A stretch of 64,000 bases of DNA from Lentilactobacillus senioris DSM 24302 = JCM 17472 (lineage in GTDB: Bacteria > Bacillota > Bacilli > Lactobacillales > Lactobacillaceae): assembly GCF_001436555.1 (NCBI RefSeq), contig NZ_AYZR01000004.1, positions 310,001 through 374,000 on the forward strand, read 5' to 3'. Both the position numbers and the translations under genes were made by a program. Below, in pieces: positions 1-64,000 of the stretch (positions are counted from its first letter, which is position 1; every line of letters starts with the position of its first letter). The notes beneath the pieces were generated by a model that did no database searches, was not told where the DNA came from, and was given only the letters and a program-made list of their open reading frames with translations.

Positions 1-1
1 G

Positions 2-52
2 GGAATTGTGGACCGAAATGCTAATTCTCATTTTGAAATTCAAGACGTCTAA
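2..52 (+). CDS. C-terminal end of a gene cut by the left edge
   Basis: One frame reads GIVDRNANSHFEIQDV and then TAA, followed 13 bases later by an intrinsic terminator, which is how genes in this window normally end. Only 16 residues are present, too few to assign a family. Another frame runs a little further (to about position 107), but it passes through the terminator hairpin, so this frame is preferred. Confidence 0.35.
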   Translation, partial: GIVDRNANSHFEIQDV

Positions 53-65
53 GATGCAAAAAAGC

Positions 66-95
66 GTTGTGTCCCAAGGGATACAACTCTTTTCT
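66..95 (+). terminator. intrinsic terminator of the left-edge gene
   Basis: GTTGTGTCCC and GGGATACAAC form a 10-bp stem (one G-U pair) with a two-base loop, followed by a T-rich tract. Confidence 0.7.
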
Positions 96-140
96 TTATC
101 TAGATAACTATATTATAGAAGAAATGATGATTGATAAAGG

Positions 141-169
141 TGGACACGCCCGGATTGTTTAGATATACT
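141..169 (+). promoter_or_regulatory. promoter of the MFS gene
   Basis: TGGACA and TATACT are separated by 17 bases. The -10 lies inside an inverted repeat, TGTTTA at 156-161 and TAAACA at 172-177, that could be an operator. The likely start site is about 30 bases upstream of the GTG start codon. Confidence 0.55.
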
Positions 170-207
170 GGTAAACAGACTCTATTAACGAATAAGGGAG
201 GACCACC

Positions 208-1410
208 GTGTCATCACAAGTAAAAAAAGCCATTTTTGTTTTAATTCTTAGTAGTTTTTTGGTCTGCATTGGGATGAGCCTGATTTTCCCGGTAATGCCG
301 TTCATTAAAAACGAACTTCATTTTTCAGCCTTAGATATGGGGATTATGAATTCCTTATATGCTTTGGCTCAATTGATTGGTTCGCCCATTATTGGCCGTT
401 TATCTGATCGTACTGGTCGTAAACGAGTGTTAGTAATGGGGCTAGCCCTTTTCTTTGTCGGCGAATCACTTTTTGCCTTATCCAACCAGTTAATCGTGAT
501 GGATATTTCCAGAACCATCGGGGGGATTTCAGCTGCGATGGTAGTGCCTACTGCTAACGCGCTAGCTGCTGATATTACCACTCCGAAGCAACGAGCTAAA
601 GTTATTGGTTGGCTATCAGCCGCCTTTAGTGGTGGATTGGTGTTAGGCCCTGGGATTGGTGGTATCTTAGCTAAATTTAGTTATAAGACGCCGTTTTGGG
701 TTGCTGCTGGACTAGGCTTGTTAAGTATGTTTGCAATGATTGCTTTAATGCCTAAAGAAAGTGAGCTTAAGCAATTAATGGTTAATCGGCCAACTGGCGA
801 GACTGCTAAAGAACCAAGTAACTTACTACAAGATTCTTGGAAACTATTAACTGGTCCGATGAGTTTATTATTCATTATGATTTTAATTTCTGCTTTTGGA
901 TTAGTTAGTTTCGAAAGTATCTATAGTTTGTACGTTAACGAGGTCCATCACTTTACTATGAGTAACATTGCGTTAGTTTTAACGCTTAATGGAATTATTT
1001 CTTTACTGTTCCAAATCTTGTTGTTCGATCGAATGGTAATGTGGTGGTCCGAAAAAAACGTGATCCGTTACTGCTTCTTATTTGCGCTCATCGGCACCCT
1101 TTGGATTATTATGGCGCACCAAAAGTGGGCAGTGATTGTTGCTACTTTAATTGTCTTTACTACTTTTGATTTGTTACGGCCAGCAATTACCACGATGTTA
1201 ACTAAGGCTAGTATGACTGACCAAGGATTGGTTAATGGGTTAAATATGTCCTTAACCAGTATCGGTAATATTATTGGCCCAATTACCTCTGGAGCATTAT
1301 TGGATTATAATTATCACTACCCATACTTAGTGGTAGTAGTGTTCATGTTATTGTCATTTTTCATGACCTTTAAAATTAAAAATATTAAGCAACCAGCAGC
1401 CCTAAAATAA
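208..1410 (+). CDS. MFS family transporter, drug:H+ antiporter type
   Basis: This 400-residue protein has the length and hydrophobicity of a 12-helix major facilitator. The loop between helices 2 and 3 carries the motif A sequence GRLSDRTGRKR near residue 70, and the helix 5 region is glycine/proline-rich (VLGPGIGG), as in the DHA1 multidrug exporters. By family it would sit in the membrane and export small hydrophobic compounds in exchange for protons; the substrate cannot be read from sequence. The GTG start is chosen because AGGGAGG lies seven bases upstream. It is monocistronic, with its own promoter and a terminator directly after the stop, and is not obviously linked to the ABC exporter that follows. 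Confidence 0.85.
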   Translation: MSSQVKKAIFVLILSSFLVCIGMSLIFPVMPFIKNELHFSALDMGIMNSLYALAQLIGSPIIGRLSDRTGRKRVLVMGLALFFVGESLFALSNQLIVMDISRTIGGISAAMVVPTANALAADITTPKQRAKVIGWLSAAFSGGLVLGPGIGGILAKFSYKTPFWVAAGLGLLSMFAMIALMPKESELKQLMVNRPTGETAKEPSNLLQDSWKLLTGPMSLLFIMILISAFGLVSFESIYSLYVNEVHHFTMSNIALVLTLNGIISLLFQILLFDRMVMWWSEKNVIRYCFLFALIGTLWIIMAHQKWAVIVATLIVFTTFDLLRPAITTMLTKASMTDQGLVNGLNMSLTSIGNIIGPITSGALLDYNYHYPYLVVVVFMLLSFFMTFKIKNIKQPAALK

Positions 1411-1417
1411 ATGGGCT

Positions 1418-1468
1418 AAGAAACGGAAACTAATGACTAATCAGGTCTTAGGGACCGTTTCTTTTTTT
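1418..1468 (+). terminator. intrinsic terminator after the MFS gene
   Basis: AAGAAACGG pairs with CCGTTTCTT, followed by a run of Ts. The long loop contains further self-complementary sequence. Confidence 0.8.
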
Positions 1469-1481
1469 ATTCAACCTAAAA

Positions 1482-1523
1482 TGACTACATGGTCATTGAC
1501 TATATAGTCATTAATAGTATAAT
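1482..1523 (+). promoter_or_regulatory. promoter with two adjacent palindromic operators, probable TetR sites
   Basis: TTGACT (1496-1501) and TATAAT (1518-1523) are 16 bases apart. TGACTATATAGTCA at 1497-1510 is a perfect 14-bp palindrome covering the -35 and part of the spacer. Directly upstream, TGACTACATGGTCA at 1482-1495 has the same TGAC-N6-GTCA form. The third gene of the operon is a TetR-family protein, so autoregulation at these two sites is the natural inference. Confidence 0.75.
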
Positions 1524-1565
1524 GAACCTCAATTAAGGGATTAGCTTGTTGAGGGAGGGATTGTG

Positions 1566-2483
1566 ATGACAACACAACCAGTGATTCAAATCCAGCATTT
1601 ACAAAAATATTTTGGTAAATTTGAGGCATTAAAGGATATTAATTTAACTTTGTATCCCGGACAGGTCTTAGGTTTTATTGGCCCTAACGGTGCCGGTAAA
1701 TCGACTACTATTCGGACGATTTTAGGATTAATTAAAGCCTCCGAGGGGACCACCACCGTTTTCGGGCAGGATGCTTGGAAAGACGCGGTTAAGATTCATG
1801 AACAATTGGCTTACGTTCCGGGTGACGTCTATCTGTGGTCTAATTTGACTGGTGGTCAAACTATTGATTTGTTACTGCACATGTCACACCAAAACCATAC
1901 TAAAAAAACTGATGAATTAATTCAAAAATTTGAACTGGATACCGGCAAGAAAAATCGAACTTATTCGAAAGGTAACCGGCAGAAAGTGGCGTTGATTTCT
2001 GCACTGTCTACTGATGTGCCACTATACATTTTTGACGAACCTACTTCGGGATTAGATCCATTGAACGAACAAATTTTTCAAGATGAAGTGGCGGCTTTAA
2101 AAGCAGCTGGAAAAAGTATTTTATTATCTAGCCATATCTTGTCAGAAGTAGAACGGATGGGGGATGTCATTTCTATCATTCGTGAAGGTACCATTATTGA
2201 AACCGGGACGTTAGCTTCCATGCAACATTTGACTCGTAATCAGGTCACCGTGACTACCCAAAAGCCGTTAGATCAATTAGAAGGGATGCACGGGGTTCAT
2301 CAGTTAACGTTGTCAGTTAATAAACTCCAAGCCAAATTTAGCTTGGACGGTGATGCTACTACTGCAGTGATGGCGTATTTAGCCGAAAATTTAATTGTTA
2401 AATTAAAGACTACGCCCCCAACGTTAGATGATTTGTTCCTGCGGTATTACGAAAACAACGGGCAGGGTGGTGAACAATCATGA
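1566..2483 (+). CDS. ABC transporter ATP-binding protein (drug/peptide exporter type)
   Basis: This is the ATPase of a two-gene ABC exporter. Walker A is GPNGAGKST around residues 38-46, Walker B and the D-loop are LYIFDEPTSGLDP, the H-loop is SSHILSEVE, and the signature is a divergent SKGNR in place of LSGGQ. About 305 residues is normal for the DrrA/BcrA group, with a C-terminal regulatory tail after the nucleotide-binding domain. A GTG at 1563 is in frame, but the ATG at 1566 is better spaced from GGGAGGGA. The gene overlaps the permease gene by four bases (ATGA), which points to translational coupling. It is controlled by the palindrome-bearing promoter and the downstream TetR regulator. 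Confidence 0.9.
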   Translation: MTTQPVIQIQHLQKYFGKFEALKDINLTLYPGQVLGFIGPNGAGKSTTIRTILGLIKASEGTTTVFGQDAWKDAVKIHEQLAYVPGDVYLWSNLTGGQTIDLLLHMSHQNHTKKTDELIQKFELDTGKKNRTYSKGNRQKVALISALSTDVPLYIFDEPTSGLDPLNEQIFQDEVAALKAAGKSILLSSHILSEVERMGDVISIIREGTIIETGTLASMQHLTRNQVTVTTQKPLDQLEGMHGVHQLTLSVNKLQAKFSLDGDATTAVMAYLAENLIVKLKTTPPTLDDLFLRYYENNGQGGEQS

Positions 2484-4090
2484 CCCAATTGGCAGAAACT
2501 AAACGCTTATTATTAGCGGACCTAAAGCGGGATCGGACTAAAATTATTGTGTGGATGTTAGTGTTAGCAGGACTATTTTTAGCGGTGGCTTATAAATTTA
2601 CCAATTTATATGGTAGTCCTAGTCAAATTAACACGATTGCCGAAACGTTAAAATCCAAAGCAATGGAATCTTTATTTGGCCCGTTAGCTCGTAGTACCAA
2701 TTTAAATACTGCTATTATTTTCGCATCTGAAATGCTAATTTTCTGGGCCATTTTTATGGTGATCTTTAATTACTCATTAGCCATTGGGGCCACTCGGAGC
2801 CAAGAAGAGTCCGGCTTGACTGAAATGATTCGTGGTGGTCATCCCGTTGGACGCCAGGCCCCACTATTGGCCGCTATCCTAGAACTAACTTTGATTGATG
2901 GATTATTTACCATTTTAAGTGGAGTGGGCCTTCAGCTAGCAAATTTACCAGGAGCCAATACTAATGGTAACTGGTTGCTGGCGTTAGCGTTAGGGATTGT
3001 TGGTTGGACGTTTGGAATGGTTGCATTGGTTTTTGCGCAATTATTTAATGACGCGCACAACGCCATGCTGAGTGGTTATCTATTTTTTGGAGCGACCTAC
3101 CTTATTCGCATGATTACTGACGTAACCAATCCGGATTGGACTTGGCTTTCACCACTAGGCTGGGTTGAAAAAACTAGTATTTACGTTGATAACAACTGGC
3201 TACCGATGATTTTGTACGCTGTAACTGGGTTTGCGATGTTAGCGATCGCGTTCGCGTTAAACGCAAACCGGGATATCGATGCCGGGATTATTGCTGTTCG
3301 GCCGGGCAAGCAAACCAGTAACTTTTTAGCCGGTCCCGGGAGCTTATTATTTTGTACCCAAAAAACTACCAGTTTGGTCTGGATAGTGGGAGTGTTTGTG
3401 TTAGGAGCTAGTTACGGCTCGGTGTTTGATAGTATTGGCAAATTAGTCAAAACATCACCAGTTATTCAAGAAGTGCTCGGAACCAGTGGTGTGCGGCACG
3501 CCGAAAAACTACAAGTGCTCAACTTTATTGGTATCTTAGGAATGATTTTTAGTATCCTAGCGGTGATCGCCGGTGGGATGGTAGTTAATAAAATTGAAAC
3601 CGATAACCAAAAGGGTTACTTAGGATTAGTAGGTGCCAAACCAATTAGCCGCAATCGCAATTTAGCGACCGTAATAGCCTATGGTGGTGGGCTAGCCACT
3701 ACCGTTTTGGCTAGTGCGATTGCCGGAACTCAGTTAGCCGCTAACGCGGTGATGAAACGTCCCCTCGCTGCTCACTATTATTGGCAAACTGCCGTAGCAA
3801 TGGTGCCAATAATTTTACTATTAATTGGGTTATTAGTAGCACTAGTTGGGTGGTTACCTAAATGGCGCTCTGTGACTTGGGGTTATTTAGGATTGGCGTT
3901 TGTCATTTCTTACTTTGGCAAACTGTTAAAGTTACCGGAATGGGGTCTTAAACTATCTCCATTTTACTGGTTAAGAAAAGTACCAGTAGACAAGGTTGAC
4001 TGGGCAGTCTGGTGGTTTATATTGGTTCTCGCTGCGATCTTGATAGTTATCGGTTTTATTGGCTATAATAGACGGGACTTAGATCGATAG
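2480..4090 (+). CDS. ABC-2 type permease of a TetR-regulated exporter
   Basis: This 536-residue, very hydrophobic protein looks like two six-helix ABC-2 halves fused in one chain, as in the family annotated as exporters of polyketide antibiotics. Hydrophobic blocks lie around residues 25-45, 80-110, 155-215 and 240-260, and again through 300-530. It starts within the end of the ATPase gene and shares its promoter, so the two proteins should form the transporter. A TetR-family gene follows 14 bases later. The organisation (ATPase, double permease, TetR) resembles local resistance modules to toxic peptides or antibiotics; the substrate is unknown. Confidence 0.85.
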   Translation: MTQLAETKRLLLADLKRDRTKIIVWMLVLAGLFLAVAYKFTNLYGSPSQINTIAETLKSKAMESLFGPLARSTNLNTAIIFASEMLIFWAIFMVIFNYSLAIGATRSQEESGLTEMIRGGHPVGRQAPLLAAILELTLIDGLFTILSGVGLQLANLPGANTNGNWLLALALGIVGWTFGMVALVFAQLFNDAHNAMLSGYLFFGATYLIRMITDVTNPDWTWLSPLGWVEKTSIYVDNNWLPMILYAVTGFAMLAIAFALNANRDIDAGIIAVRPGKQTSNFLAGPGSLLFCTQKTTSLVWIVGVFVLGASYGSVFDSIGKLVKTSPVIQEVLGTSGVRHAEKLQVLNFIGILGMIFSILAVIAGGMVVNKIETDNQKGYLGLVGAKPISRNRNLATVIAYGGGLATTVLASAIAGTQLAANAVMKRPLAAHYYWQTAVAMVPIILLLIGLLVALVGWLPKWRSVTWGYLGLAFVISYFGKLLKLPEWGLKLSPFYWLRKVPVDKVDWAVWWFILVLAAILIVIGFIGYNRRDLDR

Positions 4091-4104
4091 AAAGAGGAGA
4101 CAAC

Positions 4105-4764
4105 ATGACTAAACGATTAGCTGAAGACCCCCAGAAAAAGGCAGCTATTTTAAAAACGGCCCTTCACGAATTTGCAATCAATGGTTACGGGGCTAGTACA
4201 GATCTGATTGCAGTTAAGGCTGGTGTTTCTAAAGGCACGGTATTTCGCTATTTTGCTAATAAGGCGACATTATATAGTGAAGTAGTCGATGCCGCTTTAG
4301 ATAACGTAATGAATCAGGCGGATTTAACGGTGTGGACAGAGTCAACTGATTTGGTCAGTATGATTGTGAGAGCAACCCAGTATAAACTGGAGTTAGCGCA
4401 ACGGTTTCCGGATGAGTTTGCGTTATTGATTGCGGTTTATAAGAATGACGATAATCTACCAGATGGTTCTGGTGAAAATCTACACCGGACATTTGGTCAG
4501 TGGACGAAGGAGAATGTCGATCGCTTGATTAACCCTGTTTTCGATCGTTTAAAGATTCGACCAGAATTAGACAAGCAAGTAGTTCGGCGCTACTTACTGA
4601 ATAACGTTAAAAGCATGACCGAGCGAGCGCAGAGTTATTTACAAAGTCATCCCGATGTTAAAAGCATTGATCAAATGACGGAGTTAATCACCGAAATTAA
4701 AATGGAGATGGATATCATTGAACACGGCATCGTAGCTAATGGTTCAGGTGATGATCTCTACTAG
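4105..4764 (+). CDS. TetR/AcrR family transcriptional regulator
   Basis: The N-terminal 60 residues contain a typical TetR helix-turn-helix, with AGVSKGTVFRYFANKATLY as the recognition region, followed by an all-helical ligand-binding part. The 219-residue length is usual for the family. AGAGGAGA precedes the ATG, and the gene is the last of the exporter operon, 14 bases behind the permease. By family role it would repress the operon and be released by an exported compound. The two TGAC-N6-GTCA palindromes in the operon promoter are the likely binding sites. Confidence 0.88.
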   Translation: MTKRLAEDPQKKAAILKTALHEFAINGYGASTDLIAVKAGVSKGTVFRYFANKATLYSEVVDAALDNVMNQADLTVWTESTDLVSMIVRATQYKLELAQRFPDEFALLIAVYKNDDNLPDGSGENLHRTFGQWTKENVDRLINPVFDRLKIRPELDKQVVRRYLLNNVKSMTERAQSYLQSHPDVKSIDQMTELITEIKMEMDIIEHGIVANGSGDDLY

Positions 4765-4771
4765 TTAAATA

Positions 4772-4817
4772 AACCACGATAGTTAGCCTAGTTGACGGGG
4801 ACTATCGTGGTTTTTGC
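4772..4817 (+). terminator. intrinsic terminator of the ABC exporter operon
   Basis: AACCACGATAGT and ACTATCGTGGTT form a perfect 12-bp stem followed by T5. Confidence 0.9.
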
Positions 4818-4835
4818 TTATTGTGGAGGGATAAA

Positions 4836-4934
4836 TTGGGCTTCATTTTTATTTTTGCATATTTTTTCAACGGGGCATTAACCATATTGTTTTTTAAACA
4901 AAAGCCGGAAAGTCGCTTATATCAAGGGAATTAG
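4836..4934 (+). CDS. possible small membrane peptide, 32 residues
   Basis: A TTG five bases after GGAGGG opens a 32-codon frame reading LGFIFIFAYFFNGAL then TILFFKQKPESRLYQGN. The first 20 residues would make one membrane helix, followed by a charged tail. It lies alone between the exporter terminator and the large YhgE gene. It may instead be the remnant of a longer membrane protein or a leader of the next gene. No homologue is recognised. Confidence 0.3.
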   Translation: MGFIFIFAYFFNGALTILFFKQKPESRLYQGN

Positions 4935-5061
4935 ATCAGGTAGAATACCATTCTAAATTAGTTTATGATATTTACTATTTTTTGAATCGGGATTATACTT
5001 TTAAGCATACATTAAAATACCTGGTTTCTAGCCTTTATAACTATTTATACGTCCTGGTAAA

Positions 5062-8000
5062 ATGCAAAATTATGAGCAGAAAGGTGTGTTTAATATTTTT
5101 AAGCGACGGGGGGTCCGGATTGCTGCAATTGTTTTGGGAGTGACTTTGCCGGTTATTGCGGCGTTACTGTTCTTGCAATCTGTGTGGAATCCGTTTGGCC
5201 ATACTAGCCGATTACCAATTGCGGTGGTGAATAACGATAAGGCAGTGCTTTATCAAGGCAAGACCATGGCTGTTGGGGATCAAATGGTAAACCAACTAAA
5301 GCAAAATCACGGCATGCAATGGCATTTTGTGAATGCTAAGACTGCCAAAGATGGATTGAAAAACAATAAGTATTATACAGTCGTTACGATACCTAAGAAT
5401 TTTTCTCAAAATGCAACGACAGTTATGAATAAGAACCCTAAAACAATGCAGTTGAAGTATAAAACTAATGATTCTATGAATTACATTGCAGGGGTCATGA
5501 GTAGCGTAGGGCTTACTCAAGTGAACGAACAAGTGCGGGCAGCAGTAACCAAAAGTTATGCTCTAGCTTTATTTTCTCAGATTAAAACCTCTGGGAAGGG
5601 ATTTCAAAAAGCAGCTGACGGTGCTACCCAATTAAAGGATGGAACCGTTACGCTGCAATCTGGATTAAAACAATACACAACCGGGGTTAAGACGCTTAAA
5701 AACGGAATGGATACTATGTACACTAGTGTTCAGCCGTTGCCTAGTGGGGTCCAAAAATTAACCACTGGTGGTAATCAACTTAGTGCTGGTTTGAATCAAT
5801 TAAACGATAAAAGCGGCCAATTAGTTAATGGGGTTAATCAGCTTGCTGATGGCTCAGGTCAATTGAATACCGGACTACAAACTTTGAATAACAAAACGGG
5901 AACCTTACAGTCCGGGGTTGGCAAGCTAGCCACTGGTGGAACTCAATTAGATGATGGATTGCAAACCTTAAACGGCAATACTGGAACTTTAAAATCTGGT
6001 GTTAGTCAATTAGCCAACGGTTCTAGCAAGATTAACAATGGATTAAAGCAACTTAACAACAAGAAGGGTGATTTATCTACCGGAGTGGTTAAACTTGCTG
6101 ACGGGTCTAACCAATTGAAATCTGGAGTGGTCACCTATACTAATGGAGTTTATCAGGTTAATGATGGTCTCCAACAACTGAACGCTAAAAAAGGTGATTT
6201 AGCTGATGGGGTCAGCAAATTAGTAGCTGGTTCTGGTAAGTTATTACCGGGCTGGACGCAATATACTGATGGAGTCACACAATTGAACTCCGGAATTAAG
6301 CAATTGGATGATTCAAAGGGAACTCTGGCGGACGGGGTTAAACAACTAACTGATGGCTCAGACCAAATGCTTGATAAAGTTATAGGTAGTGGAACAAAAG
6401 ATAGTCCTGAACTGGTAAGCGGAACTCAACAATTAGCTAGTGGATTATCTCAGTTAAACACTGGATTAACTCAATTAAAAGAACAATTGGGAGATTTACC
6501 AGTCCAGTTACAAGCTCTTTACGACTCTTTAAATGACAATGCCGCTGGAGCAATGAAGACGTTAACTGGAAAAGATTATTCAGCTTTTATTAAGGGAGGC
6601 GTGCTAAGTAACGCAACTGATGGGTATCAGGCAGCAGATGGTCTCTATTCAACTCTTACTAGTCAAAATACCGCTAACCAAGCGGCTTTGAAAAAAATCG
6701 AAAATGAGTTGGATGCGTTAAATACTGGTACTACAAATAGTAACCAAGCAACTAGCACAACTTCTAATCAAGATTCTACTAATAACACGGTAGTGCCAAC
6801 GTTTAAGTTGGGTGATAGCGATAAAGCAACTAAGAAAGCCAATGATAGTGAAAGCAGCGATGATGTTGCTGATAGTACAGAAACCCTTAATCAAGCGGTG
6901 AAGAAACTACAAACCGATGTGGCTAATAGTACTAAAACTACTACCACGTCAGTGAAATCTAAAGCTACAGAACCAGCAACTAATTCCGAAGTTAATTCGG
7001 ATAAGACTGGTGATACTAGTGAGGAAATTAACGCTAAGATTGACGCTGTTAGTCAAAAGCAAGATTTAACTCCTAAGCAAACGGCAGCTTTAAAATCCGC
7101 TTTGAAGGATTCTAGAACTGATAATACTACTCAGGCAAACGCTGATAACGGTGATTCTACTAAGGTCACCACGACTACTTCAAAGGAAACTGCTTCAAAT
7201 AATACAGCAGTTATTAAAGCCGATATGGCTGCAGTAAAAACGGCGGCAAAGCAACAGTCTGTGGCAGTGGCTGATGCTAACGTCGTTGATTCTAATAAAT
7301 CAACTAATGATAAAACGGTTGCCACAACTGCTACAACGAGTTCAGAAGCTCCTAAGGCTAACTTAGCAGAGGTGGCTACCATTAAAGCTGAAGTTCAAGC
7401 GTTAGAAAAGCAAATGGCAGCAGATAAAGCAACCAATACGAAGGCTGCATCTACTGCGAAAGCATCATTTAACTCTATTAAAATGATTTTAAACGGAATG
7501 GCGGCTCTTAAAATTACCGGCGTTTTGGATCAATTAAAAGCTCAAATTGCTACCGCCAATGGTGATGGTACTGATACTAATCCTGGAATCACCGAAGCGT
7601 TGAATCAATTGACTAATGGCTCCAGTGAATTATTGGCGGGCGCAAATAAGCTCAGTAGTCAATCACCTGATTTAGTGAGTGGCATAATGCAAATTAATAC
7701 CGGGCTTCATCAACTGAATGACCAAGTGCCAACTTTAGTGAACGGAATTACGCAACTTTATGATGGTTCGCAAACTTTGGTTGCTAACAATAAGACTTTA
7801 ATGGACGGCCAAACTCAACTAAATGACGGACTAATTCAGTTGAACAGTCAGGTGCCAACCTTAACTAATGCAATTGGGATGTTGGCAAATGGTTCTGCTA
7901 CCTTGAACAAGAATTCTGGTGCCCTAAATAGTGGTGCCAAACAGTTAAGTACTGGATTGGGACAGTTAAATAAACAAGTTCCTGTTTTGACTAGTGCAAT

Positions 8001-9105
8001 TGGTAAATTAGCAGCTGGTTCTACCACTGAAAACGATGGAATGCAAAGCTTAAATGGTCAGGTGCCAACCTTAGTGAACGGTGTTCATAAATTAGCCAAC
8101 GGTTCCGGACAATTAAACACAGGTCTTCAAAGTTTAAATGGCCAGGTACCAACTTTAGTAAGTGGAGTTTCTAAGTTAGCAAATGGTTCTAGTCAATTAG
8201 ATACCGGGTTAGGAACTCTACAATCAAGTACTCCAGCGCTTCAATCAGGGGTAAAACAGTTAGCTGATGGGGGAAGCCAATTAAGTACCGGATTAAATAC
8301 GTTAAATAGCTCTACTGGAGCTTTGATTGACGGGGCTAAGCAGTTAGATGATGGTGCTAGTCAATTAGATGCTAACTCAGGCAAGCTAAATGGTGGAACC
8401 GGACAGTTAATTAACGGGGATAACACCTTATCTACTTCGCTTCAAGGGGGAGCTGATCAGGTTAAGGCAGTACCGTTAAATAACAAGATGGCGCAAATGT
8501 TTGCAGCCCCTACTAACGTTAAACGTGATAGTACTAATTACGTACCAAACTTTGGGTTTGCAATGGCACCATTTGTTATTTCATTACTGACTTTGCTTGG
8601 GGTAACAGCTATTGCCGCCTTAATGGCTCGTTTAACCGGCTTTAAGACCAAGCGATCTATTTACGAAACGGTGGGATTGGCTGGCCTTCAGGGCTTTGTC
8701 ACCACGGCTGTAATTATCATGATTTTAAAGCAAGTTGATCATCCACTTCAATTTGTTATTCTAGGGATTTTATTATCGATAGTAACCGCAATGATTGAAA
8801 TTGTCCTCTTTAAGTATTTGAAGTACTGGGCCTTTCTACTTGCGGGAGCAGTACTGGGAACTTCAGTCTTCTTCTCAAACGATATTTATCCGTCTGAAAC
8901 TATTAATTCTTTAAGTGATTACTTAGGATTATTGTCACCAGTGCATTATACGAACTTGGCACTACGCCAATGTCTCACTGGCGGGATTGATATTAATGTA
9001 GGAGAAATGATCTTCCTTCTAATTATGGGGGTTCTCGTTTTAATTTTATGGTTAATCTATCTTATGGGGAATAAGACTAAGCCACAACATGCGGCTGAAA
9101 ATTAA
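5062..9105 (+). CDS. very large YhgE/Pip-domain membrane protein with QL-x-x-G repeats
   Basis: The 1347-residue protein has the YhgE/phage-infection-protein layout: one N-terminal membrane helix (about residues 17-40), a long extracellular part, and about five helices from residue 1165 onward forming an ABC-2-like membrane domain. The outer part is built of repeats of the form QLxxGxxQLxxGxxxLxxG (about residues 185-480 and 850-1130). They are interrupted by a low-complexity insert rich in Thr, Ser, Asn, Asp and Lys (about 555-790) with short helical stretches. Usual family members are about 700-1000 residues, so this one is long. Relatives include lactococcal Pip, a phage receptor, and EsaA of type VII secretion; neither role can be inferred here because no T7SS genes are nearby. 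The ATG lacks a strong ribosome-binding site. Confidence 0.85.
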   Translation: MQNYEQKGVFNIFKRRGVRIAAIVLGVTLPVIAALLFLQSVWNPFGHTSRLPIAVVNNDKAVLYQGKTMAVGDQMVNQLKQNHGMQWHFVNAKTAKDGLKNNKYYTVVTIPKNFSQNATTVMNKNPKTMQLKYKTNDSMNYIAGVMSSVGLTQVNEQVRAAVTKSYALALFSQIKTSGKGFQKAADGATQLKDGTVTLQSGLKQYTTGVKTLKNGMDTMYTSVQPLPSGVQKLTTGGNQLSAGLNQLNDKSGQLVNGVNQLADGSGQLNTGLQTLNNKTGTLQSGVGKLATGGTQLDDGLQTLNGNTGTLKSGVSQLANGSSKINNGLKQLNNKKGDLSTGVVKLADGSNQLKSGVVTYTNGVYQVNDGLQQLNAKKGDLADGVSKLVAGSGKLLPGWTQYTDGVTQLNSGIKQLDDSKGTLADGVKQLTDGSDQMLDKVIGSGTKDSPELVSGTQQLASGLSQLNTGLTQLKEQLGDLPVQLQALYDSLNDNAAGAMKTLTGKDYSAFIKGGVLSNATDGYQAADGLYSTLTSQNTANQAALKKIENELDALNTGTTNSNQATSTTSNQDSTNNTVVPTFKLGDSDKATKKANDSESSDDVADSTETLNQAVKKLQTDVANSTKTTTTSVKSKATEPATNSEVNSDKTGDTSEEINAKIDAVSQKQDLTPKQTAALKSALKDSRTDNTTQANADNGDSTKVTTTTSKETASNNTAVIKADMAAVKTAAKQQSVAVADANVVDSNKSTNDKTVATTATTSSEAPKANLAEVATIKAEVQALEKQMAADKATNTKAASTAKASFNSIKMILNGMAALKITGVLDQLKAQIATANGDGTDTNPGITEALNQLTNGSSELLAGANKLSSQSPDLVSGIMQINTGLHQLNDQVPTLVNGITQLYDGSQTLVANNKTLMDGQTQLNDGLIQLNSQVPTLTNAIGMLANGSATLNKNSGALNSGAKQLSTGLGQLNKQVPVLTSAIGKLAAGSTTENDGMQSLNGQVPTLVNGVHKLANGSGQLNTGLQSLNGQVPTLVSGVSKLANGSSQLDTGLGTLQSSTPALQSGVKQLADGGSQLSTGLNTLNSSTGALIDGAKQLDDGASQLDANSGKLNGGTGQLINGDNTLSTSLQGGADQVKAVPLNNKMAQMFAAPTNVKRDSTNYVPNFGFAMAPFVISLLTLLGVTAIAALMARLTGFKTKRSIYETVGLAGLQGFVTTAVIIMILKQVDHPLQFVILGILLSIVTAMIEIVLFKYLKYWAFLLAGAVLGTSVFFSNDIYPSETINSLSDYLGLLSPVHYTNLALRQCLTGGIDINVGEMIFLLIMGVLVLILWLIYLMGNKTKPQHAAEN

Positions 9106-9113
9106 GCAAATTA

Positions 9114-9155
9114 AAAGCGGCTTGAATTGATTACAATTCAAGCCGCTTTTTTTGT
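9114..9155 (+). terminator. intrinsic terminator after the YhgE gene
   Basis: AAAGCGGCTTGAATTG and CAATTCAAGCCGCTTT form a perfect 16-bp stem followed by Ts. Confidence 0.92.
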
Positions 9156-9191
9156 GGATTTAATCTAATGAAGTGAATAAATCAGGGCGAC

Positions 9192-9219
9192 AAAAAAACA
9201 CCCACTAGGGGTGTTTTTT
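9192..9219 (-). terminator. terminator of the LysM gene, bidirectional
   Basis: AAAAAACACCC and GGGTGTTTTTT flank a five-base loop. The A/T tracts allow it to work on either strand, and it lies 16 bases beyond the LysM stop codon. Confidence 0.85.
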
Positions 9220-9234
9220 AAGGTTAAGCTGTGA

Positions 9235-9897
9235 TTACATTGACCAAGCAGCCATACCTTGTTGGTTGTAAAGACTTACAGCAGCATCGATTTGGTCTTG
9301 AACAGAACCGCCACTGATGTGCATGTTTTGGAACAATCCGTAGGCACCTGAAGTGCTGTTACGAACTGATGATTGCCAGTTTGATTCACGGTTAATGATG
9401 TAGTTCCAAGTTGAAGCTGAAACACCAGTCCGTGCTTCCATTTGGCTTAATACGTCAGCGTGTGAGCCAGTGCCATAGTTGCTGCTTGATGATGAAGTGT
9501 TAGCAGTGTTTGAAGAAGCAGTGTTAGTGCTTTGAGCTGCAGTATTAGTGTTAGTGTTGTTGTATGAAGCACTAGTATTGTTAGTAGTAGTTGAAGCTAC
9601 TGGAGTGCTTTGAGTTTGGGCAGTAGTTGCAGTGGTAGTAGCAGCTGCTTGAGTGTTGTTTGAAGTAGTGTTTTGACCAACTTCAAGTTGTTGACCAACG
9701 AAGATAAGGTTAACGTTGCTCAAGTTGTTGCGTGAAGCAATACCGTTAATAGTATCGTTGTGTGAAGCAGCGATGTTAGCAACTGTGTCACCTGATTGAA
9801 CAGTGTAAGTGTCAGCGCTAGCTGCCAAACTACCTAAACCTAAGAAACCTGCAATAACTGATAATGTAACTAAACTCTTTTTGATAATGATAACCAC
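9235..9897 (-). CDS. secreted LysM protein with a lysozyme-like C-terminal domain
   Basis: A signal peptide ([19 protein letters not shown], cleavage after AASA) leads to one LysM domain ([14 protein letters not shown]... to VGQQLEV), then a Thr/Asn/Ser-rich linker of about 75 residues, then an SLT/resuscitation-factor-like domain with NRESNWQSS and GAYGLFQ. Family knowledge places it at the cell wall, binding and perhaps cleaving peptidoglycan. The start is unclear: the ribosome-binding site AAAGGTGG overlaps the in-frame GTG (9897) used here as the conventional start. The properly spaced codons are ATT (9888) and ATC (9885), directly before KKSLV. A TTG at 9948 has no ribosome-binding site. 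The transcript has a leader of over 200 bases. Confidence 0.85.
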
Positions 9898-10011
9898 CTT
9901 TAAATTCTTTCTTTTGAAATTTTCTTTTTCAAATCCTACGGACAACAATAATTAATCAAACTTTACTTTCAACATAAGAGTCAAATGACCCAACATTTTC
10001 CGATAAAGTAA

Positions 10012-10017
10012 CCTCCT
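10012..10017 (-). promoter_or_regulatory. orphan consensus ribosome-binding site in the LysM leader
   Basis: On the minus strand AGGAGG occurs about 115 bases upstream of the LysM start. It is followed seven bases later by ATC opening a 7-codon frame and 15 bases later by ATG opening a 14-codon frame. No real gene follows, so it may serve a leader peptide or a ribosome-standby structure. Confidence 0.4.
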
Positions 10018-10115
10018 AATAAAAGTTGCCGATACAACCTTGAATTTATCGATCAAGTAAAAAATCGATTTTCGTATCTCGTCGAAATAACTATTCGATT
10101 TGATTACGCTGGATA

Positions 10116-10143
10116 ATCATAACAAATCCAAAAAAATCGTCAA
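10116..10143 (-). promoter_or_regulatory. promoter of the LysM gene
   Basis: On the minus strand TTGACG and TATGAT are 16 bases apart. The start site would be near 10108, giving a leader of over 200 bases. Confidence 0.7.
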
Positions 10144-10260
10144 CCCACTTTTTAAATAAGACAAAATTATTACAGCTTATTCATGTGATAATACTGACCT
10201 TTTGTGAAATATTACAAAAATATTAAAACGAAAAAATAGGCCAAAATTATAAAATTAGCA

Positions 10261-10295
10261 CCCCATTTTTGAACTAAAATGGGGGTCATTTTTTA
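10261..10295 (+). terminator. orphan terminator-like hairpin
   Basis: CCCCATTTT (10261-10269) pairs with AAAATGGGG (10277-10285), followed by GTCATTTTTT. No open frame precedes it on the plus strand: the upstream 120 bases are the back of the LysM promoter. It may end a small RNA. Elsewhere between 10144 and 10607 I see only the long hairpin listed separately. Confidence 0.5.
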
Positions 10296-10411
10296 AAATA
10301 AATGGGTTTATTAGGATAATTTAGCGGTAAATACCAATTTTAAGTGGGAAAGTGGGGAATTTAGCCAAAAATGATGAAAGAATGAGATCATCAAAAATTC
10401 ATAATTTCCGT

Positions 10412-10454
10412 CATTGAGTTTGTGAAACAATTGCGACCGTTTCCAAACTCAATG
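10412..10454. repeat. long inverted repeat upstream of the lactate-oxidase gene
   Basis: CATTGAGTTTG at 10412-10422 and CAAACTCAATG at 10444-10454 are perfect 11-base arms. Inside, GAAAC (10424-10428) pairs with GTTTC (10439-10443), leaving a ten-base loop and one bulged T. No T tract follows, so it is not a standard terminator. It lies about 150 bases upstream of the promoter. Confidence 0.6.
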
Positions 10455-10607
10455 AGAACAGGCGTTTATCGAGTTACTAAATTATGAGTATGATCTTATG
10501 TATAGTTACTTTTTAGTTTCCATTTGAATTATGAGAAAATTATAAGAATCCGAAATCCGTAATTGGTCTACCTAATATAGTAGAAAGATATTAATGAGCT
10601 TAATTGC

Positions 10608-10635
10608 TTGTATTGCCCCTGGGGTTATCTATAAT
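10608..10635 (+). promoter_or_regulatory. promoter of the lactate-oxidase gene
   Basis: TTGTAT and TATAAT are 16 bases apart. The spacer holds the small palindrome CCCCTGGGG (about 10616-10624), a possible operator. Confidence 0.55.
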
Positions 10636-10682
10636 TGAGCTGAAGTTAATAATGTCAACTATATATTAAGGGGGAATTTATT

Positions 10683-11798
10683 ATGACTGAAATTAACGGT
10701 TACCAACAAAGTGACGACGAAAATCATATTGAAGTGGTTGATTTACCCACTTTAGGGGAAGAAGCTCAAAAAGTTATTCCAACAGGCGGCTTTGGCTACA
10801 TATCGGGGGGATCAGAAAATGACTGGACAGAAAAGGTTAACCAACAGGCGTTTACCCATAAACAAATTGTCCCTAGAGTTTTATCGGGGGTAGATAATCC
10901 GTCAACCGAAACCAGTTTATTAGGAATCGATACCAGCATGCCGATTTTAATGACACCTTTAGCAGCCCATGGATTAGCTCACTCACAAGGGGAAAAAGAT
11001 ACTGCTAAGGGAGCCGCAGCGGCAGGAACCATTATGAGCTCTAGCACTTATTCCACCTTCTCTATCCAAGATATTGCTGCAGTTGGTAACGGAGCACCTC
11101 AATTTTTCCAACTTTACTTAAGTAAGAACTGGGATATTAATGAAGCCTGGTTAAGCACTGCGGTGAAATCAGGAGTGAAAGCTATTATTTTGACTGCTGA
11201 TGCTACTGTTGGTGGTTATCGGGAAGCTGACATCATTAATAATTTTAAGTTTCCAATGCCAATGGCAAATTTGGAAAACATTAGTAAGAATAGTCAAAAT
11301 GGTCAGGGAACTGGAATCAAAGAAATTTTTGCCTCTGCTGCTCAAAAGATAACTCCAGATGACATTAAGCGAATTGCCGATTTCACTAAATTACCGGTTT
11401 TCGTAAAAGGAATTCAATCCCCTGAAGATGCAATGTTAGCGATTGGCGGGGGTGCCGCTGGAGTTTGGATCTCTAATCATGGCGGTCGCCAATTAAACGG
11501 GGGACCAGCGTCCTTCGATGTTTTGCCAGCTATTGCTAAGGCAGTGGGTGGCCGAGTACCGGTGATTTTTGATAGTGGTATTCGTCGAGGATCCGATGTT
11601 TTCAAGGCTCTTGCCAGTGGCGCTGATATGGTTGCTATTGGCCGCCCGGTAATTTATGGTTTGGCACTAGGCGGAGCACCTGCAGTTGAAGATGTCTTTA
11701 ATCATTTGAACATGGAATTGAAAACAGTAATGCAATTAGCGGGGACTAAAAACATCGCTGAAGTAAAGGAAGCGTTAATGACGTCCTTTAATTATTAA
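10683..11798 (+). CDS. lox: FMN-dependent L-lactate oxidase family enzyme
   Basis: The 371-residue protein follows the Aerococcus L-lactate oxidase pattern along its length: GGFGYISGG with the active-site Tyr, MTPLAAHGLAH, ILTADATVGG, PVFVKGIQ with the FMN-contacting Lys, SNHGGRQLNG with the catalytic His and substrate-binding Arg, and DSGIRRGSDVFKALASGAD in the phosphate-binding region. The reaction in the family is L-lactate + O2 to pyruvate + H2O2 in the cytoplasm; related 2-hydroxyacids cannot be excluded. It is monocistronic, with GGGGG before the ATG and a strong terminator. A Crp/Fnr-type regulator lies one gene downstream, which would fit oxygen or redox control. Confidence 0.85.
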   Translation: MTEINGYQQSDDENHIEVVDLPTLGEEAQKVIPTGGFGYISGGSENDWTEKVNQQAFTHKQIVPRVLSGVDNPSTETSLLGIDTSMPILMTPLAAHGLAHSQGEKDTAKGAAAAGTIMSSSTYSTFSIQDIAAVGNGAPQFFQLYLSKNWDINEAWLSTAVKSGVKAIILTADATVGGYREADIINNFKFPMPMANLENISKNSQNGQGTGIKEIFASAAQKITPDDIKRIADFTKLPVFVKGIQSPEDAMLAIGGGAAGVWISNHGGRQLNGGPASFDVLPAIAKAVGGRVPVIFDSGIRRGSDVFKALASGADMVAIGRPVIYGLALGGAPAVEDVFNHLNMELKTVMQLAGTKNIAEVKEALMTSFNY

Positions 11799-11808
11799 TA
11801 TTTGAAGT

Positions 11809-11843
11809 GGGGTACCTGAGTTTAATCAGGTGCCCCGTTTTTT
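11809..11843 (+). terminator. intrinsic terminator after the lactate-oxidase gene
   Basis: GGGGTACCTGA and TCAGGTGCCCC (one G-U) form the stem, followed by GTTTTTT. Confidence 0.85.
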
Positions 11844-11898
11844 GCCTTTTTAAAGGAAGGCTATTACAATGAAGAAAAACAAAAAAGTAGGTTGAAAA

Positions 11899-12555
11899 AT
11901 GGTGAAACAGGGGCAACGGGCTGCCAGTCGACGGCAAAAACAAATCAAACAACGCCTAAAGCAACGAGTGAAGTTAAGTCAAAGAACTATCAACGTTGAG
12001 CAGCTACCGGAATTTATCCTAGTTCGTTACGGATTGACACTAAAAAAACGATTGACGAAGTTATCTGCTGAAACTATTCAGCGACTATTACAAGCTTTAA
12101 TGAAAAATGTGCCAAGTGGTTTTCAATGGTCAATGAAAACGTGGATTACGGAAACCCTGCAACGGGTTAATAACCAAGTTCCTTGGCAATTTTACTATGT
12201 GATAGCTGAAAATTGGGATGATTTTCAGGCCTTTTTAATTCGTGAATTACCGGCTGTTCCGTTAACTCAACCACTAATTATTGAAGATAAGATTGATAAT
12301 TTGGAATTGGAGGAGATTATTAGCCACCAACTGGCGGTTAATTTCTTTTTAACTGCCACCCAAAATAATTCGATTCTAATGCGCCAATTACCTGCTGCAA
12401 AAATTACAGAACTTCAAACTAGTTTTAATGATTCACAGGAACTTAAATGGCAGAAAGTTGCTAGCTTGCTCGGACAAGTGAAACCTGCTGGTGATCCAGG
12501 AACTCGTGCTTGGTTGACGGATTTAAACCAGTTATCAGTTGAAGGAGATCATTAA
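11899..12555 (+). CDS. hypothetical protein, 218 residues, basic N-terminus
   Basis: I do not recognise the family. The first 35 residues are strongly basic (RRQKQIKQRLKQRVK); the rest looks mostly helical and soluble, with no membrane segment. It sits directly before the Crp/Fnr gene and ends within the latter's translation-start region, so the two are probably co-expressed. The start is odd. A strong AAAGGAAGG ribosome-binding site serves an ATG at 11869 in the same frame, but that frame stops after eight codons (MKKNKKVG, TGA). The next ATG, at 11899, has only a weak site. Either the gene once began at 11869 and carries a nonsense change, or the short peptide is a coupled leader. Confidence 0.65.
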   Translation: MVKQGQRAASRRQKQIKQRLKQRVKLSQRTINVEQLPEFILVRYGLTLKKRLTKLSAETIQRLLQALMKNVPSGFQWSMKTWITETLQRVNNQVPWQFYYVIAENWDDFQAFLIRELPAVPLTQPLIIEDKIDNLELEEIISHQLAVNFFLTATQNNSILMRQLPAAKITELQTSFNDSQELKWQKVASLLGQVKPAGDPGTRAWLTDLNQLSVEGDH

Positions 12556-12576
12556 GATGAAGGAGATCATTAAGAT
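12541..12576 (+). repeat. perfect 18-bp tandem duplication containing a ribosome-binding site and start codon
   Basis: GAAGGAGATCATTAAGAT occurs twice back to back (12541-12558, 12559-12576). Each copy carries AAGGAG nine bases before an ATG (12557 and 12575), so the Crp/Fnr gene has two equally good starts in frame. Confidence 0.95.
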
Positions 12577-13246
12577 GAAGGCTCATGAAGCTTTAGAATG
12601 TGTAGAATTAGTGCCGCTATTTCAATCTTTACCGTTATCCCAACGTAAAGCAGTGGCTGCTTTAGTAACTCAAAAGCAGTATGAAAAAAATGAAATAATT
12701 TATTTGGCAGCTGAAGATGTTGGTCGCTTCTTGATTGTAGAACATGGTCAAATTAAGTTGGCTACTGTTTCTGTGAATGGCCGAGAAAGTATTACCCGAG
12801 TATTGTCTAGCGGTGATTTCGATGGCGAGCCGAACTTATTTGGTTCTGGTTCCCGTGATGTCACAGCAACTGCCCTAACTAAAGCTACTGTCTGTCAGAT
12901 TAACCAAGCGGATTTTCAGCAACTGTTGACGGATAGCCCAGACTTATCCTTGAACTTATTAAAGACAATGAGCCAAAAGATCAAGGAATTGGAGCTTCAA
13001 CGAGCCGTTGCCAAAATAAGTGACGTAAAGGGCCAATTAGCACGTTATCTACTGGATACTCAAGCTAGCTTGGCTGAAAATCCATTTAAACTACCTTTGA
13101 AGAAAAAAGATATTGCTACCTATTTAGGTACTACACCTGAAAGTATTAGCCGGGCCTTAACTGAGTTAAGCGATCTGCAATTAATTCAAAATCAGGGGGG
13201 ACAAGTAAAGATTATTGCTCCTGATGAATTATTACTCTTAATATAG
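12575..13246 (+). CDS. Crp/Fnr family transcriptional regulator
   Basis: The protein has a cyclic-nucleotide-binding-like beta-barrel (about residues 20-110), a long dimerisation helix, and a C-terminal winged helix with the recognition segment TTPESISRALTEL. It has only two Cys, near residues 7 and 100, and no cluster that would suggest an iron-sulphur Fnr. The family acts as a DNA-binding dimer, often for oxygen or redox control in lactobacilli (the Flp type). The start at 12575 is chosen because MKAHEALECVEL begins the conserved part; ATG 12557, created by an 18-bp duplication, would add MKEIIK. It follows the hypothetical gene at once and ends at a bidirectional terminator. Confidence 0.85.
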   Translation: MKAHEALECVELVPLFQSLPLSQRKAVAALVTQKQYEKNEIIYLAAEDVGRFLIVEHGQIKLATVSVNGRESITRVLSSGDFDGEPNLFGSGSRDVTATALTKATVCQINQADFQQLLTDSPDLSLNLLKTMSQKIKELELQRAVAKISDVKGQLARYLLDTQASLAENPFKLPLKKKDIATYLGTTPESISRALTELSDLQLIQNQGGQVKIIAPDELLLLI

Positions 13247-13256
13247 TAGAAAAAAT

Positions 13257-13306
13257 AAAAAGCCGTAGCTTATTGATTGAGTAGGATCAATAAACTACGG
13301 CTTTTT
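13257..13306. terminator. bidirectional terminator between the Crp/Fnr gene and thrS
   Basis: AGCCGTAG/CTACGGCT and, inside, TTATTGAT/ATCAATAA form a long stem flanked by A and T tracts. It serves the convergent genes on both sides. Confidence 0.85.
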
Positions 13307-13352
13307 GGTTTTATTTTTTGTGAGTGTGATTAATAACTAAAATCTCTAAGGA

Positions 13353-15308
13353 TTATAGTTCTGCATCGGTTGCCCGTGAGTATGATTCAAGGTCTTTTTG
13401 AACGTAACTTACGAAGTCTTCGAAGTTAACTTCTTTACTATCTTCATGACCGTATTGACGAACTGAAACGGTGTTATCGTTCATTTCAGCGTCCCCAACA
13501 ACTAATGTGTATGGAATCTTATTAGTTTGGGCGTCACGAATTAGGTAACCCATCTTTTCTGGACGAGCATCTACGTCAGAACGAATGTGGTGACGACGAA
13601 GGTCTTCGTTAAGTTTTTCAGCGTATTCACCATGCTTTTGTTCACTAACTGGAATGATACGAACTTGGTGTGGAGCAAGCCAAGTTGGGAAGGCACCCTT
13701 GTAAATTTCAGTTAAGTAAGCAGTGAATCGTTCCATAGTTGAAATAATTCCCCGGTGGATCATAACTGGACGGTGTTGTTCACCATCTTCACCAACGTAG
13801 TGAAGGTCAAATTGTTCTGGCAACATGAAGTCTAATTGGATAGTTGAAAGGGTTTCTTCATTGCCAAGGGCAGTCTTAGTTTGAACGTCCAACTTAGGAC
13901 CGTAGAAGGCAGCTTCCCCTTCGGCTTCAGTGTATTCCAAGCCCATGTCATCCATGGCACTCTTCAACATGCTTTGAGCGCGGTTCCACATTTCGTCATC
14001 GTCAAAGTATTTTTCAGTGTTTTCAGGATCTCTGTAACTCAAACGGAAAGTGTAGTCGTTGATATCGAAATCATGGTAGACAGATACCATCAACTTCAAG
14101 ATGCTTTGGAATTCTTTTTCGATTTGTTCCAAGGCAACGAAAGTATGACCATCATTTAATTCCATTTCCCGAACTCGTTGCAATCCACTAAGAGCACCAG
14201 ATTTTTCGTAACGGTGCATCATACCGATTTCAGCAATTCGAAGTGGAAGTTCACGGTATGAACGGATGTGGTGCTTGTAAATTTGGATATGGGAAGGACA
14301 GTTCATAGGACGAAGTTCAAGCATTTCACCTTCACCCATGTCCATTGGTGGGAACATGTCTTCACGGTAGTGATCCCAGTGACCAGATTGCTTGTAAAGG
14401 TCAAGGTTAGCAAGCACTGGAGTATAAACGTGTTGGTAACCAGATTCAACTTCACGATCAATAATGTAACGTTCAAGAGTCCGACGGATAGTAGCACCGT
14501 TTGGCATCCAGTAAGGAAGACCAGCACCAACTTTAGGATCAACGAAGAATAGATCTAATTGGTTACCAATAACCCGGTGATCGCGTTCGCGAGCTTCTTG
14601 ACGTTGTTTAAGGTCTTCATCCAAATCAGCTTCTTTGAAGAAGGCAGTGGCATAAATCCGTTGAAGCATTGGGTTTGATGACTTACCTTGCCAGTAAGCA
14701 CCGGCAACTGAAAGTAGTTTGAAGAATTTAACAGAACCAGTATCTGGAAGTGTAACCCCTTCAGATAAGGCTTTAAAATCTCCGATTTGGTTGATAAATA
14801 CTCTATCATTAACCGCATTATCTTTAATTAAAGCTTCTTGGTATTGATCGCCAGCAACTAATTGTAAGGCTTCATCAACTGAAATTTCTTCGGTAGCAAT
14901 TGGAAGTTTTTGATCAATGATCTTCTTCATAGCATCTGCTAATCCATCAAGTTCATCAACACTGATTTGAGTTTCTGGTTTGTCGGTATCAACAAAGAAA
15001 CCATCTTCATCAGCTTCGCTTTCACCAAACAAAACGTTAGGGAAGTTTTGGCTGATCGCCATCTTTAAGATTTGGGCACCGGTTTGTCGTAAAACTTGAA
15101 GACCTTCCGCGTCAGCTGTAGTAAGAATTTCAATCTTGCCATCTTTGTGAAGGGGTTGAGTTAATGAAACTAATTCACCGTCTAAACGACCAGAAACGGC
15201 CTTTTTAGCCAAACTATTAGAAATTGATTTGGCAATTTCTAATGCATTAACGCCATCTTCAAAAGATTTAACGTTGCCATCTGGAAAACTAAGTGAGATT
15301 TCTGCCAT
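13353..15308 (-). CDS. thrS: threonyl-tRNA synthetase
   Basis: This class II synthetase of 651 residues charges tRNA-Thr in the cytoplasm. The order is TGS domain ([15 protein letters not shown]...), editing domain, catalytic core with [13 protein letters not shown], the motif 2 region with [11 protein letters not shown], and a C-terminal anticodon-binding domain ([11 protein letters not shown] onward). In-frame sequence upstream would add 12 residues, but AAGGAGCG is correctly spaced only for the ATG at 15308, giving the usual [11 protein letters not shown] start. In the editing domain the usual HxxxH is not obvious: the segment reads [19 protein letters not shown]. Expression is controlled by the T-box leader directly upstream. 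Confidence 0.96.
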
Positions 15309-15341
15309 ATTGATACGCTCCTTTTCATATGTTGGTGAAAC

Positions 15342-15576
15342 CAAAAAAAGTCCCTAGAATGTCATTAGACATTCTAGGGACGCAATTTAGCGTGGTTCCA
15401 CCCATTTTTACTTAATCATTAAGTACTCTAGTAGTTGTTAACGATTACTAACCGGAACAACATTATCCGTCGTTCAGTGATAAAAAGTGGTAACCACTAC
15501 CTTCTAAACAAGCGAACTTCCAGGCTAGATTCGCTCTCCCTGTGATGAGAAGTAGGAGTCATGTCTCTTTATTTGC
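15342..15576 (-). promoter_or_regulatory. T-box riboswitch leader of thrS
   Basis: On the minus strand the T-box core GGGTGGAACCACG is at 15391-15403, followed by the terminator stem GTCCCTAGAATGTC/GACATTCTAGGGAC (15350-15381) and seven Ts. In the 3' strand of the lower stem I loop I read GGTTACCAC. ACC (15489-15491) followed by A and then a lower stem is the expected threonine specifier. Uncharged tRNA-Thr would favour read-through into thrS. Confidence 0.93.
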
Positions 15577-15581
15577 AATTG

Positions 15582-15610
15582 ATTATGCCCGTTTTAAAAA
15601 ATAATGTCAA
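15582..15610 (-). promoter_or_regulatory. promoter of thrS and its T-box leader
   Basis: On the minus strand TTGACA and CATAAT are 17 bases apart, with the start site near 15575. Confidence 0.85.
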
Positions 15611-15723
15611 CCCCTCCAGGTTAAAATTTTTTTAGATCGGGATTATAAACTCCATAAAACGTTGATTGTGCAAGTGTTAACTAATTCAAAAATATATTTG
15701 CATTTGTTATTTATTACACACAA

Positions 15724-15740
15724 TGTGAAAAAGATTCACA
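15724..15740. promoter_or_regulatory. Crp/Fnr-like palindrome upstream of the alanine dehydrogenase gene
   Basis: TGTGAA and TTCACA are perfect inverted arms around five bases, resembling Crp/Fnr-family sites. It lies about 270 bases upstream of the ald promoter in a gene-free AT-rich region. That region (15611-15996) otherwise holds only a GC-richer patch at 15873-15938 that could encode a 21-residue peptide without a ribosome-binding site. Confidence 0.4.
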
Positions 15741-15996
15741 AAATCCTGAAATATTGGACCATTCCAATATGTAGAAAAAAACAACCAATTTCGATCACAA
15801 ATAAAGCGTTATTTTCCAAATTTAATTGTGAAATAAAAAATGTTTTAGCATTGATTCTAATGGATTAGTAAAATGTTTGAGCAGATGAGCGACGGTGCAA
15901 CCGCGGCACTAAAAGAAAACGGATACATTAATCGCTGAAATATATTTTGAAATCACAAATGCCGATGAAAATGTTTGTGAAAAAAATAATTAACTG

Positions 15997-16024
15997 TTGA
16001 CATTTTTCATGAATGGAATATCAT
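15997..16024 (+). promoter_or_regulatory. promoter of the alanine dehydrogenase gene
   Basis: TTGACA and TATCAT are 16 bases apart, about 50 bases before the start codon. Confidence 0.65.
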
Positions 16025-16072
16025 AAAGATGCAATATAATTATATTGATAAATTTTTGTGAGGTGCTTTTCT

Positions 16073-17185
16073 ATGAAGATTAGTGTTGTCAAGGAATTAA
16101 AAGAGGGCGAAGGTCGAGTAGCCGAAACCCCCGAAAACGTTAAAAAACTTGTCGACGCTGGTAATGAAGTCTTAGTTGACAACAATGCCGGTATCGGTTC
16201 TGGTTTTACTAACGAAGAATATGAAGCAGCTGGTGCTAAAATTGTTACACCTGAAGAAGCATGGTCTGCAGACCTTGTTTTGAAGGTTAAGGAACCAGAT
16301 AAAGCTGAATACAAGTACTTTACTGAAGGCAAAGTTGTTTGGGGCTTCCAACATCTTGCATCATCTAAAGAAACTGTTGAAGCAATGATGAAGGCTGGTA
16401 CTACTGCTATCGGTGCTGAAACTATCTTTATCGATGGTAAGCTTGCTTTGCTTGCACCTATGAGTGCTATTGCTGGCCGTCGTTCAGTACTTCAAGGTGC
16501 TGCATATCTTGAAGCTGAACACGGTGGTGAAGGTATCTTACTTCCAGGTCTTCCACAATTCGGAATTCCTGCCGGTTACGTTGTTATCTTTGGTGGTGGT
16601 TCAGCCGCAACTAACGCTGCTGACATGGCCTTAGGTATCGGTTGCCACGTAAGTATCATCGAAAAGAATCCAGACCGGATCAAATGGTTGGAAGAAAACT
16701 ACAGCGGCCAAGATGTTACTGTTCTTGAATCCAATGATGACACTCTTTCAAGCGAAATTAAGAAAGCTGACCTATTTATTTCAACTATCTTAATCCCAGG
16801 CGCTCGTCCACCTAAGTTGGTTACTGAAGAAATGGTTAAGTCAATGAAGCCAGGTTCAGTAATCGTCGATGTTGCCATTGACCAAGGTGGTACTGTGGAA
16901 ACTATGCACCCAACTACTATTGATGAACCAACTTACATCAAGCATGGCGTTGTTCACTATGGTGTTCCTAACCAACCAGGTGCCGTACCACGTACTGCTA
17001 CTATGGGTCTTGCTGCTGGGAACATTGATTTCTTACTTGAAATTGGTGAACGCGGAATCGTTGATGCAATCAAGACTGATGAAGCTTTGGCATCAGGAGT
17101 TAACGTATACGAAGGTAAAGTAACTAACGAAGGTCTAGCTAAATCATTAGACTTACCATACGTTGATCTTAACAGTGTCCTTTAA
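16073..17185 (+). CDS. ald: alanine dehydrogenase
   Basis: About 370 residues, the normal length for this NAD-dependent enzyme, which interconverts L-alanine and pyruvate + NH4+. Supporting sequence: MKISVVKELKEGEGRVA at the N-terminus, KVKEP with the pyruvate-binding Lys, FQHLAS with the catalytic His, the Rossmann loop GGGSAATNAADMALG, and VDVAIDQGG with the catalytic Asp. A GTG at 16058 is in frame, but GAGGTG lies nine bases before the ATG at 16073. With the dehydratase and permease that follow, it suggests amino-acid deamination to 2-oxoacids, or ammonium re-assimilation. Leucine is mostly CTT or TTG here rather than TTA, a codon pattern typical of highly expressed genes. Confidence 0.95.
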   Translation: MKISVVKELKEGEGRVAETPENVKKLVDAGNEVLVDNNAGIGSGFTNEEYEAAGAKIVTPEEAWSADLVLKVKEPDKAEYKYFTEGKVVWGFQHLASSKETVEAMMKAGTTAIGAETIFIDGKLALLAPMSAIAGRRSVLQGAAYLEAEHGGEGILLPGLPQFGIPAGYVVIFGGGSAATNAADMALGIGCHVSIIEKNPDRIKWLEENYSGQDVTVLESNDDTLSSEIKKADLFISTILIPGARPPKLVTEEMVKSMKPGSVIVDVAIDQGGTVETMHPTTIDEPTYIKHGVVHYGVPNQPGAVPRTATMGLAAGNIDFLLEIGERGIVDAIKTDEALASGVNVYEGKVTNEGLAKSLDLPYVDLNSVL

Positions 17186-17246
17186 TTAAAAAATATTTAA
17201 CAGTTAGTAGATTAAATAATTTAACTCACGTTAGGAGATTAAGATT

Positions 17247-18287
17247 ATGGCTTCAAACAAATTAGTAGAAAAAACCAATGATATTGTAGACTTGCATGAC
17301 ATCCAAGAAGCTCGTTCTATTGTTAGCAAGTATGCTCGGAAAACTCCACTTGTTAAGTCAATGTTTTTAAGTAATAACGTTGTTGGTGGCGACGTTTACT
17401 TGAAACTTGAAGATATGCAATTAACTGGATCATTCAAATTCCGGGGTGCTAACAACAAGATTAATCATCTTACTGATGAAGAAAAAGCTCGTGGTGTTAT
17501 CACTGCTTCTGCTGGTAACCATGCTCAAGGTGTTGCTTTAACAAGTAAATTGCTTGGCATCGACGCAACTGTTGTTATGCCAGACGAAGCTCCACAAATG
17601 AAGCGTGATGCTACTCGCGGTTACGGTGCCGAAGTTGATATTCATGGTGCTACTTTTGATGATGCTCACAAATGGATGCATGAACGTGCTGAAAAAGAAG
17701 GCAAGACTATCGTTGATCCATTCAACGACAAGTATGTTATCGCTGGCCAAGGAACTATCGGTCTTGAAATCCTTGATGAAATCTGGGATGTTGATACTGT
17801 TATCGTTCCTGTCGGTGGTGGCGGATTGATTTCTGGGATTGCCGTTGCTTTGAAGTCATTTAACCCATCAATTCACATTGTTGGTGTTCAATCAGAAAAC
17901 GTTCACGGTATGGAAGCATCAATTAAAGCCGGCAAGATTGTTACTCATCACGATGATTTCACTCTTGCAGATGGTACTGATGTGGCAACTCCAGGTGATA
18001 TCACTTACCCAATCGTTCAAAACTTAGTTGACGAAATTGTCCTCGTTTCAGAAGACGAAATTGCAGAAGCTATGAAGGATCTTCTTCAACGGACTAAGGT
18101 TGTTGCTGAAGGTGCTGGTGCACTTCCAACTGCTGCTCTTGAAGCCCACAAGATTGATGATAAGTGGTTGAAGGGCAAGAAGGTTGTTGGCCTTGTATCA
18201 GGTGGTAACGTTGATTTGACTCGAGTTGAAAAAGTTATTGACCAATTCTTTGTTGAACCAGACACTTCTAAAGGTGTTGTTGGATAA
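17247..18287 (+). CDS. ilvA: threonine/serine ammonia-lyase (catabolic type)
   Basis: This 346-residue fold-type II PLP enzyme has the PLP lysine in GSFKFRGA (Lys64), the cofactor-phosphate loop GGGGLISG and the early substrate loop SAGNHAQGVA. No C-terminal ACT regulatory domain is present, as in catabolic TdcB-type enzymes rather than the biosynthetic form. The reaction is L-threonine (or serine) to 2-oxobutyrate (or pyruvate) + NH3. It lies 61 bases behind ald with GGAG before the ATG, shares its codon pattern, and no terminator separates them. Gene naming between ilvA and tdcB is a matter of convention. Confidence 0.9.
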   Translation: MASNKLVEKTNDIVDLHDIQEARSIVSKYARKTPLVKSMFLSNNVVGGDVYLKLEDMQLTGSFKFRGANNKINHLTDEEKARGVITASAGNHAQGVALTSKLLGIDATVVMPDEAPQMKRDATRGYGAEVDIHGATFDDAHKWMHERAEKEGKTIVDPFNDKYVIAGQGTIGLEILDEIWDVDTVIVPVGGGGLISGIAVALKSFNPSIHIVGVQSENVHGMEASIKAGKIVTHHDDFTLADGTDVATPGDITYPIVQNLVDEIVLVSEDEIAEAMKDLLQRTKVVAEGAGALPTAALEAHKIDDKWLKGKKVVGLVSGGNVDLTRVEKVIDQFFVEPDTSKGVVG

Positions 18288-18305
18288 TTAGATTTTTAAG
18301 TAAGG

Positions 18306-18356
18306 GATGCGTTATCCACTAATTAATAATTGATGGATTTGCGCATCTTTTATTTT
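18306..18356 (+). terminator. intrinsic terminator after the dehydratase gene
   Basis: GATGCG/CGCATC with inner ATCCA/TGGAT is followed by TTTTATTTT, ending the ald-ilvA transcript. Confidence 0.7.
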
Positions 18357-18415
18357 GAAAACAATTGTGATTTTTTGTACAATGTGATCCGAGTCATTTT
18401 GGAACCATGATTCAA

Positions 18416-18451
18416 GACACTTTTCAATAAATATAGAATTTGAAAAGTGTC
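18416..18451. repeat. inverted repeat upstream of the amino-acid permease gene
   Basis: GACACTTTTC and GAAAAGTGTC are perfect 10-base arms around 16 bases, about 70 bases before the permease start. Only a weak T-rich stretch follows, so it could be an operator or a leaky terminator. Confidence 0.55.
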
Positions 18452-18523
18452 GTTTGCTATTTTAAATTTATTTATGACTCGTTCACAAGATCATGTTAAG
18501 TCTCGTTAAGGAGAAGATTCGTT

Positions 18524-19858
18524 ATGGAAGAAAAATCAGGACTTAAAAAGACCATCACTTTTTGGCCAGCCCTTTCAATGGTAGTTGGTACGGTTATTGG
18601 TGCCGGGGTATTCTTTAAAGCCTCAGCTGTTACCCAATATACGGGGTCTAGTAGTTTATCTATGCTTGCTTGGTTTGTAGGTGGGGTTGTTACGATTTGT
18701 GCTGGATTAACAGGGGCTGAATTAGCTGCTGCTATTCCACAAACTGGTGGATTGACTACTTATATTGAACATACCTATGGTTCATTTTGGGGTTTTCTAG
18801 CTGGTTGGGCTCAAGGAATTATTTATTTCCCAGCGAACGTTGCTGCTTTGGCAATTGTTTTTGGGACTCAAACCTGTAACTTATTAGGTTTATCAAATGG
18901 ATTAATCGTTCCAATTGCTATTGTTGCTGCAGTGTCTTTGACGCTTATTAACTTTGCAGGGGCTAAGGCGGCTGGTTACGTTCAAACTATTGCGACAGTT
19001 GTTAAATTAATTCCATTAGCATTAATTGTTGTTTTTGGCTTCTTCCACCAAGGTGGGGGAGACTTCTCATTATTCCCAGTTGTTGCTGGACCACATCACA
19101 GCTTCTGGACTGCGCTGGGTAATGCTACTTTTGCAACTATGTTTGCTTATGATGGTTGGATTCACGTTGGTAACATTGCAGGGGAAATGAAGAATCCTAA
19201 GCGGGATTTACCATTAGCAATCTCAATGGGGATCGTGACTATCATGGCAGTTTACTTGTTAGTTAACGCTGTTTTTCTTTACATCTTGCCAATTAATCAC
19301 ATTGCTGGTAACTTAAATGCCGCTTCAGACGTTGCAGGACTTTTGTTCGGTGGTATTGGTGGTAAGCTGGTTACCATTGGGATTTTGATTTCAGTATATG
19401 GTGGGTTAAACGGTTATACTACCACCGGGATGAGAATTCCAATGAAGATGGGACAAGAACACAAATTACCATGGGGTGACAAGTTCTCAGAATTAACTAA
19501 GGGCACCGCTGTTCCTTGGTTTAGTGGAATTGTTCAATTGATCATTGCTTGTCTAATGATGCTTTCAGGTCAATTTGATTCGATCACTAACATGTTAGTG
19601 TTTGTAATTTGGATTTTCTACGTAATGGCATTTATTGCGGTATTCGTATTGCGGAAACGAGAACCTGATTTGGAACGACCATATAAGGTTCCTCTTTACC
19701 CAATCATTCCAATTATTGCTATTATCGGTGGTGTATTTATCTTGGTAGTTACCCTATTTACTCAATGGTTGACTTCAGCTATCGGAATTGTTTTAACTTT
19801 AATCGGGATTTGCTTCTACTATCCATTAGATAAAAAATATCATTTCTCAGGAAAATAA
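18524..19858 (+). CDS. APC family amino-acid permease, probably Ser/Thr exchanger type
   Basis: The 444-residue, 12-helix protein starts with the APC signature VVGTVIGAGVFFK in helix 1 and has GWAQGIIYFPANVAALA in helix 3. Length and sequence resemble the L-type exchangers such as Bacillus SteT. It sits behind the alanine dehydrogenase and threonine dehydratase genes but has its own leader, with a terminator and an inverted repeat in between. Import of threonine, serine or alanine for those enzymes is the natural inference; the substrate is not proven. AAGGAG precedes the ATG. Confidence 0.85.
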   Translation: MEEKSGLKKTITFWPALSMVVGTVIGAGVFFKASAVTQYTGSSSLSMLAWFVGGVVTICAGLTGAELAAAIPQTGGLTTYIEHTYGSFWGFLAGWAQGIIYFPANVAALAIVFGTQTCNLLGLSNGLIVPIAIVAAVSLTLINFAGAKAAGYVQTIATVVKLIPLALIVVFGFFHQGGGDFSLFPVVAGPHHSFWTALGNATFATMFAYDGWIHVGNIAGEMKNPKRDLPLAISMGIVTIMAVYLLVNAVFLYILPINHIAGNLNAASDVAGLLFGGIGGKLVTIGILISVYGGLNGYTTTGMRIPMKMGQEHKLPWGDKFSELTKGTAVPWFSGIVQLIIACLMMLSGQFDSITNMLVFVIWIFYVMAFIAVFVLRKREPDLERPYKVPLYPIIPIIAIIGGVFILVVTLFTQWLTSAIGIVLTLIGICFYYPLDKKYHFSGK

Positions 19859-19866
19859 ACGTTGAA

Positions 19867-19896
19867 AAGCTCGCCAGTCTGGTGGGCTTTTTTTAT
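19867..19896 (+). terminator. intrinsic terminator after the permease gene
   Basis: AGCTCGCCA and TGGTGGGCT (two G-U pairs) are followed by seven Ts. Confidence 0.85.
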
Positions 19897-19957
19897 TAGC
19901 GTTAAAGGTTGGCTTGGTGAAAGTGAATCAGTATAATGAGGCCAGGAGGGGATTGCG

Positions 19958-20488
19958 ATGAAAATTGAAACAGTTAAAGTAGAAGACCATTCTGCGGTAG
20001 AACAATTGTTGAGACAGGCCTTTACTGATACACCTCACGGTTACGATGGCGAGGCAGAATTAGTGACTGCCTTGCGCCAAGATCCTAAGTACAATCCCAA
20101 AGCCGAATTGGTAGCTAAGGATGATAATGGCCAAATGATTGGCCAAGTATTGATTACGCCAATTATTGTTGATGGGCCACAATCAAATAGCCATGGTGCA
20201 GCTTTAGCACCGTTAGCAGTAGATCCTCAGTGGCAACACAAAGGTGTTGGCAAAGCGCTAATGCAAGCTATTGAACAGGCAGCCAAAGATTTGGGAATTC
20301 AGTTCATTATTGTGATGGGGTGGGCAGATTATTATTCTAAGTTTGGGTATCTTCCAGCTAGCCAATTTAATATTCGGGCGCCCTTTGATGTTCCTGATGA
20401 AAACTTTATGGCTAAGGCCATTACGCCTCAGGGCTTAGACAATATCAATGGAACAGTACGGTATTTAGATGCTTTTAATGGGGTGTAA
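19958..20488 (+). CDS. GNAT family N-acetyltransferase
   Basis: This 176-residue single-domain acetyltransferase has the acetyl-CoA loop region VDPQWQHKGVGKALMQ (motif A, Q-x-x-G-V-G) and a C-terminal half typical of the YhbS group. The acceptor substrate is unknown. It starts behind GGAGGGG and is followed after two bases by an AlkD-like gene, forming a two-gene operon. Confidence 0.85.
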   Translation: MKIETVKVEDHSAVEQLLRQAFTDTPHGYDGEAELVTALRQDPKYNPKAELVAKDDNGQMIGQVLITPIIVDGPQSNSHGAALAPLAVDPQWQHKGVGKALMQAIEQAAKDLGIQFIIVMGWADYYSKFGYLPASQFNIRAPFDVPDENFMAKAITPQGLDNINGTVRYLDAFNGV

Positions 20489-20490
20489 AG

Positions 20491-21132
20491 GTGGAATTTA
20501 AATTACTCGGTCAAGAAGTAAATCGCGAACCAATGGAACGCTATATGAAAAATAAATTTCCGTTTCTTGGGATTAAATCACCAGACAGAAAGCTGCAGGA
20601 ACGGGAATTATTAAAGGAAAGTCGTAACTGGGATACTGCAAACTTAATTTTGGAAATTCAAACACTTTACCAGAAACCGGAGCGCGAATATCAGTACGTA
20701 GCGATTGATTTAGCTCAACGAAATTATCAACGTTTTTCATTAGAGGAGTTAAAAACGTTACTGGTGATCGTTGACCAAAAGGCTTGGTGGGATACGGTGG
20801 ACAGCTGGCGCAAAGTATTTGCTAGTTACGCCATCAAATTTCCAGAGCATAAGCTCACTATTTTCAATTGGTTTTTCCAAAATGAAAGTATGTGGTTGCG
20901 CCGAATTTCCATCATTTTTCAACTGACTGAAAAGGAAACGCTAGATACTGAAATGCTCACGGAAGCCATTGAAACAGATCAATACACCAATGAGTTTTTC
21001 TTACAAAAGGCGATTGGTTGGGCGCTGCGCAATTACAGTAAAGTAAATCCGGGTTGGGTGGGCGATTTTATTGCTACTCATGAGTTATCGAACTTGGCGC
21101 AACGCGAAGCCAGCAAGTATTTAGATAATTAA
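20491..21132 (+). CDS. AlkD-like DNA alkylation repair protein
   Basis: The 213-residue helical protein matches the HEAT-repeat DNA glycosylases AlkC/AlkD. It contains WWDTVDSW, which holds the catalytic Asp and DNA-contacting Trp region of AlkD, and QKAIGWALRNYSKVNPGWV near the end. In the family it excises N3- and N7-alkylated purines without base flipping. It begins with GTG two bases after the acetyltransferase stop, so translation is probably coupled. Confidence 0.85.
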   Translation: MEFKLLGQEVNREPMERYMKNKFPFLGIKSPDRKLQERELLKESRNWDTANLILEIQTLYQKPEREYQYVAIDLAQRNYQRFSLEELKTLLVIVDQKAWWDTVDSWRKVFASYAIKFPEHKLTIFNWFFQNESMWLRRISIIFQLTEKETLDTEMLTEAIETDQYTNEFFLQKAIGWALRNYSKVNPGWVGDFIATHELSNLAQREASKYLDN

Positions 21133-21200
21133 GCTTGCTAAACTAATTAGTTTCAGCTACAATCAAACTAAATTAAGGAAAGAAGTGAACGAGTTGAAGA

Positions 21201-21260
21201 ATGCAAACCGTTAAGAAAATGAATATTAATCTTAGTCGAAAAGACTGGGGTTATTTCTAA
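21201..21260 (+). CDS. possible leader peptide of the ABC-F gene
   Basis: MQTVKKMNINLSRKDWGYF is encoded between the AlkD gene and the ABC-F gene, before a strong terminator. The start region (21202-21213) can pair with the bases just after the stop (21258-21269), 12 positions with one mismatch, and the last codons can pair with bases beyond the terminator. The ribosome-binding site is weak; a GTG at 21185 behind AAGGAAAG would read a different short frame. Leader peptides of this kind are known for ABC-F resistance genes. Confidence 0.4.
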   Translation: MQTVKKMNINLSRKDWGYF

Positions 21261-21288
21261 CGATTTGCAAACTTAATTCGGCTAAACG

Positions 21289-21316
21289 AAAAAAGGCGCA
21301 AAGGCGCCTTTTTTTG
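21289..21316 (+). terminator. terminator in the ABC-F leader, candidate attenuator
   Basis: AAAAGGCGC and GCGCCTTTT flank a four-base loop, followed by more Ts. It is the only terminator between the AlkD gene and the ABC-F start, so it both ends the upstream operon and can attenuate the downstream gene. Confidence 0.85.
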
Positions 21317-21339
21317 TGTCTTAAAACCAGCAATCTGCT

Positions 21340-21355
21340 GAAATAACCCTCAGTC
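21340..21355 (+). promoter_or_regulatory. sequence complementary to the end of the leader ORF
   Basis: GAAATAACCCTCAGTC pairs with GACTGGGGTTATTTC (21243-21257) over 15 base pairs with one bulged T. The pairing would loop out the terminator and bring the leader ORF next to the ABC-F ribosome-binding site (AGGGGG, about 21369). Confidence 0.6.
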
Positions 21356-21382
21356 CACTAAAATATTAGGGGGTCGATTTAC

Positions 21383-22897
21383 ATGGGTATGATTAAAATT
21401 ACCGACGTGAACTTTCAATATGATGGGGCAGTGGATCCCGTCTTTACTAACTTAAATATCAACATTGATGAAAAATGGAAATTAGGACTAATTGGCCGGA
21501 ACGGTCGTGGAAAAACTACTCTGCTTAAAATTTTATTAGGGCAATTGAAGTACCAGGGAACGGTCCAAACCAACTTAACTTTTCGTTACTTTCCACAGCC
21601 AGTCAGTGATCCCAGTTTGGAGACTAGTGAAGTGGTTTTGCAGCAGGCCCAGTTAGATGATACTGAAATTTGGCGTGTTCAAGCAGAATTGCCAACTCTT
21701 CAACTGAGCGATGATGTTTTGTGGCGGCCGTTTAACACCCTTAGTCCGGGCGAACAAACCAAGGTGCAGTTAGCGGCCTTATTTTGTCAGCCCCAAAGTT
21801 TTCAGTTGATTGACGAACCTACCAATCATTTAGACCAAGCTGGTCGCCAAGTAGTAGCAGATTACCTGAAAGGCAAACAAGGTTTTATCGTGGTAAGCCA
21901 TGATCGCCAGTTTATTAACCAAATTATTGACCATGTCTTAGCAATTGAACGGCAACAGGTGCAACTCCTAAATGGAAATTACGATACTTGGCAAGCCAGC
22001 TTTGACCAACAAAATCAATTTGAGGCTAAAGGACAGGCTAAGTTACAACACGAAATTAAGCAGCTAAAGGCTAGTGCTACGCAAACTAAACGGTGGGCTG
22101 GTAAAGCTGAAGGGCAAAAACAACAGAAAAATCCAAAGGAACAACACGCTAATTTAGATAAAGGCTTTTTAGGCCATAAGGCGGCCAAAATTATGAAACG
22201 GTCCAAGGCTGCAGCTGATAAGGCTGAACGAGCGGTTTCCGAAAAACGCAAACTACTAAAAAACGTCGACGAAGTGTCGACGTTAACAATGGATTATCAG
22301 CCGGTAAGAATTAACCAACCGTTATTAACGGTGACTGATCTCCAAGTGAAGTATACGGATGATTGGTTAGCTCAACCGGTTAGTTTTCAAATTAACAAGG
22401 GTGAACGATTATTTTTAACCGGTAACAATGGTACCGGCAAATCATCCATCCTAACCGCGTTACAATTTCGGGACCAAATTGAGCACCGTGGAGCAATTAC
22501 TTGGGCCAGTCAGGTTCGCGTTTCGTTTTTGGAACAAACCTTTACCGAACTCCGGGGATCGCTGACTAATTATGCTAAGCAGCACCATTTGCAGGTGGAG
22601 CAGTTCTTTAATTTACTCCGGAAATTAGGTTTTGAACGAGCTAGTTTTCAAACGCCGCTAGAAAAAATGAGCATGGGCCAACAACGCAAAATCGGGTTGG
22701 CCAGATCGTTAGGTGAACCTGCTAACCTCTACGTTTGGGACGAACCCTTAAATTATTTGGACCTCTTAACCCGCCAGCAAATTGAAGAGGTAATCCTAGC
22801 GTCTCAAGCGACTATGTTGATTATCGATCACGACGTTGATTTTATGGAACGGGTGGCTACTCAACCAGCGGTAGCGGTAACTTCACTAGCAAATTAA
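21383..22897 (+). CDS. ABC-F ATPase, Lsa-type ribosomal protection family
   Basis: The 504-residue protein has two ABC domains without membrane segments, joined by a charged helical linker (about residues 215-295). Walker A motifs are GRNGRGKTT and GNNGTGKSS, signatures LSPGEQTK and MSMGQQRK, and Walker B regions LIDEPTNHLD and VWDEPLNYLD. The first 180 residues and the linker follow Lsa(A) of Enterococcus closely (WKLGLIGRNGRGKTTLL, VLWRPFNTLSPGEQTK). Lsa-type proteins dislodge lincosamides, pleuromutilins or streptogramin A from the ribosome. Whether this one confers resistance cannot be judged. The 250-base leader with uORF and terminator suggests drug-inducible control. The ATG at 21383 is correctly spaced from AGGGGG. 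Confidence 0.88.
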   Translation: MGMIKITDVNFQYDGAVDPVFTNLNINIDEKWKLGLIGRNGRGKTTLLKILLGQLKYQGTVQTNLTFRYFPQPVSDPSLETSEVVLQQAQLDDTEIWRVQAELPTLQLSDDVLWRPFNTLSPGEQTKVQLAALFCQPQSFQLIDEPTNHLDQAGRQVVADYLKGKQGFIVVSHDRQFINQIIDHVLAIERQQVQLLNGNYDTWQASFDQQNQFEAKGQAKLQHEIKQLKASATQTKRWAGKAEGQKQQKNPKEQHANLDKGFLGHKAAKIMKRSKAAADKAERAVSEKRKLLKNVDEVSTLTMDYQPVRINQPLLTVTDLQVKYTDDWLAQPVSFQINKGERLFLTGNNGTGKSSILTALQFRDQIEHRGAITWASQVRVSFLEQTFTELRGSLTNYAKQHHLQVEQFFNLLRKLGFERASFQTPLEKMSMGQQRKIGLARSLGEPANLYVWDEPLNYLDLLTRQQIEEVILASQATMLIIDHDVDFMERVATQPAVAVTSLAN

Positions 22898-23553
22898 AAG
22901 GGCCAAGTGGCTTCATCGTAGGCGGTTTGCCAGAAATTAAGTTCGAAATAACTGCTTCGAAGAAAGGCGGTAATCATTGCTGATTGCACGACGCTAGTGG
23001 TTTCTTCACCTAACCGGTCGACAATGTCGATCATCGTGTTAGTAGCAATGGTGAATTCCGGACTGGCGTAGGTGTCGATAAATTGTTGGTAAATTTTGAC
23101 CGGTGAAGACTGTTGTACTAGCCGTTCACCGATTTGGTTATAGAGCCAGTAACAAGGCAATAAGGCCGCAGCTCCCTGAGCGGGATTGGTAGCTAATTCA
23201 TGTTCCATGTGGGTGACATAGTTGTAGGTGTTAGGAGCCATTGGGGTATTGGTTAACTCATCAGCGGTAATTTGTAGTTGTTGAAAAAATTCTTTCCGAA
23301 CATCTTGTTCGCTGTTGTTAAGACCGTTAGCTTCGGCTTCTAAGAATTTTACGTCTGCTGGTTCGGCCAACTGCAGTGCTAATAAATGGTGCAGTCTGCT
23401 GAATTCTTTTAAGTAGTAAGCATCTTGTTTTAAGTAAAAACGGAACCGGTCCATGGGGAGGTTACCGGTAGTGAGTTCGGTAATAAACGGGTGATTAAAG
23501 CTGGCAGTGAATAGCTCGTCAGCCGCGGTGCGCATGTTGTCGGTTAAAGTCAT
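22894..23553 (-). CDS. tenA: TenA family thiaminase II / aminopyrimidine aminohydrolase
   Basis: The 219-residue all-helical protein has the TenA active-site markers: the Asp in LKQDAYYLKEF, the Cys in ALLPCYWLY and a Glu in SSYFELNFWQ. The family hydrolyses aminopyrimidines from thiamine breakdown to give HMP for thiamine salvage. The start is set at the ATG at 23553 by AGGAGG nine bases upstream, although the frame continues further. No thiamine biosynthesis genes or TPP riboswitch are visible nearby. Its stop overlaps the ABC-F stop by three bases on the opposite strand, and no terminator separates the two convergent genes. Confidence 0.9.
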   Translation of the reverse strand: MTLTDNMRTAADELFTASFNHPFITELTTGNLPMDRFRFYLKQDAYYLKEFSRLHHLLALQLAEPADVKFLEAEANGLNNSEQDVRKEFFQQLQITADELTNTPMAPNTYNYVTHMEHELATNPAQGAAALLPCYWLYNQIGERLVQQSSPVKIYQQFIDTYASPEFTIATNTMIDIVDRLGEETTSVVQSAMITAFLRSSYFELNFWQTAYDEATWPF

Positions 23554-23620
23554 AATGGTTATCCTCCTAAATTGGCTTGGCTTAATTGTAATATAAATTA
23601 AAGTCGTAAGGCGAAAATAA

Positions 23621-23648
23621 TTACAGTCCATTAGGAAAATGCTACACT
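23621..23648 (+). promoter_or_regulatory. probable promoter of the SDR gene
   Basis: TTACAG and TACACT are 16 bases apart, about 40 bases before the start codon, in the divergent region shared with tenA. Confidence 0.45.
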
Positions 23649-23687
23649 TACATTAAAGTTTAAATAAAATGAAGTGGAGGCATTCTT

Positions 23688-24434
23688 ATGGATCGGTTAA
23701 AGGATAAAGTAGCGGTTATTACTGGCGGGGTAGCCGGGATTGGGTTAGGAATTGCTGAATGTTACATTGCCGAAGGCGCCAACGTGGTGCTAACAGCTAA
23801 CCATAACGTTGAGGGTGGTAAAAAAGCCGTAGAACGATTTGGTGAAGACCGCGCTTTGTTTGTGCAACAAGACGTTGCTAACGAAAATGCTTGGGAACGG
23901 GTAATGGACGCTGCCGTTGATAAATTTGGCAAGGTGGATATCTTAGTCAACAATGCCGGCGTCGGTGGCGTTGGGGGCCCAATTCAAGATACTAAGTTAG
24001 AAGATTGGAATAAGGTGATCGCCACTAACTTAACCGGGAATTTCCTGGGTGAAAAATACGCTGTTAAAGTAATGGTAGATTACAACGATGGCAAGGGCTC
24101 GATTATTAACATCTCTTCTGTTGCTGGGTTAGTCGGCTTGCCAATGAGTCCAGCCTATTCAGCTAGTAAGGGTGGGACTAGATTATTGACTCACGCCACA
24201 GCGTTACAACTAGCTCAACAGAAATTAAACATTAGAGTTAATTCCGTTCATCCCGGCTGGATCGATACTAATATCATCCCCGAAGACCAAAAGGATGCGA
24301 TTATCCAAACCATCCCGGTGGGCCACTTAGGTGAACCCCAAGATATCGGTGAAATTTGTGTTTACTTGGGAAGTGACGAATCCAAGTTTGCCAATGGGGC
24401 CGAATTTGTGATTGATGGTGGTCAAAGGGCCTAA
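23688..24434 (+). CDS. short-chain dehydrogenase/reductase
   Basis: The 248-residue classical SDR has the cofactor motif [14 protein letters not shown], the catalytic Ser in INISSVAG and YSASKGG (Tyr-x-x-x-Lys). Its C-terminal part ([39 protein letters not shown] in two blocks) resembles the R-specific alcohol dehydrogenases of lactobacilli. It would reduce a ketone or oxidise a secondary alcohol with NAD(P)H; substrate and cofactor preference are not certain. GTGGAGG lies before the ATG, and the gene is monocistronic. Confidence 0.88.
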
Positions 24435-24448
24435 TTAACATGGTAAAA

Positions 24449-24493
24449 TCAAAAACCAGAATTTTGACATTCAGTCAGAGTCCTGGTTTTTTA
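24449..24493 (+). terminator. intrinsic terminator after the SDR gene
   Basis: AAAAACCAG and CTGGTTTTT enclose a long loop with a small inner stem, followed by more Ts. It may also serve the convergent CPBP gene. Confidence 0.7.
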
Positions 24494-24517
24494 TTAGGTT
24501 AAATTGGAAACGATTCA

Positions 24518-25324
24518 TTATTTATTCATGGCAATTAAGAATAGAATCCCCGAAGAAACGGTGTCCCAAAGATAGTGGGAAATATAAGAAACCCAGAGAT
24601 TCTTAGTACGAATGTATACCCCAGTATCAAAGAGCCGGCTCATCCCGATGACAATAAACATTTGAGCTAAATGCCAGTCGTAGGCTGAAAAATGAGCTAG
24701 ACCAAAAACAAAAATAGAAACTAGTAAACCAATCCAAATTGAATTTTTGCGGCTTTGGCCGTAATACCGGTATGCTAAGGTAGCTGCCGCTAACATAGGG
24801 ATGATGGCTAATAATTCTTCGCAAAGAAGACTAGGAATATCAGTCAGCACTTCGCGGATGAAGTTAGTGGTTAACTCACTTTTGGGCATACCAGCCTTAA
24901 AGGAACCGGTGGTGATATTAGCGGCCACTAAGTTTTTAGAAATAGCTGTTAAAGTAAGTGACGTAATAATGGCGTATAAATTTCCTAATAGCAAGGCAAC
25001 TACTCCGTCACCGATATCATGCCATGTTAATTTCTTGAAAAAACTACGTAACGATCTGCCGGCTAACTCATGAAGCATTAAAATAAAAAGGATTAGTGGC
25101 ATAACGTCCTGCCACAAGACGATGAGGGTTTCTTCCACCATTCCCTTGGTGCTCGTATCAATATCTGGCCAAAGAATTTGGGGAATCACCACAATTGCAA
25201 AGATGAGGGGTGGTAATACTATTAACCACCATAGATTCCGTTTAGCAAGTGGAGTTTCATCATCAAAAATTGGAAAAGTACGGGTATCATTTTTACGTTC
25301 TAAGAAAAAGCGATCATTATTCAT
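24518..25324 (-). CDS. CPBP family intramembrane protein with degenerate motif 1
   Basis: This 268-residue protein of about seven helices belongs to the CAAX-protease/bacteriocin-processing (Abi) family. Motif 2 is FGLAHFSAYDWH with the metal-binding His, and motif 3 is YISHYLWD. Motif 1 reads EELLAI, so the two Glu are present but the usual Arg of EExxxR is missing. Family roles include bacteriocin self-immunity and prenyl-protein processing. No bacteriocin genes are near. AGGGAGGG lies just before the ATG. Confidence 0.8.
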   Translation of the reverse strand: MNNDRFFLERKNDTRTFPIFDDETPLAKRNLWWLIVLPPLIFAIVVIPQILWPDIDTSTKGMVEETLIVLWQDVMPLILFILMLHELAGRSLRSFFKKLTWHDIGDGVVALLLGNLYAIITSLTLTAISKNLVAANITTGSFKAGMPKSELTTNFIREVLTDIPSLLCEELLAIIPMLAAATLAYRYYGQSRKNSIWIGLLVSIFVFGLAHFSAYDWHLAQMFIVIGMSRLFDTGVYIRTKNLWVSYISHYLWDTVSSGILFLIAMNK

Positions 25325-25513
25325 CTTTATCCCTCCCTAGTTAATCAGTATAGGGTTGTAATGGGGTGGGTTCAATGAATTGCACTTGGGGAATAATTAA
25401 AATAGGGACGCTAGTTAACGGTTTATCCTAACAAATCACTAGTAAATAAATAGTAAAAGTGCTACAATTTGGCTAATGAAACCGCTACCTTGGATTTGAT
25501 AGGAGGAAGTTAA

Positions 25514-25954
25514 ATGACAGAAAAATCGTTATACCATACCTATGTGCATAATCAAGATGGATTAGTGGGTCTTAGTTACGTGGTGGGCCAAGAGGGCCTC
25601 TCGTTAGGGGTCAGCAGTTCGTTAGTTCCTGCACCAGGGGCTAATCCAGAACAGTTTATTGGTTTTGCCCTATCTACCTGTTTCAATGCTACTTTACGAA
25701 TTGTGCAACGCCGGCTGAAAATGCCTATTAATTCTGAAGTACGGACTAGGGTGGATGAATTCAAGGATACTCAGGGATATAAATTTACCGTGGAAGCACA
25801 GATTTTAATGCCGGATTATAGTGAAGCAGATGCCAAAAAAGTAATTAACATCGCATTGGATGAATGCCCAACCGCCAAACTGTTAAAAGATAACGAAGGA
25901 GTCACGTTCAGGTTAGTTGACAACTTTGGTGAAGAACCCGTATTAGGTGAATAA
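25514..25954 (+). CDS. OsmC/Ohr family peroxiredoxin
   Basis: The 146-residue protein has the two family cysteines, one in LSTCFNATL and one in LDECPTAKLL, plus the conserved Arg-rich strand after the first. These enzymes reduce organic hydroperoxides in the cytoplasm using a dithiol. Sequence details fit the Ohr-like subgroup better than classical OsmC, but this is not certain. AGGAGGAAG precedes the ATG. The gene is monocistronic and shares its terminator with the convergent nuclease gene. Confidence 0.85.
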   Translation: MTEKSLYHTYVHNQDGLVGLSYVVGQEGLSLGVSSSLVPAPGANPEQFIGFALSTCFNATLRIVQRRLKMPINSEVRTRVDEFKDTQGYKFTVEAQILMPDYSEADAKKVINIALDECPTAKLLKDNEGVTFRLVDNFGEEPVLGE

Positions 25955-25957
25955 ATA

Positions 25958-25986
25958 AAAACCTTCCGTTGAGGAAGGTTTTATTT
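25958..25986. terminator. bidirectional terminator between osmC-like and nuclease genes
   Basis: AAAACCTTCC and GGAAGGTTTT surround a five-base loop, with A and T tracts on both sides. Confidence 0.88.
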
Positions 25987-25992
25987 TGGTGT

Positions 25993-26823
25993 TTATTCTG
26001 CTACTTTCATACTTCTATCAATTGTGGAACGGCCAGTGGCATAGTCAAATTTGACTTTGGGCTGGACGTTAAAGATGTAGACGTTGAAATTAAGTTGTCC
26101 GTTAGTGCTTAAAGCCTGTAGATGCACCCCGCGGGCCATTAGTTCGTTCCCACGGAAAATGGGCTGGGCTTCGTAGATCACTTTTTGATTTTGTTTTAGG
26201 GCACTGCGAATCATTTCTTCGTACTTAGTTTGGAGTTGTTGATTAGAGTAAGCTGATTGGGTGAAGAGATTCTTAGGGTTGTTTTGGTCCCCCGACTGGT
26301 CGCTGGGATCGTACTGACCGTTAGCGCTGATTCCCTTAGAAATCGAGTAAGCCATCAAGTGGCCCCGGTTCAAAATTGGCTCACCGTCCACAAATTTTTG
26401 GTGCCAACCGGTGGGTTCGACGTACTGACGGACACGCAGGCTACCATTGGCCAAATTTCGTTTTTCGAGGTAGCCGATATTGGCGGAACTGGTCCGGTTT
26501 AGGCTGTCTAAGTTTTGGTAGGTGACGTGGTTAGTCTTCCAGCTAGAAGCTTTTAAGGTAGCTTTGTTATGGTTGACGGCTACTACCGGATTCGATCCAG
26601 ATTTAAAGTCTAATTCGGCCAATTTACTTTGAGAAGCAACGTTCTTGCTAGGAGTATTACTAGAACCACCAGTTACACTGTTGATAACGGAACTAATAAC
26701 ATCACTGCTGCTTTTAGAAGAGCCACCATGTTGACTGTTGGTATATAAACCACCAATTACCAGTAAAACGGCAACGATGACGGAACTCAACGTGGTTTGG
26801 GTACGTTTATTTCTTTTCGGCAT
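25993..26823 (-). CDS. membrane-anchored DNA/RNA non-specific endonuclease, EndA-like
   Basis: A short basic N-terminus and one membrane helix (about residues 13-29) are followed by a Ser/Gly/Asn-rich spacer and a beta-beta-alpha-metal nuclease domain. Its active-site segment is NRGHLMAYSIS (the family DRGH with Asp replaced by Asn), with the metal-binding Asn region NLFTQSAYSNQ downstream. The arrangement matches streptococcal EndA, which degrades one strand during DNA uptake or destroys extracellular DNA. It would act outside the membrane. No competence genes are near. It is monocistronic, with GAAAGG before the ATG. Confidence 0.88.
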   Translation of the reverse strand: MPKRNKRTQTTLSSVIVAVLLVIGGLYTNSQHGGSSKSSSDVISSVINSVTGGSSNTPSKNVASQSKLAELDFKSGSNPVVAVNHNKATLKASSWKTNHVTYQNLDSLNRTSSANIGYLEKRNLANGSLRVRQYVEPTGWHQKFVDGEPILNRGHLMAYSISKGISANGQYDPSDQSGDQNNPKNLFTQSAYSNQQLQTKYEEMIRSALKQNQKVIYEAQPIFRGNELMARGVHLQALSTNGQLNFNVYIFNVQPKVKFDYATGRSTIDRSMKVAE

Positions 26824-26952
26824 GGGAAATCCTTTCGTAATGCGAATGATTTTAACAACTAATTATCTTACCATTTTTTAAACATCTTGACCATGACGCC
26901 CCGGAAGCAAAATGATATAATTCACTTACCATAAACGAAATGAGGACCTAAC

Positions 26953-27564
26953 TTGGATCAACAGACAATTATCGACTTCATCAACGCCTACGGGTATTTG
27001 GGAGTGGCCGGATTAATTGCCATTGAAACGATTTTTCCACCCATTCCGTCAGAATTAGTGTTGACTTTTACCGGTTATCTAACGACCACCAGTCAACTTA
27101 GTATTTGGGGTGCCATAGTAGCTGCCACGTTGGGGGCTTATATCGGCGCCGTGGTTTTATATTGGCTAGGTAGATTATTGAACGCGGAACAAATTGAACG
27201 CTGGCTAGCAGGACGGTGGGGGAAAATTTTGCATTTAAAGGCTAGTGATGTTGCTAAAGCCGAAGCGTATTTTCGCCGTAAAGGTGGCTGGGCTGTTTTC
27301 TTAGGACGCTTTGTGCCGGTAGTGCGGAGTTTGATTTCATTGCCGGCGGGAATGGTGAAGTATCCGTTTGCCAAATTTAGTTGGCTGACCCTTAGTGGAA
27401 CGTTGATTTGGAATACGGTTTTGATTTTGGTTGGTCATTATGCGGGCCAAGCTTGGCCTACTATCTTAACGATCGTAGAAGATTGGCTAATTGTTATTGT
27501 GGTGGTAGTGATGATTAGCGGATTGATCTGGCTAGGTTATAAATATAAAAAACAGCGCCCTTAA
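26953..27564 (+). CDS. DedA family membrane protein
   Basis: The 203-residue protein has the DedA hallmarks IETIFPPIPSE near the start and FLGRFVPVVRSLISLPAG in the middle, with four to five membrane segments. The family includes flippase-like proteins affecting undecaprenyl phosphate or phospholipid distribution. The TTG start is supported by GAGGA seven bases upstream and by alignment to the family N-terminus. The terminator begins inside the last codons. Confidence 0.88.
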   Translation: MDQQTIIDFINAYGYLGVAGLIAIETIFPPIPSELVLTFTGYLTTTSQLSIWGAIVAATLGAYIGAVVLYWLGRLLNAEQIERWLAGRWGKILHLKASDVAKAEAYFRRKGGWAVFLGRFVPVVRSLISLPAGMVKYPFAKFSWLTLSGTLIWNTVLILVGHYAGQAWPTILTIVEDWLIVIVVVVMISGLIWLGYKYKKQRP

Positions 27565-27583
27565 TAAAGAGTGCTGTTTTTTA
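27549..27583. terminator. bidirectional terminator between dedA-like and greA-like genes
   Basis: AACAGCGC and GTGCTGTT (one G-U) with flanking A and T tracts. It overlaps the last codons of both convergent genes. Confidence 0.8.
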
Positions 27584-28051
27584 AGGTAGGTTTACGCTCA
27601 TAATTTTAACCTGGTAAGTAAAATCTGGGGCCTTAACCGTTACGGTATCCCCCACTTGATGATTACGGATGGCTTTTCCTAGTGGAGAAGCAATGGAGAT
27701 TTTGCCTTCATCAATGTCGACTTCAGCAGTTCCAACTAATTGATAATCTGCGGTGGAAAGATCATCAGTGAATTGTACGGTCACCAAGTTACCAATCTCT
27801 ACTGTGGAGTTGGCAGAAGGGGTTACTACCCTGGCATATTGTTGCTGCTTACGAAGAAAGCGCAGTCGACTTTCTAGGTGTCTTAAATCACGTTTGGCAG
27901 CACTATACTCGGCATTTTCAGATAGATCACCTAAGGCTCTAGCGGCTTGGAGAATAGCGATTTTGTTAGGTCGATCAGTTTCTAGTTGATTGATTTCAGC
28001 GGTTAACTTATCATAGCCCGCCTGGGTAATAGGATTAAATTGGGGATCCAT
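27581..28051 (-). CDS. GreA/GreB family transcript cleavage factor
   Basis: The 156-residue protein has the Gre layout: an N-terminal antiparallel coiled coil (ITQAGYDKLTAEINQL... with ALGDLSENAEYSAAKR at the tip, including the acidic DLSENAEY pair) and a C-terminal FKBP-like domain ending in GDTVTVKAPDFTYQVKI. It would rescue backtracked RNA polymerase. It is somewhat divergent and may be a second copy. GAGGTG is spaced for the ATG at 28051; an in-frame GTG at 28063 lies inside that ribosome-binding site. Confidence 0.88.
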   Translation of the reverse strand: MDPQFNPITQAGYDKLTAEINQLETDRPNKIAILQAARALGDLSENAEYSAAKRDLRHLESRLRFLRKQQQYARVVTPSANSTVEIGNLVTVQFTDDLSTADYQLVGTAEVDIDEGKISIASPLGKAIRNHQVGDTVTVKAPDFTYQVKIMSVNLP

Positions 28052-28131
28052 TTTAAGCAGCACCTCTAATTTGGGATTATTATCTATCCTAACCTAAAAT
28101 TAACAAGAAAACAGCAATGGAAGGTGTAATA

Positions 28132-28587
28132 ATGAGATGGTTATTTTCAATTCTGGTTATGTTTTTAATATTGTTGTGGTATTTTCTCAGTCAACACCGC
28201 ATTAATCCGTGGGGCGTTTTGTATCTACTAGCATTGGTGTTTATTGTCTTTGCTCCTCTATCTATTAATAATTTTGAGATTGCGGTAATGCCTCCAGGAA
28301 CCGGACGAGTATCTCTAATCGTTGACCTGTGGCACTTTTCAGTCTTAGAAAACGTGGCTTTGACAGTACCATTAGGGATGCTTATTAAGCATTATCACCC
28401 AAGTTGGTCGCTGTTATTAGCAGGATTAATCACGGGAGGGGTAATTGAGACTACCCAGTACGTGATTTCACATCTCTGGTTGTTAAATCGGAGTTCAGAC
28501 ATTAATGATGTGCTAGCTAATGCCCTCGGAGTTATCATTGGGGGAATAATATATTGGGGCTATATTAAAATGATAAAAAATAGGTGA
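28132..28587 (+). CDS. VanZ-like membrane protein
   Basis: The 151-residue protein of four helices carries VanZ family features: NVALTVPLGML, GGVIETTQYV and SSDINDVLANALGVIIG. Relatives are linked to low-level teicoplanin resistance, but most have no known role. An earlier ATG (28117) is in frame, but AAGGTG fits the one at 28132. The last codons are part of the terminator stem. Confidence 0.8.
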   Translation: MRWLFSILVMFLILLWYFLSQHRINPWGVLYLLALVFIVFAPLSINNFEIAVMPPGTGRVSLIVDLWHFSVLENVALTVPLGMLIKHYHPSWSLLLAGLITGGVIETTQYVISHLWLLNRSSDINDVLANALGVIIGGIIYWGYIKMIKNR

Positions 28588-28640
28588 CTTGTTAATGACA
28601 CTGGAAATTCACCAGATCATTAACAAGTCACCTATTTTTA
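28577..28640. terminator. long bidirectional terminator between vanZ-like and usp genes
   Basis: AATAGGTGACTTGTTAATGA pairs perfectly with TCATTAACAAGTCACCTATT around a loop of about 19 bases. It contains the VanZ stop codon and has A/T tracts on both sides. Confidence 0.9.
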
Positions 28641-28651
28641 AATGTTAATAG

Positions 28652-29116
28652 TTAATTTTCGTCCGCATCGTCATCAGAAATAATTAAAAGATTATGAGTT
28701 GCGTGACGAGCTACGTAAGCGGTAGTGGATCCAATTGTAATTCTAGTGATGGCGTCCACCCCAGATTTACCCATTACAATCAGGTCAATATCGTATTCAT
28801 CACTCAAATCATTTGCAATTAATGTTTTGGGATCGCCTTTAACAACTAGGGTGGTGTATTTAATCCCTCGTTGTTTAGCTACATCTGCGGCTGCCTCTAC
28901 GTGGCGTTTAGCAGATTCATGCATTGGTTCAACGATTTGGTCCATTAAGACGTTGGTATGAGCTTCGATAAATCCGTATTGTGAGATTCGCCGAGTATCG
29001 ATTGCAGAAATAATCATTACTTCTGAATCGAATTTTTCAGCTAGAGTTAAAGCATGATCTAAAGCCAAGTTAGCGTTGTGGGAACCATCGACGGGAACTA
29101 AAATTTTATTATACAT
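28652..29116 (-). CDS. universal stress protein, UspA family
   Basis: The 154-residue protein has the Usp fold signature: ILVPVDGSHNANLALDHAL at the N-terminus and the nucleotide-binding loop GKSGVDAITRITIGSTTAYV (G-x-x-G-x9-G-S/T), so it should bind ATP. It is a cytoplasmic stress factor of unspecified target. The ATG at 29116 is eight bases after GGAGG; earlier in-frame ATGs lie too close to or before it. Confidence 0.92.
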   Translation of the reverse strand: MYNKILVPVDGSHNANLALDHALTLAEKFDSEVMIISAIDTRRISQYGFIEAHTNVLMDQIVEPMHESAKRHVEAAADVAKQRGIKYTTLVVKGDPKTLIANDLSDEYDIDLIVMGKSGVDAITRITIGSTTAYVARHATHNLLIISDDDADEN

Positions 29117-29210
29117 AGCCATTACCTCCAATTTTTATGGGTTAAGAATCTCTTAAGATAAGTTAAGTTTACCTGTTAGTAATTATAAAATTCAAAAATG
29201 ACGCCTGGAG

Positions 29211-29269
29211 TGTAATCTCCTGTAATCTTATTTAACATGTTTGTAATTTGACATTAACTTGTCTGTAAA
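29211..29269 (+). promoter_or_regulatory. phased TGTAAT repeats, possible WalR-type sites
   Basis: TGTAAT occurs at 29211, 29221 and 29242, and TGTAAA at 29264, all on the same strand. The spacings are 10, 21 and 22 bases, close to one or two helical turns. The WalR consensus is two TGTWAH hexamers 11 bases apart. A -10-like TATAGT lies at 29281. The target is a wall-associated secreted protein, as expected for WalR. Confidence 0.45.
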
Positions 29270-29322
29270 TCCAATTGGTTATAGTAGACGATGTTGAAAA
29301 CGAATTGGAGGAAAAAATAGCT

Positions 29323-29691
29323 ATGAATTTTAAAAAGATTATGATGGTAATTGTGAGCTCAATGGCTTTATTTACCACAATGAACCTTGGTAGTTTAGTT
29401 AACGTTGACACTCCCGCTACCGAAGTTGCTAGTGCTAAAACTAAAGTATACAAATGTAAACTTTCAAAAGCTAATCGTAAAGCCAAAGCTTGGATCGCTT
29501 ATCGTGAATCTCGTGGTTCATACACTGTTCGTAATGGGATCTATATTGGTCGTTACCAACTTACCCGTTCTTACCTTAAGGGTGACTACTCCAAATATAA
29601 TCAAGAAGTAACTGCAGACCGTTACGTTAAAAACCGTTACGGTAGCTGGGTTAATGCTAAGAGACATTGGCAATACTATGGTTGGTACTAA
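29323..29691 (+). CDS. aggregation-promoting-factor-like secreted protein
   Basis: The 122-residue precursor has a signal peptide (MNFKKIMMVIVSSMALFTT, cleavage probably after VASA) and then the C-terminal domain typical of lactobacillus Apf proteins: WIAYRESRGSYT, YIGRYQL, YSKYNQEVTADRYV and YGSWVNAKRHWQYYGWY. The domain is distantly related to lysozyme-like transglycosylases. The usual N-terminal LysM or low-complexity part is missing, so this is a short form. GGAGG lies 11 bases before the ATG. Phased TGTAAT repeats upstream suggest WalR control. Confidence 0.88.
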   Translation: MNFKKIMMVIVSSMALFTTMNLGSLVNVDTPATEVASAKTKVYKCKLSKANRKAKAWIAYRESRGSYTVRNGIYIGRYQLTRSYLKGDYSKYNQEVTADRYVKNRYGSWVNAKRHWQYYGWY

Positions 29692-29707
29692 AAAGCCAAC
29701 TGATGAT

Positions 29708-29745
29708 AAAGAGCTGAAATAGGAAACTATTTCAGCTCTTTTTAT
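29708..29745 (+). terminator. intrinsic terminator after the apf-like gene
   Basis: AAAGAGCTGAAATAG and CTATTTCAGCTCTTT form a perfect 15-bp stem with a GAAA tetraloop, followed by Ts. Confidence 0.93.
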
Positions 29746-29849
29746 TGTGAAAAAATAATCATTCGGTAAGACACGAATAATCAACTAATTATTTTTGAAT
29801 TAGAGGCTTATTTTCGAAATAAAACCAAATTTTTTTAGGGTTAACAGCT

Positions 29850-29863
29850 TATTATTCGGAATT
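29850..29863 (-). promoter_or_regulatory. possible PurR box upstream of the xanthine-type permease
   Basis: The minus strand reads AATTCCGAATAATA, matching 12 of 14 positions of the Bacillus PurBox (AWWWCCGAACWWTY). Weaker CGAAT half-matches lie at about 29774 and 29914. The box lies six bases upstream of the promoter. Confidence 0.4.
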
Positions 29864-29868
29864 GGCTG

Positions 29869-29897
29869 TTGATGTTCATTAGGAGAGATGATAATAT
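29869..29897 (+). promoter_or_regulatory. promoter of the xanthine-type permease gene
   Basis: TTGATG and TAATAT are 17 bases apart. Arms AACAGC (29843) and GCTGTT (29865) form an inverted repeat that reaches the -35. Confidence 0.55.
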
Positions 29898-29935
29898 AGT
29901 TCTAATTTAAAAAAACGAATAAACCGGAGGGTATC

Positions 29936-31240
29936 ATGAAAAATGTTTCTGTTTCAGGTGAAAACTCGATTGGCCGCAATGCTGTTTTAGGATTGCAGCA
30001 TCTACTAGCAATGTATGCTGGTGATATCTTGATACCGCTGTTAATTGGTGGAGCTTTACACTTTAACGCTGTGCAAATGACTTATTTGATTTCCACTGAT
30101 ATTTTCATGTGTGGGGTGGCAACGTTTCTACAAATTAAACGAACTCCCTTAACAGGAATTGGATTACCAGTAGTTTTAGGGTGTGCAGTTGAATATGTTG
30201 CTCCGTTAGAAGCTATCGGCAAGAACTACGGGTTAGCCTACATGTACGGAGGCATTATCATGGCAGGGTTACTGGTAATGCTATTGGCGGGACCGTTTGC
30301 TAAATTACGACGCTTCTTCCCACCGGTAGTGACGGGATCTCTAATTACTTTAATTGGATTAACTTTGATTCCCGTAGCCTTCCAAAATATGGGTGGTGGT
30401 GATCCTACCGCTAAAAACTTTGGCGATCCTACTCAACTAGGACTAGCTCTTTTTACAGCGATAGTGATTATCGCAATTAATATTTGGGGACGAGGATTCT
30501 TCAAGCAAATTGCAATCTTGGTGGGAATTTTGGCTGGAATGTTGCTAGCTATGGGCCTTGGAACGGTTAATTTTCATTCCGTTGGTACCGCTCAGTGGCT
30601 GTCATTACCACACTTCTTTTACTTTGCTACTCCTAAATTCGAATGGTCATCAGCAATATCTTTAGCTTTAGCAGCCATTACTTGTATGATTGAATCTACC
30701 GGAGTTTACTTTGCCATGGCTGACATCGTAGGGACTAAGTTAACTGACGATGATTTAAAACGGGGTTACCGTTCTGAAGGATTGTCAGCTATCTTAGGTG
30801 GTTTATTCAATACTTTTCCATATTCAACCTTTTCCCAAAACGTGGGAATCGTGCAATTATCAGGGATTAAAACGTTGACTCCCGTTTATTATTCTGCTGG
30901 AATGCTAATGGTGATTGGATTAATTCCAAAGTTTGGAGCAGTTGCAACATTAATTCCTACTTCCGTGTTAGGTGGCGCTATGCTAGTCATGTTCGGAATG
31001 GTAGGGGCTCAAGGAATTAAGATTTTATCTCAAGTAGAATTAAACAATAAGAACCTTTTAATCATTGCGATTTCAGTAGGGTTAGGAATCGGAGTTACTA
31101 GTGTATCAGCCCTATTTCAACAATTACCTGCCGGCGTCCAAACCTTGCTTAGTAACGGAATGGTAGTTGGAGGAATCACAGCTGTATTATTAAACGCGTT
31201 ATTAAATGACACCCGCATTAAAGAACAAGTTGAAGAATAA
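29936..31240 (+). CDS. pbuX: NCS2 nucleobase permease, xanthine type
   Basis: The 434-residue, 12-14-helix protein has NCS2 markers: QHLLAMYAGDILIPLLIGG near the start and NTFPYSTFSQNVGIVQLSG in the substrate region. This last sequence matches xanthine permeases such as Bacillus PbuX better than uracil permeases. Proton-coupled xanthine uptake is inferred; uric acid cannot be excluded. CGGAGGG precedes the ATG. I see no purine riboswitch in the short leader, but a PurBox-like site lies upstream. Monocistronic. Confidence 0.82.
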   Translation: MKNVSVSGENSIGRNAVLGLQHLLAMYAGDILIPLLIGGALHFNAVQMTYLISTDIFMCGVATFLQIKRTPLTGIGLPVVLGCAVEYVAPLEAIGKNYGLAYMYGGIIMAGLLVMLLAGPFAKLRRFFPPVVTGSLITLIGLTLIPVAFQNMGGGDPTAKNFGDPTQLGLALFTAIVIIAINIWGRGFFKQIAILVGILAGMLLAMGLGTVNFHSVGTAQWLSLPHFFYFATPKFEWSSAISLALAAITCMIESTGVYFAMADIVGTKLTDDDLKRGYRSEGLSAILGGLFNTFPYSTFSQNVGIVQLSGIKTLTPVYYSAGMLMVIGLIPKFGAVATLIPTSVLGGAMLVMFGMVGAQGIKILSQVELNNKNLLIIAISVGLGIGVTSVSALFQQLPAGVQTLLSNGMVVGGITAVLLNALLNDTRIKEQVEE

Positions 31241-31241
31241 C

Positions 31242-31279
31242 AAAAAAGAAGCCAGAATTAAAATTCTGGCTTCTTTTTT
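31242..31279. terminator. bidirectional terminator between pbuX-like and LysR genes
   Basis: AAAAAAGAAGCCAGAATT and AATTCTGGCTTCTTTTTT are perfect 18-base arms with two bases between. Confidence 0.93.
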
Positions 31280-31280
31280 G

Positions 31281-32207
31281 TTATTCTTTTAAGTCATTTA
31301 CCACGTTGGTAACGATATCAACTAAATCGCTAACGGGTTCGGAATTTTGCTTGGTTTTAACGTATGAAACCCCGAAGTTAGAAGTGAAAGTATCACTTGG
31401 AATTTCGATTAAGTTAATGTTTTGCTTAGTTTCTTCATCTAGCTCATCAATGTTTAGAAGGTGCTTAGGAGTGATGATGGCACCTAGTTGCTTTAAAGCT
31501 AATGCAGTAGCAAGGTGAATGTCAGGAACTTCGATACTGTATTCTACGGAAATACCGTGATCGGTGAAGAAGTTATTAACCATTCGTTGATAATTGCTGT
31601 CGTGAGGAATACCGATGAAGGATTCGCCGCCCATTTCTTCAACCTTTTCATTAGAGTAAGTTGACCAGAGGGTTCCTTCTTCAAATTGACTAGATTGACG
31701 TGGAACAATCAACACTAATGGGAAGTTAGTAATTGGTACGTATTCAATCTTGTTATTGTGAAGTGGTTGACCCATGAAGAAGTCAAGTGAACCGGATAGA
31801 AGACGATTTTCAGCATCTCGACTAGTGATTTTAAGGAGTTGAGCATGAATTTTAGGGTACTTATTATAAAATTGGGTTAAAACAGGTTTGAAGATCCCGT
31901 TATCCAAAACTTCGTTGGAAGCGATAGTTAAGTGACCGTATTTAAATTCTGATAGGTGGGTCATTTCCCGATCAAGATTAGAACGCAAACGGTTTTCTTC
32001 TTGTAAGTAGCTTAAGAGACGTTCACCCGCATAAGTAAGTTGGATGGGGTGAGAGGAACGATCGATCAATCGAACCCCAAATTGGGTTTCAGCATTTTTA
32101 ATTACCCGGCTGATATAGGGTTGAGTAACAAAGAGAATTTCAGCGGCTTTAGACATATTGCCTTGAGCCTTGATTTCTTCTAGGAACGATAACAATTTAC
32201 GATTCAT
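31281..32207 (-). CDS. LysR family transcriptional regulator
   Basis: The 308-residue protein has the LysR winged helix (LSFLEEIKAQGNMSKAAEIL, then FVTQPYISRVIKNAE) and a two-lobed effector domain (HLTIASNEVLDNG onward). The start is set at the ATG at 32207 by AAAGGAG; the frame continues upstream without a ribosome-binding site. Its targets are unknown: it is convergent with the permease gene and divergent from S14, so neither is an obvious regulon member. The region upstream holds a plausible -10 (TATAAG on the minus strand near 32322). Confidence 0.88.
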   Translation of the reverse strand: MNRKLLSFLEEIKAQGNMSKAAEILFVTQPYISRVIKNAETQFGVRLIDRSSHPIQLTYAGERLLSYLQEENRLRSNLDREMTHLSEFKYGHLTIASNEVLDNGIFKPVLTQFYNKYPKIHAQLLKITSRDAENRLLSGSLDFFMGQPLHNNKIEYVPITNFPLVLIVPRQSSQFEEGTLWSTYSNEKVEEMGGESFIGIPHDSNYQRMVNNFFTDHGISVEYSIEVPDIHLATALALKQLGAIITPKHLLNIDELDEETKQNINLIEIPSDTFTSNFGVSYVKTKQNSEPVSDLVDIVTNVVNDLKE

Positions 32208-32420
32208 ATGAATATAATCTCCTTTTATAAACACAATTGTATAGAAAAATAAGTAAATCGTCGTGAGGTTAACATAATGCACCCCGTTAACAACGATGAT
32301 CATTCCTTATAGTAACGATACGATCAGTGTAACGTAGTCTATAAAATTATAGCAACTAAGTAAGACCTAGTAAAGCGCTGTAACCGGAATGCAATTAACT
32401 CGCAAAATGGATAAAAATAA

Positions 32421-32448
32421 TTGACTTTCTTTTACAATATGGTATTCT
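32421..32448 (+). promoter_or_regulatory. promoter of rpsN
   Basis: TTGACT and TATTCT are 16 bases apart, directly followed by a Zur-like operator. Confidence 0.65.
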
Positions 32449-32450
32449 TC

Positions 32451-32473
32451 TAAATAGTAATAGTTACTTTTTA
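32451..32473. promoter_or_regulatory. Zur-like operator of rpsN
   Basis: TAAATAGTAAT, a central A, then GTTACTTTTTA. Compared with the Bacillus Zur box (TAAATCGTAAT, N, ATTACGATTTA), 18 of 22 positions agree. It starts just after the -10, where a repressor would block initiation. Zinc-independent S14 genes are known Zur targets in Bacillus. Confidence 0.65.
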
Positions 32474-32504
32474 AGAACAATATATATGGAAAGAAGGAAT
32501 AGTT

Positions 32505-32774
32505 ATCGCAAAGAAGTCAAAGATTGCAAAGGAACAAAAAATCGAACGAACGGTTTTAAAATACGCAGCATTACGAGCAGAACTAAAAGCTAATCACGAC
32601 TATGAAGCTTTGAGTCGTTTGCCTAAGAATGCTTCTCCAGTTAGACGTCACCGTCGAGACACCCTTGATGGCCGTCCACGTGGCTATATGCGTAAGTTCC
32701 AATTATCCAGAATTAACTTCAGAAAGTTAGCCCATGAAGGACAACTACCTGGTGTTAAAAAAGCAAGCTGGTAA
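32505..32774 (+). CDS. rpsN: 30S ribosomal protein S14, zinc-independent form, apparent AUC start
   Basis: Reading from ATC at 32505 gives the 89-residue S14 ([40 protein letters not shown] and [11 protein letters not shown] in order). There are no Cys, so it is the long form lacking the zinc knuckle. No ATG, GTG or TTG exists in frame between the upstream stops and this point, while AGAAGGA lies six bases before the ATC and the protein begins exactly where homologues have MAKKSK. AUC is therefore the apparent start codon. A Zur-like box at the promoter suggests expression when zinc is scarce, to replace the zinc-binding S14. It stands alone, with its own promoter and terminator. Confidence 0.9.
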
Positions 32775-32798
32775 TATCTTTAATATCTAATGATACAT

Positions 32799-32830
32799 GG
32801 CTACGGGCAATGCTCGCAGCCCTTTTTTTT
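32799..32830 (+). terminator. intrinsic terminator after rpsN
   Basis: GGCTACGGGC and GCTCGCAGCC form a stem with one mismatch and one G-U pair, followed by eight Ts. Confidence 0.8.
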
Positions 32831-32940
32831 AATCTAATAACAATTTTAACATTTGTGAAATTAATGAGAATATGCCACGATGAAATGCTGATTTGGTGGT
32901 AGGATATGGGTGATATTAACTTAGTGAAGTAGGTGAAATT

Positions 32941-35235
32941 ATGGCAGGTGATTTAGCGTTTCAAATTCATTTACCGGAGCTGAAAAAACAGACTCCTGAT
33001 TTTTTAGAAACTATTTATAGTGTTGGCAATGGTCATTTGGGGGTTCGAGATTCTAATCCACTCCAGGGAAATTCAGATTTGTATTTAGGCTCTCCCGGAT
33101 TATTCGTTAATGGTTTTTACGACTATTATCCACTCAGTTATGGAGAAAAGTACAGTAATTACCCCGAGAATGATCAAGTGATTAATCGCTTATTTGATCC
33201 GCGGTATTTACGAATTCAAATTGGGGATAGTGACTCTGCCACTAGCTTTTTCGATAGTAAGATTTTGGATAAAAATCTTGATATGCAAACTGGCAAGCTA
33301 ACGGAAACTTTTGAAGTAACTACTCCGCTGCAAGAACGGTTTCACTTGATCTTAGAAAGCTTTGCTAGTTTAGCAGATAAGCGATTATACGGAATTCAAT
33401 ATACTATTTTGCCGTTAAATTTTACCGGGCCAATTACTATTACTAAATCTCACCCAGCTGTAAATCAGCTTTCTCGCACTTCAGTGAACGATGTCCGCGT
33501 AAAGGAAAGCGAGGGATTACTACATGGTTGGCCGTTAAAGGATACTGTGATTCCGGCGATGGTGATAACTACTTCACGAAGTCAACAAGCGTTAACAGCG
33601 GCTTGGAAATTGGATCAAGTGAATGAAGATGTTCAAGTTAATCAGCTCTCGGCTGAAGTCCCTGGTTACCAATTAAAAGTTGCCCCTCAAAAGAATACTC
33701 CTATCCAGTTCAGCTTTATGTATGGCCTAAGTGCCATTTCTACTAATCTAGCAGCTGCTGATCAAGATTTATTGACAACCGTAGCGGAAAGCGAGTTTCA
33801 ACCAGAACTAGAACACTCTACTAAAAAGTGGCAATTCTTTTGGCAACATAGCGATGTGGAAATTGATGGGGATCCCGATGTACAAAATAGTTTGCGGTTT
33901 AACCTCTTTCAATTAAATCAATCTGCGGGACGAGATGGATTAACTAACATTCCCGCTAAAGGCTTAACTGGCAATGGTTACGGTGGACAATATTTTTGGG
34001 ATACGGAAATCTTTATGCTGCCATTTTTCATCTATACTCAACCGCAAACCGCACGCAAACTACTGCAATTCAGAGTGCAAACTATGGACTTGGCGGTCCA
34101 ACAAGCACGTGATTTGGGTTTTGCTGCTGGTGCGACTTTCGCTTGGCGAACTATTAACGGCCGAGAAGCTAGCTCGTATTGGCCTGCGGGATTGGCGCAA
34201 TTTCACATTAATGCTGATATTGCCTATGCAGTAGATCATTACGTTACCGTAACTGGAGACCAACAGTTTTTACGGGATGGGGGCTTTGAACTAATTTTGC
34301 AGACCGCCCGTTTTTGGTTAGAATACGGAAACTACACCGAGATTGAGGGCGTGAACCGCTTTGGAATTAATACGGTAACTGGTCCTGACGAGTACAGCGC
34401 CTTAGTCAATAATAACTACTACACTAACGTAATGGCTCAGCATAATTTAGCTAGTGCGGTAGAGTACGCTCAACAGTTACAAAATAGTGACCCGGACTTA
34501 TTAACTAAGTTAGCGGTAACCCCGGCTGAAATTCAGAGTATGACGGATGCGGCTAAATTGATGATTTTACCTTATGATAAATGCTCAGAGGTTAAGCTGC
34601 AATTTCAAGGATTTGAGCAATTATCCCGCTTACCATTAACTGAAATTGATAAGGGGCGGTTTCCATTATTGCTACATTCTCACCCGTTGACGTTATATCA
34701 TTATCAAGTCAATAAGCAGGCCGATACTATCATGGCTGACATTTTATATCCGGCTGGTAATTCCTTAGCCCAACAAATTCGTGACTATGAATTTTATGAG
34801 CCCATTACTACGCATGATTCTAGTTTATCGCGGACTATGTTTGCTATTTTAGCTGCTAGAATTGGGGAAGAGACTGCCGCTTATGACTTCTTTACTCAAT
34901 CAGTTCAAACGGATTTGCGCGATTTACAGGGCAATACAGCTAATGGCGTTCACGCGGGGAATTTGGGCGGCTCGTGGATGGACGTTGTCTATGGATTTGC
35001 CGGCCTTGTTAATAATGCTGATCAGTTTACTTTAAATCCCAATTTACCTAAGCAATGGCAACGCCTGAGTTTTAAGCTGCAAATTGCGGATAGTGAATAT
35101 CAATTTGAAATTCAACCCCAGCAAGTTACCGTCCGGCTACTATCTGGTCCGGGGATGCAACTGGTAATTTGGGATACGCCAGTGATACTGAGTTCGACTG
35201 ATACAACTAAAACCGTTATTCAACCGGAAGTTTAG
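32941..35235 (+). CDS. glycoside hydrolase family 65 phosphorylase
   Basis: The 764-residue protein has the GH65 layout: an N-terminal beta-sandwich (about 1-270), a helical linker, an (alpha/alpha)6 barrel (about 320-680) and a small C-terminal beta domain. The catalytic acid is Glu484 in TGPDEYSALVNNNYYTN; YFWDTEIFMLPF and NKQAD are also conserved. Members phosphorolyse alpha-glucosides such as maltose, trehalose, kojibiose or nigerose to beta-glucose 1-phosphate. The segment THDSSLSRTMF differs from the SLSP-x-x-H form of maltose phosphorylase, so specificity is open. No beta-phosphoglucomutase or sugar transporter lies next to it, which is unusual. AGGTGA precedes the ATG. Confidence 0.88.
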   Translation: MAGDLAFQIHLPELKKQTPDFLETIYSVGNGHLGVRDSNPLQGNSDLYLGSPGLFVNGFYDYYPLSYGEKYSNYPENDQVINRLFDPRYLRIQIGDSDSATSFFDSKILDKNLDMQTGKLTETFEVTTPLQERFHLILESFASLADKRLYGIQYTILPLNFTGPITITKSHPAVNQLSRTSVNDVRVKESEGLLHGWPLKDTVIPAMVITTSRSQQALTAAWKLDQVNEDVQVNQLSAEVPGYQLKVAPQKNTPIQFSFMYGLSAISTNLAAADQDLLTTVAESEFQPELEHSTKKWQFFWQHSDVEIDGDPDVQNSLRFNLFQLNQSAGRDGLTNIPAKGLTGNGYGGQYFWDTEIFMLPFFIYTQPQTARKLLQFRVQTMDLAVQQARDLGFAAGATFAWRTINGREASSYWPAGLAQFHINADIAYAVDHYVTVTGDQQFLRDGGFELILQTARFWLEYGNYTEIEGVNRFGINTVTGPDEYSALVNNNYYTNVMAQHNLASAVEYAQQLQNSDPDLLTKLAVTPAEIQSMTDAAKLMILPYDKCSEVKLQFQGFEQLSRLPLTEIDKGRFPLLLHSHPLTLYHYQVNKQADTIMADILYPAGNSLAQQIRDYEFYEPITTHDSSLSRTMFAILAARIGEETAAYDFFTQSVQTDLRDLQGNTANGVHAGNLGGSWMDVVYGFAGLVNNADQFTLNPNLPKQWQRLSFKLQIADSEYQFEIQPQQVTVRLLSGPGMQLVIWDTPVILSSTDTTKTVIQPEV

Positions 35236-35244
35236 CTAATAAAT

Positions 35245-35273
35245 TTTGTATGGTATACTTTTAAATATACAAA
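35245..35273. promoter_or_regulatory. argR promoter with an ARG-box-like inverted repeat
   Basis: TTTGTAT (35245-35251) and ATACAAA (35267-35273) are inverted arms around the -10 TATACT (35254-35259). A -35-like TTTAGC lies 17 bases upstream. This suggests autoregulation by ArgR. Confidence 0.5.
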
Positions 35274-35325
35274 GTAACACCGGTGAGCGAATTTTTAACC
35301 AATTGAGTGTAAAGCGAGGAACAAA

Positions 35326-35784
35326 ATGAAAAAAGAAGCCCGGCAAGCCCGAATCGAACAAATTATTAACCAAGAATCAATTGCCACTCAAGAAGAATTG
35401 ATGACTAAGTTAAAAGAAGTTGGAATTGATGTTACCCAGGCAACGCTGTCACGCGATATTCGGGAAATGAAGATTGTTAAACAGCCAGATAGTTTTGGTA
35501 ATCCGCACTACACCATTTTTAAAAGTGGTAACCAAAATGAATTGACTAGGCTGCAACGCATGATTAGCAGTACCGTAACGGAAGTTACTCAAATTGAATT
35601 TGTGAACGTCATTCATACTCAGCCCGGTTATGCCAATGTATTAGCAGCCATAGTAGACGACGTGAAGTTAGAAACGGTTACGGGAACGTTAGCCGGGCAT
35701 GATACCATTGTTTTATTCAGCCCTGGCGTCGATCAGGCTACCAAATTAAACCAATTTATCAACGAATATACTACTGAACTATAA
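35326..35784 (+). CDS. argR: arginine repressor ArgR family
   Basis: The 152-residue protein has an N-terminal winged helix (TQATLSRDIREMKIVK) and the C-terminal hexamerisation and arginine-binding domain. The arginine-binding motif, normally GDDT, reads GHDT here (His125, Asp126), so one of the two ligand-binding Asp is changed; such variants occur among paired ArgR paralogues and may sense arginine differently. It lies directly upstream of arcA, and ARG-box-like sequences occur before both genes. Control of arginine deiminase expression is inferred. AGCGAGGA precedes the ATG. Confidence 0.92.
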   Translation: MKKEARQARIEQIINQESIATQEELMTKLKEVGIDVTQATLSRDIREMKIVKQPDSFGNPHYTIFKSGNQNELTRLQRMISSTVTEVTQIEFVNVIHTQPGYANVLAAIVDDVKLETVTGTLAGHDTIVLFSPGVDQATKLNQFINEYTTEL

Positions 35785-35790
35785 TTAACG

Positions 35791-35834
35791 AGTCCCGAAA
35801 TAGCTGAATTAGCTATTTGGGGCTTTTTTATTTA
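35791..35834 (+). terminator. intrinsic terminator after argR
   Basis: AGTCCC-g-AAATAGCT and AGCTATTTGGGGCT form an imperfect stem followed by six Ts. Confidence 0.75.
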
Positions 35835-35871
35835 TAGCTAGTTAGTAATCAGCAAATATCTAACTTTCTTC

Positions 35872-35944
35872 AAATATACAGTTCGTTGCATAAAAATAAA
35901 TTAAAATAATTACTTTTAAGCAAAATATTTCAAACGGTGTGAAA
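35872..35944 (+). promoter_or_regulatory. arcA upstream region with ARG-like and Crp/Fnr-like sites
   Basis: AAATATACA (35872-35880) repeats a word found at the argR promoter, and TTGCATAAAAATAAATT just after it resembles an ARG box. TTTCA (35928) and TGAAA (35940) form a seven-base-spaced inverted repeat resembling Crp/Fnr-family sites. A Crp/Fnr gene follows arcA. Confidence 0.4.
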
Positions 35945-35984
35945 ATATTCTGAATTTTGATTAATGTCCTGTTATGTTGGGATA

Positions 35985-36008
35985 AAAATGCCAAAAATTT
36001 GGCATTTT
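35985..36008 (+). repeat. perfect hairpin in the arcA leader
   Basis: AAAATGCCAAA and TTTGGCATTTT are 11-base arms separated by two bases. There is no long T tract, so it may stabilise the 5' end or act as a weak attenuator. Confidence 0.6.
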
Positions 36009-36066
36009 AAAAGTTTAAAAACAGTTATTCTAAAATCACTAAACTGTACAAGGGAGGACTTTTTTT

Positions 36067-37302
36067 ATGACAAATCCAATTCATATTTTCTCAGAAATCG
36101 GTAATTTACAGACGGTAATGTTGAAACGACCAGCTGACGAAGTACAAAACTTCACTCCGCAGATGATGCAAAGGTTGTTATTCGACGATATTCCTTATCT
36201 ACCGATTGCCCAAAAGGAACATGATCAATTTGCCCAAGTTCTCCGAGATAACGGTGCTAATGTCTTGTACTTAGAAGAACTGGTAGCCGAGGTGCTCAAC
36301 GGGCAGCGGCCCGAAGTAAAGCAACAGTTTGTTAAAACGATTTTAGCTGAATCTGGTCACACTAGAGGAGCAATTACCGCTGCCTTAAATGAATTCTTAT
36401 TGAATATGCCTACTGATTTAATGGTTGCCAAAATCATGGCCGGAATTAGAAAATCAGAACTAGACGTGGGAGCTTGGAGTTTGGTCCGGGCGGCTGAAGA
36501 TGAGGATTATCCATATTATTTGGATCCAATGCCTAACCTGTACTTCACTCGTGACCCATCAGCGTTTATTGGTAGTGGATTGACTATTAATAATATGACT
36601 TTTGCGGCCCGTAAACGCGAATCGTTGTTTACCGAATTAGTGATTAATTACCACCCAATGTTTGCTGGGCAAAACATCCCAGTTTGGCGAGACAGAAACC
36701 AGATTGGCCGTATTGAAGGTGGCGATGAGCTGATTTTAAACGATCACGTAGTGGCGATCGGGATCTCAGAACGGACTTCTGCTGAAGCCATTGAAGATGT
36801 AGCCCGGAGTTTATTTGCTGCCGGTCAATTTGATACGGTATTGGCGATTTCAATTCCTAAAACGCATGCCACAATGCATTTAGATACGGTATTTACCATG
36901 GTGAACCATGATCAATTTACCGTTTATCCTGGCATTTTAGACGCTAAGGGCGATATTGATACTTGGATTATGCACCCTGGTGATGACCAGCATGATTTGC
37001 GGGTGACTCATCGAACTGATTTGAAGAACGTATTAAAAGAAGTACTCAACGTAAGTGAGTTAGACATGATTCAAACTGGTGGCGGTGATCCAATTATTGC
37101 CGGAAGAGAACAGTGGAACGATGGGTCAAACACGTTGACGATCGCTCCAGGAGTAGTGGTCACTTACGACCGTAACTTTGTATCTAATCAATTATTAATT
37201 GAGCACGGTATTAAAGTGTTAGAAGTTGCTTCCAGTGAATTGTCCAGAGGACGGGGCGGCCCTCGTTGCATGAGCTGTCCAATTGCGCGAGCTGATTTAT
37301 AG
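36067..37302 (+). CDS. arcA: arginine deiminase
   Basis: The 411-residue enzyme converts L-arginine to citrulline + NH3. Active-site segments are all present: [10 protein letters not shown] with the catalytic Asp, [18 protein letters not shown] with the catalytic His, and [11 protein letters not shown] with the nucleophilic Cys near the C-terminus. GGGAGG lies 11 bases before the ATG. A terminator directly follows, so arcA is transcribed alone. The ornithine carbamoyltransferase, carbamate kinase and antiporter genes of the usual ADI operon are not in this window. argR upstream and a Crp/Fnr gene downstream suggest control by arginine and by energy or oxygen. Confidence 0.96.
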
Positions 37303-37309
37303 CCTGAAT

Positions 37310-37350
37310 AAAGGACCTTAACGAGTGATAGAGTTAAGGTCCTTTTGATT
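37310..37350 (+). terminator. intrinsic terminator after arcA
   Basis: AAAGGACCTTAAC and GTTAAGGTCCTTT form a perfect 13-bp stem followed by TGATTT. Confidence 0.85.
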
Positions 37351-37411
37351 TGGCATCTATTCTTGAATTAGGGTACACTTTAATCAAAACAGTAGTGGGG
37401 AGATTCACAAA

Positions 37412-38119
37412 ATGGAGTTGACATTAAAACAACAAAATCTACTGGCCAAAATGCAACAGCAACCAGAGTTTAGTGCACTGTCACCGTCGGAATTGACTCA
37501 AATTGCGGAGCAAACACGGCTGAAAAACTATCAAAGAGGAGAGCTCTTATTCGATCAAGGAACTCCGCGAAACTGGTTTTATTTTGTGGTCTCCGGCTTG
37601 GTTCGCCTATTTCACAGAAATGTGGATGGGTTGGAACGCTTTTATGCTTTTCGCCACCGCAACGGTGTTTTGCCGTTAGTAGGGATGTTGACTAATAACG
37701 ATTATGCGTACGTAGCTGAAGCTAGCACTATGGTTGAAGTTGCGGCAATTCCTATGAGCTGTTATGAACAAATTGTTAGAGCTAATCCTGCAGGGTTAGC
37801 AAATTTAGTGCGTGCCATGGGAGAAGTAATTGATTTAACCGAAAATGAACTTCAATTGATGGTAACCAATAATGCTAAGGAACGACTACGGCAAGCGATT
37901 TGGTTTGTAGCTAAGCAAATTGGAGAGCTGGATAAAAAGAACCAACAGGTTATTATCAACTATCCAATCGCCATTACTGAATGGGCCCAGATTAGTGCCA
38001 CTAGTCGTGAAACCACTAGCCAAGTGCTACAGGAACTAAAACGACAAGGCCAAATTACATATGAACAAAAATGTCTGACCATTTTAAACGTGGATATTGA
38101 TGACTGGTTGTCGTCTTAG
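37412..38119 (+). CDS. Crp/Fnr family regulator, ArcR-like
   Basis: The 235-residue protein has a cyclic-nucleotide-binding-like barrel (FDQGTPRNWFYFVVSGLVRLF) and a C-terminal winged helix with SATSRETTSQVLQELKRQG. It lacks the Arg-Ser pair of true cAMP-binding pockets and any Cys cluster. Its place behind arcA matches ArcR-type activators of arginine deiminase genes in Firmicutes, but binding to the arcA region is only inferred. It has GGGGAG before the ATG and is separated from arcA by a terminator. Confidence 0.85.
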   Translation: MELTLKQQNLLAKMQQQPEFSALSPSELTQIAEQTRLKNYQRGELLFDQGTPRNWFYFVVSGLVRLFHRNVDGLERFYAFRHRNGVLPLVGMLTNNDYAYVAEASTMVEVAAIPMSCYEQIVRANPAGLANLVRAMGEVIDLTENELQLMVTNNAKERLRQAIWFVAKQIGELDKKNQQVIINYPIAITEWAQISATSRETTSQVLQELKRQGQITYEQKCLTILNVDIDDWLSS

Positions 38120-38185
38120 CTGATGAAGTCTGGTAAAAATGTTACAATGTTTTTATCGCAGACAGACGAAGTGGAGAATTAAAAG

Positions 38186-38761
38186 ATGAAACAACTATAC
38201 TGGGATAGTGTCGAAGAAGAACAAAAATTTTTCTTCACGATGACCAAGCGCGGGGTGAACTTCGTTTCCAGTCCCGGTCGCTTTTTATCCGAAATCTATG
38301 ACTTTTATCCGGGTCAAGAATATGACCTAGAATATAAATATGAAGAAAAGCAAACTAAGCCGGTTAAAGAACAATTAGAAGAATATTTAACTGGTAAGCG
38401 GGAACAATTTGATGTGCCTTTGGATTTAACTGATACCGGGACTGAATTTCAACAACAGGTCTGGCGGGCTATTCAGGCAATTCCTTATGGGCAAACGATC
38501 ACCTATAAACAGTTAGCTGAACAAGTTGGCCGCCCCGAAGCCGTGAGGGCGGTAGGGCATGCTGTGGCAATGAATCCATTATTAATTTTGGTACCTTGCC
38601 ATCGAGTAATTAAAGCTAATGGAGATTTAGGCAAGTATCGGGGCGGAGTTGCTGCTAAACAAAAGTTACTAGAATTAGAGCAAACCGTGATCACAAAAAA
38701 AGCGGCCCCTCGTCGGTTGCCGCTTCCGCATCTTAGTCAATTAAATAGACCTGGTCTTTAA
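38186..38761 (+). CDS. ogt: methylated-DNA-protein-cysteine methyltransferase
   Basis: The 191-residue protein removes alkyl groups from O6-alkylguanine by transfer to its own Cys in PCHRVIKANGDLGKYRGG. The DNA-binding helix AVRAVGHAVAMNPLL is intact. The conserved domain ends near residue 165. The last 25 residues (KKAAPRRLPLPHLSQLNRPGL) are encoded across a minus-strand terminator hairpin and the 3' end of the convergent methyltransferase gene, so they are probably a recent extension. GGAG precedes the ATG. Confidence 0.93.
   Translation: MKQLYWDSVEEEQKFFFTMTKRGVNFVSSPGRFLSEIYDFYPGQEYDLEYKYEEKQTKPVKEQLEEYLTGKREQFDVPLDLTDTGTEFQQQVWRAIQAIPYGQTITYKQLAEQVGRPEAVRAVGHAVAMNPLLILVPCHRVIKANGDLGKYRGGVAAKQKLLELEQTVITKKAAPRRLPLPHLSQLNRPGL
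38695..38725 (-). terminator. terminator of the methyltransferase gene, inside the ogt coding region
   Basis: On the minus strand AAGCGGC and GCCGCTT flank the loop and are followed by TTTTTTT. It lies within the last codons of ogt on the opposite strand. Confidence 0.8.
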
Positions 38762-39590
38762 TTAAATCAAATGGTTGGTGGTGCCGATTAAGCTTTTGGG
38801 TGGTAGCTGGTTCAATGTAGTTAGCTAGTTGCCAGAACGCAGCGGAATTGGTAGCACCATTTTTTTCACCAATTACGATGAGCTTTAGGTTTTGATTAGG
38901 TTGTTCGCGAATGGTTTGCAGTACCTGTTGATCAATGTCCATTCCGTCTGGAGACCAACTCATAATCACGTAATCTACGGTATCTTGATACTTCTTAATG
39001 GCGGTTAAGGCGTCTAGCTTTTCTACAGTTGTGACTTGGTGGTTTCCGGTTTGGTTTTCGTTAGTCCAAGCCAAGCTATCGGTAGCAATAGCAGGCTGCT
39101 TGAGGTCTTTAAGACCTTTGGAAATATAACCATTCCCAGCCATGATTTCTAAGACTCCGTGTCCGTTAACGTAGTCAGCCAAATCAGCAATAAATGGCGC
39201 AGAAATATACGCCCACATTCCGTATTGATCTTCTAAATAATCCCTAAATGAACGTAAATCTTGGTCTAACTTGGGAAGAGCAACGCTTAAAGTGTCCCAA
39301 AGTTGGTCACCCTTAGGATCTTTAGGAGCAAATTGAGCGTTAATTTTGGTAAAAATTTGATCTTGAATATCATCAGGTAAAATTAATTCCGGCAAGTCTT
39401 GAGGAAGTAACCCTTGAGCAATTAGACGGTCAGCTTGCAAAACATTATTTACTAAAAATTTAATTGCTGGGTAGTCTGCAAATAACTGACCATAGTGGGT
39501 CATGCGTTCGATATAAGCGGGTTGAGGTTTAGCTTTGGCGGTCACTTTGTGGTTTTTGAGTAATTTCTTGCGTTGCTTATTGGAAACCAT
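38733..39590 (-). CDS. SAM-dependent methyltransferase-like protein of unknown substrate
   Basis: The 285-residue protein has a basic N-terminus, a helical domain (about 30-125), then a Rossmann segment with the SAM motif I GVLEIMAGNGYISKGL and an acidic loop after the second strand (AIATDSLAW). The fourth strand is VDYVIMSWSPDGMD rather than NPPY or PPC, so it does not look like a DNA base methylase. It starts on the stop codon of the XRE gene (TAATG), so the two are translationally coupled. Its substrate is unknown; DNA, protein or a small molecule are all possible. Confidence 0.75.
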   Translation of the reverse strand: MVSNKQRKKLLKNHKVTAKAKPQPAYIERMTHYGQLFADYPAIKFLVNNVLQADRLIAQGLLPQDLPELILPDDIQDQIFTKINAQFAPKDPKGDQLWDTLSVALPKLDQDLRSFRDYLEDQYGMWAYISAPFIADLADYVNGHGVLEIMAGNGYISKGLKDLKQPAIATDSLAWTNENQTGNHQVTTVEKLDALTAIKKYQDTVDYVIMSWSPDGMDIDQQVLQTIREQPNQNLKLIVIGEKNGATNSAAFWQLANYIEPATTQKLNRHHQPFDLIKDQVYLID

Positions 39591-40015
39591 TATTTTTCTC
39601 CGTTTCTATCTGCTAGTCCTAGGTCTAGCTGAATGTCTTGATCGTGACTAACATGTCGTTGTTCTTTACCGTGAAGATAACCTTCGATCAATTGATAAAT
39701 TTCATAGCGATCTTGTCCGGTCAGGAGTTGTTGGTTAAAAGTTAGTTCCTTTCCAGAAATAAATAACCGACCTAAATCGGACTGACTATTTTCGGCTAAA
39801 CCGGTGATGTAGTCCATGGTGACGTTAAAAAAGCGTGCTAGTTTTTGAACTTCTAAGTACGACGGGGTTCTTACTCCGCGTTCCCAATTACCGATTTGGG
39901 ATGCTGTATTTTGGTGCTCTGGGGCTACTGGAAACTGTTGGTTTAAGGCAGTTGCTAATTCCGCCAGGGTAATTTTTTGCCCCTTACGTAGGGCGCGCAG
40001 TCGTTCTGGAAACAT
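39590..40015 (-). CDS. XRE family helix-turn-helix regulator
   Basis: The 141-residue protein begins with an HTH-3 domain (LRALRKGQKITLAELATALN, then TASQIGNWERGVRTPSYLEV) and ends in a helical tail of about 60 residues without a peptidase or kinase motif. GGAAGGTGATC precedes the ATG. It is the first gene of a two-gene operon with the methyltransferase-like protein. TATAAT lies about 30 bases upstream on the minus strand. Confidence 0.85.
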   Translation of the reverse strand: MFPERLRALRKGQKITLAELATALNQQFPVAPEHQNTASQIGNWERGVRTPSYLEVQKLARFFNVTMDYITGLAENSQSDLGRLFISGKELTFNQQLLTGQDRYEIYQLIEGYLHGKEQRHVSHDQDIQLDLGLADRNGEK

Positions 40016-40079
40016 GTGATCACCTTCCTATTCGTTCTTATTATACTGCTTTTATGAGATTTGAAAAACTATGCGACGC

Positions 40080-40108
40080 TTGCGTACGGTTAGATTGGCG
40101 CTTATAAT
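40080..40108 (+). promoter_or_regulatory. promoter of the membrane-anchored hydrolase gene
   Basis: TTGCGT and TATAAT are 17 bases apart, 40 bases before the start codon. Confidence 0.6.
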
Positions 40109-40147
40109 TTTAGTAATTCGAATTTAAAGATTATTAATGGTGAACAT

Positions 40148-41095
40148 ATGAAGAAAAAAACAAAACGGTGGTTAATTACAATTGGCGGAATACTAACTTT
40201 AGTAGTAGTTGGGATTGTGGGAGCAGGGCTGTATTTCTTCCAAGTAGCAGTGGTTCCTAGTCCTAAGGCCTTTTTGAGTAAAGATCAAAAGATTACTAAG
40301 GCTAGCACTTTGTATCCTGCGCAACAATGGTATCAAAGTGCCAATAAGCAACATTGGTACGAAACTGCAACTAGTGATAATTTAAAGCTGGATGCCTATT
40401 ACATTCCAGCAGTTAAGCACACTAAGAAAACGGCGGTAATTGCTCACGGCTTTATGGGCAATAAAGACAAAATGTACCAATACGCCTATATGTTTCATCA
40501 GTTAGGTTATAATGTCTTACTACCAGATGACCGGGCTCATGGCGAGAGTCAAGGAAAGTATATCGGTTATGGTTGGCTAGATAAGGGTGATTACGTTAAA
40601 TGGATTAAACAGGTAATTGCCAAAAATGGCAATGATTCTCAAATCGTTATGTTTGGGACTAGTATGGGAGGCGCTACTACCATGATGGTTAGTGGTGAAA
40701 GTAACGTTCCTAAGCAAGTCAAAGCATACATTGAAGACTGTGGTTATACCAGTGTTTATGATGAAATTAAGTATGAAGCCCAAGAGCTTTATCATCTACC
40801 TGAATGGCCAATGGTACCGGTAGTCAGTGCAATTTCTAAGGTTAAGGCCGGATATTCATTTGGTCAGGCCAGCGCGTTGAAACAGGTAAAGAAAAACCAC
40901 AAACCAATGTTATTTATTCATGGATCGGATGATCACTTTGTGCCAACTAAAATGGTTTATCCACTATATCACGCCACTAAGGGCCCGAAGGAATTACTAA
41001 TTGTTAAAGGGGCAGCTCACGCTAAGGCTTATGAAACTGATCCACAATTATATACCAATACCGTTCGCGAATTTTTGGCCCGGTATATAGACTAA
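40148..41095 (+). CDS. membrane-anchored alpha/beta hydrolase
   Basis: The 315-residue protein has an N-terminal basic patch and membrane helix (residues 8-31) followed by an extracytoplasmic alpha/beta-hydrolase domain. The nucleophile elbow is GTSMGG, the acid Asp lies in HGSDDHFVP and the His in AAHAKAY; AHGFMGNK forms the oxyanion loop. This group is annotated as cinnamoyl-ester hydrolase-like or serine aminopeptidase-like; the substrate is unknown. The ribosome-binding site is weak (GGTGAAC). Confidence 0.85.
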   Translation: MKKKTKRWLITIGGILTLVVVGIVGAGLYFFQVAVVPSPKAFLSKDQKITKASTLYPAQQWYQSANKQHWYETATSDNLKLDAYYIPAVKHTKKTAVIAHGFMGNKDKMYQYAYMFHQLGYNVLLPDDRAHGESQGKYIGYGWLDKGDYVKWIKQVIAKNGNDSQIVMFGTSMGGATTMMVSGESNVPKQVKAYIEDCGYTSVYDEIKYEAQELYHLPEWPMVPVVSAISKVKAGYSFGQASALKQVKKNHKPMLFIHGSDDHFVPTKMVYPLYHATKGPKELLIVKGAAHAKAYETDPQLYTNTVREFLARYID

Positions 41096-41168
41096 TTGCG
41101 GTATAATAGTAAGGAACTAGACTAATTTTAAATTTTAATACCAATATTAAAAGTAAAGGAGGGAAGCA

Positions 41169-42755
41169 ATGTTATATCTAGGTTTATTGATTTTGATAGT
41201 TTTAAGTGGCACGTTGGGAGCGTACTTACAAACTAAGAAACAACGTGCGGAGATCGCTGCTGCCCGATTGCAGGCTGCCAAAATTAAGCAAGATGGCGAA
41301 AGCAAGGGAGCGCAAAAAGCGAAACAAATTCTGGCTAAGAATGCTGAACAAACGGCTAATTACCAACAAAACATCAATGATGAATTAGATAGTTTTGCGT
41401 TAGATAATCAAACGCGCCAGGACCGAATTAATCAACGGGAAAAGGCCTTAGTGGCTGCTAGAAGTCATTTGGATGAAACCGCGGAACGGCTAAATGCTGA
41501 ACGAGATGAGTTAAACGAAGCGAAGCAGCAAATTGAAAATACCAAAATCAATGCTGATGAATTAGTAACTAAGCGAACTGATACTTTGGAAGCTCAGGCT
41601 CAGTTAAAAGTAGCTGAGGCCCAGCACCAAATCTTAAGTGACCTAAATCAACAACTCCAACAAGAACAGCAAGCTAACCTAAGATTCCAACGCGAAGACG
41701 ATGAAAGTAACGTTGCTAAAATGAGTAAACTATTGGCTACTGATGCTATTCAACGTGGACCGGTTGATTTTCCAAGGGAACACACTGAACACACGGTTTC
41801 AATTCCAGAGGCCGACGTTAGACAAAAGTTATTAGATCACGACGAACAGATGTTACGTCACTTGGAGGCGGTAACCGGGACGGACTTGATTTTTGATCCA
41901 ACCGCGGAAACCGAACTAGAGATTGTGACTGGCGATCCATTACGTAGAGAAGAAGCCAGAGTCGCGCTAACTAATCTAGTGGTTGGTCACCAATGGAACA
42001 CCTTAGCGATTGAAAAAGCGATTAATGATGCCCGCCAAACTGTAATTAACGAGTTGCATCACACCGGCGAATCTGTTGCCGTTAAACTCCATATTGGGTG
42101 GATGCATCCTGATTTAATGAAATTAGTAGGGCGCTTAAAATTCAGAACTAGTTATGGACAAAATGTTCTAAACCACTCAATCGAGGTGGCTCAGATGGCC
42201 GGCGTGTTGGCGGCTGAGTTAGGGGTTGATGAACAGTTAGCTCGACGCGCGGGCTTATTGCATGATATTGGTAAGGCAATTGATAGAAATATTGAAGGAA
42301 CCCACGTAGAATTGGGAGTTCGCTTAACCGAATTATACGGTGAAGATCCGGCCATTATTAATGCGATTGCTGCGCACCATGGTGATACAGAAGCAACAAG
42401 TCCAATTGCGGCATTAGTTGAAGCCGGAGATTCTGTTTCTGGTGGTCGCCCGGGTGCCCGAAGTGAATCCGCCGAAGAATATATTAACCGGTTACGTAGT
42501 TTAGAGCAGATTGCTAATAAACAACCGGGAGTCAAAGAAAGTTACGCAATTCAAGCAGGTCGAGAAATTCGGATTATTGTCGATCCTAGAAAAATTGATG
42601 ATCAAGCTAACCAAAGTTTGACTGAAGAGGTTCGGGATGAAATTGAATCTGAATTAACTTACCCTGGTAAGATTAAGGTAACTACGGTAAGAGATTTTCG
42701 GACTACCGCCTATGTGGGGGCAGAAAAGAAATCAAAACAGAAAAAAAGAGCATAA
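41169..42755 (+). CDS. rny: RNase Y family protein with a degenerate KH motif
   Basis: The 528-residue protein has the RNase Y order: an N-terminal membrane helix (1-20), a long coiled coil (about 25-190), a KH domain (about 205-270) and an HD domain (GLLHDIGKAID, AAHHGDTE) that cleaves RNA. The KH GxxG loop, GREG in standard RNase Y, is DHDE here (residues 223-226), so RNA binding by this domain is probably lost or altered. Standard rny usually sits near recA in this group; here it follows a hydrolase gene, so this may be a second copy. AAGGAGGGAAG precedes the ATG. Confidence 0.88.
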   Translation: MLYLGLLILIVLSGTLGAYLQTKKQRAEIAAARLQAAKIKQDGESKGAQKAKQILAKNAEQTANYQQNINDELDSFALDNQTRQDRINQREKALVAARSHLDETAERLNAERDELNEAKQQIENTKINADELVTKRTDTLEAQAQLKVAEAQHQILSDLNQQLQQEQQANLRFQREDDESNVAKMSKLLATDAIQRGPVDFPREHTEHTVSIPEADVRQKLLDHDEQMLRHLEAVTGTDLIFDPTAETELEIVTGDPLRREEARVALTNLVVGHQWNTLAIEKAINDARQTVINELHHTGESVAVKLHIGWMHPDLMKLVGRLKFRTSYGQNVLNHSIEVAQMAGVLAAELGVDEQLARRAGLLHDIGKAIDRNIEGTHVELGVRLTELYGEDPAIINAIAAHHGDTEATSPIAALVEAGDSVSGGRPGARSESAEEYINRLRSLEQIANKQPGVKESYAIQAGREIRIIVDPRKIDDQANQSLTEEVRDEIESELTYPGKIKVTTVRDFRTTAYVGAEKKSKQKKRA

Positions 42756-42787
42756 AAAAAGAATGACTTTAGTCATTCTTTTTTTAT
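42754..42787. terminator. bidirectional terminator between rny and the 5'-nucleotidase gene
   Basis: AAAAAAAGAATGACT and AGTCATTCTTTTTTT are perfect 15-base arms around two bases. Confidence 0.92.
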
Positions 42788-44341
42788 TTAGCCAATTACT
42801 TTGAAATTGTGGTTATTGGTCGCTACCACGACCGGATTAACTTTTAAATATTCAAAGATTAGTTGGCTCATAATGGTTGGATTAGTGCGAACAATTTTAC
42901 TTTCATCAAACATCGGGTAATGGCCGCCGCCAGTAGCCCGGTATTTATTTAAAGCAATTTCTAATACTTCGTCGTCCATTAAGTCGGCTCCATGATACTT
43001 AAGTTCAGTTACTCGCTGGCCCACCGGCTTAGAAATGTCTAACGTATAGTCTACGCCCTCATACATGTCATAGTTATAAAAACGGTGCTTAGGAAACATA
43101 AAGCGCGGATTAACGATTACTTTGCCGGCATCGTCTAGTGAGAAATACTGGGCAGAAACTTCTAAGGCCGCTCGTAAATCCTCTCCGGTTACTTTGACCA
43201 CCGCTAGTGAATTAGGGTACACGTAATTGGTGATTACATTCCGCATCGTAATCGGGTTTTCAAATCCGTGGGCTTCGTTGTTGTACAAAGCAGTGGCGGA
43301 AATATCAGTATGCATCGCCGCCATTTGGACCCGTTGGATAAATTCGATAAATGCAGTTTCTGATTTTCTGGCAGCATTAGGATCGGAAAAGGTAAGATCA
43401 CCGACAATTTTAGCTAATGGTTGGTCTAGCCATTCCTCTAATGTGTGCTTTAAAGGCTGAATACTGGCTGCCACGTTAGGATCAATATCTACGTCAGTGC
43501 ACGGTAATAGTTCGGCAGAATTTTCCAGAATAAACGAAGTTTGTTTTTCTAGTTCTAACGAAATTTTACCAACAAATTCGCCCCGATGCCCCGGTTGAAT
43601 GTAAGGAACGCCAAATAGTTCACCAGCTAACTTCCGGTGCTGATGACCGGTAATTAAGGCATCGATACCAGGAACTTGTTCTAGTAAAGCGTAACCTTCA
43701 TTTTCTCCCGGGGTAATATCGGTCCAGGTTCCTGATGTGTCACGTTCAAAGCCACCATGATAAACCACTATCACTACGTCGGCATGCTTTTGTAGATAGG
43801 GAACATAACGTTGTGCCGTTTTGACGGCGGATAACAAATGAAAATTATTTAATTGATTAATGTTTTTCCATTTCCGGGCACTGGTAGTTGTAAGGCCCAA
43901 AATACCAATTTTAATACCAGCTCGTTGAATAATTTGGTATGGTTCACCAATTAACGGATTTTCGTCGTTATCAACGATATTGGCACATAAAAATTGACGG
44001 TCTGAATTGGCCATTGCGTCTTCTAGGTAGTTTAAGCCAAAATCAAATTCATGATTACCAATGGTACCAACATCGTAGTGAACTTGATTATAAGCATCTG
44101 TAAAAGATTCTCGTTGAATTGGCCGGGCCCGTTTAGCAGTAAAGTACGCTAAAGGAGAGCCCTCCAAAAAATCACCATTATCAACAGTAATGACAATTTC
44201 ATCGGGGTGCTCTGCTTTATATTGTGAAATTACGCTGCTTGCTTTTTCCAGGCCATACGGTTTATTTTCTTCAAGTTCCACAAAATTAGTGGGCGGAATA
44301 AAGCCGTGGGTGTCACTGGTTGCCAAAATAGTTAATTTCAT
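42788..44341 (-). CDS. bifunctional metallophosphatase/5'-nucleotidase
   Basis: The 517-residue protein has an N-terminal calcineurin-like phosphatase domain with all metal-binding blocks (SDTHG, DNGDFLEGSP, GNHEFDFG, VVYHGGFE, GHQHR) and a C-terminal 5'-nucleotidase substrate-binding domain (about residues 320-480). There is no signal peptide, so it is probably cytoplasmic, and it would hydrolyse nucleoside monophosphates or cyclic nucleotides. The ATG at 44341 follows AGGTGAG; an in-frame ATG five codons earlier has no ribosome-binding site. Confidence 0.9.
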   Translation of the reverse strand: MKLTILATSDTHGFIPPTNFVELEENKPYGLEKASSVISQYKAEHPDEIVITVDNGDFLEGSPLAYFTAKRARPIQRESFTDAYNQVHYDVGTIGNHEFDFGLNYLEDAMANSDRQFLCANIVDNDENPLIGEPYQIIQRAGIKIGILGLTTTSARKWKNINQLNNFHLLSAVKTAQRYVPYLQKHADVVIVVYHGGFERDTSGTWTDITPGENEGYALLEQVPGIDALITGHQHRKLAGELFGVPYIQPGHRGEFVGKISLELEKQTSFILENSAELLPCTDVDIDPNVAASIQPLKHTLEEWLDQPLAKIVGDLTFSDPNAARKSETAFIEFIQRVQMAAMHTDISATALYNNEAHGFENPITMRNVITNYVYPNSLAVVKVTGEDLRAALEVSAQYFSLDDAGKVIVNPRFMFPKHRFYNYDMYEGVDYTLDISKPVGQRVTELKYHGADLMDDEVLEIALNKYRATGGGHYPMFDESKIVRTNPTIMSQLIFEYLKVNPVVVATNNHNFKVIG

Positions 44342-44439
44342 ACGCTCACCTGTCATAAGTTTAATGTCTAAATTATAAGCAACTTGGTAAGTAAAGTAAA
44401 ACTTTTCAACTAAATTAGAAATAAAAAGGCATAAACTTG

Positions 44440-46452
44440 CTATTCACCAGCCCCACTAATGTTTTGCATATAAATTAATTGATCAGTAGAAATACTTTGG
44501 TTGAGTTGATCAGCTTGTTCTTTAGTAATCTTTTTTTGAGCATATTGATTGGCAACGAAAGAATATTCATCTTGTAATGCGGCAATAAAAAGTTGAATTC
44601 GACGATCATTGTCTGCATCCGAGTTACTAATTCGTTCATGCTGAACGTTATAAAAACGGCGAATGAAGGCGACGGCACCTGAATTTTCTTTGGTTTCAGT
44701 TTGGGCTAAAAACTTAGAAACACTTTTGAAAGTGGCGTCTTCGGCTAACTTCATCTGATTTTGAAAGTCAGCGATTGTTTTTTTACCTTCCTCGGTCTTA
44801 GAATATTCTAAGAAATTTTGCTTGCGTTCGCGAAATTTTTGACGATTTTGGCGACTTTTGCGAGAAAACCGTCTTAATAAGAAGCGAAGATAATTACTAA
44901 ACCGGCGATCGGTTGACATGGAAGCTCGTTGGGCAATAATGTTGGCGACTTTATTGTTAATCTTTCCTTGGTTACTTAAATCGGTTAGGGTTTGTTGAAC
45001 TACTTGAACGGTTTGACGCATTAACAGCATAACTTGCTTACGATCCACCTGCTGGCCTTTTTGACTAACTAAGGTATCGATAACGTAGTCTCGATCCCGA
45101 GGATTAGCTGAAGTATTATTTTTAAGTCTTTGGATGCTGTAATCAACCATTTGGTTACGATAAGTAGCAATAGAGTTTTGGTCTAATTTGGTAATGGTTG
45201 GTAATAAACGCGGTAAAACAATTGTGGGAATTAAGAGACTTAGTAAAATAACCAAGGCTGCTAAGAAAATCAGTTCATTTCTAAACGGAAATAAGTGGCC
45301 GCTTAAAGTTAAGGGAATAGAAAGGGCCATTGAAAGGGTAATAGTTCCATGAATTCCACTAACCGCCATGATAAAGGAATCTTTGCTGTTAGGCCGGGAT
45401 CGAAGGTTGCGGTTATGTTGATTTTGGCTGTGGGGGTAACGAATTTTACCTCCACCCAACATTACCCATACATAACGAATAGCGACCATCACGATGTATA
45501 GAAGAATTGCTAGTAAAACCAGCAACCCAATTTGCGTGGAAGAATAGTTAGTCATGTTAGTAATTACAGTGGGTAATGTGACTCCTAATAATACGAACAC
45601 GAAACCGTTTAAGATGTTAACTAAAATACTCCACGTAGCGTTGCTGACTACTTGTACATTTGTAGAAGTTAAACGCAGACGGTTTCTAGCAATACCAAAC
45701 ACAATCCCAGCGGCCACATCGGCTAAAATTCCCGAACACCCAAAGGCTTCGGCAACTAAGTAGATAGCAAACGGAGTCATAATACTAAAGGGAACAATGA
45801 CGCTAGTAGTGTCCATAGACTGTTTAATAAACCAGCTCTGTACTTCGGTAAAGAAATAGCCTAGTAGACCTCCAATTACTAACCCGCCAATAAAACTAAC
45901 TACAAAACTTTTTAGGCCGTTAGTTAATGAAAAATTACCTGTAGAAAACGCCACTAGGGCTAAGTCAAAAATTACGATACCAGAGGCGTCGTTAAAAAGA
46001 GATTCATTCTCTAAGGCAGAATTAATGCCCCCTGGCATCTCTAAATCACTGGTAATGGAACCTAGGGCTACTGAATCAGTTGGTGTAATGATGGCTGCCA
46101 AAGCAAATGTTAAGGCCAACGGTAGAGTCGGATAAATTAAGTGGGTTAGTAACCCGATTCCGATTGCGGTGACTAAGGCCAATCCAACGGAAAGAGATAA
46201 GATCTGACTAACTGAACGTTGGAGGTTTCTAAAGTTGGTGGCTTGGCCATCGCTAAATAGTAATGGTGCGATAATAATTAGCATAAACATTTCTGGATAT
46301 AAAACGTAATGATGAAATAAGGGCAGAAATGAAAGCAGTAGACCGGCACCAATTTGGTAAAAGGCCAGTGGAACTTTAGGCCATTCGGTATAAATAATGT
46401 TGGCGGCCACGGCTGCTACCACCAATAAAGAGACAGAGTAGAATATTTCCAT
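44440..46452 (-). CDS. CPA1 family Na+/H+ antiporter
   Basis: The 670-residue protein has about 12 membrane helices (residues 1-415) with the ion-binding ENESLFNDASGIV and the TPTDSVALGS loop, followed by a soluble C-terminal region of about 250 residues rich in charged helices. It exchanges Na+ (or K+) for protons. The tail is longer than in minimal NhaP proteins and probably regulatory. AAGGAG lies before the ATG. The gene is divergent from spx. Confidence 0.9.
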   Translation of the reverse strand: MEIFYSVSLLVVAAVAANIIYTEWPKVPLAFYQIGAGLLLSFLPLFHHYVLYPEMFMLIIIAPLLFSDGQATNFRNLQRSVSQILSLSVGLALVTAIGIGLLTHLIYPTLPLALTFALAAIITPTDSVALGSITSDLEMPGGINSALENESLFNDASGIVIFDLALVAFSTGNFSLTNGLKSFVVSFIGGLVIGGLLGYFFTEVQSWFIKQSMDTTSVIVPFSIMTPFAIYLVAEAFGCSGILADVAAGIVFGIARNRLRLTSTNVQVVSNATWSILVNILNGFVFVLLGVTLPTVITNMTNYSSTQIGLLVLLAILLYIVMVAIRYVWVMLGGGKIRYPHSQNQHNRNLRSRPNSKDSFIMAVSGIHGTITLSMALSIPLTLSGHLFPFRNELIFLAALVILLSLLIPTIVLPRLLPTITKLDQNSIATYRNQMVDYSIQRLKNNTSANPRDRDYVIDTLVSQKGQQVDRKQVMLLMRQTVQVVQQTLTDLSNQGKINNKVANIIAQRASMSTDRRFSNYLRFLLRRFSRKSRQNRQKFRERKQNFLEYSKTEEGKKTIADFQNQMKLAEDATFKSVSKFLAQTETKENSGAVAFIRRFYNVQHERISNSDADNDRRIQLFIAALQDEYSFVANQYAQKKITKEQADQLNQSISTDQLIYMQNISGAGE

Positions 46453-46567
46453 TTAGTTAAACTCCTTATGTACTAACTTTTGTTCTTAATTATAGAAATA
46501 AAAATTCAAAAAGACAAATAAGCGCATACTTTCTTCACATTTTATTCGAAAAAAATAATAAAGGTGG

Positions 46568-46595
46568 TTGACAATTTGATAGTATATGATACGAT
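46568..46595 (+). promoter_or_regulatory. promoter of the spx-like gene
   Basis: TTGACA and TACGAT are 16 bases apart. Confidence 0.5.
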
Positions 46596-46617
46596 TATCT
46601 CGTAGATCAATTGGATT

Positions 46618-46643
46618 AGTGTAACATCACAGAACGTTACACT
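46618..46643 (+). repeat. inverted repeat in the leader of the spx-like gene
   Basis: AGTGTAAC (46618-46625) and GTTACACT (46636-46643) are perfect arms around ten bases in the 5' untranslated region, between promoter and ribosome-binding site. Confidence 0.6.
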
Positions 46644-46692
46644 CGGGGAAAATCTAATTACTACATAGTTCGTGATAAGGGGTGGATTTTGT

Positions 46693-47088
46693 ATGTTAAA
46701 CTTATATGTAGCACCAAGTAGCGCATCGAGTCGAAAGGCACGAGCATGGTTAACGGAACACAATATTGATTTTAAGGAAAGAAATATTAATTCCAAACCA
46801 CTGAATACCGATGAGGTAAAACAAATTTTACGACTGACTGAAAATGGTAGTGAAGATATTATTTCGACACGTTCTAACATTTTCAAGAAGTTAAATTTGG
46901 ATATTGATAACTTATCAGTTTCTCAATTAGTTGATTTAATTGTTAAATATCCTGATTTGATGAAACGGCCTATCATTTTTGATGACCGTCGGTTGGAAGT
47001 TGGATTTAACGAAGAAGAAATTCGTCGTTTCTTACCTCGTGAGGTTCGAGAAGCCGAACTTAAGACACTGGAAGCTAGAATTAGCTAA
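46693..47088 (+). CDS. Spx/ArsC family protein lacking the CxxC redox switch
   Basis: The 132-residue protein aligns with Spx throughout: KARAWLTEHNIDFKERNI early, KRPIIFDDRRLEVGFNEEEI in the middle and RRFLPREVREAELK at the end. Spx binds the RNA polymerase alpha C-terminal domain and redirects transcription under thiol stress. The CxxC at positions 10 and 13 is Ser10-Ala-Ser-Ser13 here, so it cannot form the activating disulphide. It may be constitutively one-state, as in some Spx paralogues. AAGGGGTGG lies upstream of the ATG at 46693; the frame runs further upstream without a better start. Confidence 0.9.
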   Translation: MLNLYVAPSSASSRKARAWLTEHNIDFKERNINSKPLNTDEVKQILRLTENGSEDIISTRSNIFKKLNLDIDNLSVSQLVDLIVKYPDLMKRPIIFDDRRLEVGFNEEEIRRFLPREVREAELKTLEARIS

Positions 47089-47109
47089 TCAGGGTCCCCA
47101 ATAGATAGT

Positions 47110-47146
47110 AAAACCGCAAACTTTTAAGTTTGCGGTTTTATTTTTG
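47110..47146 (+). terminator. intrinsic terminator after the spx-like gene
   Basis: AAAACCGCAAACTT and AAGTTTGCGGTTTT are perfect 14-base arms, followed by ATTTTT. Confidence 0.93.
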
Positions 47147-47220
47147 AATGGCAGATCCTAATTTAAGGAGTATACTAAGGGTGGTTTTAATTTGAAGTTT
47201 TGAAGGAGAGTTGAGAAGTA

Positions 47221-48039
47221 ATGAATAATGAGATTAAGATGATTGCCCTAGATTTAGATGGGACTTTATTGACCAGCGACAAAAAAATTAGCGATTATAC
47301 TCAACAAGTATTAAAAAATTTACATAGTGCAGGTATTAAAGTAGTTCTGTGCACAGGGCGGCCTATTAATGCTATTTGGCGGTTTATTAAGCAACTGGAT
47401 TTAGTGGGTAGCGAAGACTATACAATCACTTTTAACGGAGCATTAGTGGTAGAAAACGACAATAAGGCTGAACTGTTTAAACAGGGCCTAAAGAAGCATG
47501 ACTTCGATCGGCTGCATCAATTTGCTCAGCGGGTTCATGCTCCTTTGGACTTACTGGATTTTGAACAAGCCTACTCGTTGACTGACTTAAAGCCTTCCAA
47601 TTATCAAAATCAGTTTAAACCAGGAGTCTTGCATTTTGAAGCTGAAAACTACGCTGACATTAGCGACCAAGATGAATTTCCAAAAGCCGTGATGTGTGAT
47701 TCTCCTTCATTGCTGGATGAATATTTGGCTCAATTACCTGCTGAAGCTAACAAGCACTATCATATTGTGCGTTCGCAACCAATTATCACTGAATTTTTGG
47801 CAATGGACATGGATAAGCAAGTCGGTTTGAGTCATTTATTGAACCATTTTGGTTGGGATTTTAGTAATTTGATGACCTTTGGAGATGCTGAAAATGACAT
47901 GGGCATGATTAAGGCTGCCGGCACAGGGGTCGTAATGAAAAATGGGCAACCTCAAATGCTAGAAATTGCGGATGTGGTGACGGATTTTGATAATGATCAC
48001 GATGGGGTGGCTCATTATCTTGAAACAGCCTTTGGTTAA
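47221..48039 (+). CDS. HAD superfamily Cof-type phosphatase
   Basis: The 272-residue protein has HAD motif I LDLDGTLL, motif II in VLCTGRP and motif IV TFGDAENDMGMI, with a C2-type cap between, as in the YidA/Cof sugar-phosphate phosphatases. The exact substrate is not predictable. GAAGGAG lies before the ATG; the gene is monocistronic. Confidence 0.88.
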   Translation: MNNEIKMIALDLDGTLLTSDKKISDYTQQVLKNLHSAGIKVVLCTGRPINAIWRFIKQLDLVGSEDYTITFNGALVVENDNKAELFKQGLKKHDFDRLHQFAQRVHAPLDLLDFEQAYSLTDLKPSNYQNQFKPGVLHFEAENYADISDQDEFPKAVMCDSPSLLDEYLAQLPAEANKHYHIVRSQPIITEFLAMDMDKQVGLSHLLNHFGWDFSNLMTFGDAENDMGMIKAAGTGVVMKNGQPQMLEIADVVTDFDNDHDGVAHYLETAFG

Positions 48040-48089
48040 GGTGCTGCTTAAAGCAAAACAACATTAATAATTGATTGGGACATTAACAT

Positions 48090-48126
48090 AAAAAAGGACC
48101 TTGGCGTTTGCCAAGGTCCTTTTTTA
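48090..48126. terminator. bidirectional terminator between HAD and nucleoside hydrolase genes
   Basis: AAAAAAGGACCTTGGC and GCCAAGGTCCTTTTTT flank a four-base loop. Confidence 0.93.
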
Positions 48127-48129
48127 TTC

Positions 48130-49089
48130 TTAGTGTTCTTCAAACAAGGTGGTCAATAACTTCATGAACGTTGCTAAGTAGGCATCAACATCGGCGTTGA
48201 CGGCTACCTTAACGTTAGTTTCTGGTTCGTCTAGGCGAGCAGGATCACCAACTGTACGGCCGTAGTATTCTTTATCGGTAGTGACGTACATGTTAAGGTC
48301 CAAAGTAGTTACAAATGATGGATCAATTGCTACTCCGACAGCAAATGGATCGTGAAGGGCACAGCCGTGAAGGTCTGGGCTAGTTACTTCGTAAGCTTTG
48401 ATGTAGTAATCCACGATGTCAGCGAAAGCTTTACCAGAAGCGGTCCCTAGGTCACGCCATTGTTGGGTTTCTTTACGGGTTAAGAGGGTCCGCAAGGTAA
48501 CGTCTAATCCGACCATCGTTAAGTGAAGGGGACTAGTGAAGACGTTATTAGCAGCGCTAGCATCTTGGTTGATGTTGGCTTCGGTAACTTGAGTAACGTT
48601 ACCAGGAACGGTTAAGGCCCCGCCCATGATAGTAACGTTGCCGATTTCGGTAGTAATTTCAGGAGCTTTTTCAATGGCTGCAGAAAGATTAGTTAATGGA
48701 CCGGTTGGTACTAAAATAAGGTCTTTGCCGTATTGCTTAACGGAATCAATTAAGAAGTCGATTGCATCACCAGTTTCCGGCTTGCGTGCGGGCATTGGTA
48801 ATTCAACTTGCCCGATTCCATTTTCACCGTGGATTTCAGCACTGATTGGCATCCGGTCGAAATGATCAGATTCTGAAGAATGTTGTAAGCCTGTATATAC
48901 TGGGACGTCGGTAGCTCCTAGTAGTTCCAGAATTTTAAGGGAGTTAATTACCCCGTCTTCAACATATACATTACCGTATGAACCGATAATTCCAATCAAA
49001 TCAACTTCTGGGTTAGCAACTGCATAAGCAATCGCCATTGCATCATCTATCCCGGTATCCAAATCAAGAATCATTTTCTTTTGAGCCAT
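48130..49089 (-). CDS. nucleoside hydrolase, ribonucleoside type
   Basis: The 319-residue enzyme has the calcium-binding signature LDLDTGIDDAMAI at the N-terminus, the second Asp region in LHDPFAVGVAI and an Asn-rich loop (EANINQDASAAN). It cleaves purine or pyrimidine ribonucleosides to base + ribose. The ATG at 49089 follows GGAGG by eight bases; the frame extends upstream through the promoter and must not be used. A promoter with a cre-like palindrome precedes it, so carbon catabolite repression is likely. Confidence 0.9.
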   Translation of the reverse strand: MAQKKMILDLDTGIDDAMAIAYAVANPEVDLIGIIGSYGNVYVEDGVINSLKILELLGATDVPVYTGLQHSSESDHFDRMPISAEIHGENGIGQVELPMPARKPETGDAIDFLIDSVKQYGKDLILVPTGPLTNLSAAIEKAPEITTEIGNVTIMGGALTVPGNVTQVTEANINQDASAANNVFTSPLHLTMVGLDVTLRTLLTRKETQQWRDLGTASGKAFADIVDYYIKAYEVTSPDLHGCALHDPFAVGVAIDPSFVTTLDLNMYVTTDKEYYGRTVGDPARLDEPETNVKVAVNADVDAYLATFMKLLTTLFEEH

Positions 49090-49126
49090 TTTGTAACCTC
49101 CAGTAAATGAAATTATGTGTATTCCT

Positions 49127-49155
49127 ATCATAGCGTAAAAGCGCTTTATTCTCAA
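49127..49155 (-). promoter_or_regulatory. nucleoside hydrolase promoter with a cre-like palindrome in the spacer
   Basis: On the minus strand TTGAGA and TATGAT are 17 bases apart. The spacer contains AAAGCGCTTT, the core of a catabolite-responsive element, flanked by A/T as in CcpA sites (the outer TG/CA are not conserved). Confidence 0.6.
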
Positions 49156-49172
49156 TTGGTAATTGTGAATGA

Positions 49173-49201
49173 TTGGCATTTATAACGAGAGTCGCTATAA
49201 T
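49173..49201 (+). promoter_or_regulatory. promoter of the PrsW gene
   Basis: TTGGCA and TATAAT are exactly 17 bases apart, 24 bases before the start codon. Confidence 0.75.
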
Positions 49202-49225
49202 TAAACCATAGTTTAGGAGAGTTCA

Positions 49226-50308
49226 ATGAAAAGTAAATGGTATAATGACGGTTTTCAATTCTTAGATTTTGTCTGGACCGGGGTGCGGCGTAATTATGAT
49301 AATTTAGACGATACGATCGCTAAGCGTTTAGGTGAAAAAGTGGATGAAACCAATGAACAAGTCGAGATTCACCTCTCGAAAATGTTTTCTAGTGTTTTTA
49401 AATGGCATACTAAAGACGAAGCAGACCGAATTTTTATTGCTGGAACGAAAGCTACTACCCCAGGGCTACGTAAGGTTTCAAGTCGACCAGTGAAGCCGTG
49501 TTTTTTTACCCGCGTATTTTTAGTGTTGGCATTAAGTTTTACGATGCTGATGTTACTATTATATTTATTCGGAAGCGATAAGGCGATTCCCGGAATGATT
49601 TTTATCGGCTCGTTGGCAGTGCCGTTTTCATTATTAATGATGTTTTTTGAAATCAATGTTTACCAAAATGTCTCTTTTTTGCAGGTAATGCAGACATTTC
49701 TAGTGGGGGGCATTCTGTCATTACTAGTCACAATGCTGTTTTATCTTTTATTACCGATTCAAACTAACATTAGCATTGAATCTGCCCTATTAGTAGGAGT
49801 GGTAGAAGAGCTAGCCAAAACGGTAGTGATTATTTTATTTATCAACGCCTATAAATTAAATTATATTTTTAACGGCGTTTTAATTGGGGCTGCTGTGGGA
49901 GCTGGTTTCTCAGTATTTGAAAGTTCTGGTTATGTTAGTGAATATGGCTTAGTAACCATTTATACTAGAAGCTTTCAGGCTATAGGGACCCACACGATTT
50001 GGGCTGCCATTATTGGGGGCGCGATTATCCTAGGGAAAGTACGAAAAAAGCCGTTTACGCTGAGGGATTTTGTGACTAAGCCCCGTTTTTTTGTCTTCTT
50101 ATTAATCGCGATTGGCTTACATACTTTGTGGGATTGGGATATTCCGGGTACTGGATTGGCGACTTCCATTACCGAAGAATTGATTGTAGTTGTCATTGGC
50201 TGGTTTTTGATTTTTGTTATGATTGATGCTGGGTTACGAGAAGTTCGTACCTTGCAAGGCCAGTTAATTGTTAAAAAGAAAAAACGAGGAGGCCATAAAG
50301 TTGGCTGA
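49226..50308 (+). CDS. PrsW family intramembrane metalloprotease
   Basis: The 360-residue protein has a soluble N-terminal part (about 90 residues) and eight or so membrane helices. PrsW motifs are present: VVEELAKTVVI (EExxK), NGVLIGAAVGAGFSVFES, GTHTIWAAIIGG and GLHTLWDWD with the metal-binding His. In Bacillus, PrsW performs site-1 cleavage of an anti-sigma factor; the substrate here is unknown. The gene overlaps the ferredoxin-NADP reductase gene by eight bases, so they form an operon. GGAG precedes the ATG. Confidence 0.88.
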   Translation: MKSKWYNDGFQFLDFVWTGVRRNYDNLDDTIAKRLGEKVDETNEQVEIHLSKMFSSVFKWHTKDEADRIFIAGTKATTPGLRKVSSRPVKPCFFTRVFLVLALSFTMLMLLLYLFGSDKAIPGMIFIGSLAVPFSLLMMFFEINVYQNVSFLQVMQTFLVGGILSLLVTMLFYLLLPIQTNISIESALLVGVVEELAKTVVIILFINAYKLNYIFNGVLIGAAVGAGFSVFESSGYVSEYGLVTIYTRSFQAIGTHTIWAAIIGGAIILGKVRKKPFTLRDFVTKPRFFVFLLIAIGLHTLWDWDIPGTGLATSITEELIVVVIGWFLIFVMIDAGLREVRTLQGQLIVKKKKRGGHKVG

Positions 50309-51287
50309 TTATGAAATTACTATTATTGGTGGCGGTCCCAGTGGGATTTTTGCTGCTTTTTATGCTGGGTTGCGTAATGCCAAAGTGCAATTAATTGAAA
50401 GCTTACCCGAATTAGGTGGACAGGTAACTGCTATTTATCCGGAAAAAACAATTTTAGATATTGGTGGGTATCCGCAAATTAAAGGTAGAGATCTAATTGA
50501 ACAACAAGAAGCTCAACTAGCTGAAATGGATGTGGATGTGAAGTTAGACACTACCGTTACTAACGTCAATAAAACCGAAACGGAATTTAAAATTACCACT
50601 AATCACGGCGTAACTACCAGTCAAACTGTGATTGTGGCTACTGGTGTTGGGGCCTTTAATCCTCGGAAACTAGCTGTGGATAATAGTGCTGACTTTGAAG
50701 GTAGTCATTTATTTTATAGTGTTCGGGATTTAGAGCATTTTCGTAATCGCGAAGTATTAGTAGCGGGCGGAGGAGATGCTGCAATTGATGAAGCGTTAAT
50801 GTTGACCGGGGTAGCTAGTCAGGTATATTTACTGCATCGCAGAGATCAGTTCCGAGCGTTAGAAAGCGCGGTAGATCGTCTGCATGCTTCTTCAATTCAA
50901 TTAATTACACCATATTTAATTAAGAACCTGGAATTGACGAATGAACAGCGAGTAAAGGTTACCGCCAAAAAAATGAGAACTGATGACGAAATGACCGAGT
51001 TAGTAGTGGATGACATTGTGGTTAACTACGGCTTTAGCGCGGAAAACAGTATTTTAGATAACTGGGACGTCCATTTAACTAACGAGCGAGGCCAAATTTT
51101 GGCTGATCAGGGTGGTAATACCGAGGTCGCTGGTATTTATGCGATTGGCGACGTGGCAACCTTTGCCGATAAGCAAGCACTGATTGCTACCGGGATGGGA
51201 GAAGCTCCGCTAGCGGTTAATTCAGCTTTTAAATTTATGGATCCAAATGGCCGCGGACCAATGCATAGTACTTCAATTCATTTATAA
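50301..51287 (+). CDS. ferredoxin/flavodoxin-NADP+ reductase, TrxB-like type
   Basis: The 328-residue flavoprotein has the FAD motif IIGGGPSGIFAAFYAG, the NADP-binding loop VAGGGDAAIDEA and the second FAD motif YAIGDVATF. There is no CxxC, which separates it from thioredoxin reductase and matches the YumC-type ferredoxin-NADP reductases. The start is a TTG at 50301, eight bases after GAGGAGG; it lies within the end of the PrsW gene. Confidence 0.9.
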   Translation: MADYEITIIGGGPSGIFAAFYAGLRNAKVQLIESLPELGGQVTAIYPEKTILDIGGYPQIKGRDLIEQQEAQLAEMDVDVKLDTTVTNVNKTETEFKITTNHGVTTSQTVIVATGVGAFNPRKLAVDNSADFEGSHLFYSVRDLEHFRNREVLVAGGGDAAIDEALMLTGVASQVYLLHRRDQFRALESAVDRLHASSIQLITPYLIKNLELTNEQRVKVTAKKMRTDDEMTELVVDDIVVNYGFSAENSILDNWDVHLTNERGQILADQGGNTEVAGIYAIGDVATFADKQALIATGMGEAPLAVNSAFKFMDPNGRGPMHSTSIHL

Positions 51288-51305
51288 TTATTTGAGTTAA
51301 ACGAT

Positions 51306-51347
51306 AAAAAAACGCATAACCTAATTAAATAGGTTATGCGTTTTTTA
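51306..51347. terminator. bidirectional terminator between reductase and K+ channel genes
   Basis: AAAAACGCATAACCTA and TAGGTTATGCGTTTTT are perfect 16-base arms around a six-base loop. Confidence 0.93.
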
Positions 51348-52103
51348 TTTTTGCTTAGTTCTGTTCCGTTTAGTTTTTCGCAGTTCAGTTTCTAATTTGT
51401 CCACCTGTCTGCTAAGGCGGGTGACTTGTTTAGTTAGTTGCTCAATAGCTTTGACCGCTTCGTCTTTTTCATCGTTTTTGGTGAAATAGTCGGTGATAGT
51501 GGAGGTTAACAAACCAATAAAGCCAATTCCACCAAACATTAGGACGGTAGCAACTACCTTGCCACCTTCTGATTTAGGCGTCACGTCACCATAACCAACG
51601 GTAGTGGCGGTCACTACTGACCACCACAGTGATTGGTCTAGTGAGCGGTGTTCAAAGAGTGAAAACAGAAGGGAAGCAGAAATTAAAATCACTAAACTAA
51701 TAGAAAAAAGGTAGATAAAACCGGTATCGTATAAAAAGTTATGCAACTTTTTACTCCAACCGCCAGACCAACCTAATCGCCAAAAAAGGTGATAAAACTG
51801 AATGATGGAAACCACTCTTCCCAAGCGAAAGAACACAAAGATGGGATGAGAAGGAATTAAAGCAATTAAATCAAAGAGGTTTTCAATCAAAAACTTCTTT
51901 TTGGAAGTGGCAGACACAAACCTAATGACGTAATCAAACAAGAAGATCAGCCAAATAGCTAGGTAAATTTTATGCCATGGCCCATGATTTAAGCTAATCA
52001 ATTGTTGGTGACTAGCTAAAACCATCCCAATGGATAATAGGGCTAGGTTAACGATAATTACCTGGTAGGCTAATAAAACACGATTTAACTTGTGCGGTGG
52101 CAT
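51345..52103 (-). CDS. voltage-gated-type potassium channel protein
   Basis: The 252-residue protein has about six membrane helices and the K+ selectivity filter TATTVGYGDVTPKS before the last helix. The fourth segment carries spaced Arg/Lys (FFRLGRVVSIIQF), resembling a weak voltage sensor. A C-terminal coiled coil (AIEQLTKQVTRLSRQVDKLE) probably forms the tetramer. It follows the LTA synthase gene by 15 bases in one operon. Confidence 0.88.
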   Translation of the reverse strand: MPPHKLNRVLLAYQVIIVNLALLSIGMVLASHQQLISLNHGPWHKIYLAIWLIFLFDYVIRFVSATSKKKFLIENLFDLIALIPSHPIFVFFRLGRVVSIIQFYHLFWRLGWSGGWSKKLHNFLYDTGFIYLFSISLVILISASLLFSLFEHRSLDQSLWWSVVTATTVGYGDVTPKSEGGKVVATVLMFGGIGFIGLLTSTITDYFTKNDEKDEAVKAIEQLTKQVTRLSRQVDKLETELRKTKRNRTKQK

Positions 52104-52118
52104 GGAATTCGCCTTCTT

Positions 52119-54263
52119 TTAATGAGTAGATTCGTTGTTAGCATCCGGATTAGTAATCTTAATACGGTTAGAATCCGTAGTTTTATGGCTAACTTCGGGA
52201 GCGTTAGTGACGTAATCACTTAACGTAGATTTATTACCATTTTCGGAGAAGAGGCTAGTGGATTTATTTCCTAGTTCTTTTTCGATTTTGCGTTCCTTAC
52301 TTAAACCGTTGGCATAGTTAAAATCACTAGGGTTAATGTTTTTAAATCCTTTAGGGTGATAGAAGCGTAAGAGGTTCTTCTCATTAAGTGAATCAGAAAG
52401 GTTAAGCTCGTTATCAACTTTAGCGTCGTTGGCTTTAAACAGTTTCGTTTGAGCTTTAGAAGGATTGACGATTTCTTTACCACTAGCACTGTCGTAAACC
52501 GTCCCATCAATTGAGGTGTATTTAGGTGAAACCCAATCTTTGTTCCTAAAGGCCACTAATTGATCGTGTTGTTTAGAGAAGACGTCAGTTCCGAATTGGA
52601 TATAACGCTTGCTACTGATCCCTAAGAGGTGCATTAGCGTAGGTAAAGCATCGATTTCGCCAGCATATTCATCAAAAATGCGACCGTTAGTTTGGCCAGG
52701 AATATTGATAATATAAGGCACTCGTTGCATTGAGGCGTTGTCAAAGTCGTTCCATTTATCTGGATCTTTCCCCAAGGCTTTAGCTAAGCTCTTGTTTTCG
52801 GAATTAGAAATGCCATAGTGATCACCGTATAAAACAATCACGGAATTTTTCAGCATTCCCGTTTTCTTCAAATAGCTATAAAATTCTCGAATCGATTGAT
52901 CTAAATAATGAGCCGTCAAGAAGTAATTATCTACCGCACTGTCTCCAGTATTTGTAGTTTTAAAGTTGGTATCTTCCTTGTCTAAGTCATATGGGAAGTG
53001 GTTAGTAACGGTGATGTACTTAGCATAAAATGGTTGCTGCAAGTTTTCAAAATAAGGGACCGAATCACGGAATAATAATTTATCCTTTAAGCCATATCCT
53101 AAGGAACGGTCACCGGTGGTGTCATAGTAACTAGCATCAAAGAAGTATTGATACCCCAAGTTCTTATAAACATTATTTCGGTTCCAGAAGCTGGCAATAT
53201 TGCCATGGAAGACGGCTGAGGAATAACCGGCTCGTTGGTTCAAAATAGCAGGAGCCGCTTGGAAAGTATTATCACTGCCTAGCTGAGCAAATAGGGAACC
53301 TTGTGGTAGGCCATAGGTGCTAGTTTCCATCATATTTTCAGCATCTGAAGTTTTACCTTGTCCCACTTGGTGGAAGAAGTTTTTAAATGAGTACGAAGAT
53401 TGGCTCTTGTACAGCTTATTTAAGAATGGGGTAACTTCTTGCCCATTAATCTTTTGCCCAATTAGGAACTGTTGGAAACTTTCTAGATGTAAAACGATCA
53501 CGTTCTTACCCTTGGCGATGCCGTAGTATTTGGAATTAGGTTTAGCGTAGTGATTATCAGTAAACTGCTTAACTTTAGCAAGTTCTGACTTGGTAGCGGT
53601 AGCGCGGAGATCGTTATTATGTTGTGATTTGAGACCATCATAAACGGTAAAGGCGTCTATTCCCAGGTATTTAACGATGTAGGTTCGGTCAAAAGTTCTA
53701 GTTAACAATTGAGGACGATCCATTTCGCCTAAGGTAAGGTTAAAGACGAAAAATAAGATGGAAGCCGAAGTAACAGCTAGTCCCACCCGTTTGTTGAGGG
53801 GATGCTTATCGATTTTAATCTTGCGGGCTAGTAGCAGGGAGATGATGATTACTAAATCTAGCCAGTAAAGAACATCATGGATATTGGTGAGGGCTAAAGA
53901 ACTACCACTGAGTCCTTGATTAACCTTGGAATATCCCGTCATGGTACTAACCGTCATAAAATCGGTAAATTCCCGGAAGTAAATGACATTTAAATATAGT
54001 AAGACAGTATTGGCAATATCAATAATAATTGCAATTGGGTAGAAATATCGCGCCTTTTTGAAGTATAGGGCGATTCCTAGTAGCAAAACGGTAGTTGCTA
54101 AGGGATTGATTAAAACAATTAAGAATTGAAACGGATTGCTAATTCCTAACCGAAAATCAACGATATAGGCCAACATGGTTTTTAACCAAAAACAAGCAGT
54201 CAACAGGCCAATAAAGCCGATACGCGTACTGCTACGTTTTAAAATATTATTTAAGTATTTCAC
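52119..54263 (-). CDS. lipoteichoic acid synthase family sulfatase
   Basis: About 714 residues: five N-terminal membrane helices (to about residue 200), then an extracellular sulfatase-fold domain. The catalytic Thr lies in GKTSDAENMMETS, and the metal-binding Asp-His pair in VLYGDHYGIS. It polymerises glycerol phosphate from phosphatidylglycerol, or acts as an LTA primase or phosphotransferase. The start is a GTG at 54263 because AAGGAG is seven bases upstream; the frame continues 17 codons further without a site. The last 100 residues are charged and repetitive, unlike minimal LtaS. Confidence 0.92.
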   Translation of the reverse strand: MKYLNNILKRSSTRIGFIGLLTACFWLKTMLAYIVDFRLGISNPFQFLIVLINPLATTVLLLGIALYFKKARYFYPIAIIIDIANTVLLYLNVIYFREFTDFMTVSTMTGYSKVNQGLSGSSLALTNIHDVLYWLDLVIIISLLLARKIKIDKHPLNKRVGLAVTSASILFFVFNLTLGEMDRPQLLTRTFDRTYIVKYLGIDAFTVYDGLKSQHNNDLRATATKSELAKVKQFTDNHYAKPNSKYYGIAKGKNVIVLHLESFQQFLIGQKINGQEVTPFLNKLYKSQSSYSFKNFFHQVGQGKTSDAENMMETSTYGLPQGSLFAQLGSDNTFQAAPAILNQRAGYSSAVFHGNIASFWNRNNVYKNLGYQYFFDASYYDTTGDRSLGYGLKDKLLFRDSVPYFENLQQPFYAKYITVTNHFPYDLDKEDTNFKTTNTGDSAVDNYFLTAHYLDQSIREFYSYLKKTGMLKNSVIVLYGDHYGISNSENKSLAKALGKDPDKWNDFDNASMQRVPYIINIPGQTNGRIFDEYAGEIDALPTLMHLLGISSKRYIQFGTDVFSKQHDQLVAFRNKDWVSPKYTSIDGTVYDSASGKEIVNPSKAQTKLFKANDAKVDNELNLSDSLNEKNLLRFYHPKGFKNINPSDFNYANGLSKERKIEKELGNKSTSLFSENGNKSTLSDYVTNAPEVSHKTTDSNRIKITNPDANNESTH

Positions 54264-54408
54264 GGATATACTCCTTAAAAATTTAGCTGCTTCCATCTTA
54301 TCAGAAGCTGACAATTTCTGTAGAAAAAAATAGAAACTTAACCTAATATTGCTAAATTCAACTGGATTTTAGTTATACTATAGTTATCTAAGAAGGGAAG
54401 TGGGATTA

Positions 54409-55068
54409 ATGGCAGATTTTACACTGTATATGGTCCGACACGGACAAACCTATTTCAATATTTATAACAAATTACAGGGGTGGAGTAATTCACCATTAAC
54501 TGACAAGGGAATTCAAAATGCTGTGGATACTGGCAATAAGCTGGCTAATATCAAATTTACAGCTGCTTATTGTTCCGATACCACCCGGGCAATGGATACG
54601 GCTAATATGATTTTAGCTAAAAATACCGTTTCTGATTTGGATACACCCGTAGTTTCCAAGTTTTTCCGGGAGGAATTTTACGGTTACTTTGAAGGAACGG
54701 ACATGGATCAAGCTTGGTATTTAGCTGGGGCGCCACACGGAATGCCTACTTTTCGGTCAATTGTGGAACAAGAGTCTATTGGTAAGGCCAAGGATCTATT
54801 AAAAGCTGCAGATCCATTTCATGATGCGGAAGACAATGCCGAGTATTGGCAACGGTTAGATCAAGGATTAGCCTTAATTAAAGATAATTCAGAAATTCAT
54901 GACGGCGATAACGTCTTATTGGTTAGTCATGGTAACACTTTATTGAGCTTAGTGGAATGCTTTGGTAACGGGCAATTTGACGTTACAGAGCGGCCAGCTA
55001 ACGGTAGTATCACTAAGCTTCATTTCCATGATGATCAAATTGAGGTGACTGCGTTTAATGTCCAATAA
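54409..55068 (+). CDS. histidine phosphatase family protein (phosphoglycerate-mutase-like)
   Basis: The 219-residue protein begins with MVRHGQTYFNIYNKLQGWSN, the phosphohistidine RHG motif and substrate loop, and ends with LLVSHGNTLLSL with the second active-site His. It would hydrolyse small phosphate esters rather than act as a glycolytic mutase, but this cannot be decided. The ATG at 54409 fits AAGGGAAGTGGG best. It overlaps the next gene by 11 bases. Confidence 0.88.
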   Translation: MADFTLYMVRHGQTYFNIYNKLQGWSNSPLTDKGIQNAVDTGNKLANIKFTAAYCSDTTRAMDTANMILAKNTVSDLDTPVVSKFFREEFYGYFEGTDMDQAWYLAGAPHGMPTFRSIVEQESIGKAKDLLKAADPFHDAEDNAEYWQRLDQGLALIKDNSEIHDGDNVLLVSHGNTLLSLVECFGNGQFDVTERPANGSITKLHFHDDQIEVTAFNVQ

Positions 55069-55513
55069 ATTACAGATCAAATCTGGTAAATCGGATCCTC
55101 AAATTATCTCTGCGGCTCATCAAATTCGAGATGCGGTCTTCATTGATGAACAGGGGATTGATCCGACGTTAGAATATGATGGTAGCGATGCAGGTGCCAT
55201 CCACTATGTGGGCTTTGTAGATGCCATTCCGGTAGTTACAGCACGTGCAACAGTCACAGATCAAGGAGTTCATATACAGCGAGTGGCTACAGTTCAAGCG
55301 GCTAGAAAACGGGGGTATGCCAAACAGTTACTAAATCAATTAATGGCTGATCTTAAACCGGTAGTAGCTACGTTGTCTAAACCTCAATTTTATTTAGGGG
55401 CTCAGTTAACTGCACTACCATTTTATGAACGCCTAGGATTTCGAGCAGTTGGTCCGGTATTTATGGAAGCTGGAATTCAGCATCAATTGTTAAAATTGAA
55501 TTTAGAGCAATAA
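55058..55513 (+). CDS. GNAT family N-acetyltransferase, ElaA-like
   Basis: The 151-residue single-domain acetyltransferase has IRDAVFIDEQGIDP near the start and the acetyl-CoA loop QRVATVQAARKRGYAKQLL, as in the ElaA/YjcF group. Its acceptor is unknown. Its start lies inside the phosphatase gene, so translation is coupled. Confidence 0.85.
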   Translation: MSNKLQIKSGKSDPQIISAAHQIRDAVFIDEQGIDPTLEYDGSDAGAIHYVGFVDAIPVVTARATVTDQGVHIQRVATVQAARKRGYAKQLLNQLMADLKPVVATLSKPQFYLGAQLTALPFYERLGFRAVGPVFMEAGIQHQLLKLNLEQ

Positions 55514-55541
55514 AAAAAACATCCAGCTGGATGTTTTTTAT
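55512..55541 (+). terminator. intrinsic terminator after the acetyltransferase gene
   Basis: AAAAAACATCCAG and CTGGATGTTTTTT form a nearly loopless palindrome followed by Ts. Confidence 0.88.
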
Positions 55542-55583
55542 TTTTTATGTCGTTTGGGCTAACTTCAAAAGGAAAGTTATTGT

Positions 55584-56063
55584 TTACTTCAAATTAGTAA
55601 CACGAGCTGATCCGTAGTAATCCCACCAAGGAGCAATAACTTTTTCTTTAACTACACCGTTATTTTGAGCATCGATCATTTGACCGTGACCAACATAAAT
55701 CCCAACGTGGTAGATTGAGTAAGCACTGTAGCCGAAGAATACTAAGTCACCCTTCTTCATTTTCTTGTAAGAAACTTTCTTAGCAGCTTGGTATTGAGCA
55801 GCAGCAGTTCGTGGAATAGTTACATTAGCAGCCTTTTTGTAAAGGTAACTGGTAAAACCTGAGCAATCAAATGCTGAAGGGCCGGTAGCACCGTAAACGT
55901 ATGGCTTGCCAAGGTTTTTCTTAGCTAATTTGTAGATTGATGAGTATGTAGGAGCATTATCGCTAGTGGTAGCGGCTTGACTGTTGTCAGCAACCATAAA
56001 ACCACCGGCTAATAAACTAAAGAATGCAACTAAACTAAGTAAAATATTTTTATGTAATTTCAT
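55584..56063 (-). CDS. secreted NlpC/P60 endopeptidase
   Basis: A signal peptide (KNILLSLVAFFSLLAGGFMV, cleavage after SQA) leads straight into an NlpC/P60 domain. The catalytic Cys lies in FDCSGFTSYLY and the His in YHVGIYVG, with the third polar residue in MIDAQNNGV. The enzyme cleaves D-Glu-containing bonds in peptidoglycan stems. At 159 residues it has no LysM or SH3 targeting domain. GGGGG lies upstream of the ATG. Confidence 0.92.
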   Translation of the reverse strand: MKLHKNILLSLVAFFSLLAGGFMVADNSQAATTSDNAPTYSSIYKLAKKNLGKPYVYGATGPSAFDCSGFTSYLYKKAANVTIPRTAAAQYQAAKKVSYKKMKKGDLVFFGYSAYSIYHVGIYVGHGQMIDAQNNGVVKEKVIAPWWDYYGSARVTNLK

Positions 56064-56224
56064 TTTTAAAACTAACCCCCGTTTATTTATGCTCTTACTT
56101 TAACAAGAGAATATTGCAAACGTGTAACAAAAAAGTATCAAAGTAATTAAATACTTTCTTAAGAATTAACGAAAAATCTTAAACTTTACGGCTGCCAAGG
56201 CTTGAGAGCTATAATTACAATTGT

Positions 56225-56265
56225 AAAAAAGAGAACTAACCCCAATTTGGGAGTTAGTTCTCTTT
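56225..56265 (-). terminator. terminator of the MMPL gene
   Basis: AAAGAGAACTAAC (56228) and GTTAGTTCTCTTT (56253) are perfect 13-base arms. On the minus strand the hairpin is followed by six Ts. The rest of 56064-56224 holds the NlpC/P60 leader and promoter and no gene that I can see. Confidence 0.85.
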
Positions 56266-56290
56266 TGTAGTATTGAATAAATGTTAAAAA

Positions 56291-59014
56291 TTACTCGTCA
56301 TCTGTGTGTTTCTTCAATAGTTTCGTTTTATCGGGAACCGTGACTGCCATTTTACCAAGTGAAGAAACGATCATTGGTAAAATTAAGTAGTAAATAATGA
56401 AGGTGAAGCCGGAAATCATAGCGGTTTCGATCATTACCATTGAGGAACCGTAAGTTAAAGCTAAAGAAATCAAAATGACTACTAATAAAATATACCGTAA
56501 TACCTGTCCATAACTAGCCATGCTTGGACGGATCCAGTCTAATGAGTTCAAACGAGTATATCTCATTGAGAGGCCTAATGAAATGATTTGCCAAGCGCCG
56601 ACTGCGGTGATTACCACCATCGCTAAAATTGGTACTTGCCAATCAAACGCTGAAACATTAGCAACATAATCCAGTGCTAGGTAAGTTAATTGAGTCCCGG
56701 TAATTACTGACATAATTAGAGCAATTAGCCAATAGAATGGTTGCAAAATGGCTCGACTAAGAATAAAGGCCGCTAAAGCAATGGCTACAATCATAATAGT
56801 AGCCATAATTAGGAAGCCGCGTTGCAAGTGAGATTGTTCTAGGGCTTGATAAACTGGTTCGCCGGTTACTGCTACATCGGCATTTTTTAAGGTAGTTCCT
56901 TGCAACTGAGTCTTAATCTGTTCTTGTAACAACTTAACCTGTTTAGGTGTGTCAGAACTGTTAGGCGCATTGTTAAAGATTACTTGCAGGGCAGTGATCT
57001 TTTGGTTTTGACTAGTGTAATTATACATAGTTTGCAAGAAATCGGTATCTTCTAATTGAGCATTAGTAATGTAATAAACATCAGAAGCAGTTGATTTCTG
57101 TAGCGCTGCTAAGTAGTCGTAAACATTATTTAAGCCTCGTTGGACGTTTTTGACTTGCAATTGCAAAGATTTCAAATCACTTTTAACTTTTTGCAGTGCT
57201 TCGTTGTACGTTTGCATATTGTTATAGATGGTTTGAGAATACATTTGCATATTGTTAGCCTGGTTAATTAAGGCATCCATATCAGTTGAAGTGGTGTCTA
57301 GTTGGGAGTTCAATTTGTCCAACTTTTGTTCGTATTTTTTAACCTTAGAATTAGCACTACTTTGTTGATTAACGCTAGCGTTATTAGACGCATCGCTGAC
57401 TTGTTTTTGAATATCGGTGCTCTTGGAGTTAATCTTGTCACTTTTATTCGTTAACGTTTTAAGGTAATTAACTTGTTTTTTTAGTTGTTCAATATTAATA
57501 TTCCGACGATTAGACGCAATTCCCGTGGAAACTCGAGTCAATTTACTAATTGCTGATTTAACGTCCGATTGAATATCGCCTAACTGGTTAGTAACGTAAT
57601 ACTTACTAATTGGCATTCCGCTTGGTTGGGTAACTGAATATACTGAGTTAACCCCCTTCATACTTTGAAGCTTTGTAGTTAAAGCATCAATTTGTTGAAG
57701 GTATTTTTCTTTATTAAGGGCTTTGTCATTTTCCAAGTAGATAGTTACCGGGGTGGCCTTTCCCTCTGCGAAGTGGGTTTGTAACACTTCAGCTCCTTGA
57801 ACCGCTTGATCGTTAGCTGTCAAAGTAGACAACTGTGTGTAACTAAGGCTGGGGCGGAAATTATAGATAAATGGGAAAGTTAAGTAGATGGCCATTAGCA
57901 AGCCGGCAAGGGGTTGCCATAGTGAAAAACTAACTATGCGATTCCAAACTCCAGGTTGCCGGTGCTTTTCTGGTTTGACGTTGGGCCAAAAGACGCTTTC
58001 GCCTAATGCCGAAGTAAAGATCGGATTAATTGTCAAAACGGCCAGCATTAAAATTAAGAATGAAATTCCAACTGCGTACAAGGAACTAATGGGGCTGAAA
58101 TTAACTAGGATTAAAATCCCAAAAGCGGCCGCTAATAATAAACCAGTCATGGTGATTGGAAAACGGCTAGCCTTGATGGTTTGGCGAGTGGCCGCGGCAC
58201 TTTCATTTTGAAGGATTAAGGTGTTTTTAATTCTTCTAAATAAGTAAATATTCCAGATTAGCCCCATAATAATAGTGGCAATGGCAATTTCTAACGGTGT
58301 ATAAACTGAAAATGGGGCGTTTAATCTAGTTGTTAGGTTAGTTACTATTCCCAAAGAAACGACATAGCTACTGAATAACGTAATTAATGATACAAAAGCA
58401 GCTAAAATCGAACGGAAGTAAATACCAACTACTAGTACTGCCACGATGAATAAAGCAATGGTGATTAAGTCATTAATGGCGGCAACTTTTTGAGATTGAG
58501 TATTGCGCACAATTTCTGGACTAGTAACGTAAGATTTTAGGCCGTTTACCTTAGCTTGATTAACTAGTTGATTAGTTAAAATAGTTAAGTTATTACTTTG
58601 AGGATCGATATCTAATTCAACTAATTCAGTAGATTTATCCTCAGAAACCAATTGGCCTTTACCAGCTAGGTCAGTTTTAGTAGTAGTGATTTTTTTAACG
58701 CTATAGTATGATTTGTTTTTCTGGAGCTTTTGAATGGTTTCATCAATTTGAGCTTGTTGCTTAGCTTTAATGGCCCCGTTAGGATTGTTATAGACGATCG
58801 TCACACCAGTGGTATTATTGAGCTGATAGCCCCATCTATTTTTAATCGCCTCTGCCTTAGCTGGTTGAGACTTGGATCCGTATGTTATGTTACTGGCGTT
58901 TTCTGTTAAAGTGTTAATGTTAGGTGTTTGAATAATGGCGACAAATACTAAGATTAACCAAAATATTAGTGAAAAAATTCGATTCTTATGTAATTTATGG
59001 ATAGCCTCTTTCAT
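56291..59014 (-). CDS. MMPL family transporter
   Basis: The 907-residue protein has the RND/MMPL plan: helix 1 (about 13-30), an outer loop, helices 2-6 (about 180-335), helix 7 (about 370), a second outer loop with a long coiled coil (about 490-620), and helices 8-12 at the C-terminus. Gram-positive MMPL proteins export lipids or peptides or help wall assembly; the cargo is unknown. GGGGAG lies before the ATG. It is divergent from the choloylglycine-hydrolase-family gene, with a palindrome in the shared promoter region. Confidence 0.88.
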   Translation of the reverse strand: MKEAIHKLHKNRIFSLIFWLILVFVAIIQTPNINTLTENASNITYGSKSQPAKAEAIKNRWGYQLNNTTGVTIVYNNPNGAIKAKQQAQIDETIQKLQKNKSYYSVKKITTTKTDLAGKGQLVSEDKSTELVELDIDPQSNNLTILTNQLVNQAKVNGLKSYVTSPEIVRNTQSQKVAAINDLITIALFIVAVLVVGIYFRSILAAFVSLITLFSSYVVSLGIVTNLTTRLNAPFSVYTPLEIAIATIIMGLIWNIYLFRRIKNTLILQNESAAATRQTIKASRFPITMTGLLLAAAFGILILVNFSPISSLYAVGISFLILMLAVLTINPIFTSALGESVFWPNVKPEKHRQPGVWNRIVSFSLWQPLAGLLMAIYLTFPFIYNFRPSLSYTQLSTLTANDQAVQGAEVLQTHFAEGKATPVTIYLENDKALNKEKYLQQIDALTTKLQSMKGVNSVYSVTQPSGMPISKYYVTNQLGDIQSDVKSAISKLTRVSTGIASNRRNINIEQLKKQVNYLKTLTNKSDKINSKSTDIQKQVSDASNNASVNQQSSANSKVKKYEQKLDKLNSQLDTTSTDMDALINQANNMQMYSQTIYNNMQTYNEALQKVKSDLKSLQLQVKNVQRGLNNVYDYLAALQKSTASDVYYITNAQLEDTDFLQTMYNYTSQNQKITALQVIFNNAPNSSDTPKQVKLLQEQIKTQLQGTTLKNADVAVTGEPVYQALEQSHLQRGFLIMATIMIVAIALAAFILSRAILQPFYWLIALIMSVITGTQLTYLALDYVANVSAFDWQVPILAMVVITAVGAWQIISLGLSMRYTRLNSLDWIRPSMASYGQVLRYILLVVILISLALTYGSSMVMIETAMISGFTFIIYYLILPMIVSSLGKMAVTVPDKTKLLKKHTDDE

Positions 59015-59063
59015 GGCAAAACTTCTCCCCGCTGTTGTTTTCCGTAATACTAAGTATTTTTAT

Positions 59064-59093
59064 TTTATAATTTAGTACAATTGATTTGCTCAA
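59064..59093 (-). promoter_or_regulatory. promoter of the MMPL gene
   Basis: On the minus strand TTGAGC and TATAAA are 18 bases apart. Confidence 0.45.
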
Positions 59094-59151
59094 ATTTAGA
59101 CAAATTTTCTAAAGCTTAAAAATATTTTAAAGAAACCTAACGATATTTTAG

Positions 59152-59178
59152 TTGCAATATAGTTATTAACTACTATAT
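59152..59178 (+). promoter_or_regulatory. promoter of the choloylglycine-hydrolase-family gene with a palindromic operator
   Basis: TTGCAA (59152-59157) is followed after 16 bases by TATATC. The spacer contains the perfect 13-base palindrome TAGTTATTAACTA (59160-59172), nested in ATATAGT...ACTATAT, a likely repressor site. Confidence 0.6.
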
Positions 59179-59225
59179 CATATCATTTTCAATGAAGAAT
59201 TAGCGATAAAATTTGGAGGGAAAGT

Positions 59226-60212
59226 ATGTGTACCAGTATCTTTCAGATCAGCACTGATCCCAATCAACCTGCTCACGTGTTAGCGCGTACAATGGATTGG
59301 CCCACTTTAGGAGCCGGACCGGTATTTTGCCCGCGGAATTTTGAATGGCAAAGTGTCTACGATCACCAGCAATATCAAACTAAGTATGCTCTAATTGGTA
59401 GCGGTGGTTATCATGATCACGAACTCGACGTTTCCGACGGAGTAAATGAGCATGGTCTTGCCGTGCAAAAACTTACATTTACTAATGGCACTCAATTAGT
59501 TGACGAACCGACTCCGGGAAAAATTCATCTGGCGCCTTATGAATTATCGTTTTATTTGTTGGCTAATTTTAAGTCGGTTCAAGATATTAGCGACCATTTG
59601 GCTGAAATTGAATTGATGACTGACCATTACAGTTACCAAAAGTACGGTAAAGTGGAATTACACTTTGCTGCTGCAGATCCTACTGGACGAGTGGTGGTGA
59701 TAGAACCAGACCAACATCCCATTAAAATTATTGAGAATCCATTGGGAGTGTTAACTAATAGTAATCATTTTGGACGCCAAATTGATAAGTTACGGCAGTA
59801 CGTAGAATTTACACCAGAATTTGATGCTGGTACGGTACCCCTCAACACTCCGCGGGTGACGACCGGTAACGTTTCTGGAAAATCAATTCCACCGGGATCC
59901 TACACCCCCAATTCTCGGTTTGTCCGGGCGGCTTATTATAAAGAACGAATTAATTTGGCAACGGACGAAAACACCGCTGTGGATAACGCTTGGCATCTCT
60001 TAGATTCGGTTAACGTCCCACAAAATACCGAACACCAGGCAACCTATTCTGTTTATAGAGCGGCAGTAGATTGTGATAGTCTTAGTTACTATTACCAACC
60101 TTATCACGCCAAACAAGTAGTTAAGATTCGACTAACTAACGAACTAATTAGGTTAAATCAACTTCGTTTCTTCCCGGTAAATGATAAAATAACTTTCAAA
60201 GAAATTAATTAA
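59226..60212 (+). CDS. choloylglycine hydrolase family protein (bile salt hydrolase/penicillin V acylase)
   Basis: This 328-residue Ntn-hydrolase exposes Cys2 as nucleophile after Met removal (MCTSIF). Arg21 and Asp24 lie in RTMDW, the Asn in GVLTNSNHF and the C-terminal Arg in NSRFVRAAYY. The residue that is Asn82 in bile salt hydrolases and Tyr in penicillin V acylases appears to be Thr84 (KLTF), so substrate assignment is open. It is cytoplasmic. GGAGGG lies five bases before the ATG. A palindrome in the promoter is shared with the divergent MMPL gene, and a GH73 gene follows in the same operon. Confidence 0.88.
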   Translation: MCTSIFQISTDPNQPAHVLARTMDWPTLGAGPVFCPRNFEWQSVYDHQQYQTKYALIGSGGYHDHELDVSDGVNEHGLAVQKLTFTNGTQLVDEPTPGKIHLAPYELSFYLLANFKSVQDISDHLAEIELMTDHYSYQKYGKVELHFAAADPTGRVVVIEPDQHPIKIIENPLGVLTNSNHFGRQIDKLRQYVEFTPEFDAGTVPLNTPRVTTGNVSGKSIPPGSYTPNSRFVRAAYYKERINLATDENTAVDNAWHLLDSVNVPQNTEHQATYSVYRAAVDCDSLSYYYQPYHAKQVVKIRLTNELIRLNQLRFFPVNDKITFKEIN

Positions 60213-60226
60213 GGAGTTTAACTTAT

Positions 60227-60847
60227 TTGAATAAAAAAATTGGGGCCATTATGACCGGTTTGGTACTGATTGTAATTGTGGTGAGCGGGGCTTTTTATGT
60301 TCGTAGTAATCGAATCGCTAATTCGCAAAGTCATTACGTCAGTGAAAGTAGCACGACCGTAGTGGATAAAACTAAGCGTGAACACGATAGTTTTATTAGT
60401 CAAGTTGCTCATCCAGCAATCAAATTATATGAAAAGAACCAACAAGTGTTACCTAGTATTGTGGTGGCTCAGGCGGTTTTAGAGTCGAGCTGGGGGAATT
60501 CAGATTTATACCGCAATGCTAACAATCCATTTGGAATTAAGGGTAGCTACCAAGGCCAGTCAATTCGTTATGATACAGCAGAGGTAATTTCTGGTAAGCG
60601 AATTACGGTGAAAGCAGCATTTCGAAAATATCCTAGTTTATTGGCCGCTATTAATGATCATAACCGTTTACTAGCTCAACAGTTTATTAATCAGAGTAAC
60701 GTGTTATCATACCGTAAAGTTGCCAAATTATTGCAACAAAATGGGTACGCAACCGATCCAAATTACGCGAAGAAATTGATCCAAATTATTCGTAAGTACA
60801 ACTTGAGTAAATATGATTTAGCCGCTATTAACGGCAATAGTAATTAA
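60227..60847 (+). CDS. membrane-anchored GH73 glucosaminidase
   Basis: The 206-residue protein has one N-terminal membrane helix (about residues 4-24) and a lysozyme-like GH73 domain with VVAQAVLESSWGNSDLYRNA (catalytic Glu), NNPFGIKG and FRKYPSLLAAINDH. It hydrolyses N-acetylglucosaminyl bonds in peptidoglycan. The start is TTG at 60227, ten bases after AAGGAG. It follows the preceding gene by 14 bases without a terminator. Confidence 0.88.
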   Translation: MNKKIGAIMTGLVLIVIVVSGAFYVRSNRIANSQSHYVSESSTTVVDKTKREHDSFISQVAHPAIKLYEKNQQVLPSIVVAQAVLESSWGNSDLYRNANNPFGIKGSYQGQSIRYDTAEVISGKRITVKAAFRKYPSLLAAINDHNRLLAQQFINQSNVLSYRKVAKLLQQNGYATDPNYAKKLIQIIRKYNLSKYDLAAINGNSN

Positions 60848-60871
60848 TTTAGGATGAGAGGAACCTAATGT

Positions 60872-61627
60872 ATGAACTGGCTTATTAATTTGTACGCACC
60901 GTTTTTTGATTTACACAATTGGGAAACGGTGATTTCATCTGGACAAGATTGGTTAATAATTTTGTCTCTGGTGTTGATTGAATGTTTGTTATCTGTAGAT
61001 AACGCGGTGGTATTGGCTGCACAAACGCAGGCTTTACCCACTAAAAAGCAACAAGAAGAATCCCTTTTTTACGGATTATGGGGGGCCTATATTTTCCGAT
61101 TCTTAATTATTGGGATTGGGACTTATCTGATTCATTTTTGGGAAATTAAGGTAATTGGTGGTGGATATTTACTTTATCTGGTTTACTCATTCTTTCGCAA
61201 AACTAAGAAAACCCACACTCGTAAACTCAAAAAGGGAAGTCGCATTTCTTTATTTTGGTCGGTAGTGCTGCAAATTGAATTTATGGATATCGTATTTTCG
61301 ATTGATTCCGTGTTAGCTTCATTGGCAATCTCATCTAATCCAGTCATTGTCCTGATCGGGGGGATGATTGGAATTTTAGCGATGCGAGGAGTTGCCGAAG
61401 TTATTATGAAATTAATGGCCAAAATTCCTGAATTACAACCAATGGCCTATGTTTTAATTGCGTTTATTGCTGTAAAATTGATCCTATCTATTCCGGCAAT
61501 CGATATTGAAATCCCATCAACGGTTTTTGGAATTATCGTGGTAGCAGCAGTAATTGGCACAATTATTTTTCACTATGTTAAGGAAGGACGAACAACCAAA
61601 AATGGCAGTGACGATCACAAAGGATAA
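60872..61627 (+). CDS. TerC family integral membrane protein
   Basis: The 251-residue protein has seven to nine helices and the TerC motif IECLLSVDNAVVLA plus FMDIVFSIDSVLASLAIS, each with an acidic residue inside the membrane. TerC/Alx proteins have been linked to Mn2+ export and to metalation of secreted proteins. GAGAGGAA precedes the ATG. The gene overlaps the thioredoxin gene by 26 bases. Confidence 0.88.
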   Translation: MNWLINLYAPFFDLHNWETVISSGQDWLIILSLVLIECLLSVDNAVVLAAQTQALPTKKQQEESLFYGLWGAYIFRFLIIGIGTYLIHFWEIKVIGGGYLLYLVYSFFRKTKKTHTRKLKKGSRISLFWSVVLQIEFMDIVFSIDSVLASLAISSNPVIVLIGGMIGILAMRGVAEVIMKLMAKIPELQPMAYVLIAFIAVKLILSIPAIDIEIPSTVFGIIVVAAVIGTIIFHYVKEGRTTKNGSDDHKG

Positions 61628-61934
61628 TTTAACGACTGAAGTGACTAACAAAATGACGGTAATTGATTTTTGGGCGCCGTGGTGCGGCCCTTGTAAAATC
61701 ATGGATCCAGTTCTAGAACAATTAGAAGCTGAAATGGGTGACCAAATCCATTTCGCTAAGCTCAACGTGGATGACAACCAAGAATTGGCTGAACAGTACC
61801 ACGTTTTGAGTATTCCGTCTTTAGTAGTGTTTGAAAATGGAGTTGCAAAAGAAAAGGTAACCGGAATTTTTCCTAAGGACAAGCTTAAGACGTACCTCAA
61901 TAAAAAACTAGCTGAAGCTAGTCAAACGGCTTAA
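61602..61934 (+). CDS. trxA: thioredoxin
   Basis: The 110-residue protein has the full thioredoxin fold with the active site WAPWCGPCK and the cis-Pro in LSIPSLVVF. It reduces cytoplasmic disulphides. The start is the ATG at 61602, inside the end of the TerC gene; the ribosome-binding site GGAAGG is 14 bases away, so coupling to TerC translation probably matters. It overlaps the convergent hypothetical gene by 17 bases. It may be one of several thioredoxins. Confidence 0.93.
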   Translation: MAVTITKDNLTTEVTNKMTVIDFWAPWCGPCKIMDPVLEQLEAEMGDQIHFAKLNVDDNQELAEQYHVLSIPSLVVFENGVAKEKVTGIFPKDKLKTYLNKKLAEASQTA

Positions 61935-62307
61935 TGCCTTTAGTTTGAGCTAACTGAGCTAGTTGATGATCCAAAATATTTAAGTTTTGCAGGGAAAAGT
62001 TAAACACGGGACTAAGCCAATGTCGTTTTTGAGGATCTGGGACTTCTTGTCGGCCTGATAATTCTGGCAGCATGGTTACTAAATCGGCTTTGGTAAGATC
62101 TAGTTGTTTTGCGTAGTACATGGTCCGTTCAAAAACCAAGTTTTTAAAGCCTAAGTAATAGGCGATGCCTAACGCTGCAATGAGCCAAAATGCGGTCCAG
62201 GGCCAGCTGATCTTGGCCGGATCCAAAAAGCCAAATCCGAGACCACAGCCGACAAATAATACGTAGGCTAGAATACTTAGTAAAATCCATTTAGTTTTAG
62301 GTTTCAT
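61918..62307 (-). CDS. hypothetical membrane protein, 129 residues
   Basis: I do not recognise a family. Two membrane helices (about residues 7-28 and 37-53) are followed by a soluble, partly helical tail with a QEVPDPQKRHWLSP stretch. AAGGAG precedes the ATG. Its stop lies within the last codons of the thioredoxin gene on the other strand. Confidence 0.75.
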   Translation of the reverse strand: MKPKTKWILLSILAYVLFVGCGLGFGFLDPAKISWPWTAFWLIAALGIAYYLGFKNLVFERTMYYAKQLDLTKADLVTMLPELSGRQEVPDPQKRHWLSPVFNFSLQNLNILDHQLAQLAQTKGIKPFD

Positions 62308-62379
62308 ACAAGGCTCCTTTAGAATTACAGATGTTAGTAAATATTAAACCACAAATTTAGAGAATAAAGAGATGTTATC

Positions 62380-62916
62380 GTGAAATTTTCAATTCGGACA
62401 ATTGTACCAACTGATTTTGAAGTTGTTAATAACTTAGTTACTGCTAGTTACCCTAAAGGGGCTTCTAGAGCGGCAATGATCGAGCGTTTGCGCCAATGGG
62501 ATAATTATAACCCTCAGTTTGAAGTTGTGGCTCAATCCTCTGATAATGGACAAGTAATTGGTCATAGCCTAATGATTCCGGTTCAAGTCAGCGGCATGGG
62601 AAATGATTATCAAATCGTGTCGGTGATTAGCATTATTGTTGATCCAGCTTACCAACACCATGCGGTAGGACAGGGCATTTTGCATGAATTAGAAAGTCGG
62701 GCCCAATTGGCAGGCTATCCTGCTGTGAGTGCTATTGACAGTGGTGATTTCTTCTTTAATTCTGGCTATGTCGCTGGGGAAAACTTTAACCTGTTATCCA
62801 CAATGCCAGTGGATATTTACAGTAATTTGGTTAAACAATTGCGTGATGGAAGTTTATATAATAAGGGCGGTAAAATATATTACCCAGACGAATATTTTGG
62901 TATTGACCATAGTTAA
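62380..62916 (+). CDS. GNAT family N-acetyltransferase
   Basis: The 178-residue protein has the acetyl-CoA loop region VDPAYQHHAVGQGILHEL and overall resembles the YhbS group, like the protein at 19958. The start is GTG with a weak ribosome-binding site (AGAGATG). Acceptor unknown. Confidence 0.82.
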   Translation: MKFSIRTIVPTDFEVVNNLVTASYPKGASRAAMIERLRQWDNYNPQFEVVAQSSDNGQVIGHSLMIPVQVSGMGNDYQIVSVISIIVDPAYQHHAVGQGILHELESRAQLAGYPAVSAIDSGDFFFNSGYVAGENFNLLSTMPVDIYSNLVKQLRDGSLYNKGGKIYYPDEYFGIDHS

Positions 62917-62918
62917 AC

Positions 62919-62953
62919 TTGACGTCCATCTGGTCAACTGTTAACATGTTAAC
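62919..62953 (+). promoter_or_regulatory. promoter of the T-box/NhaC unit with a palindrome over the -10
   Basis: TTGACG (62919-62924) and TAACAT (62942-62947) are 17 bases apart. GTTAACATGTTAAC at 62940-62953 is a perfect 14-bp palindrome covering the -10, reminiscent of AdcR- or TetR-type sites. Confidence 0.55.
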
Positions 62954-62959
62954 CATTCA

Positions 62960-63201
62960 AATTAAAAAACGATGATGCTATATCAAGTAGCTGATTATCT
63001 GGGTGTCAGAAAGCCGGTGGGTGCTGCGAATCGGTCAGGATAATTGAAGCCAAATACTGTAGCTAGTGTCTTTATGACCGGAAAATAACTAGAACCGTTA
63101 CTATCTAGTGAGAAAGACGCCCGTAGTGGGTGGTCTTTGAAATTGGGTGGTACCACGGTTATGCGTCCCTACTGTAATTAATTACAGTAGGGACTTTTTT
63201 T
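62960..63201 (+). promoter_or_regulatory. T-box riboswitch leader of the NhaC-family gene
   Basis: The core GGGTGGTACCACG is at 63145-63157, followed by the terminator GTCCCTACTGTAAT/ATTACAGTAGGGAC (63165-63194) and seven Ts. Stem I begins near 62971 with an AGTA loop at about 62986; its 3' strand reads GAAGCCAAATAC before the lower stem TGTAGC. The specifier could be GCC, CCA or TAC; I cannot settle it by eye. An amino-acid transport role for the downstream gene follows. Confidence 0.92.
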
Positions 63202-63237
63202 ATGGTCATAAAGTTTTAGGAAAGGAAGCGAACAGCT

Positions 63238-64000
63238 ATGAAACAAGAACAGACCAAGATTCAAGTTAGTTTGACAGAAGGAATTACTATTTTAGTAGTG
63301 ATGATGCTAATTTTAGGCCTTGGGGTGATTAAATTTCAATTGAGTCCGGAAGTTCCGATTTTAGTAGTGATTGGGCTTTTAATGCTGTGGGCGCGAGTGC
63401 GTCATTTTAGTTGGGATCGTATTAACCAGGGACTGGTCGAAGGCGTAAGTACTGGAATTATCCCCATCTTTATTTTTATTTTAATTGGGGCGTTAATCAG
63501 TACCTGGATTATGAGTGGCGTAATTCCTAGTTTAATGGTGTTTGGGTTTCAATTAATTACTGCACGTTGGTTTTTGCCATCAGTTTTTCTAGTATGTGCA
63601 ATTGTAGGTAGTGCGATTGGTAGTGCTCTGACCGTTATTTCTACCGTAGGAATTGCCTTTTTAGGAATGGGGATCACCATGGGACTTAATCCAGCGATGA
63701 TTGCGGGGGCAATTATTTCTGGCGCAGTATTTGGGGATAAGACCTCACCACTATCTGACTCCACTAATTTGGCTGCTGCAATTGTGGGCGCTGATCTGTT
63801 TAGTCATATCAAAAACTTGATGTGGTCGACGATTCCAGCTTTCTTCGTGGCCTTAATTGGATACATGTTAATTGGACCTACTAGTTCGCAATTTGATAGT
63901 AGTGCGATTACTAAAACGGTGACCACGTTAAACCAGCACTTTTTTATTAGTCCTTGGGCGCTGTTGCCAATTGGATTAATGTTTGTTTGTGCTTGGATCA
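63238..64000 (+). CDS. NhaC family transporter, 3' end outside the window
   Basis: The first 254 residues are present and remain open at the window edge; the family is usually about 450-480 residues. About six helices are visible, with the NhaC signature GAVFGDKTSPLSDSTNLAA. Annotated as Na+/H+ antiporters, but T-box-controlled members are thought to carry amino acids; comparative studies, as I recall, link such genes (YheL type) to tyrosine. GGAAAGGAAG precedes the ATG. The T-box leader upstream gives amino-acid control. Confidence 0.88.
   Translation, partial: MKQEQTKIQVSLTEGITILVVMMLILGLGVIKFQLSPEVPILVVIGLLMLWARVRHFSWDRINQGLVEGVSTGIIPIFIFILIGALISTWIMSGVIPSLMVFGFQLITARWFLPSVFLVCAIVGSAIGSALTVISTVGIAFLGMGITMGLNPAMIAGAIISGAVFGDKTSPLSDSTNLAAAIVGADLFSHIKNLMWSTIPAFFVALIGYMLIGPTSSQFDSSAITKTVTTLNQHFFISPWALLPIGLMFVCAWI

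Follow-up and report, generated by a model that had tools for sequence, protein, structure and literature searches.

A putative two-tier attenuator with a UUG-started mini-uORF and a co-evolving long-range helix before an Lsa-like ABC-F gene

The stretch of DNA analysed here (the window, 64,000 nucleotides) contains an Lsa-like ABC-F ribosomal protection gene of 504 amino acids at 21383–22897, on the plus strand like every feature described below. We propose, with a probability of about three in four, that its leader senses ribosomes and acts as a vmlR-type attenuator in two tiers. In the absence of drug, ribosomes would clear a UUG-started mini-uORF, the long SL-1 hairpin would form and most transcripts would end at the terminator. 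In the transcripts that read through, the segment 21346–21351 would cover the Shine–Dalgarno (SD) sequence of the ABC-F gene. A lincosamide, pleuromutilin or streptogramin A would stall the ribosome at the UUG, and SL-1 could then not form. The freed 3′ part of SL-1 would first compete with the terminator through a UUUGC/GCAAA, UUCG/CGAA antiterminator. Once RNA polymerase is past the terminator, 21243–21257 would pair with 21340–21355; this long-range pairing would strip the covering segment off the SD and open translation. We computed the conservation of the uORF, the predicted SL-1 of relatives, the co-evolution of the long-range helix and its overlap with the predicted SD-covering segment. 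Ribosome stalling, the inducing drugs, the control of termination and any change in protein output are inferred. The initial annotation of this DNA had likewise proposed attenuation that depends on a uORF ahead of the Lsa-like gene, with the uORF hairpin pairing to post-terminator sequence, and this pairing is kept in relatives.

Gene, leader fold and terminator

The gene was assigned from NCBIfam models and a match to the Lsa(A) structure. The protein scores 435 bits against the generic ribosomal protection-like ABC-F model NF000355 (cut-off 380). Against the Lsa model NF000167 it scores 599.5 bits and does not reach the curated cut-off of 750; it is therefore called Lsa-like and not filed as Lsa. 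Lsa(A) (7nhk) is the only solved structure that it matches at E up to 1e-60. It is 93% identical to the ortholog of L. senioris YQ005. Rfam release 15 gave no match in the window; a search with the leader at E up to 5 returned 15 Rfam matches, every one below its gathering score.

Leaders were collected from 24 genomes of the genus, three of which (G002, G012 and G020) gave weak matches only and no ortholog leader. The main pairing tests used 25 leaders. L017 stood outside them, as no terminator was assignable, and L062 was not included. Also unused were L002 (leader deleted), L031 (the L. senioris locus again, in a second collection) and L025–L027. The last three belong to a second ABC-F gene family, 34–36% identical, which is found in three genus genomes and does not have the uORF pattern. 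A wider set of 45 loci (L063–L107) contained five repeats of earlier ones (L064, L065, L066, L070 and L073). The remaining 40 yielded 36 leaders; L081, L083, L094 and L101 gave no GLIGRNG match. Of these 36 leaders, 29 entered the wider pairing test, which left out L067, L069, L077 (a repeat of L048), L082, L084, L088 and L092. L082, from the same genome as L062, was read but kept outside the pairing tests.

Folding of 21181–21390 gave −66.5 kcal/mol (z −6.2; none of 200 shuffles folded as well). A hairpin that folds up the uORF, SL-1 (21190–21280), is predicted both for the window and for relatives. Its stems include 21227–21237 with 21243–21253, and 21202–21213 (TGCAAACCGTTA) with 21258–21269; the latter strands are reverse complements with one mismatch, as initially described. 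A uORF inside a 5′ hairpin, with an SD near the 5′ end, is the vmlR-type arrangement, and the relatives show SL-1-like folds as well. By analogy, SL-1 may serve as an anti-antiterminator. RNAalifold on a MAFFT alignment of the leaders recovered a consensus of only 11 pairs, a poor result that probably reflects apical loops of unequal length. An RNA model (R1) built on this consensus is weak, and its matches in at least 17 of 301 family genomes and at least 6 of 395 order genomes are therefore lower bounds.

Between uORF and gene, again as in vmlR-type leaders, the window has an intrinsic terminator, a predicted hairpin at 21286–21317 followed by a U tract. It comprises 14 predicted pairs, with a core of GGCGC/GCGCC plus A/U pairs, and corresponds to the terminator initially placed at 21289–21316. 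A simple terminator scan of the region did not list this hairpin; the extension of its stem by A/U pairs is the probable reason. For each leader the terminator position was set manually, from predictions or by eye. Hairpins of −10 kcal/mol or better are present in 23 of the 25 leaders.

In the ribosome-masked, incomplete transcript a candidate antiterminator (21264–21302) is predicted. It consists of UUUGC 21264–21268 with GCAAA 21298–21302, CUU 21272–21274 with AAG 21293–21295, and UUCG 21277–21280 with CGAA 21287–21290. Before the 3′ arm of the terminator is made, masking of the uORF increases the pairing of the 5′ arm with upstream sequence from 0.37 to 0.54. Leader by leader, this upstream pairing goes up by more than 0.2 in 12 of 25 and down in 2. 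The antiterminator strands did not reach significance when swapped between leaders (z −1.4, p 0.08). Once its 3′ arm is included, the terminator is predicted at 0.94 whether or not the ribosome is present, so read-through does not emerge from equilibrium folding. Given this value and the swap result, it is the analogy with vmlR that makes antitermination in the window leader likely.

The long-range helix and the Shine–Dalgarno sequence of the ABC-F gene

The initial annotation noticed that the 3′ half of the SL-1 apical stem (21243–21257) can pair with 21340–21355, beyond the terminator. We find the same 15 pairs with one bulged base at the same positions. The two helices cross in their coordinates and could coexist only as a pseudoknot, as was also pointed out. 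Judged by sequence comparison, no other part of the leader structure has as much support as the long-range helix, and the suspicion that it deserved a look was justified. In the window the duplex has an energy of −22.7 kcal/mol. Dinucleotide shuffling of the 3′ segment gave −11.3 on average, and none of the 2000 shuffles matched the native value. In all of the 25 leaders but L048, the duplex between the apical and 3′ part of SL-1 and the post-terminator segment reaches −14.9 kcal/mol or better (24 of 25). For 21 of the 25, the leader's own pairing is better than its dinucleotide shuffles at p < 0.05; L017, tested separately, gave p 0.02.

When strands were swapped between the 25 leaders, cognate duplexes averaged −20.4 and swapped ones −15.4 (z −7.7, 0 of 20000 permutations). 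The 29 wider leaders gave z −6.6, with z −3.3 for the 16 leaders of other families and z −4.7 for the 13 of the own family; single-leader dinucleotide-shuffle tests in this set were weak, with z below −2 in 9 of 29. Phylogeny is not modelled in the swap tests. Partners swapped between related leaders resemble each other more, however, and this works against a positive result. Five close relatives (L009, L010, L013, L014 and L028) share a six-pair helix, picked by eye, in which three pairs are changed on both sides (GTTCAG/CTGAAC, GTTCGG/CCGAAC, GTTCAA/TTGAAC and GCTTAG/CTGAGC). A sixth, L015, pairs differently. The conservation check proposed with the initial annotation was run, and both the helix and the uORF are kept in relatives.

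The 3′ strand of the helix (21340–21355) overlaps the segment that is predicted to sequester the ABC-F SD. The best anti-SD match before the start codon is AGGGGGT at 21368–21374. In the minimum free energy structure of the window, 21346–21351 pairs with 21369–21374 and forms a putative sequestering hairpin after the terminator (SL-4, 21346–21374). In read-through RNA with the uORF unmasked, SL-1 stands and the post-terminator segment pairs with the SD, with a mean of 4.2 expected pairs. Hardly any of the long-range helix is then predicted (0.24 pairs; L007 alone has some). With the uORF masked, as by a ribosome at its start, the average number of long-range pairs rises from 0.24 to 8.8. Of the 25 leaders, 19 exceed 3, and the other six (L005, L012, L015, L044, L048 and L060) stay at or below 1.6. 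At the same time the SD pairs with the post-terminator segment fall from 4.2 to 2.7. Prediction and co-evolution both point to a read-through pairing in competition with SD sequestration, as proposed for vmlR.

The predicted effect on the SD itself is smaller in the full RNA than in a local fragment. In the full read-through RNA, uORF masking changes SD accessibility from 0.30 to 0.37 (up by more than 0.05 in 12 of 25 leaders, down in 1). In the local fragment, blocking of the long-range segment raises it from 0.33 to 0.56 on average. The gain exceeds 0.1 in 20 of 25 leaders, and no leader falls by more than 0.1 (two fall slightly). Blocking other segments of equal length gave a mean of 0.45; the long-range segment did better (p 0.0005, 24 leaders; 13 up and 1 down when compared leader by leader). 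Compared with shuffled segments, the native segment leaves the SD less accessible in 20 of 25 leaders (p 0.02). For the window alone, the gain from blocking is small (0.19 to 0.32), and its SD sequestration is no stronger than with shuffled sequence (0.19 vs 0.21).

Natural dissociations of these elements point both ways. L048 has neither the long-range helix nor the SD pairing with the segment. L047 and L063, from one other genus, keep the uORF and the long-range helix and have no clear intrinsic terminator. These three leaders fit a model in which the helix frees the SD. L046, which has the helix and no predicted SD pairing with the segment, does not. Its fold would suit an alternative in which transcription attenuation alone matters and the helix is a by-product, a spacer or a stabiliser of read-through RNA, that does not act on the SD. 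The near-general presence of terminator hairpins in the leaders speaks for the same alternative, as does the vmlR leader, in which inducible expression suffered only moderately when SL-4 was disrupted (PMC9226507, accessible text). We nevertheless consider it unlikely. It is the long-range helix that co-evolves best, and significance was not reached for the antiterminator; from its position past the U tract, the helix should have no say in termination; and it overlaps the SD-covering segment, whose pairing with the SD is missing from L048 along with the helix.

The probable sensor uORF

The sensor of the proposed attenuator appears to be a UUG-started uORF, MKNANR-stop, at 21194–21214. Its SD, AAGAAGTGA (21180–21188), aligns with AAGGATGTG or AAGGAAGTG before the uORF of relatives, and the GTG within it is invariant among 19 aligned leaders. 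In the genus such an SD is followed mostly by TTG AAR NNN NNN AAT CGT TAA. The pattern occurs in every genus ortholog but that of L. senioris (20 of 21; shuffles would give 0.12). The search patterns were drawn up after reading these leaders, and the genus pattern demands TTG. We therefore used other start codons as a control on the wider leaders. Among the 36 wider Lactobacillales leaders, an SD with TTGA[AG] is present in 31, compared with an average of 4.6 and a maximum of 9 in shuffles, and ATGA[AG], GTGA[AG] and CTGA[AG] in 1, 1 and 0.

The peptide fits MKX[A/V/T]NR in 22 of the 26 leaders listed. Its stop varies, from the three codons of L047 (MKM) and L060 (MKL) to MKFTNRLSEF in L019, and leaders of other families have three-codon uORFs such as MKN. 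What the leaders have in common is the start, the SD and a second codon that is mostly basic (Asn in L107). This would be expected of drugs that halt the ribosome at initiation or immediately afterwards. Such stopping has been reported for vmlR (PMC9226507) and for are5sc (PMC12421871) in the text accessible for these papers.

A second TTG lies seven bases on from the first in 15 of 20 genus leaders, at the place (21201) where the window has ATG. Comparison favours 21194 as the exact start; a start at the second position is a lesser possibility, and in the wider leaders only the first TTG is kept. The GTG at 21185 was rejected as a start codon. Its distance to the invariant TTG shifts between leaders, often out of frame.

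The ATG at 21201 opens the 19-codon ORF MQTVKKMNINLSRKDWGYF (21201–21260) that the initial annotation took for the sensor, with a ribosome stalled near its end controlling both pairings. The ORF is indeed open in the window, and its start coincides with the common second TTG; it is probably not functional, and as the sensor it is most improbable. ATG is found at this place in only 2 of 20 genus leaders, the window included. The length of the frame that follows ranges from one codon to more than 20, and its sequence also differs between leaders; outside the window the peptide sequence is shared only with the nearest relative, L021, where the frame is interrupted. With neither start nor frame conserved, the 19-codon uORF was rejected as sensor. 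A ribosome near its end would, moreover, be expected to cover 21243–21257 and so block the long-range helix rather than favour it.

Fused layout, known systems and the L. senioris locus

The 36 wider leaders include a second layout. Of these, 21 were folded, and 16 entered the swap test for it. In this fused layout the strand with the uORF SD and the bases around the UUG pairs with sequence just before the U tract, and sensor hairpin and terminator are one structure. It is present in L087 of the own family and in 15 of the 16 tested leaders of other families (among L089–L107). Of the 16, 14 come from f3, at a guess Enterococcaceae, and one each from f2 and f9. In L103–L105 the UUG itself is partly in an internal loop of the fused structure, and in L098 the chosen tract cuts the structure short. 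Cognate fused terminators averaged −22.7 and swapped ones −17.9 (z −5.1, 0 of 20000). A ribosome at the UUG would be expected to block such a terminator directly.

We lean slightly towards the view that a single, ancient class of leader precedes the Lsa-like ABC-F genes throughout Lactobacillales, marked by a UUG mini-uORF and by a co-evolving helix that spans the terminator and frees the SD. This class would exist in a split layout, with separate sensor hairpin and terminator (the window and Lentilactobacillus), and in the fused layout (other families and L087). In the latter the uORF SD and start region would form the 5′ strand of the terminator, and a start-codon ribosome would block it without need of an antiterminator. 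The fused layout was not found in the accessible text of open-access papers on such leaders.

The comparisons that follow refer to the accessible text of the papers cited. The closest parallel is vmlR of Bacillus subtilis (PMC9226507), which has a uORF in a 5′ anti-antiterminator hairpin, an intrinsic terminator and an ABC-F protein for PLSA drugs. It also has an SD-sequestering hairpin after the terminator and a proposed read-through pairing that disrupts this hairpin. The long-range pairing, which the initial annotation did not recognise as a known design, had thus already been proposed. The two leaders differ in the uORF, AUG-started MIN in vmlR and UUG-started MKNANR here, and in the evidence for the pairing, a drawn model there and co-evolution across many species here. 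The cplR leader of Clostridioides difficile (PMC10201436) likewise has a short uORF (MRI) in a 5′ hairpin, an intrinsic terminator and control of SD access, but its terminator stem itself sequesters the SD, whereas here a separate post-terminator segment is predicted to do so. For lsa(A) of Enterococcus faecalis, which encodes the closest solved protein, a short uORF is reported (PMC10201436), and its consensus MAGN does not match MKX[A/V/T]NR. The uORF here thus differs from those reported for VmlR (MIN), VmlR2 (MK[L/Q]), CplR (MR[I/M]) and LsaA (MAGN), although the shortest ones of relatives (MKL, MKM) come close to that of VmlR2.

A UUG-started short uORF, MLV, precedes are5sc of Streptomyces (PMC12421871), and LSAP antibiotics stop ribosomes at its start codon in toeprints. 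Unlike the gene studied here, are5sc is an actinobacterial ARE5 gene; its uORF RBS overlaps the antiterminator hairpin, and the description in the accessible text includes no post-terminator long-range pairing. A further paper (PMC8632094) mentions UUG starts and uORFs; the terms ABC-F, Lactobacill- and Enterococc- are absent from its main text as accessible.

The two-tier logic had already been proposed for vmlR, and UUG-started uORFs before ABC-F genes are known from Streptomyces are5sc. New here are the UUG mini-uORF of this leader, the co-evolution of the helix, and related leaders in which the terminator stem is made from the ribosome-binding strand of the uORF. The co-evolution gives comparative support to the step drawn in the vmlR paper, in which a leader strand reaches past the terminator to open the SD. 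The suggested UUG start of the sensing ORF means that a search limited to AUG would miss such uORFs. Natural variants, some without a clear terminator and one without the helix, offer a way to separate transcriptional from translational control of an intrinsic resistance gene in lactic acid bacteria.

The locus of L. senioris (L002, and equally L031) has neither promoter nor uORF nor SL-1. The last 106 nucleotides of the leader are kept there and differ from the window at 1 of 106 sites, compared with 49 of 178 four-fold sites in the ABC-F gene. The sensor half may have been lost recently, or else the 3′ half may be useful in itself. In the window a promoter-like site, TTGCTA-17-TACAAT (21135–21163), matches the consensus at 9 of 12 positions; the consensus scan of the region found 4 such sites, with 3.5 expected by chance. 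The loss in L. senioris and this chance-level promoter count would suit a reading in which the main role of 21286–21317 is to terminate transcripts of the upstream GNAT and DNA-alkylation-repair genes, the leader being a remnant that is decaying or constitutive; we give it very little credence, as the window leader is intact with all its elements, its 3′ half is far better kept than the four-fold sites of the gene, and nearly all genus orthologs retain the uORF. In three genus genomes (G003, G013 and G011) the ABC-F orthologs (L007, L020/L028 and L021) have an in-frame stop or lie in separate search pieces, and their leaders are still present.
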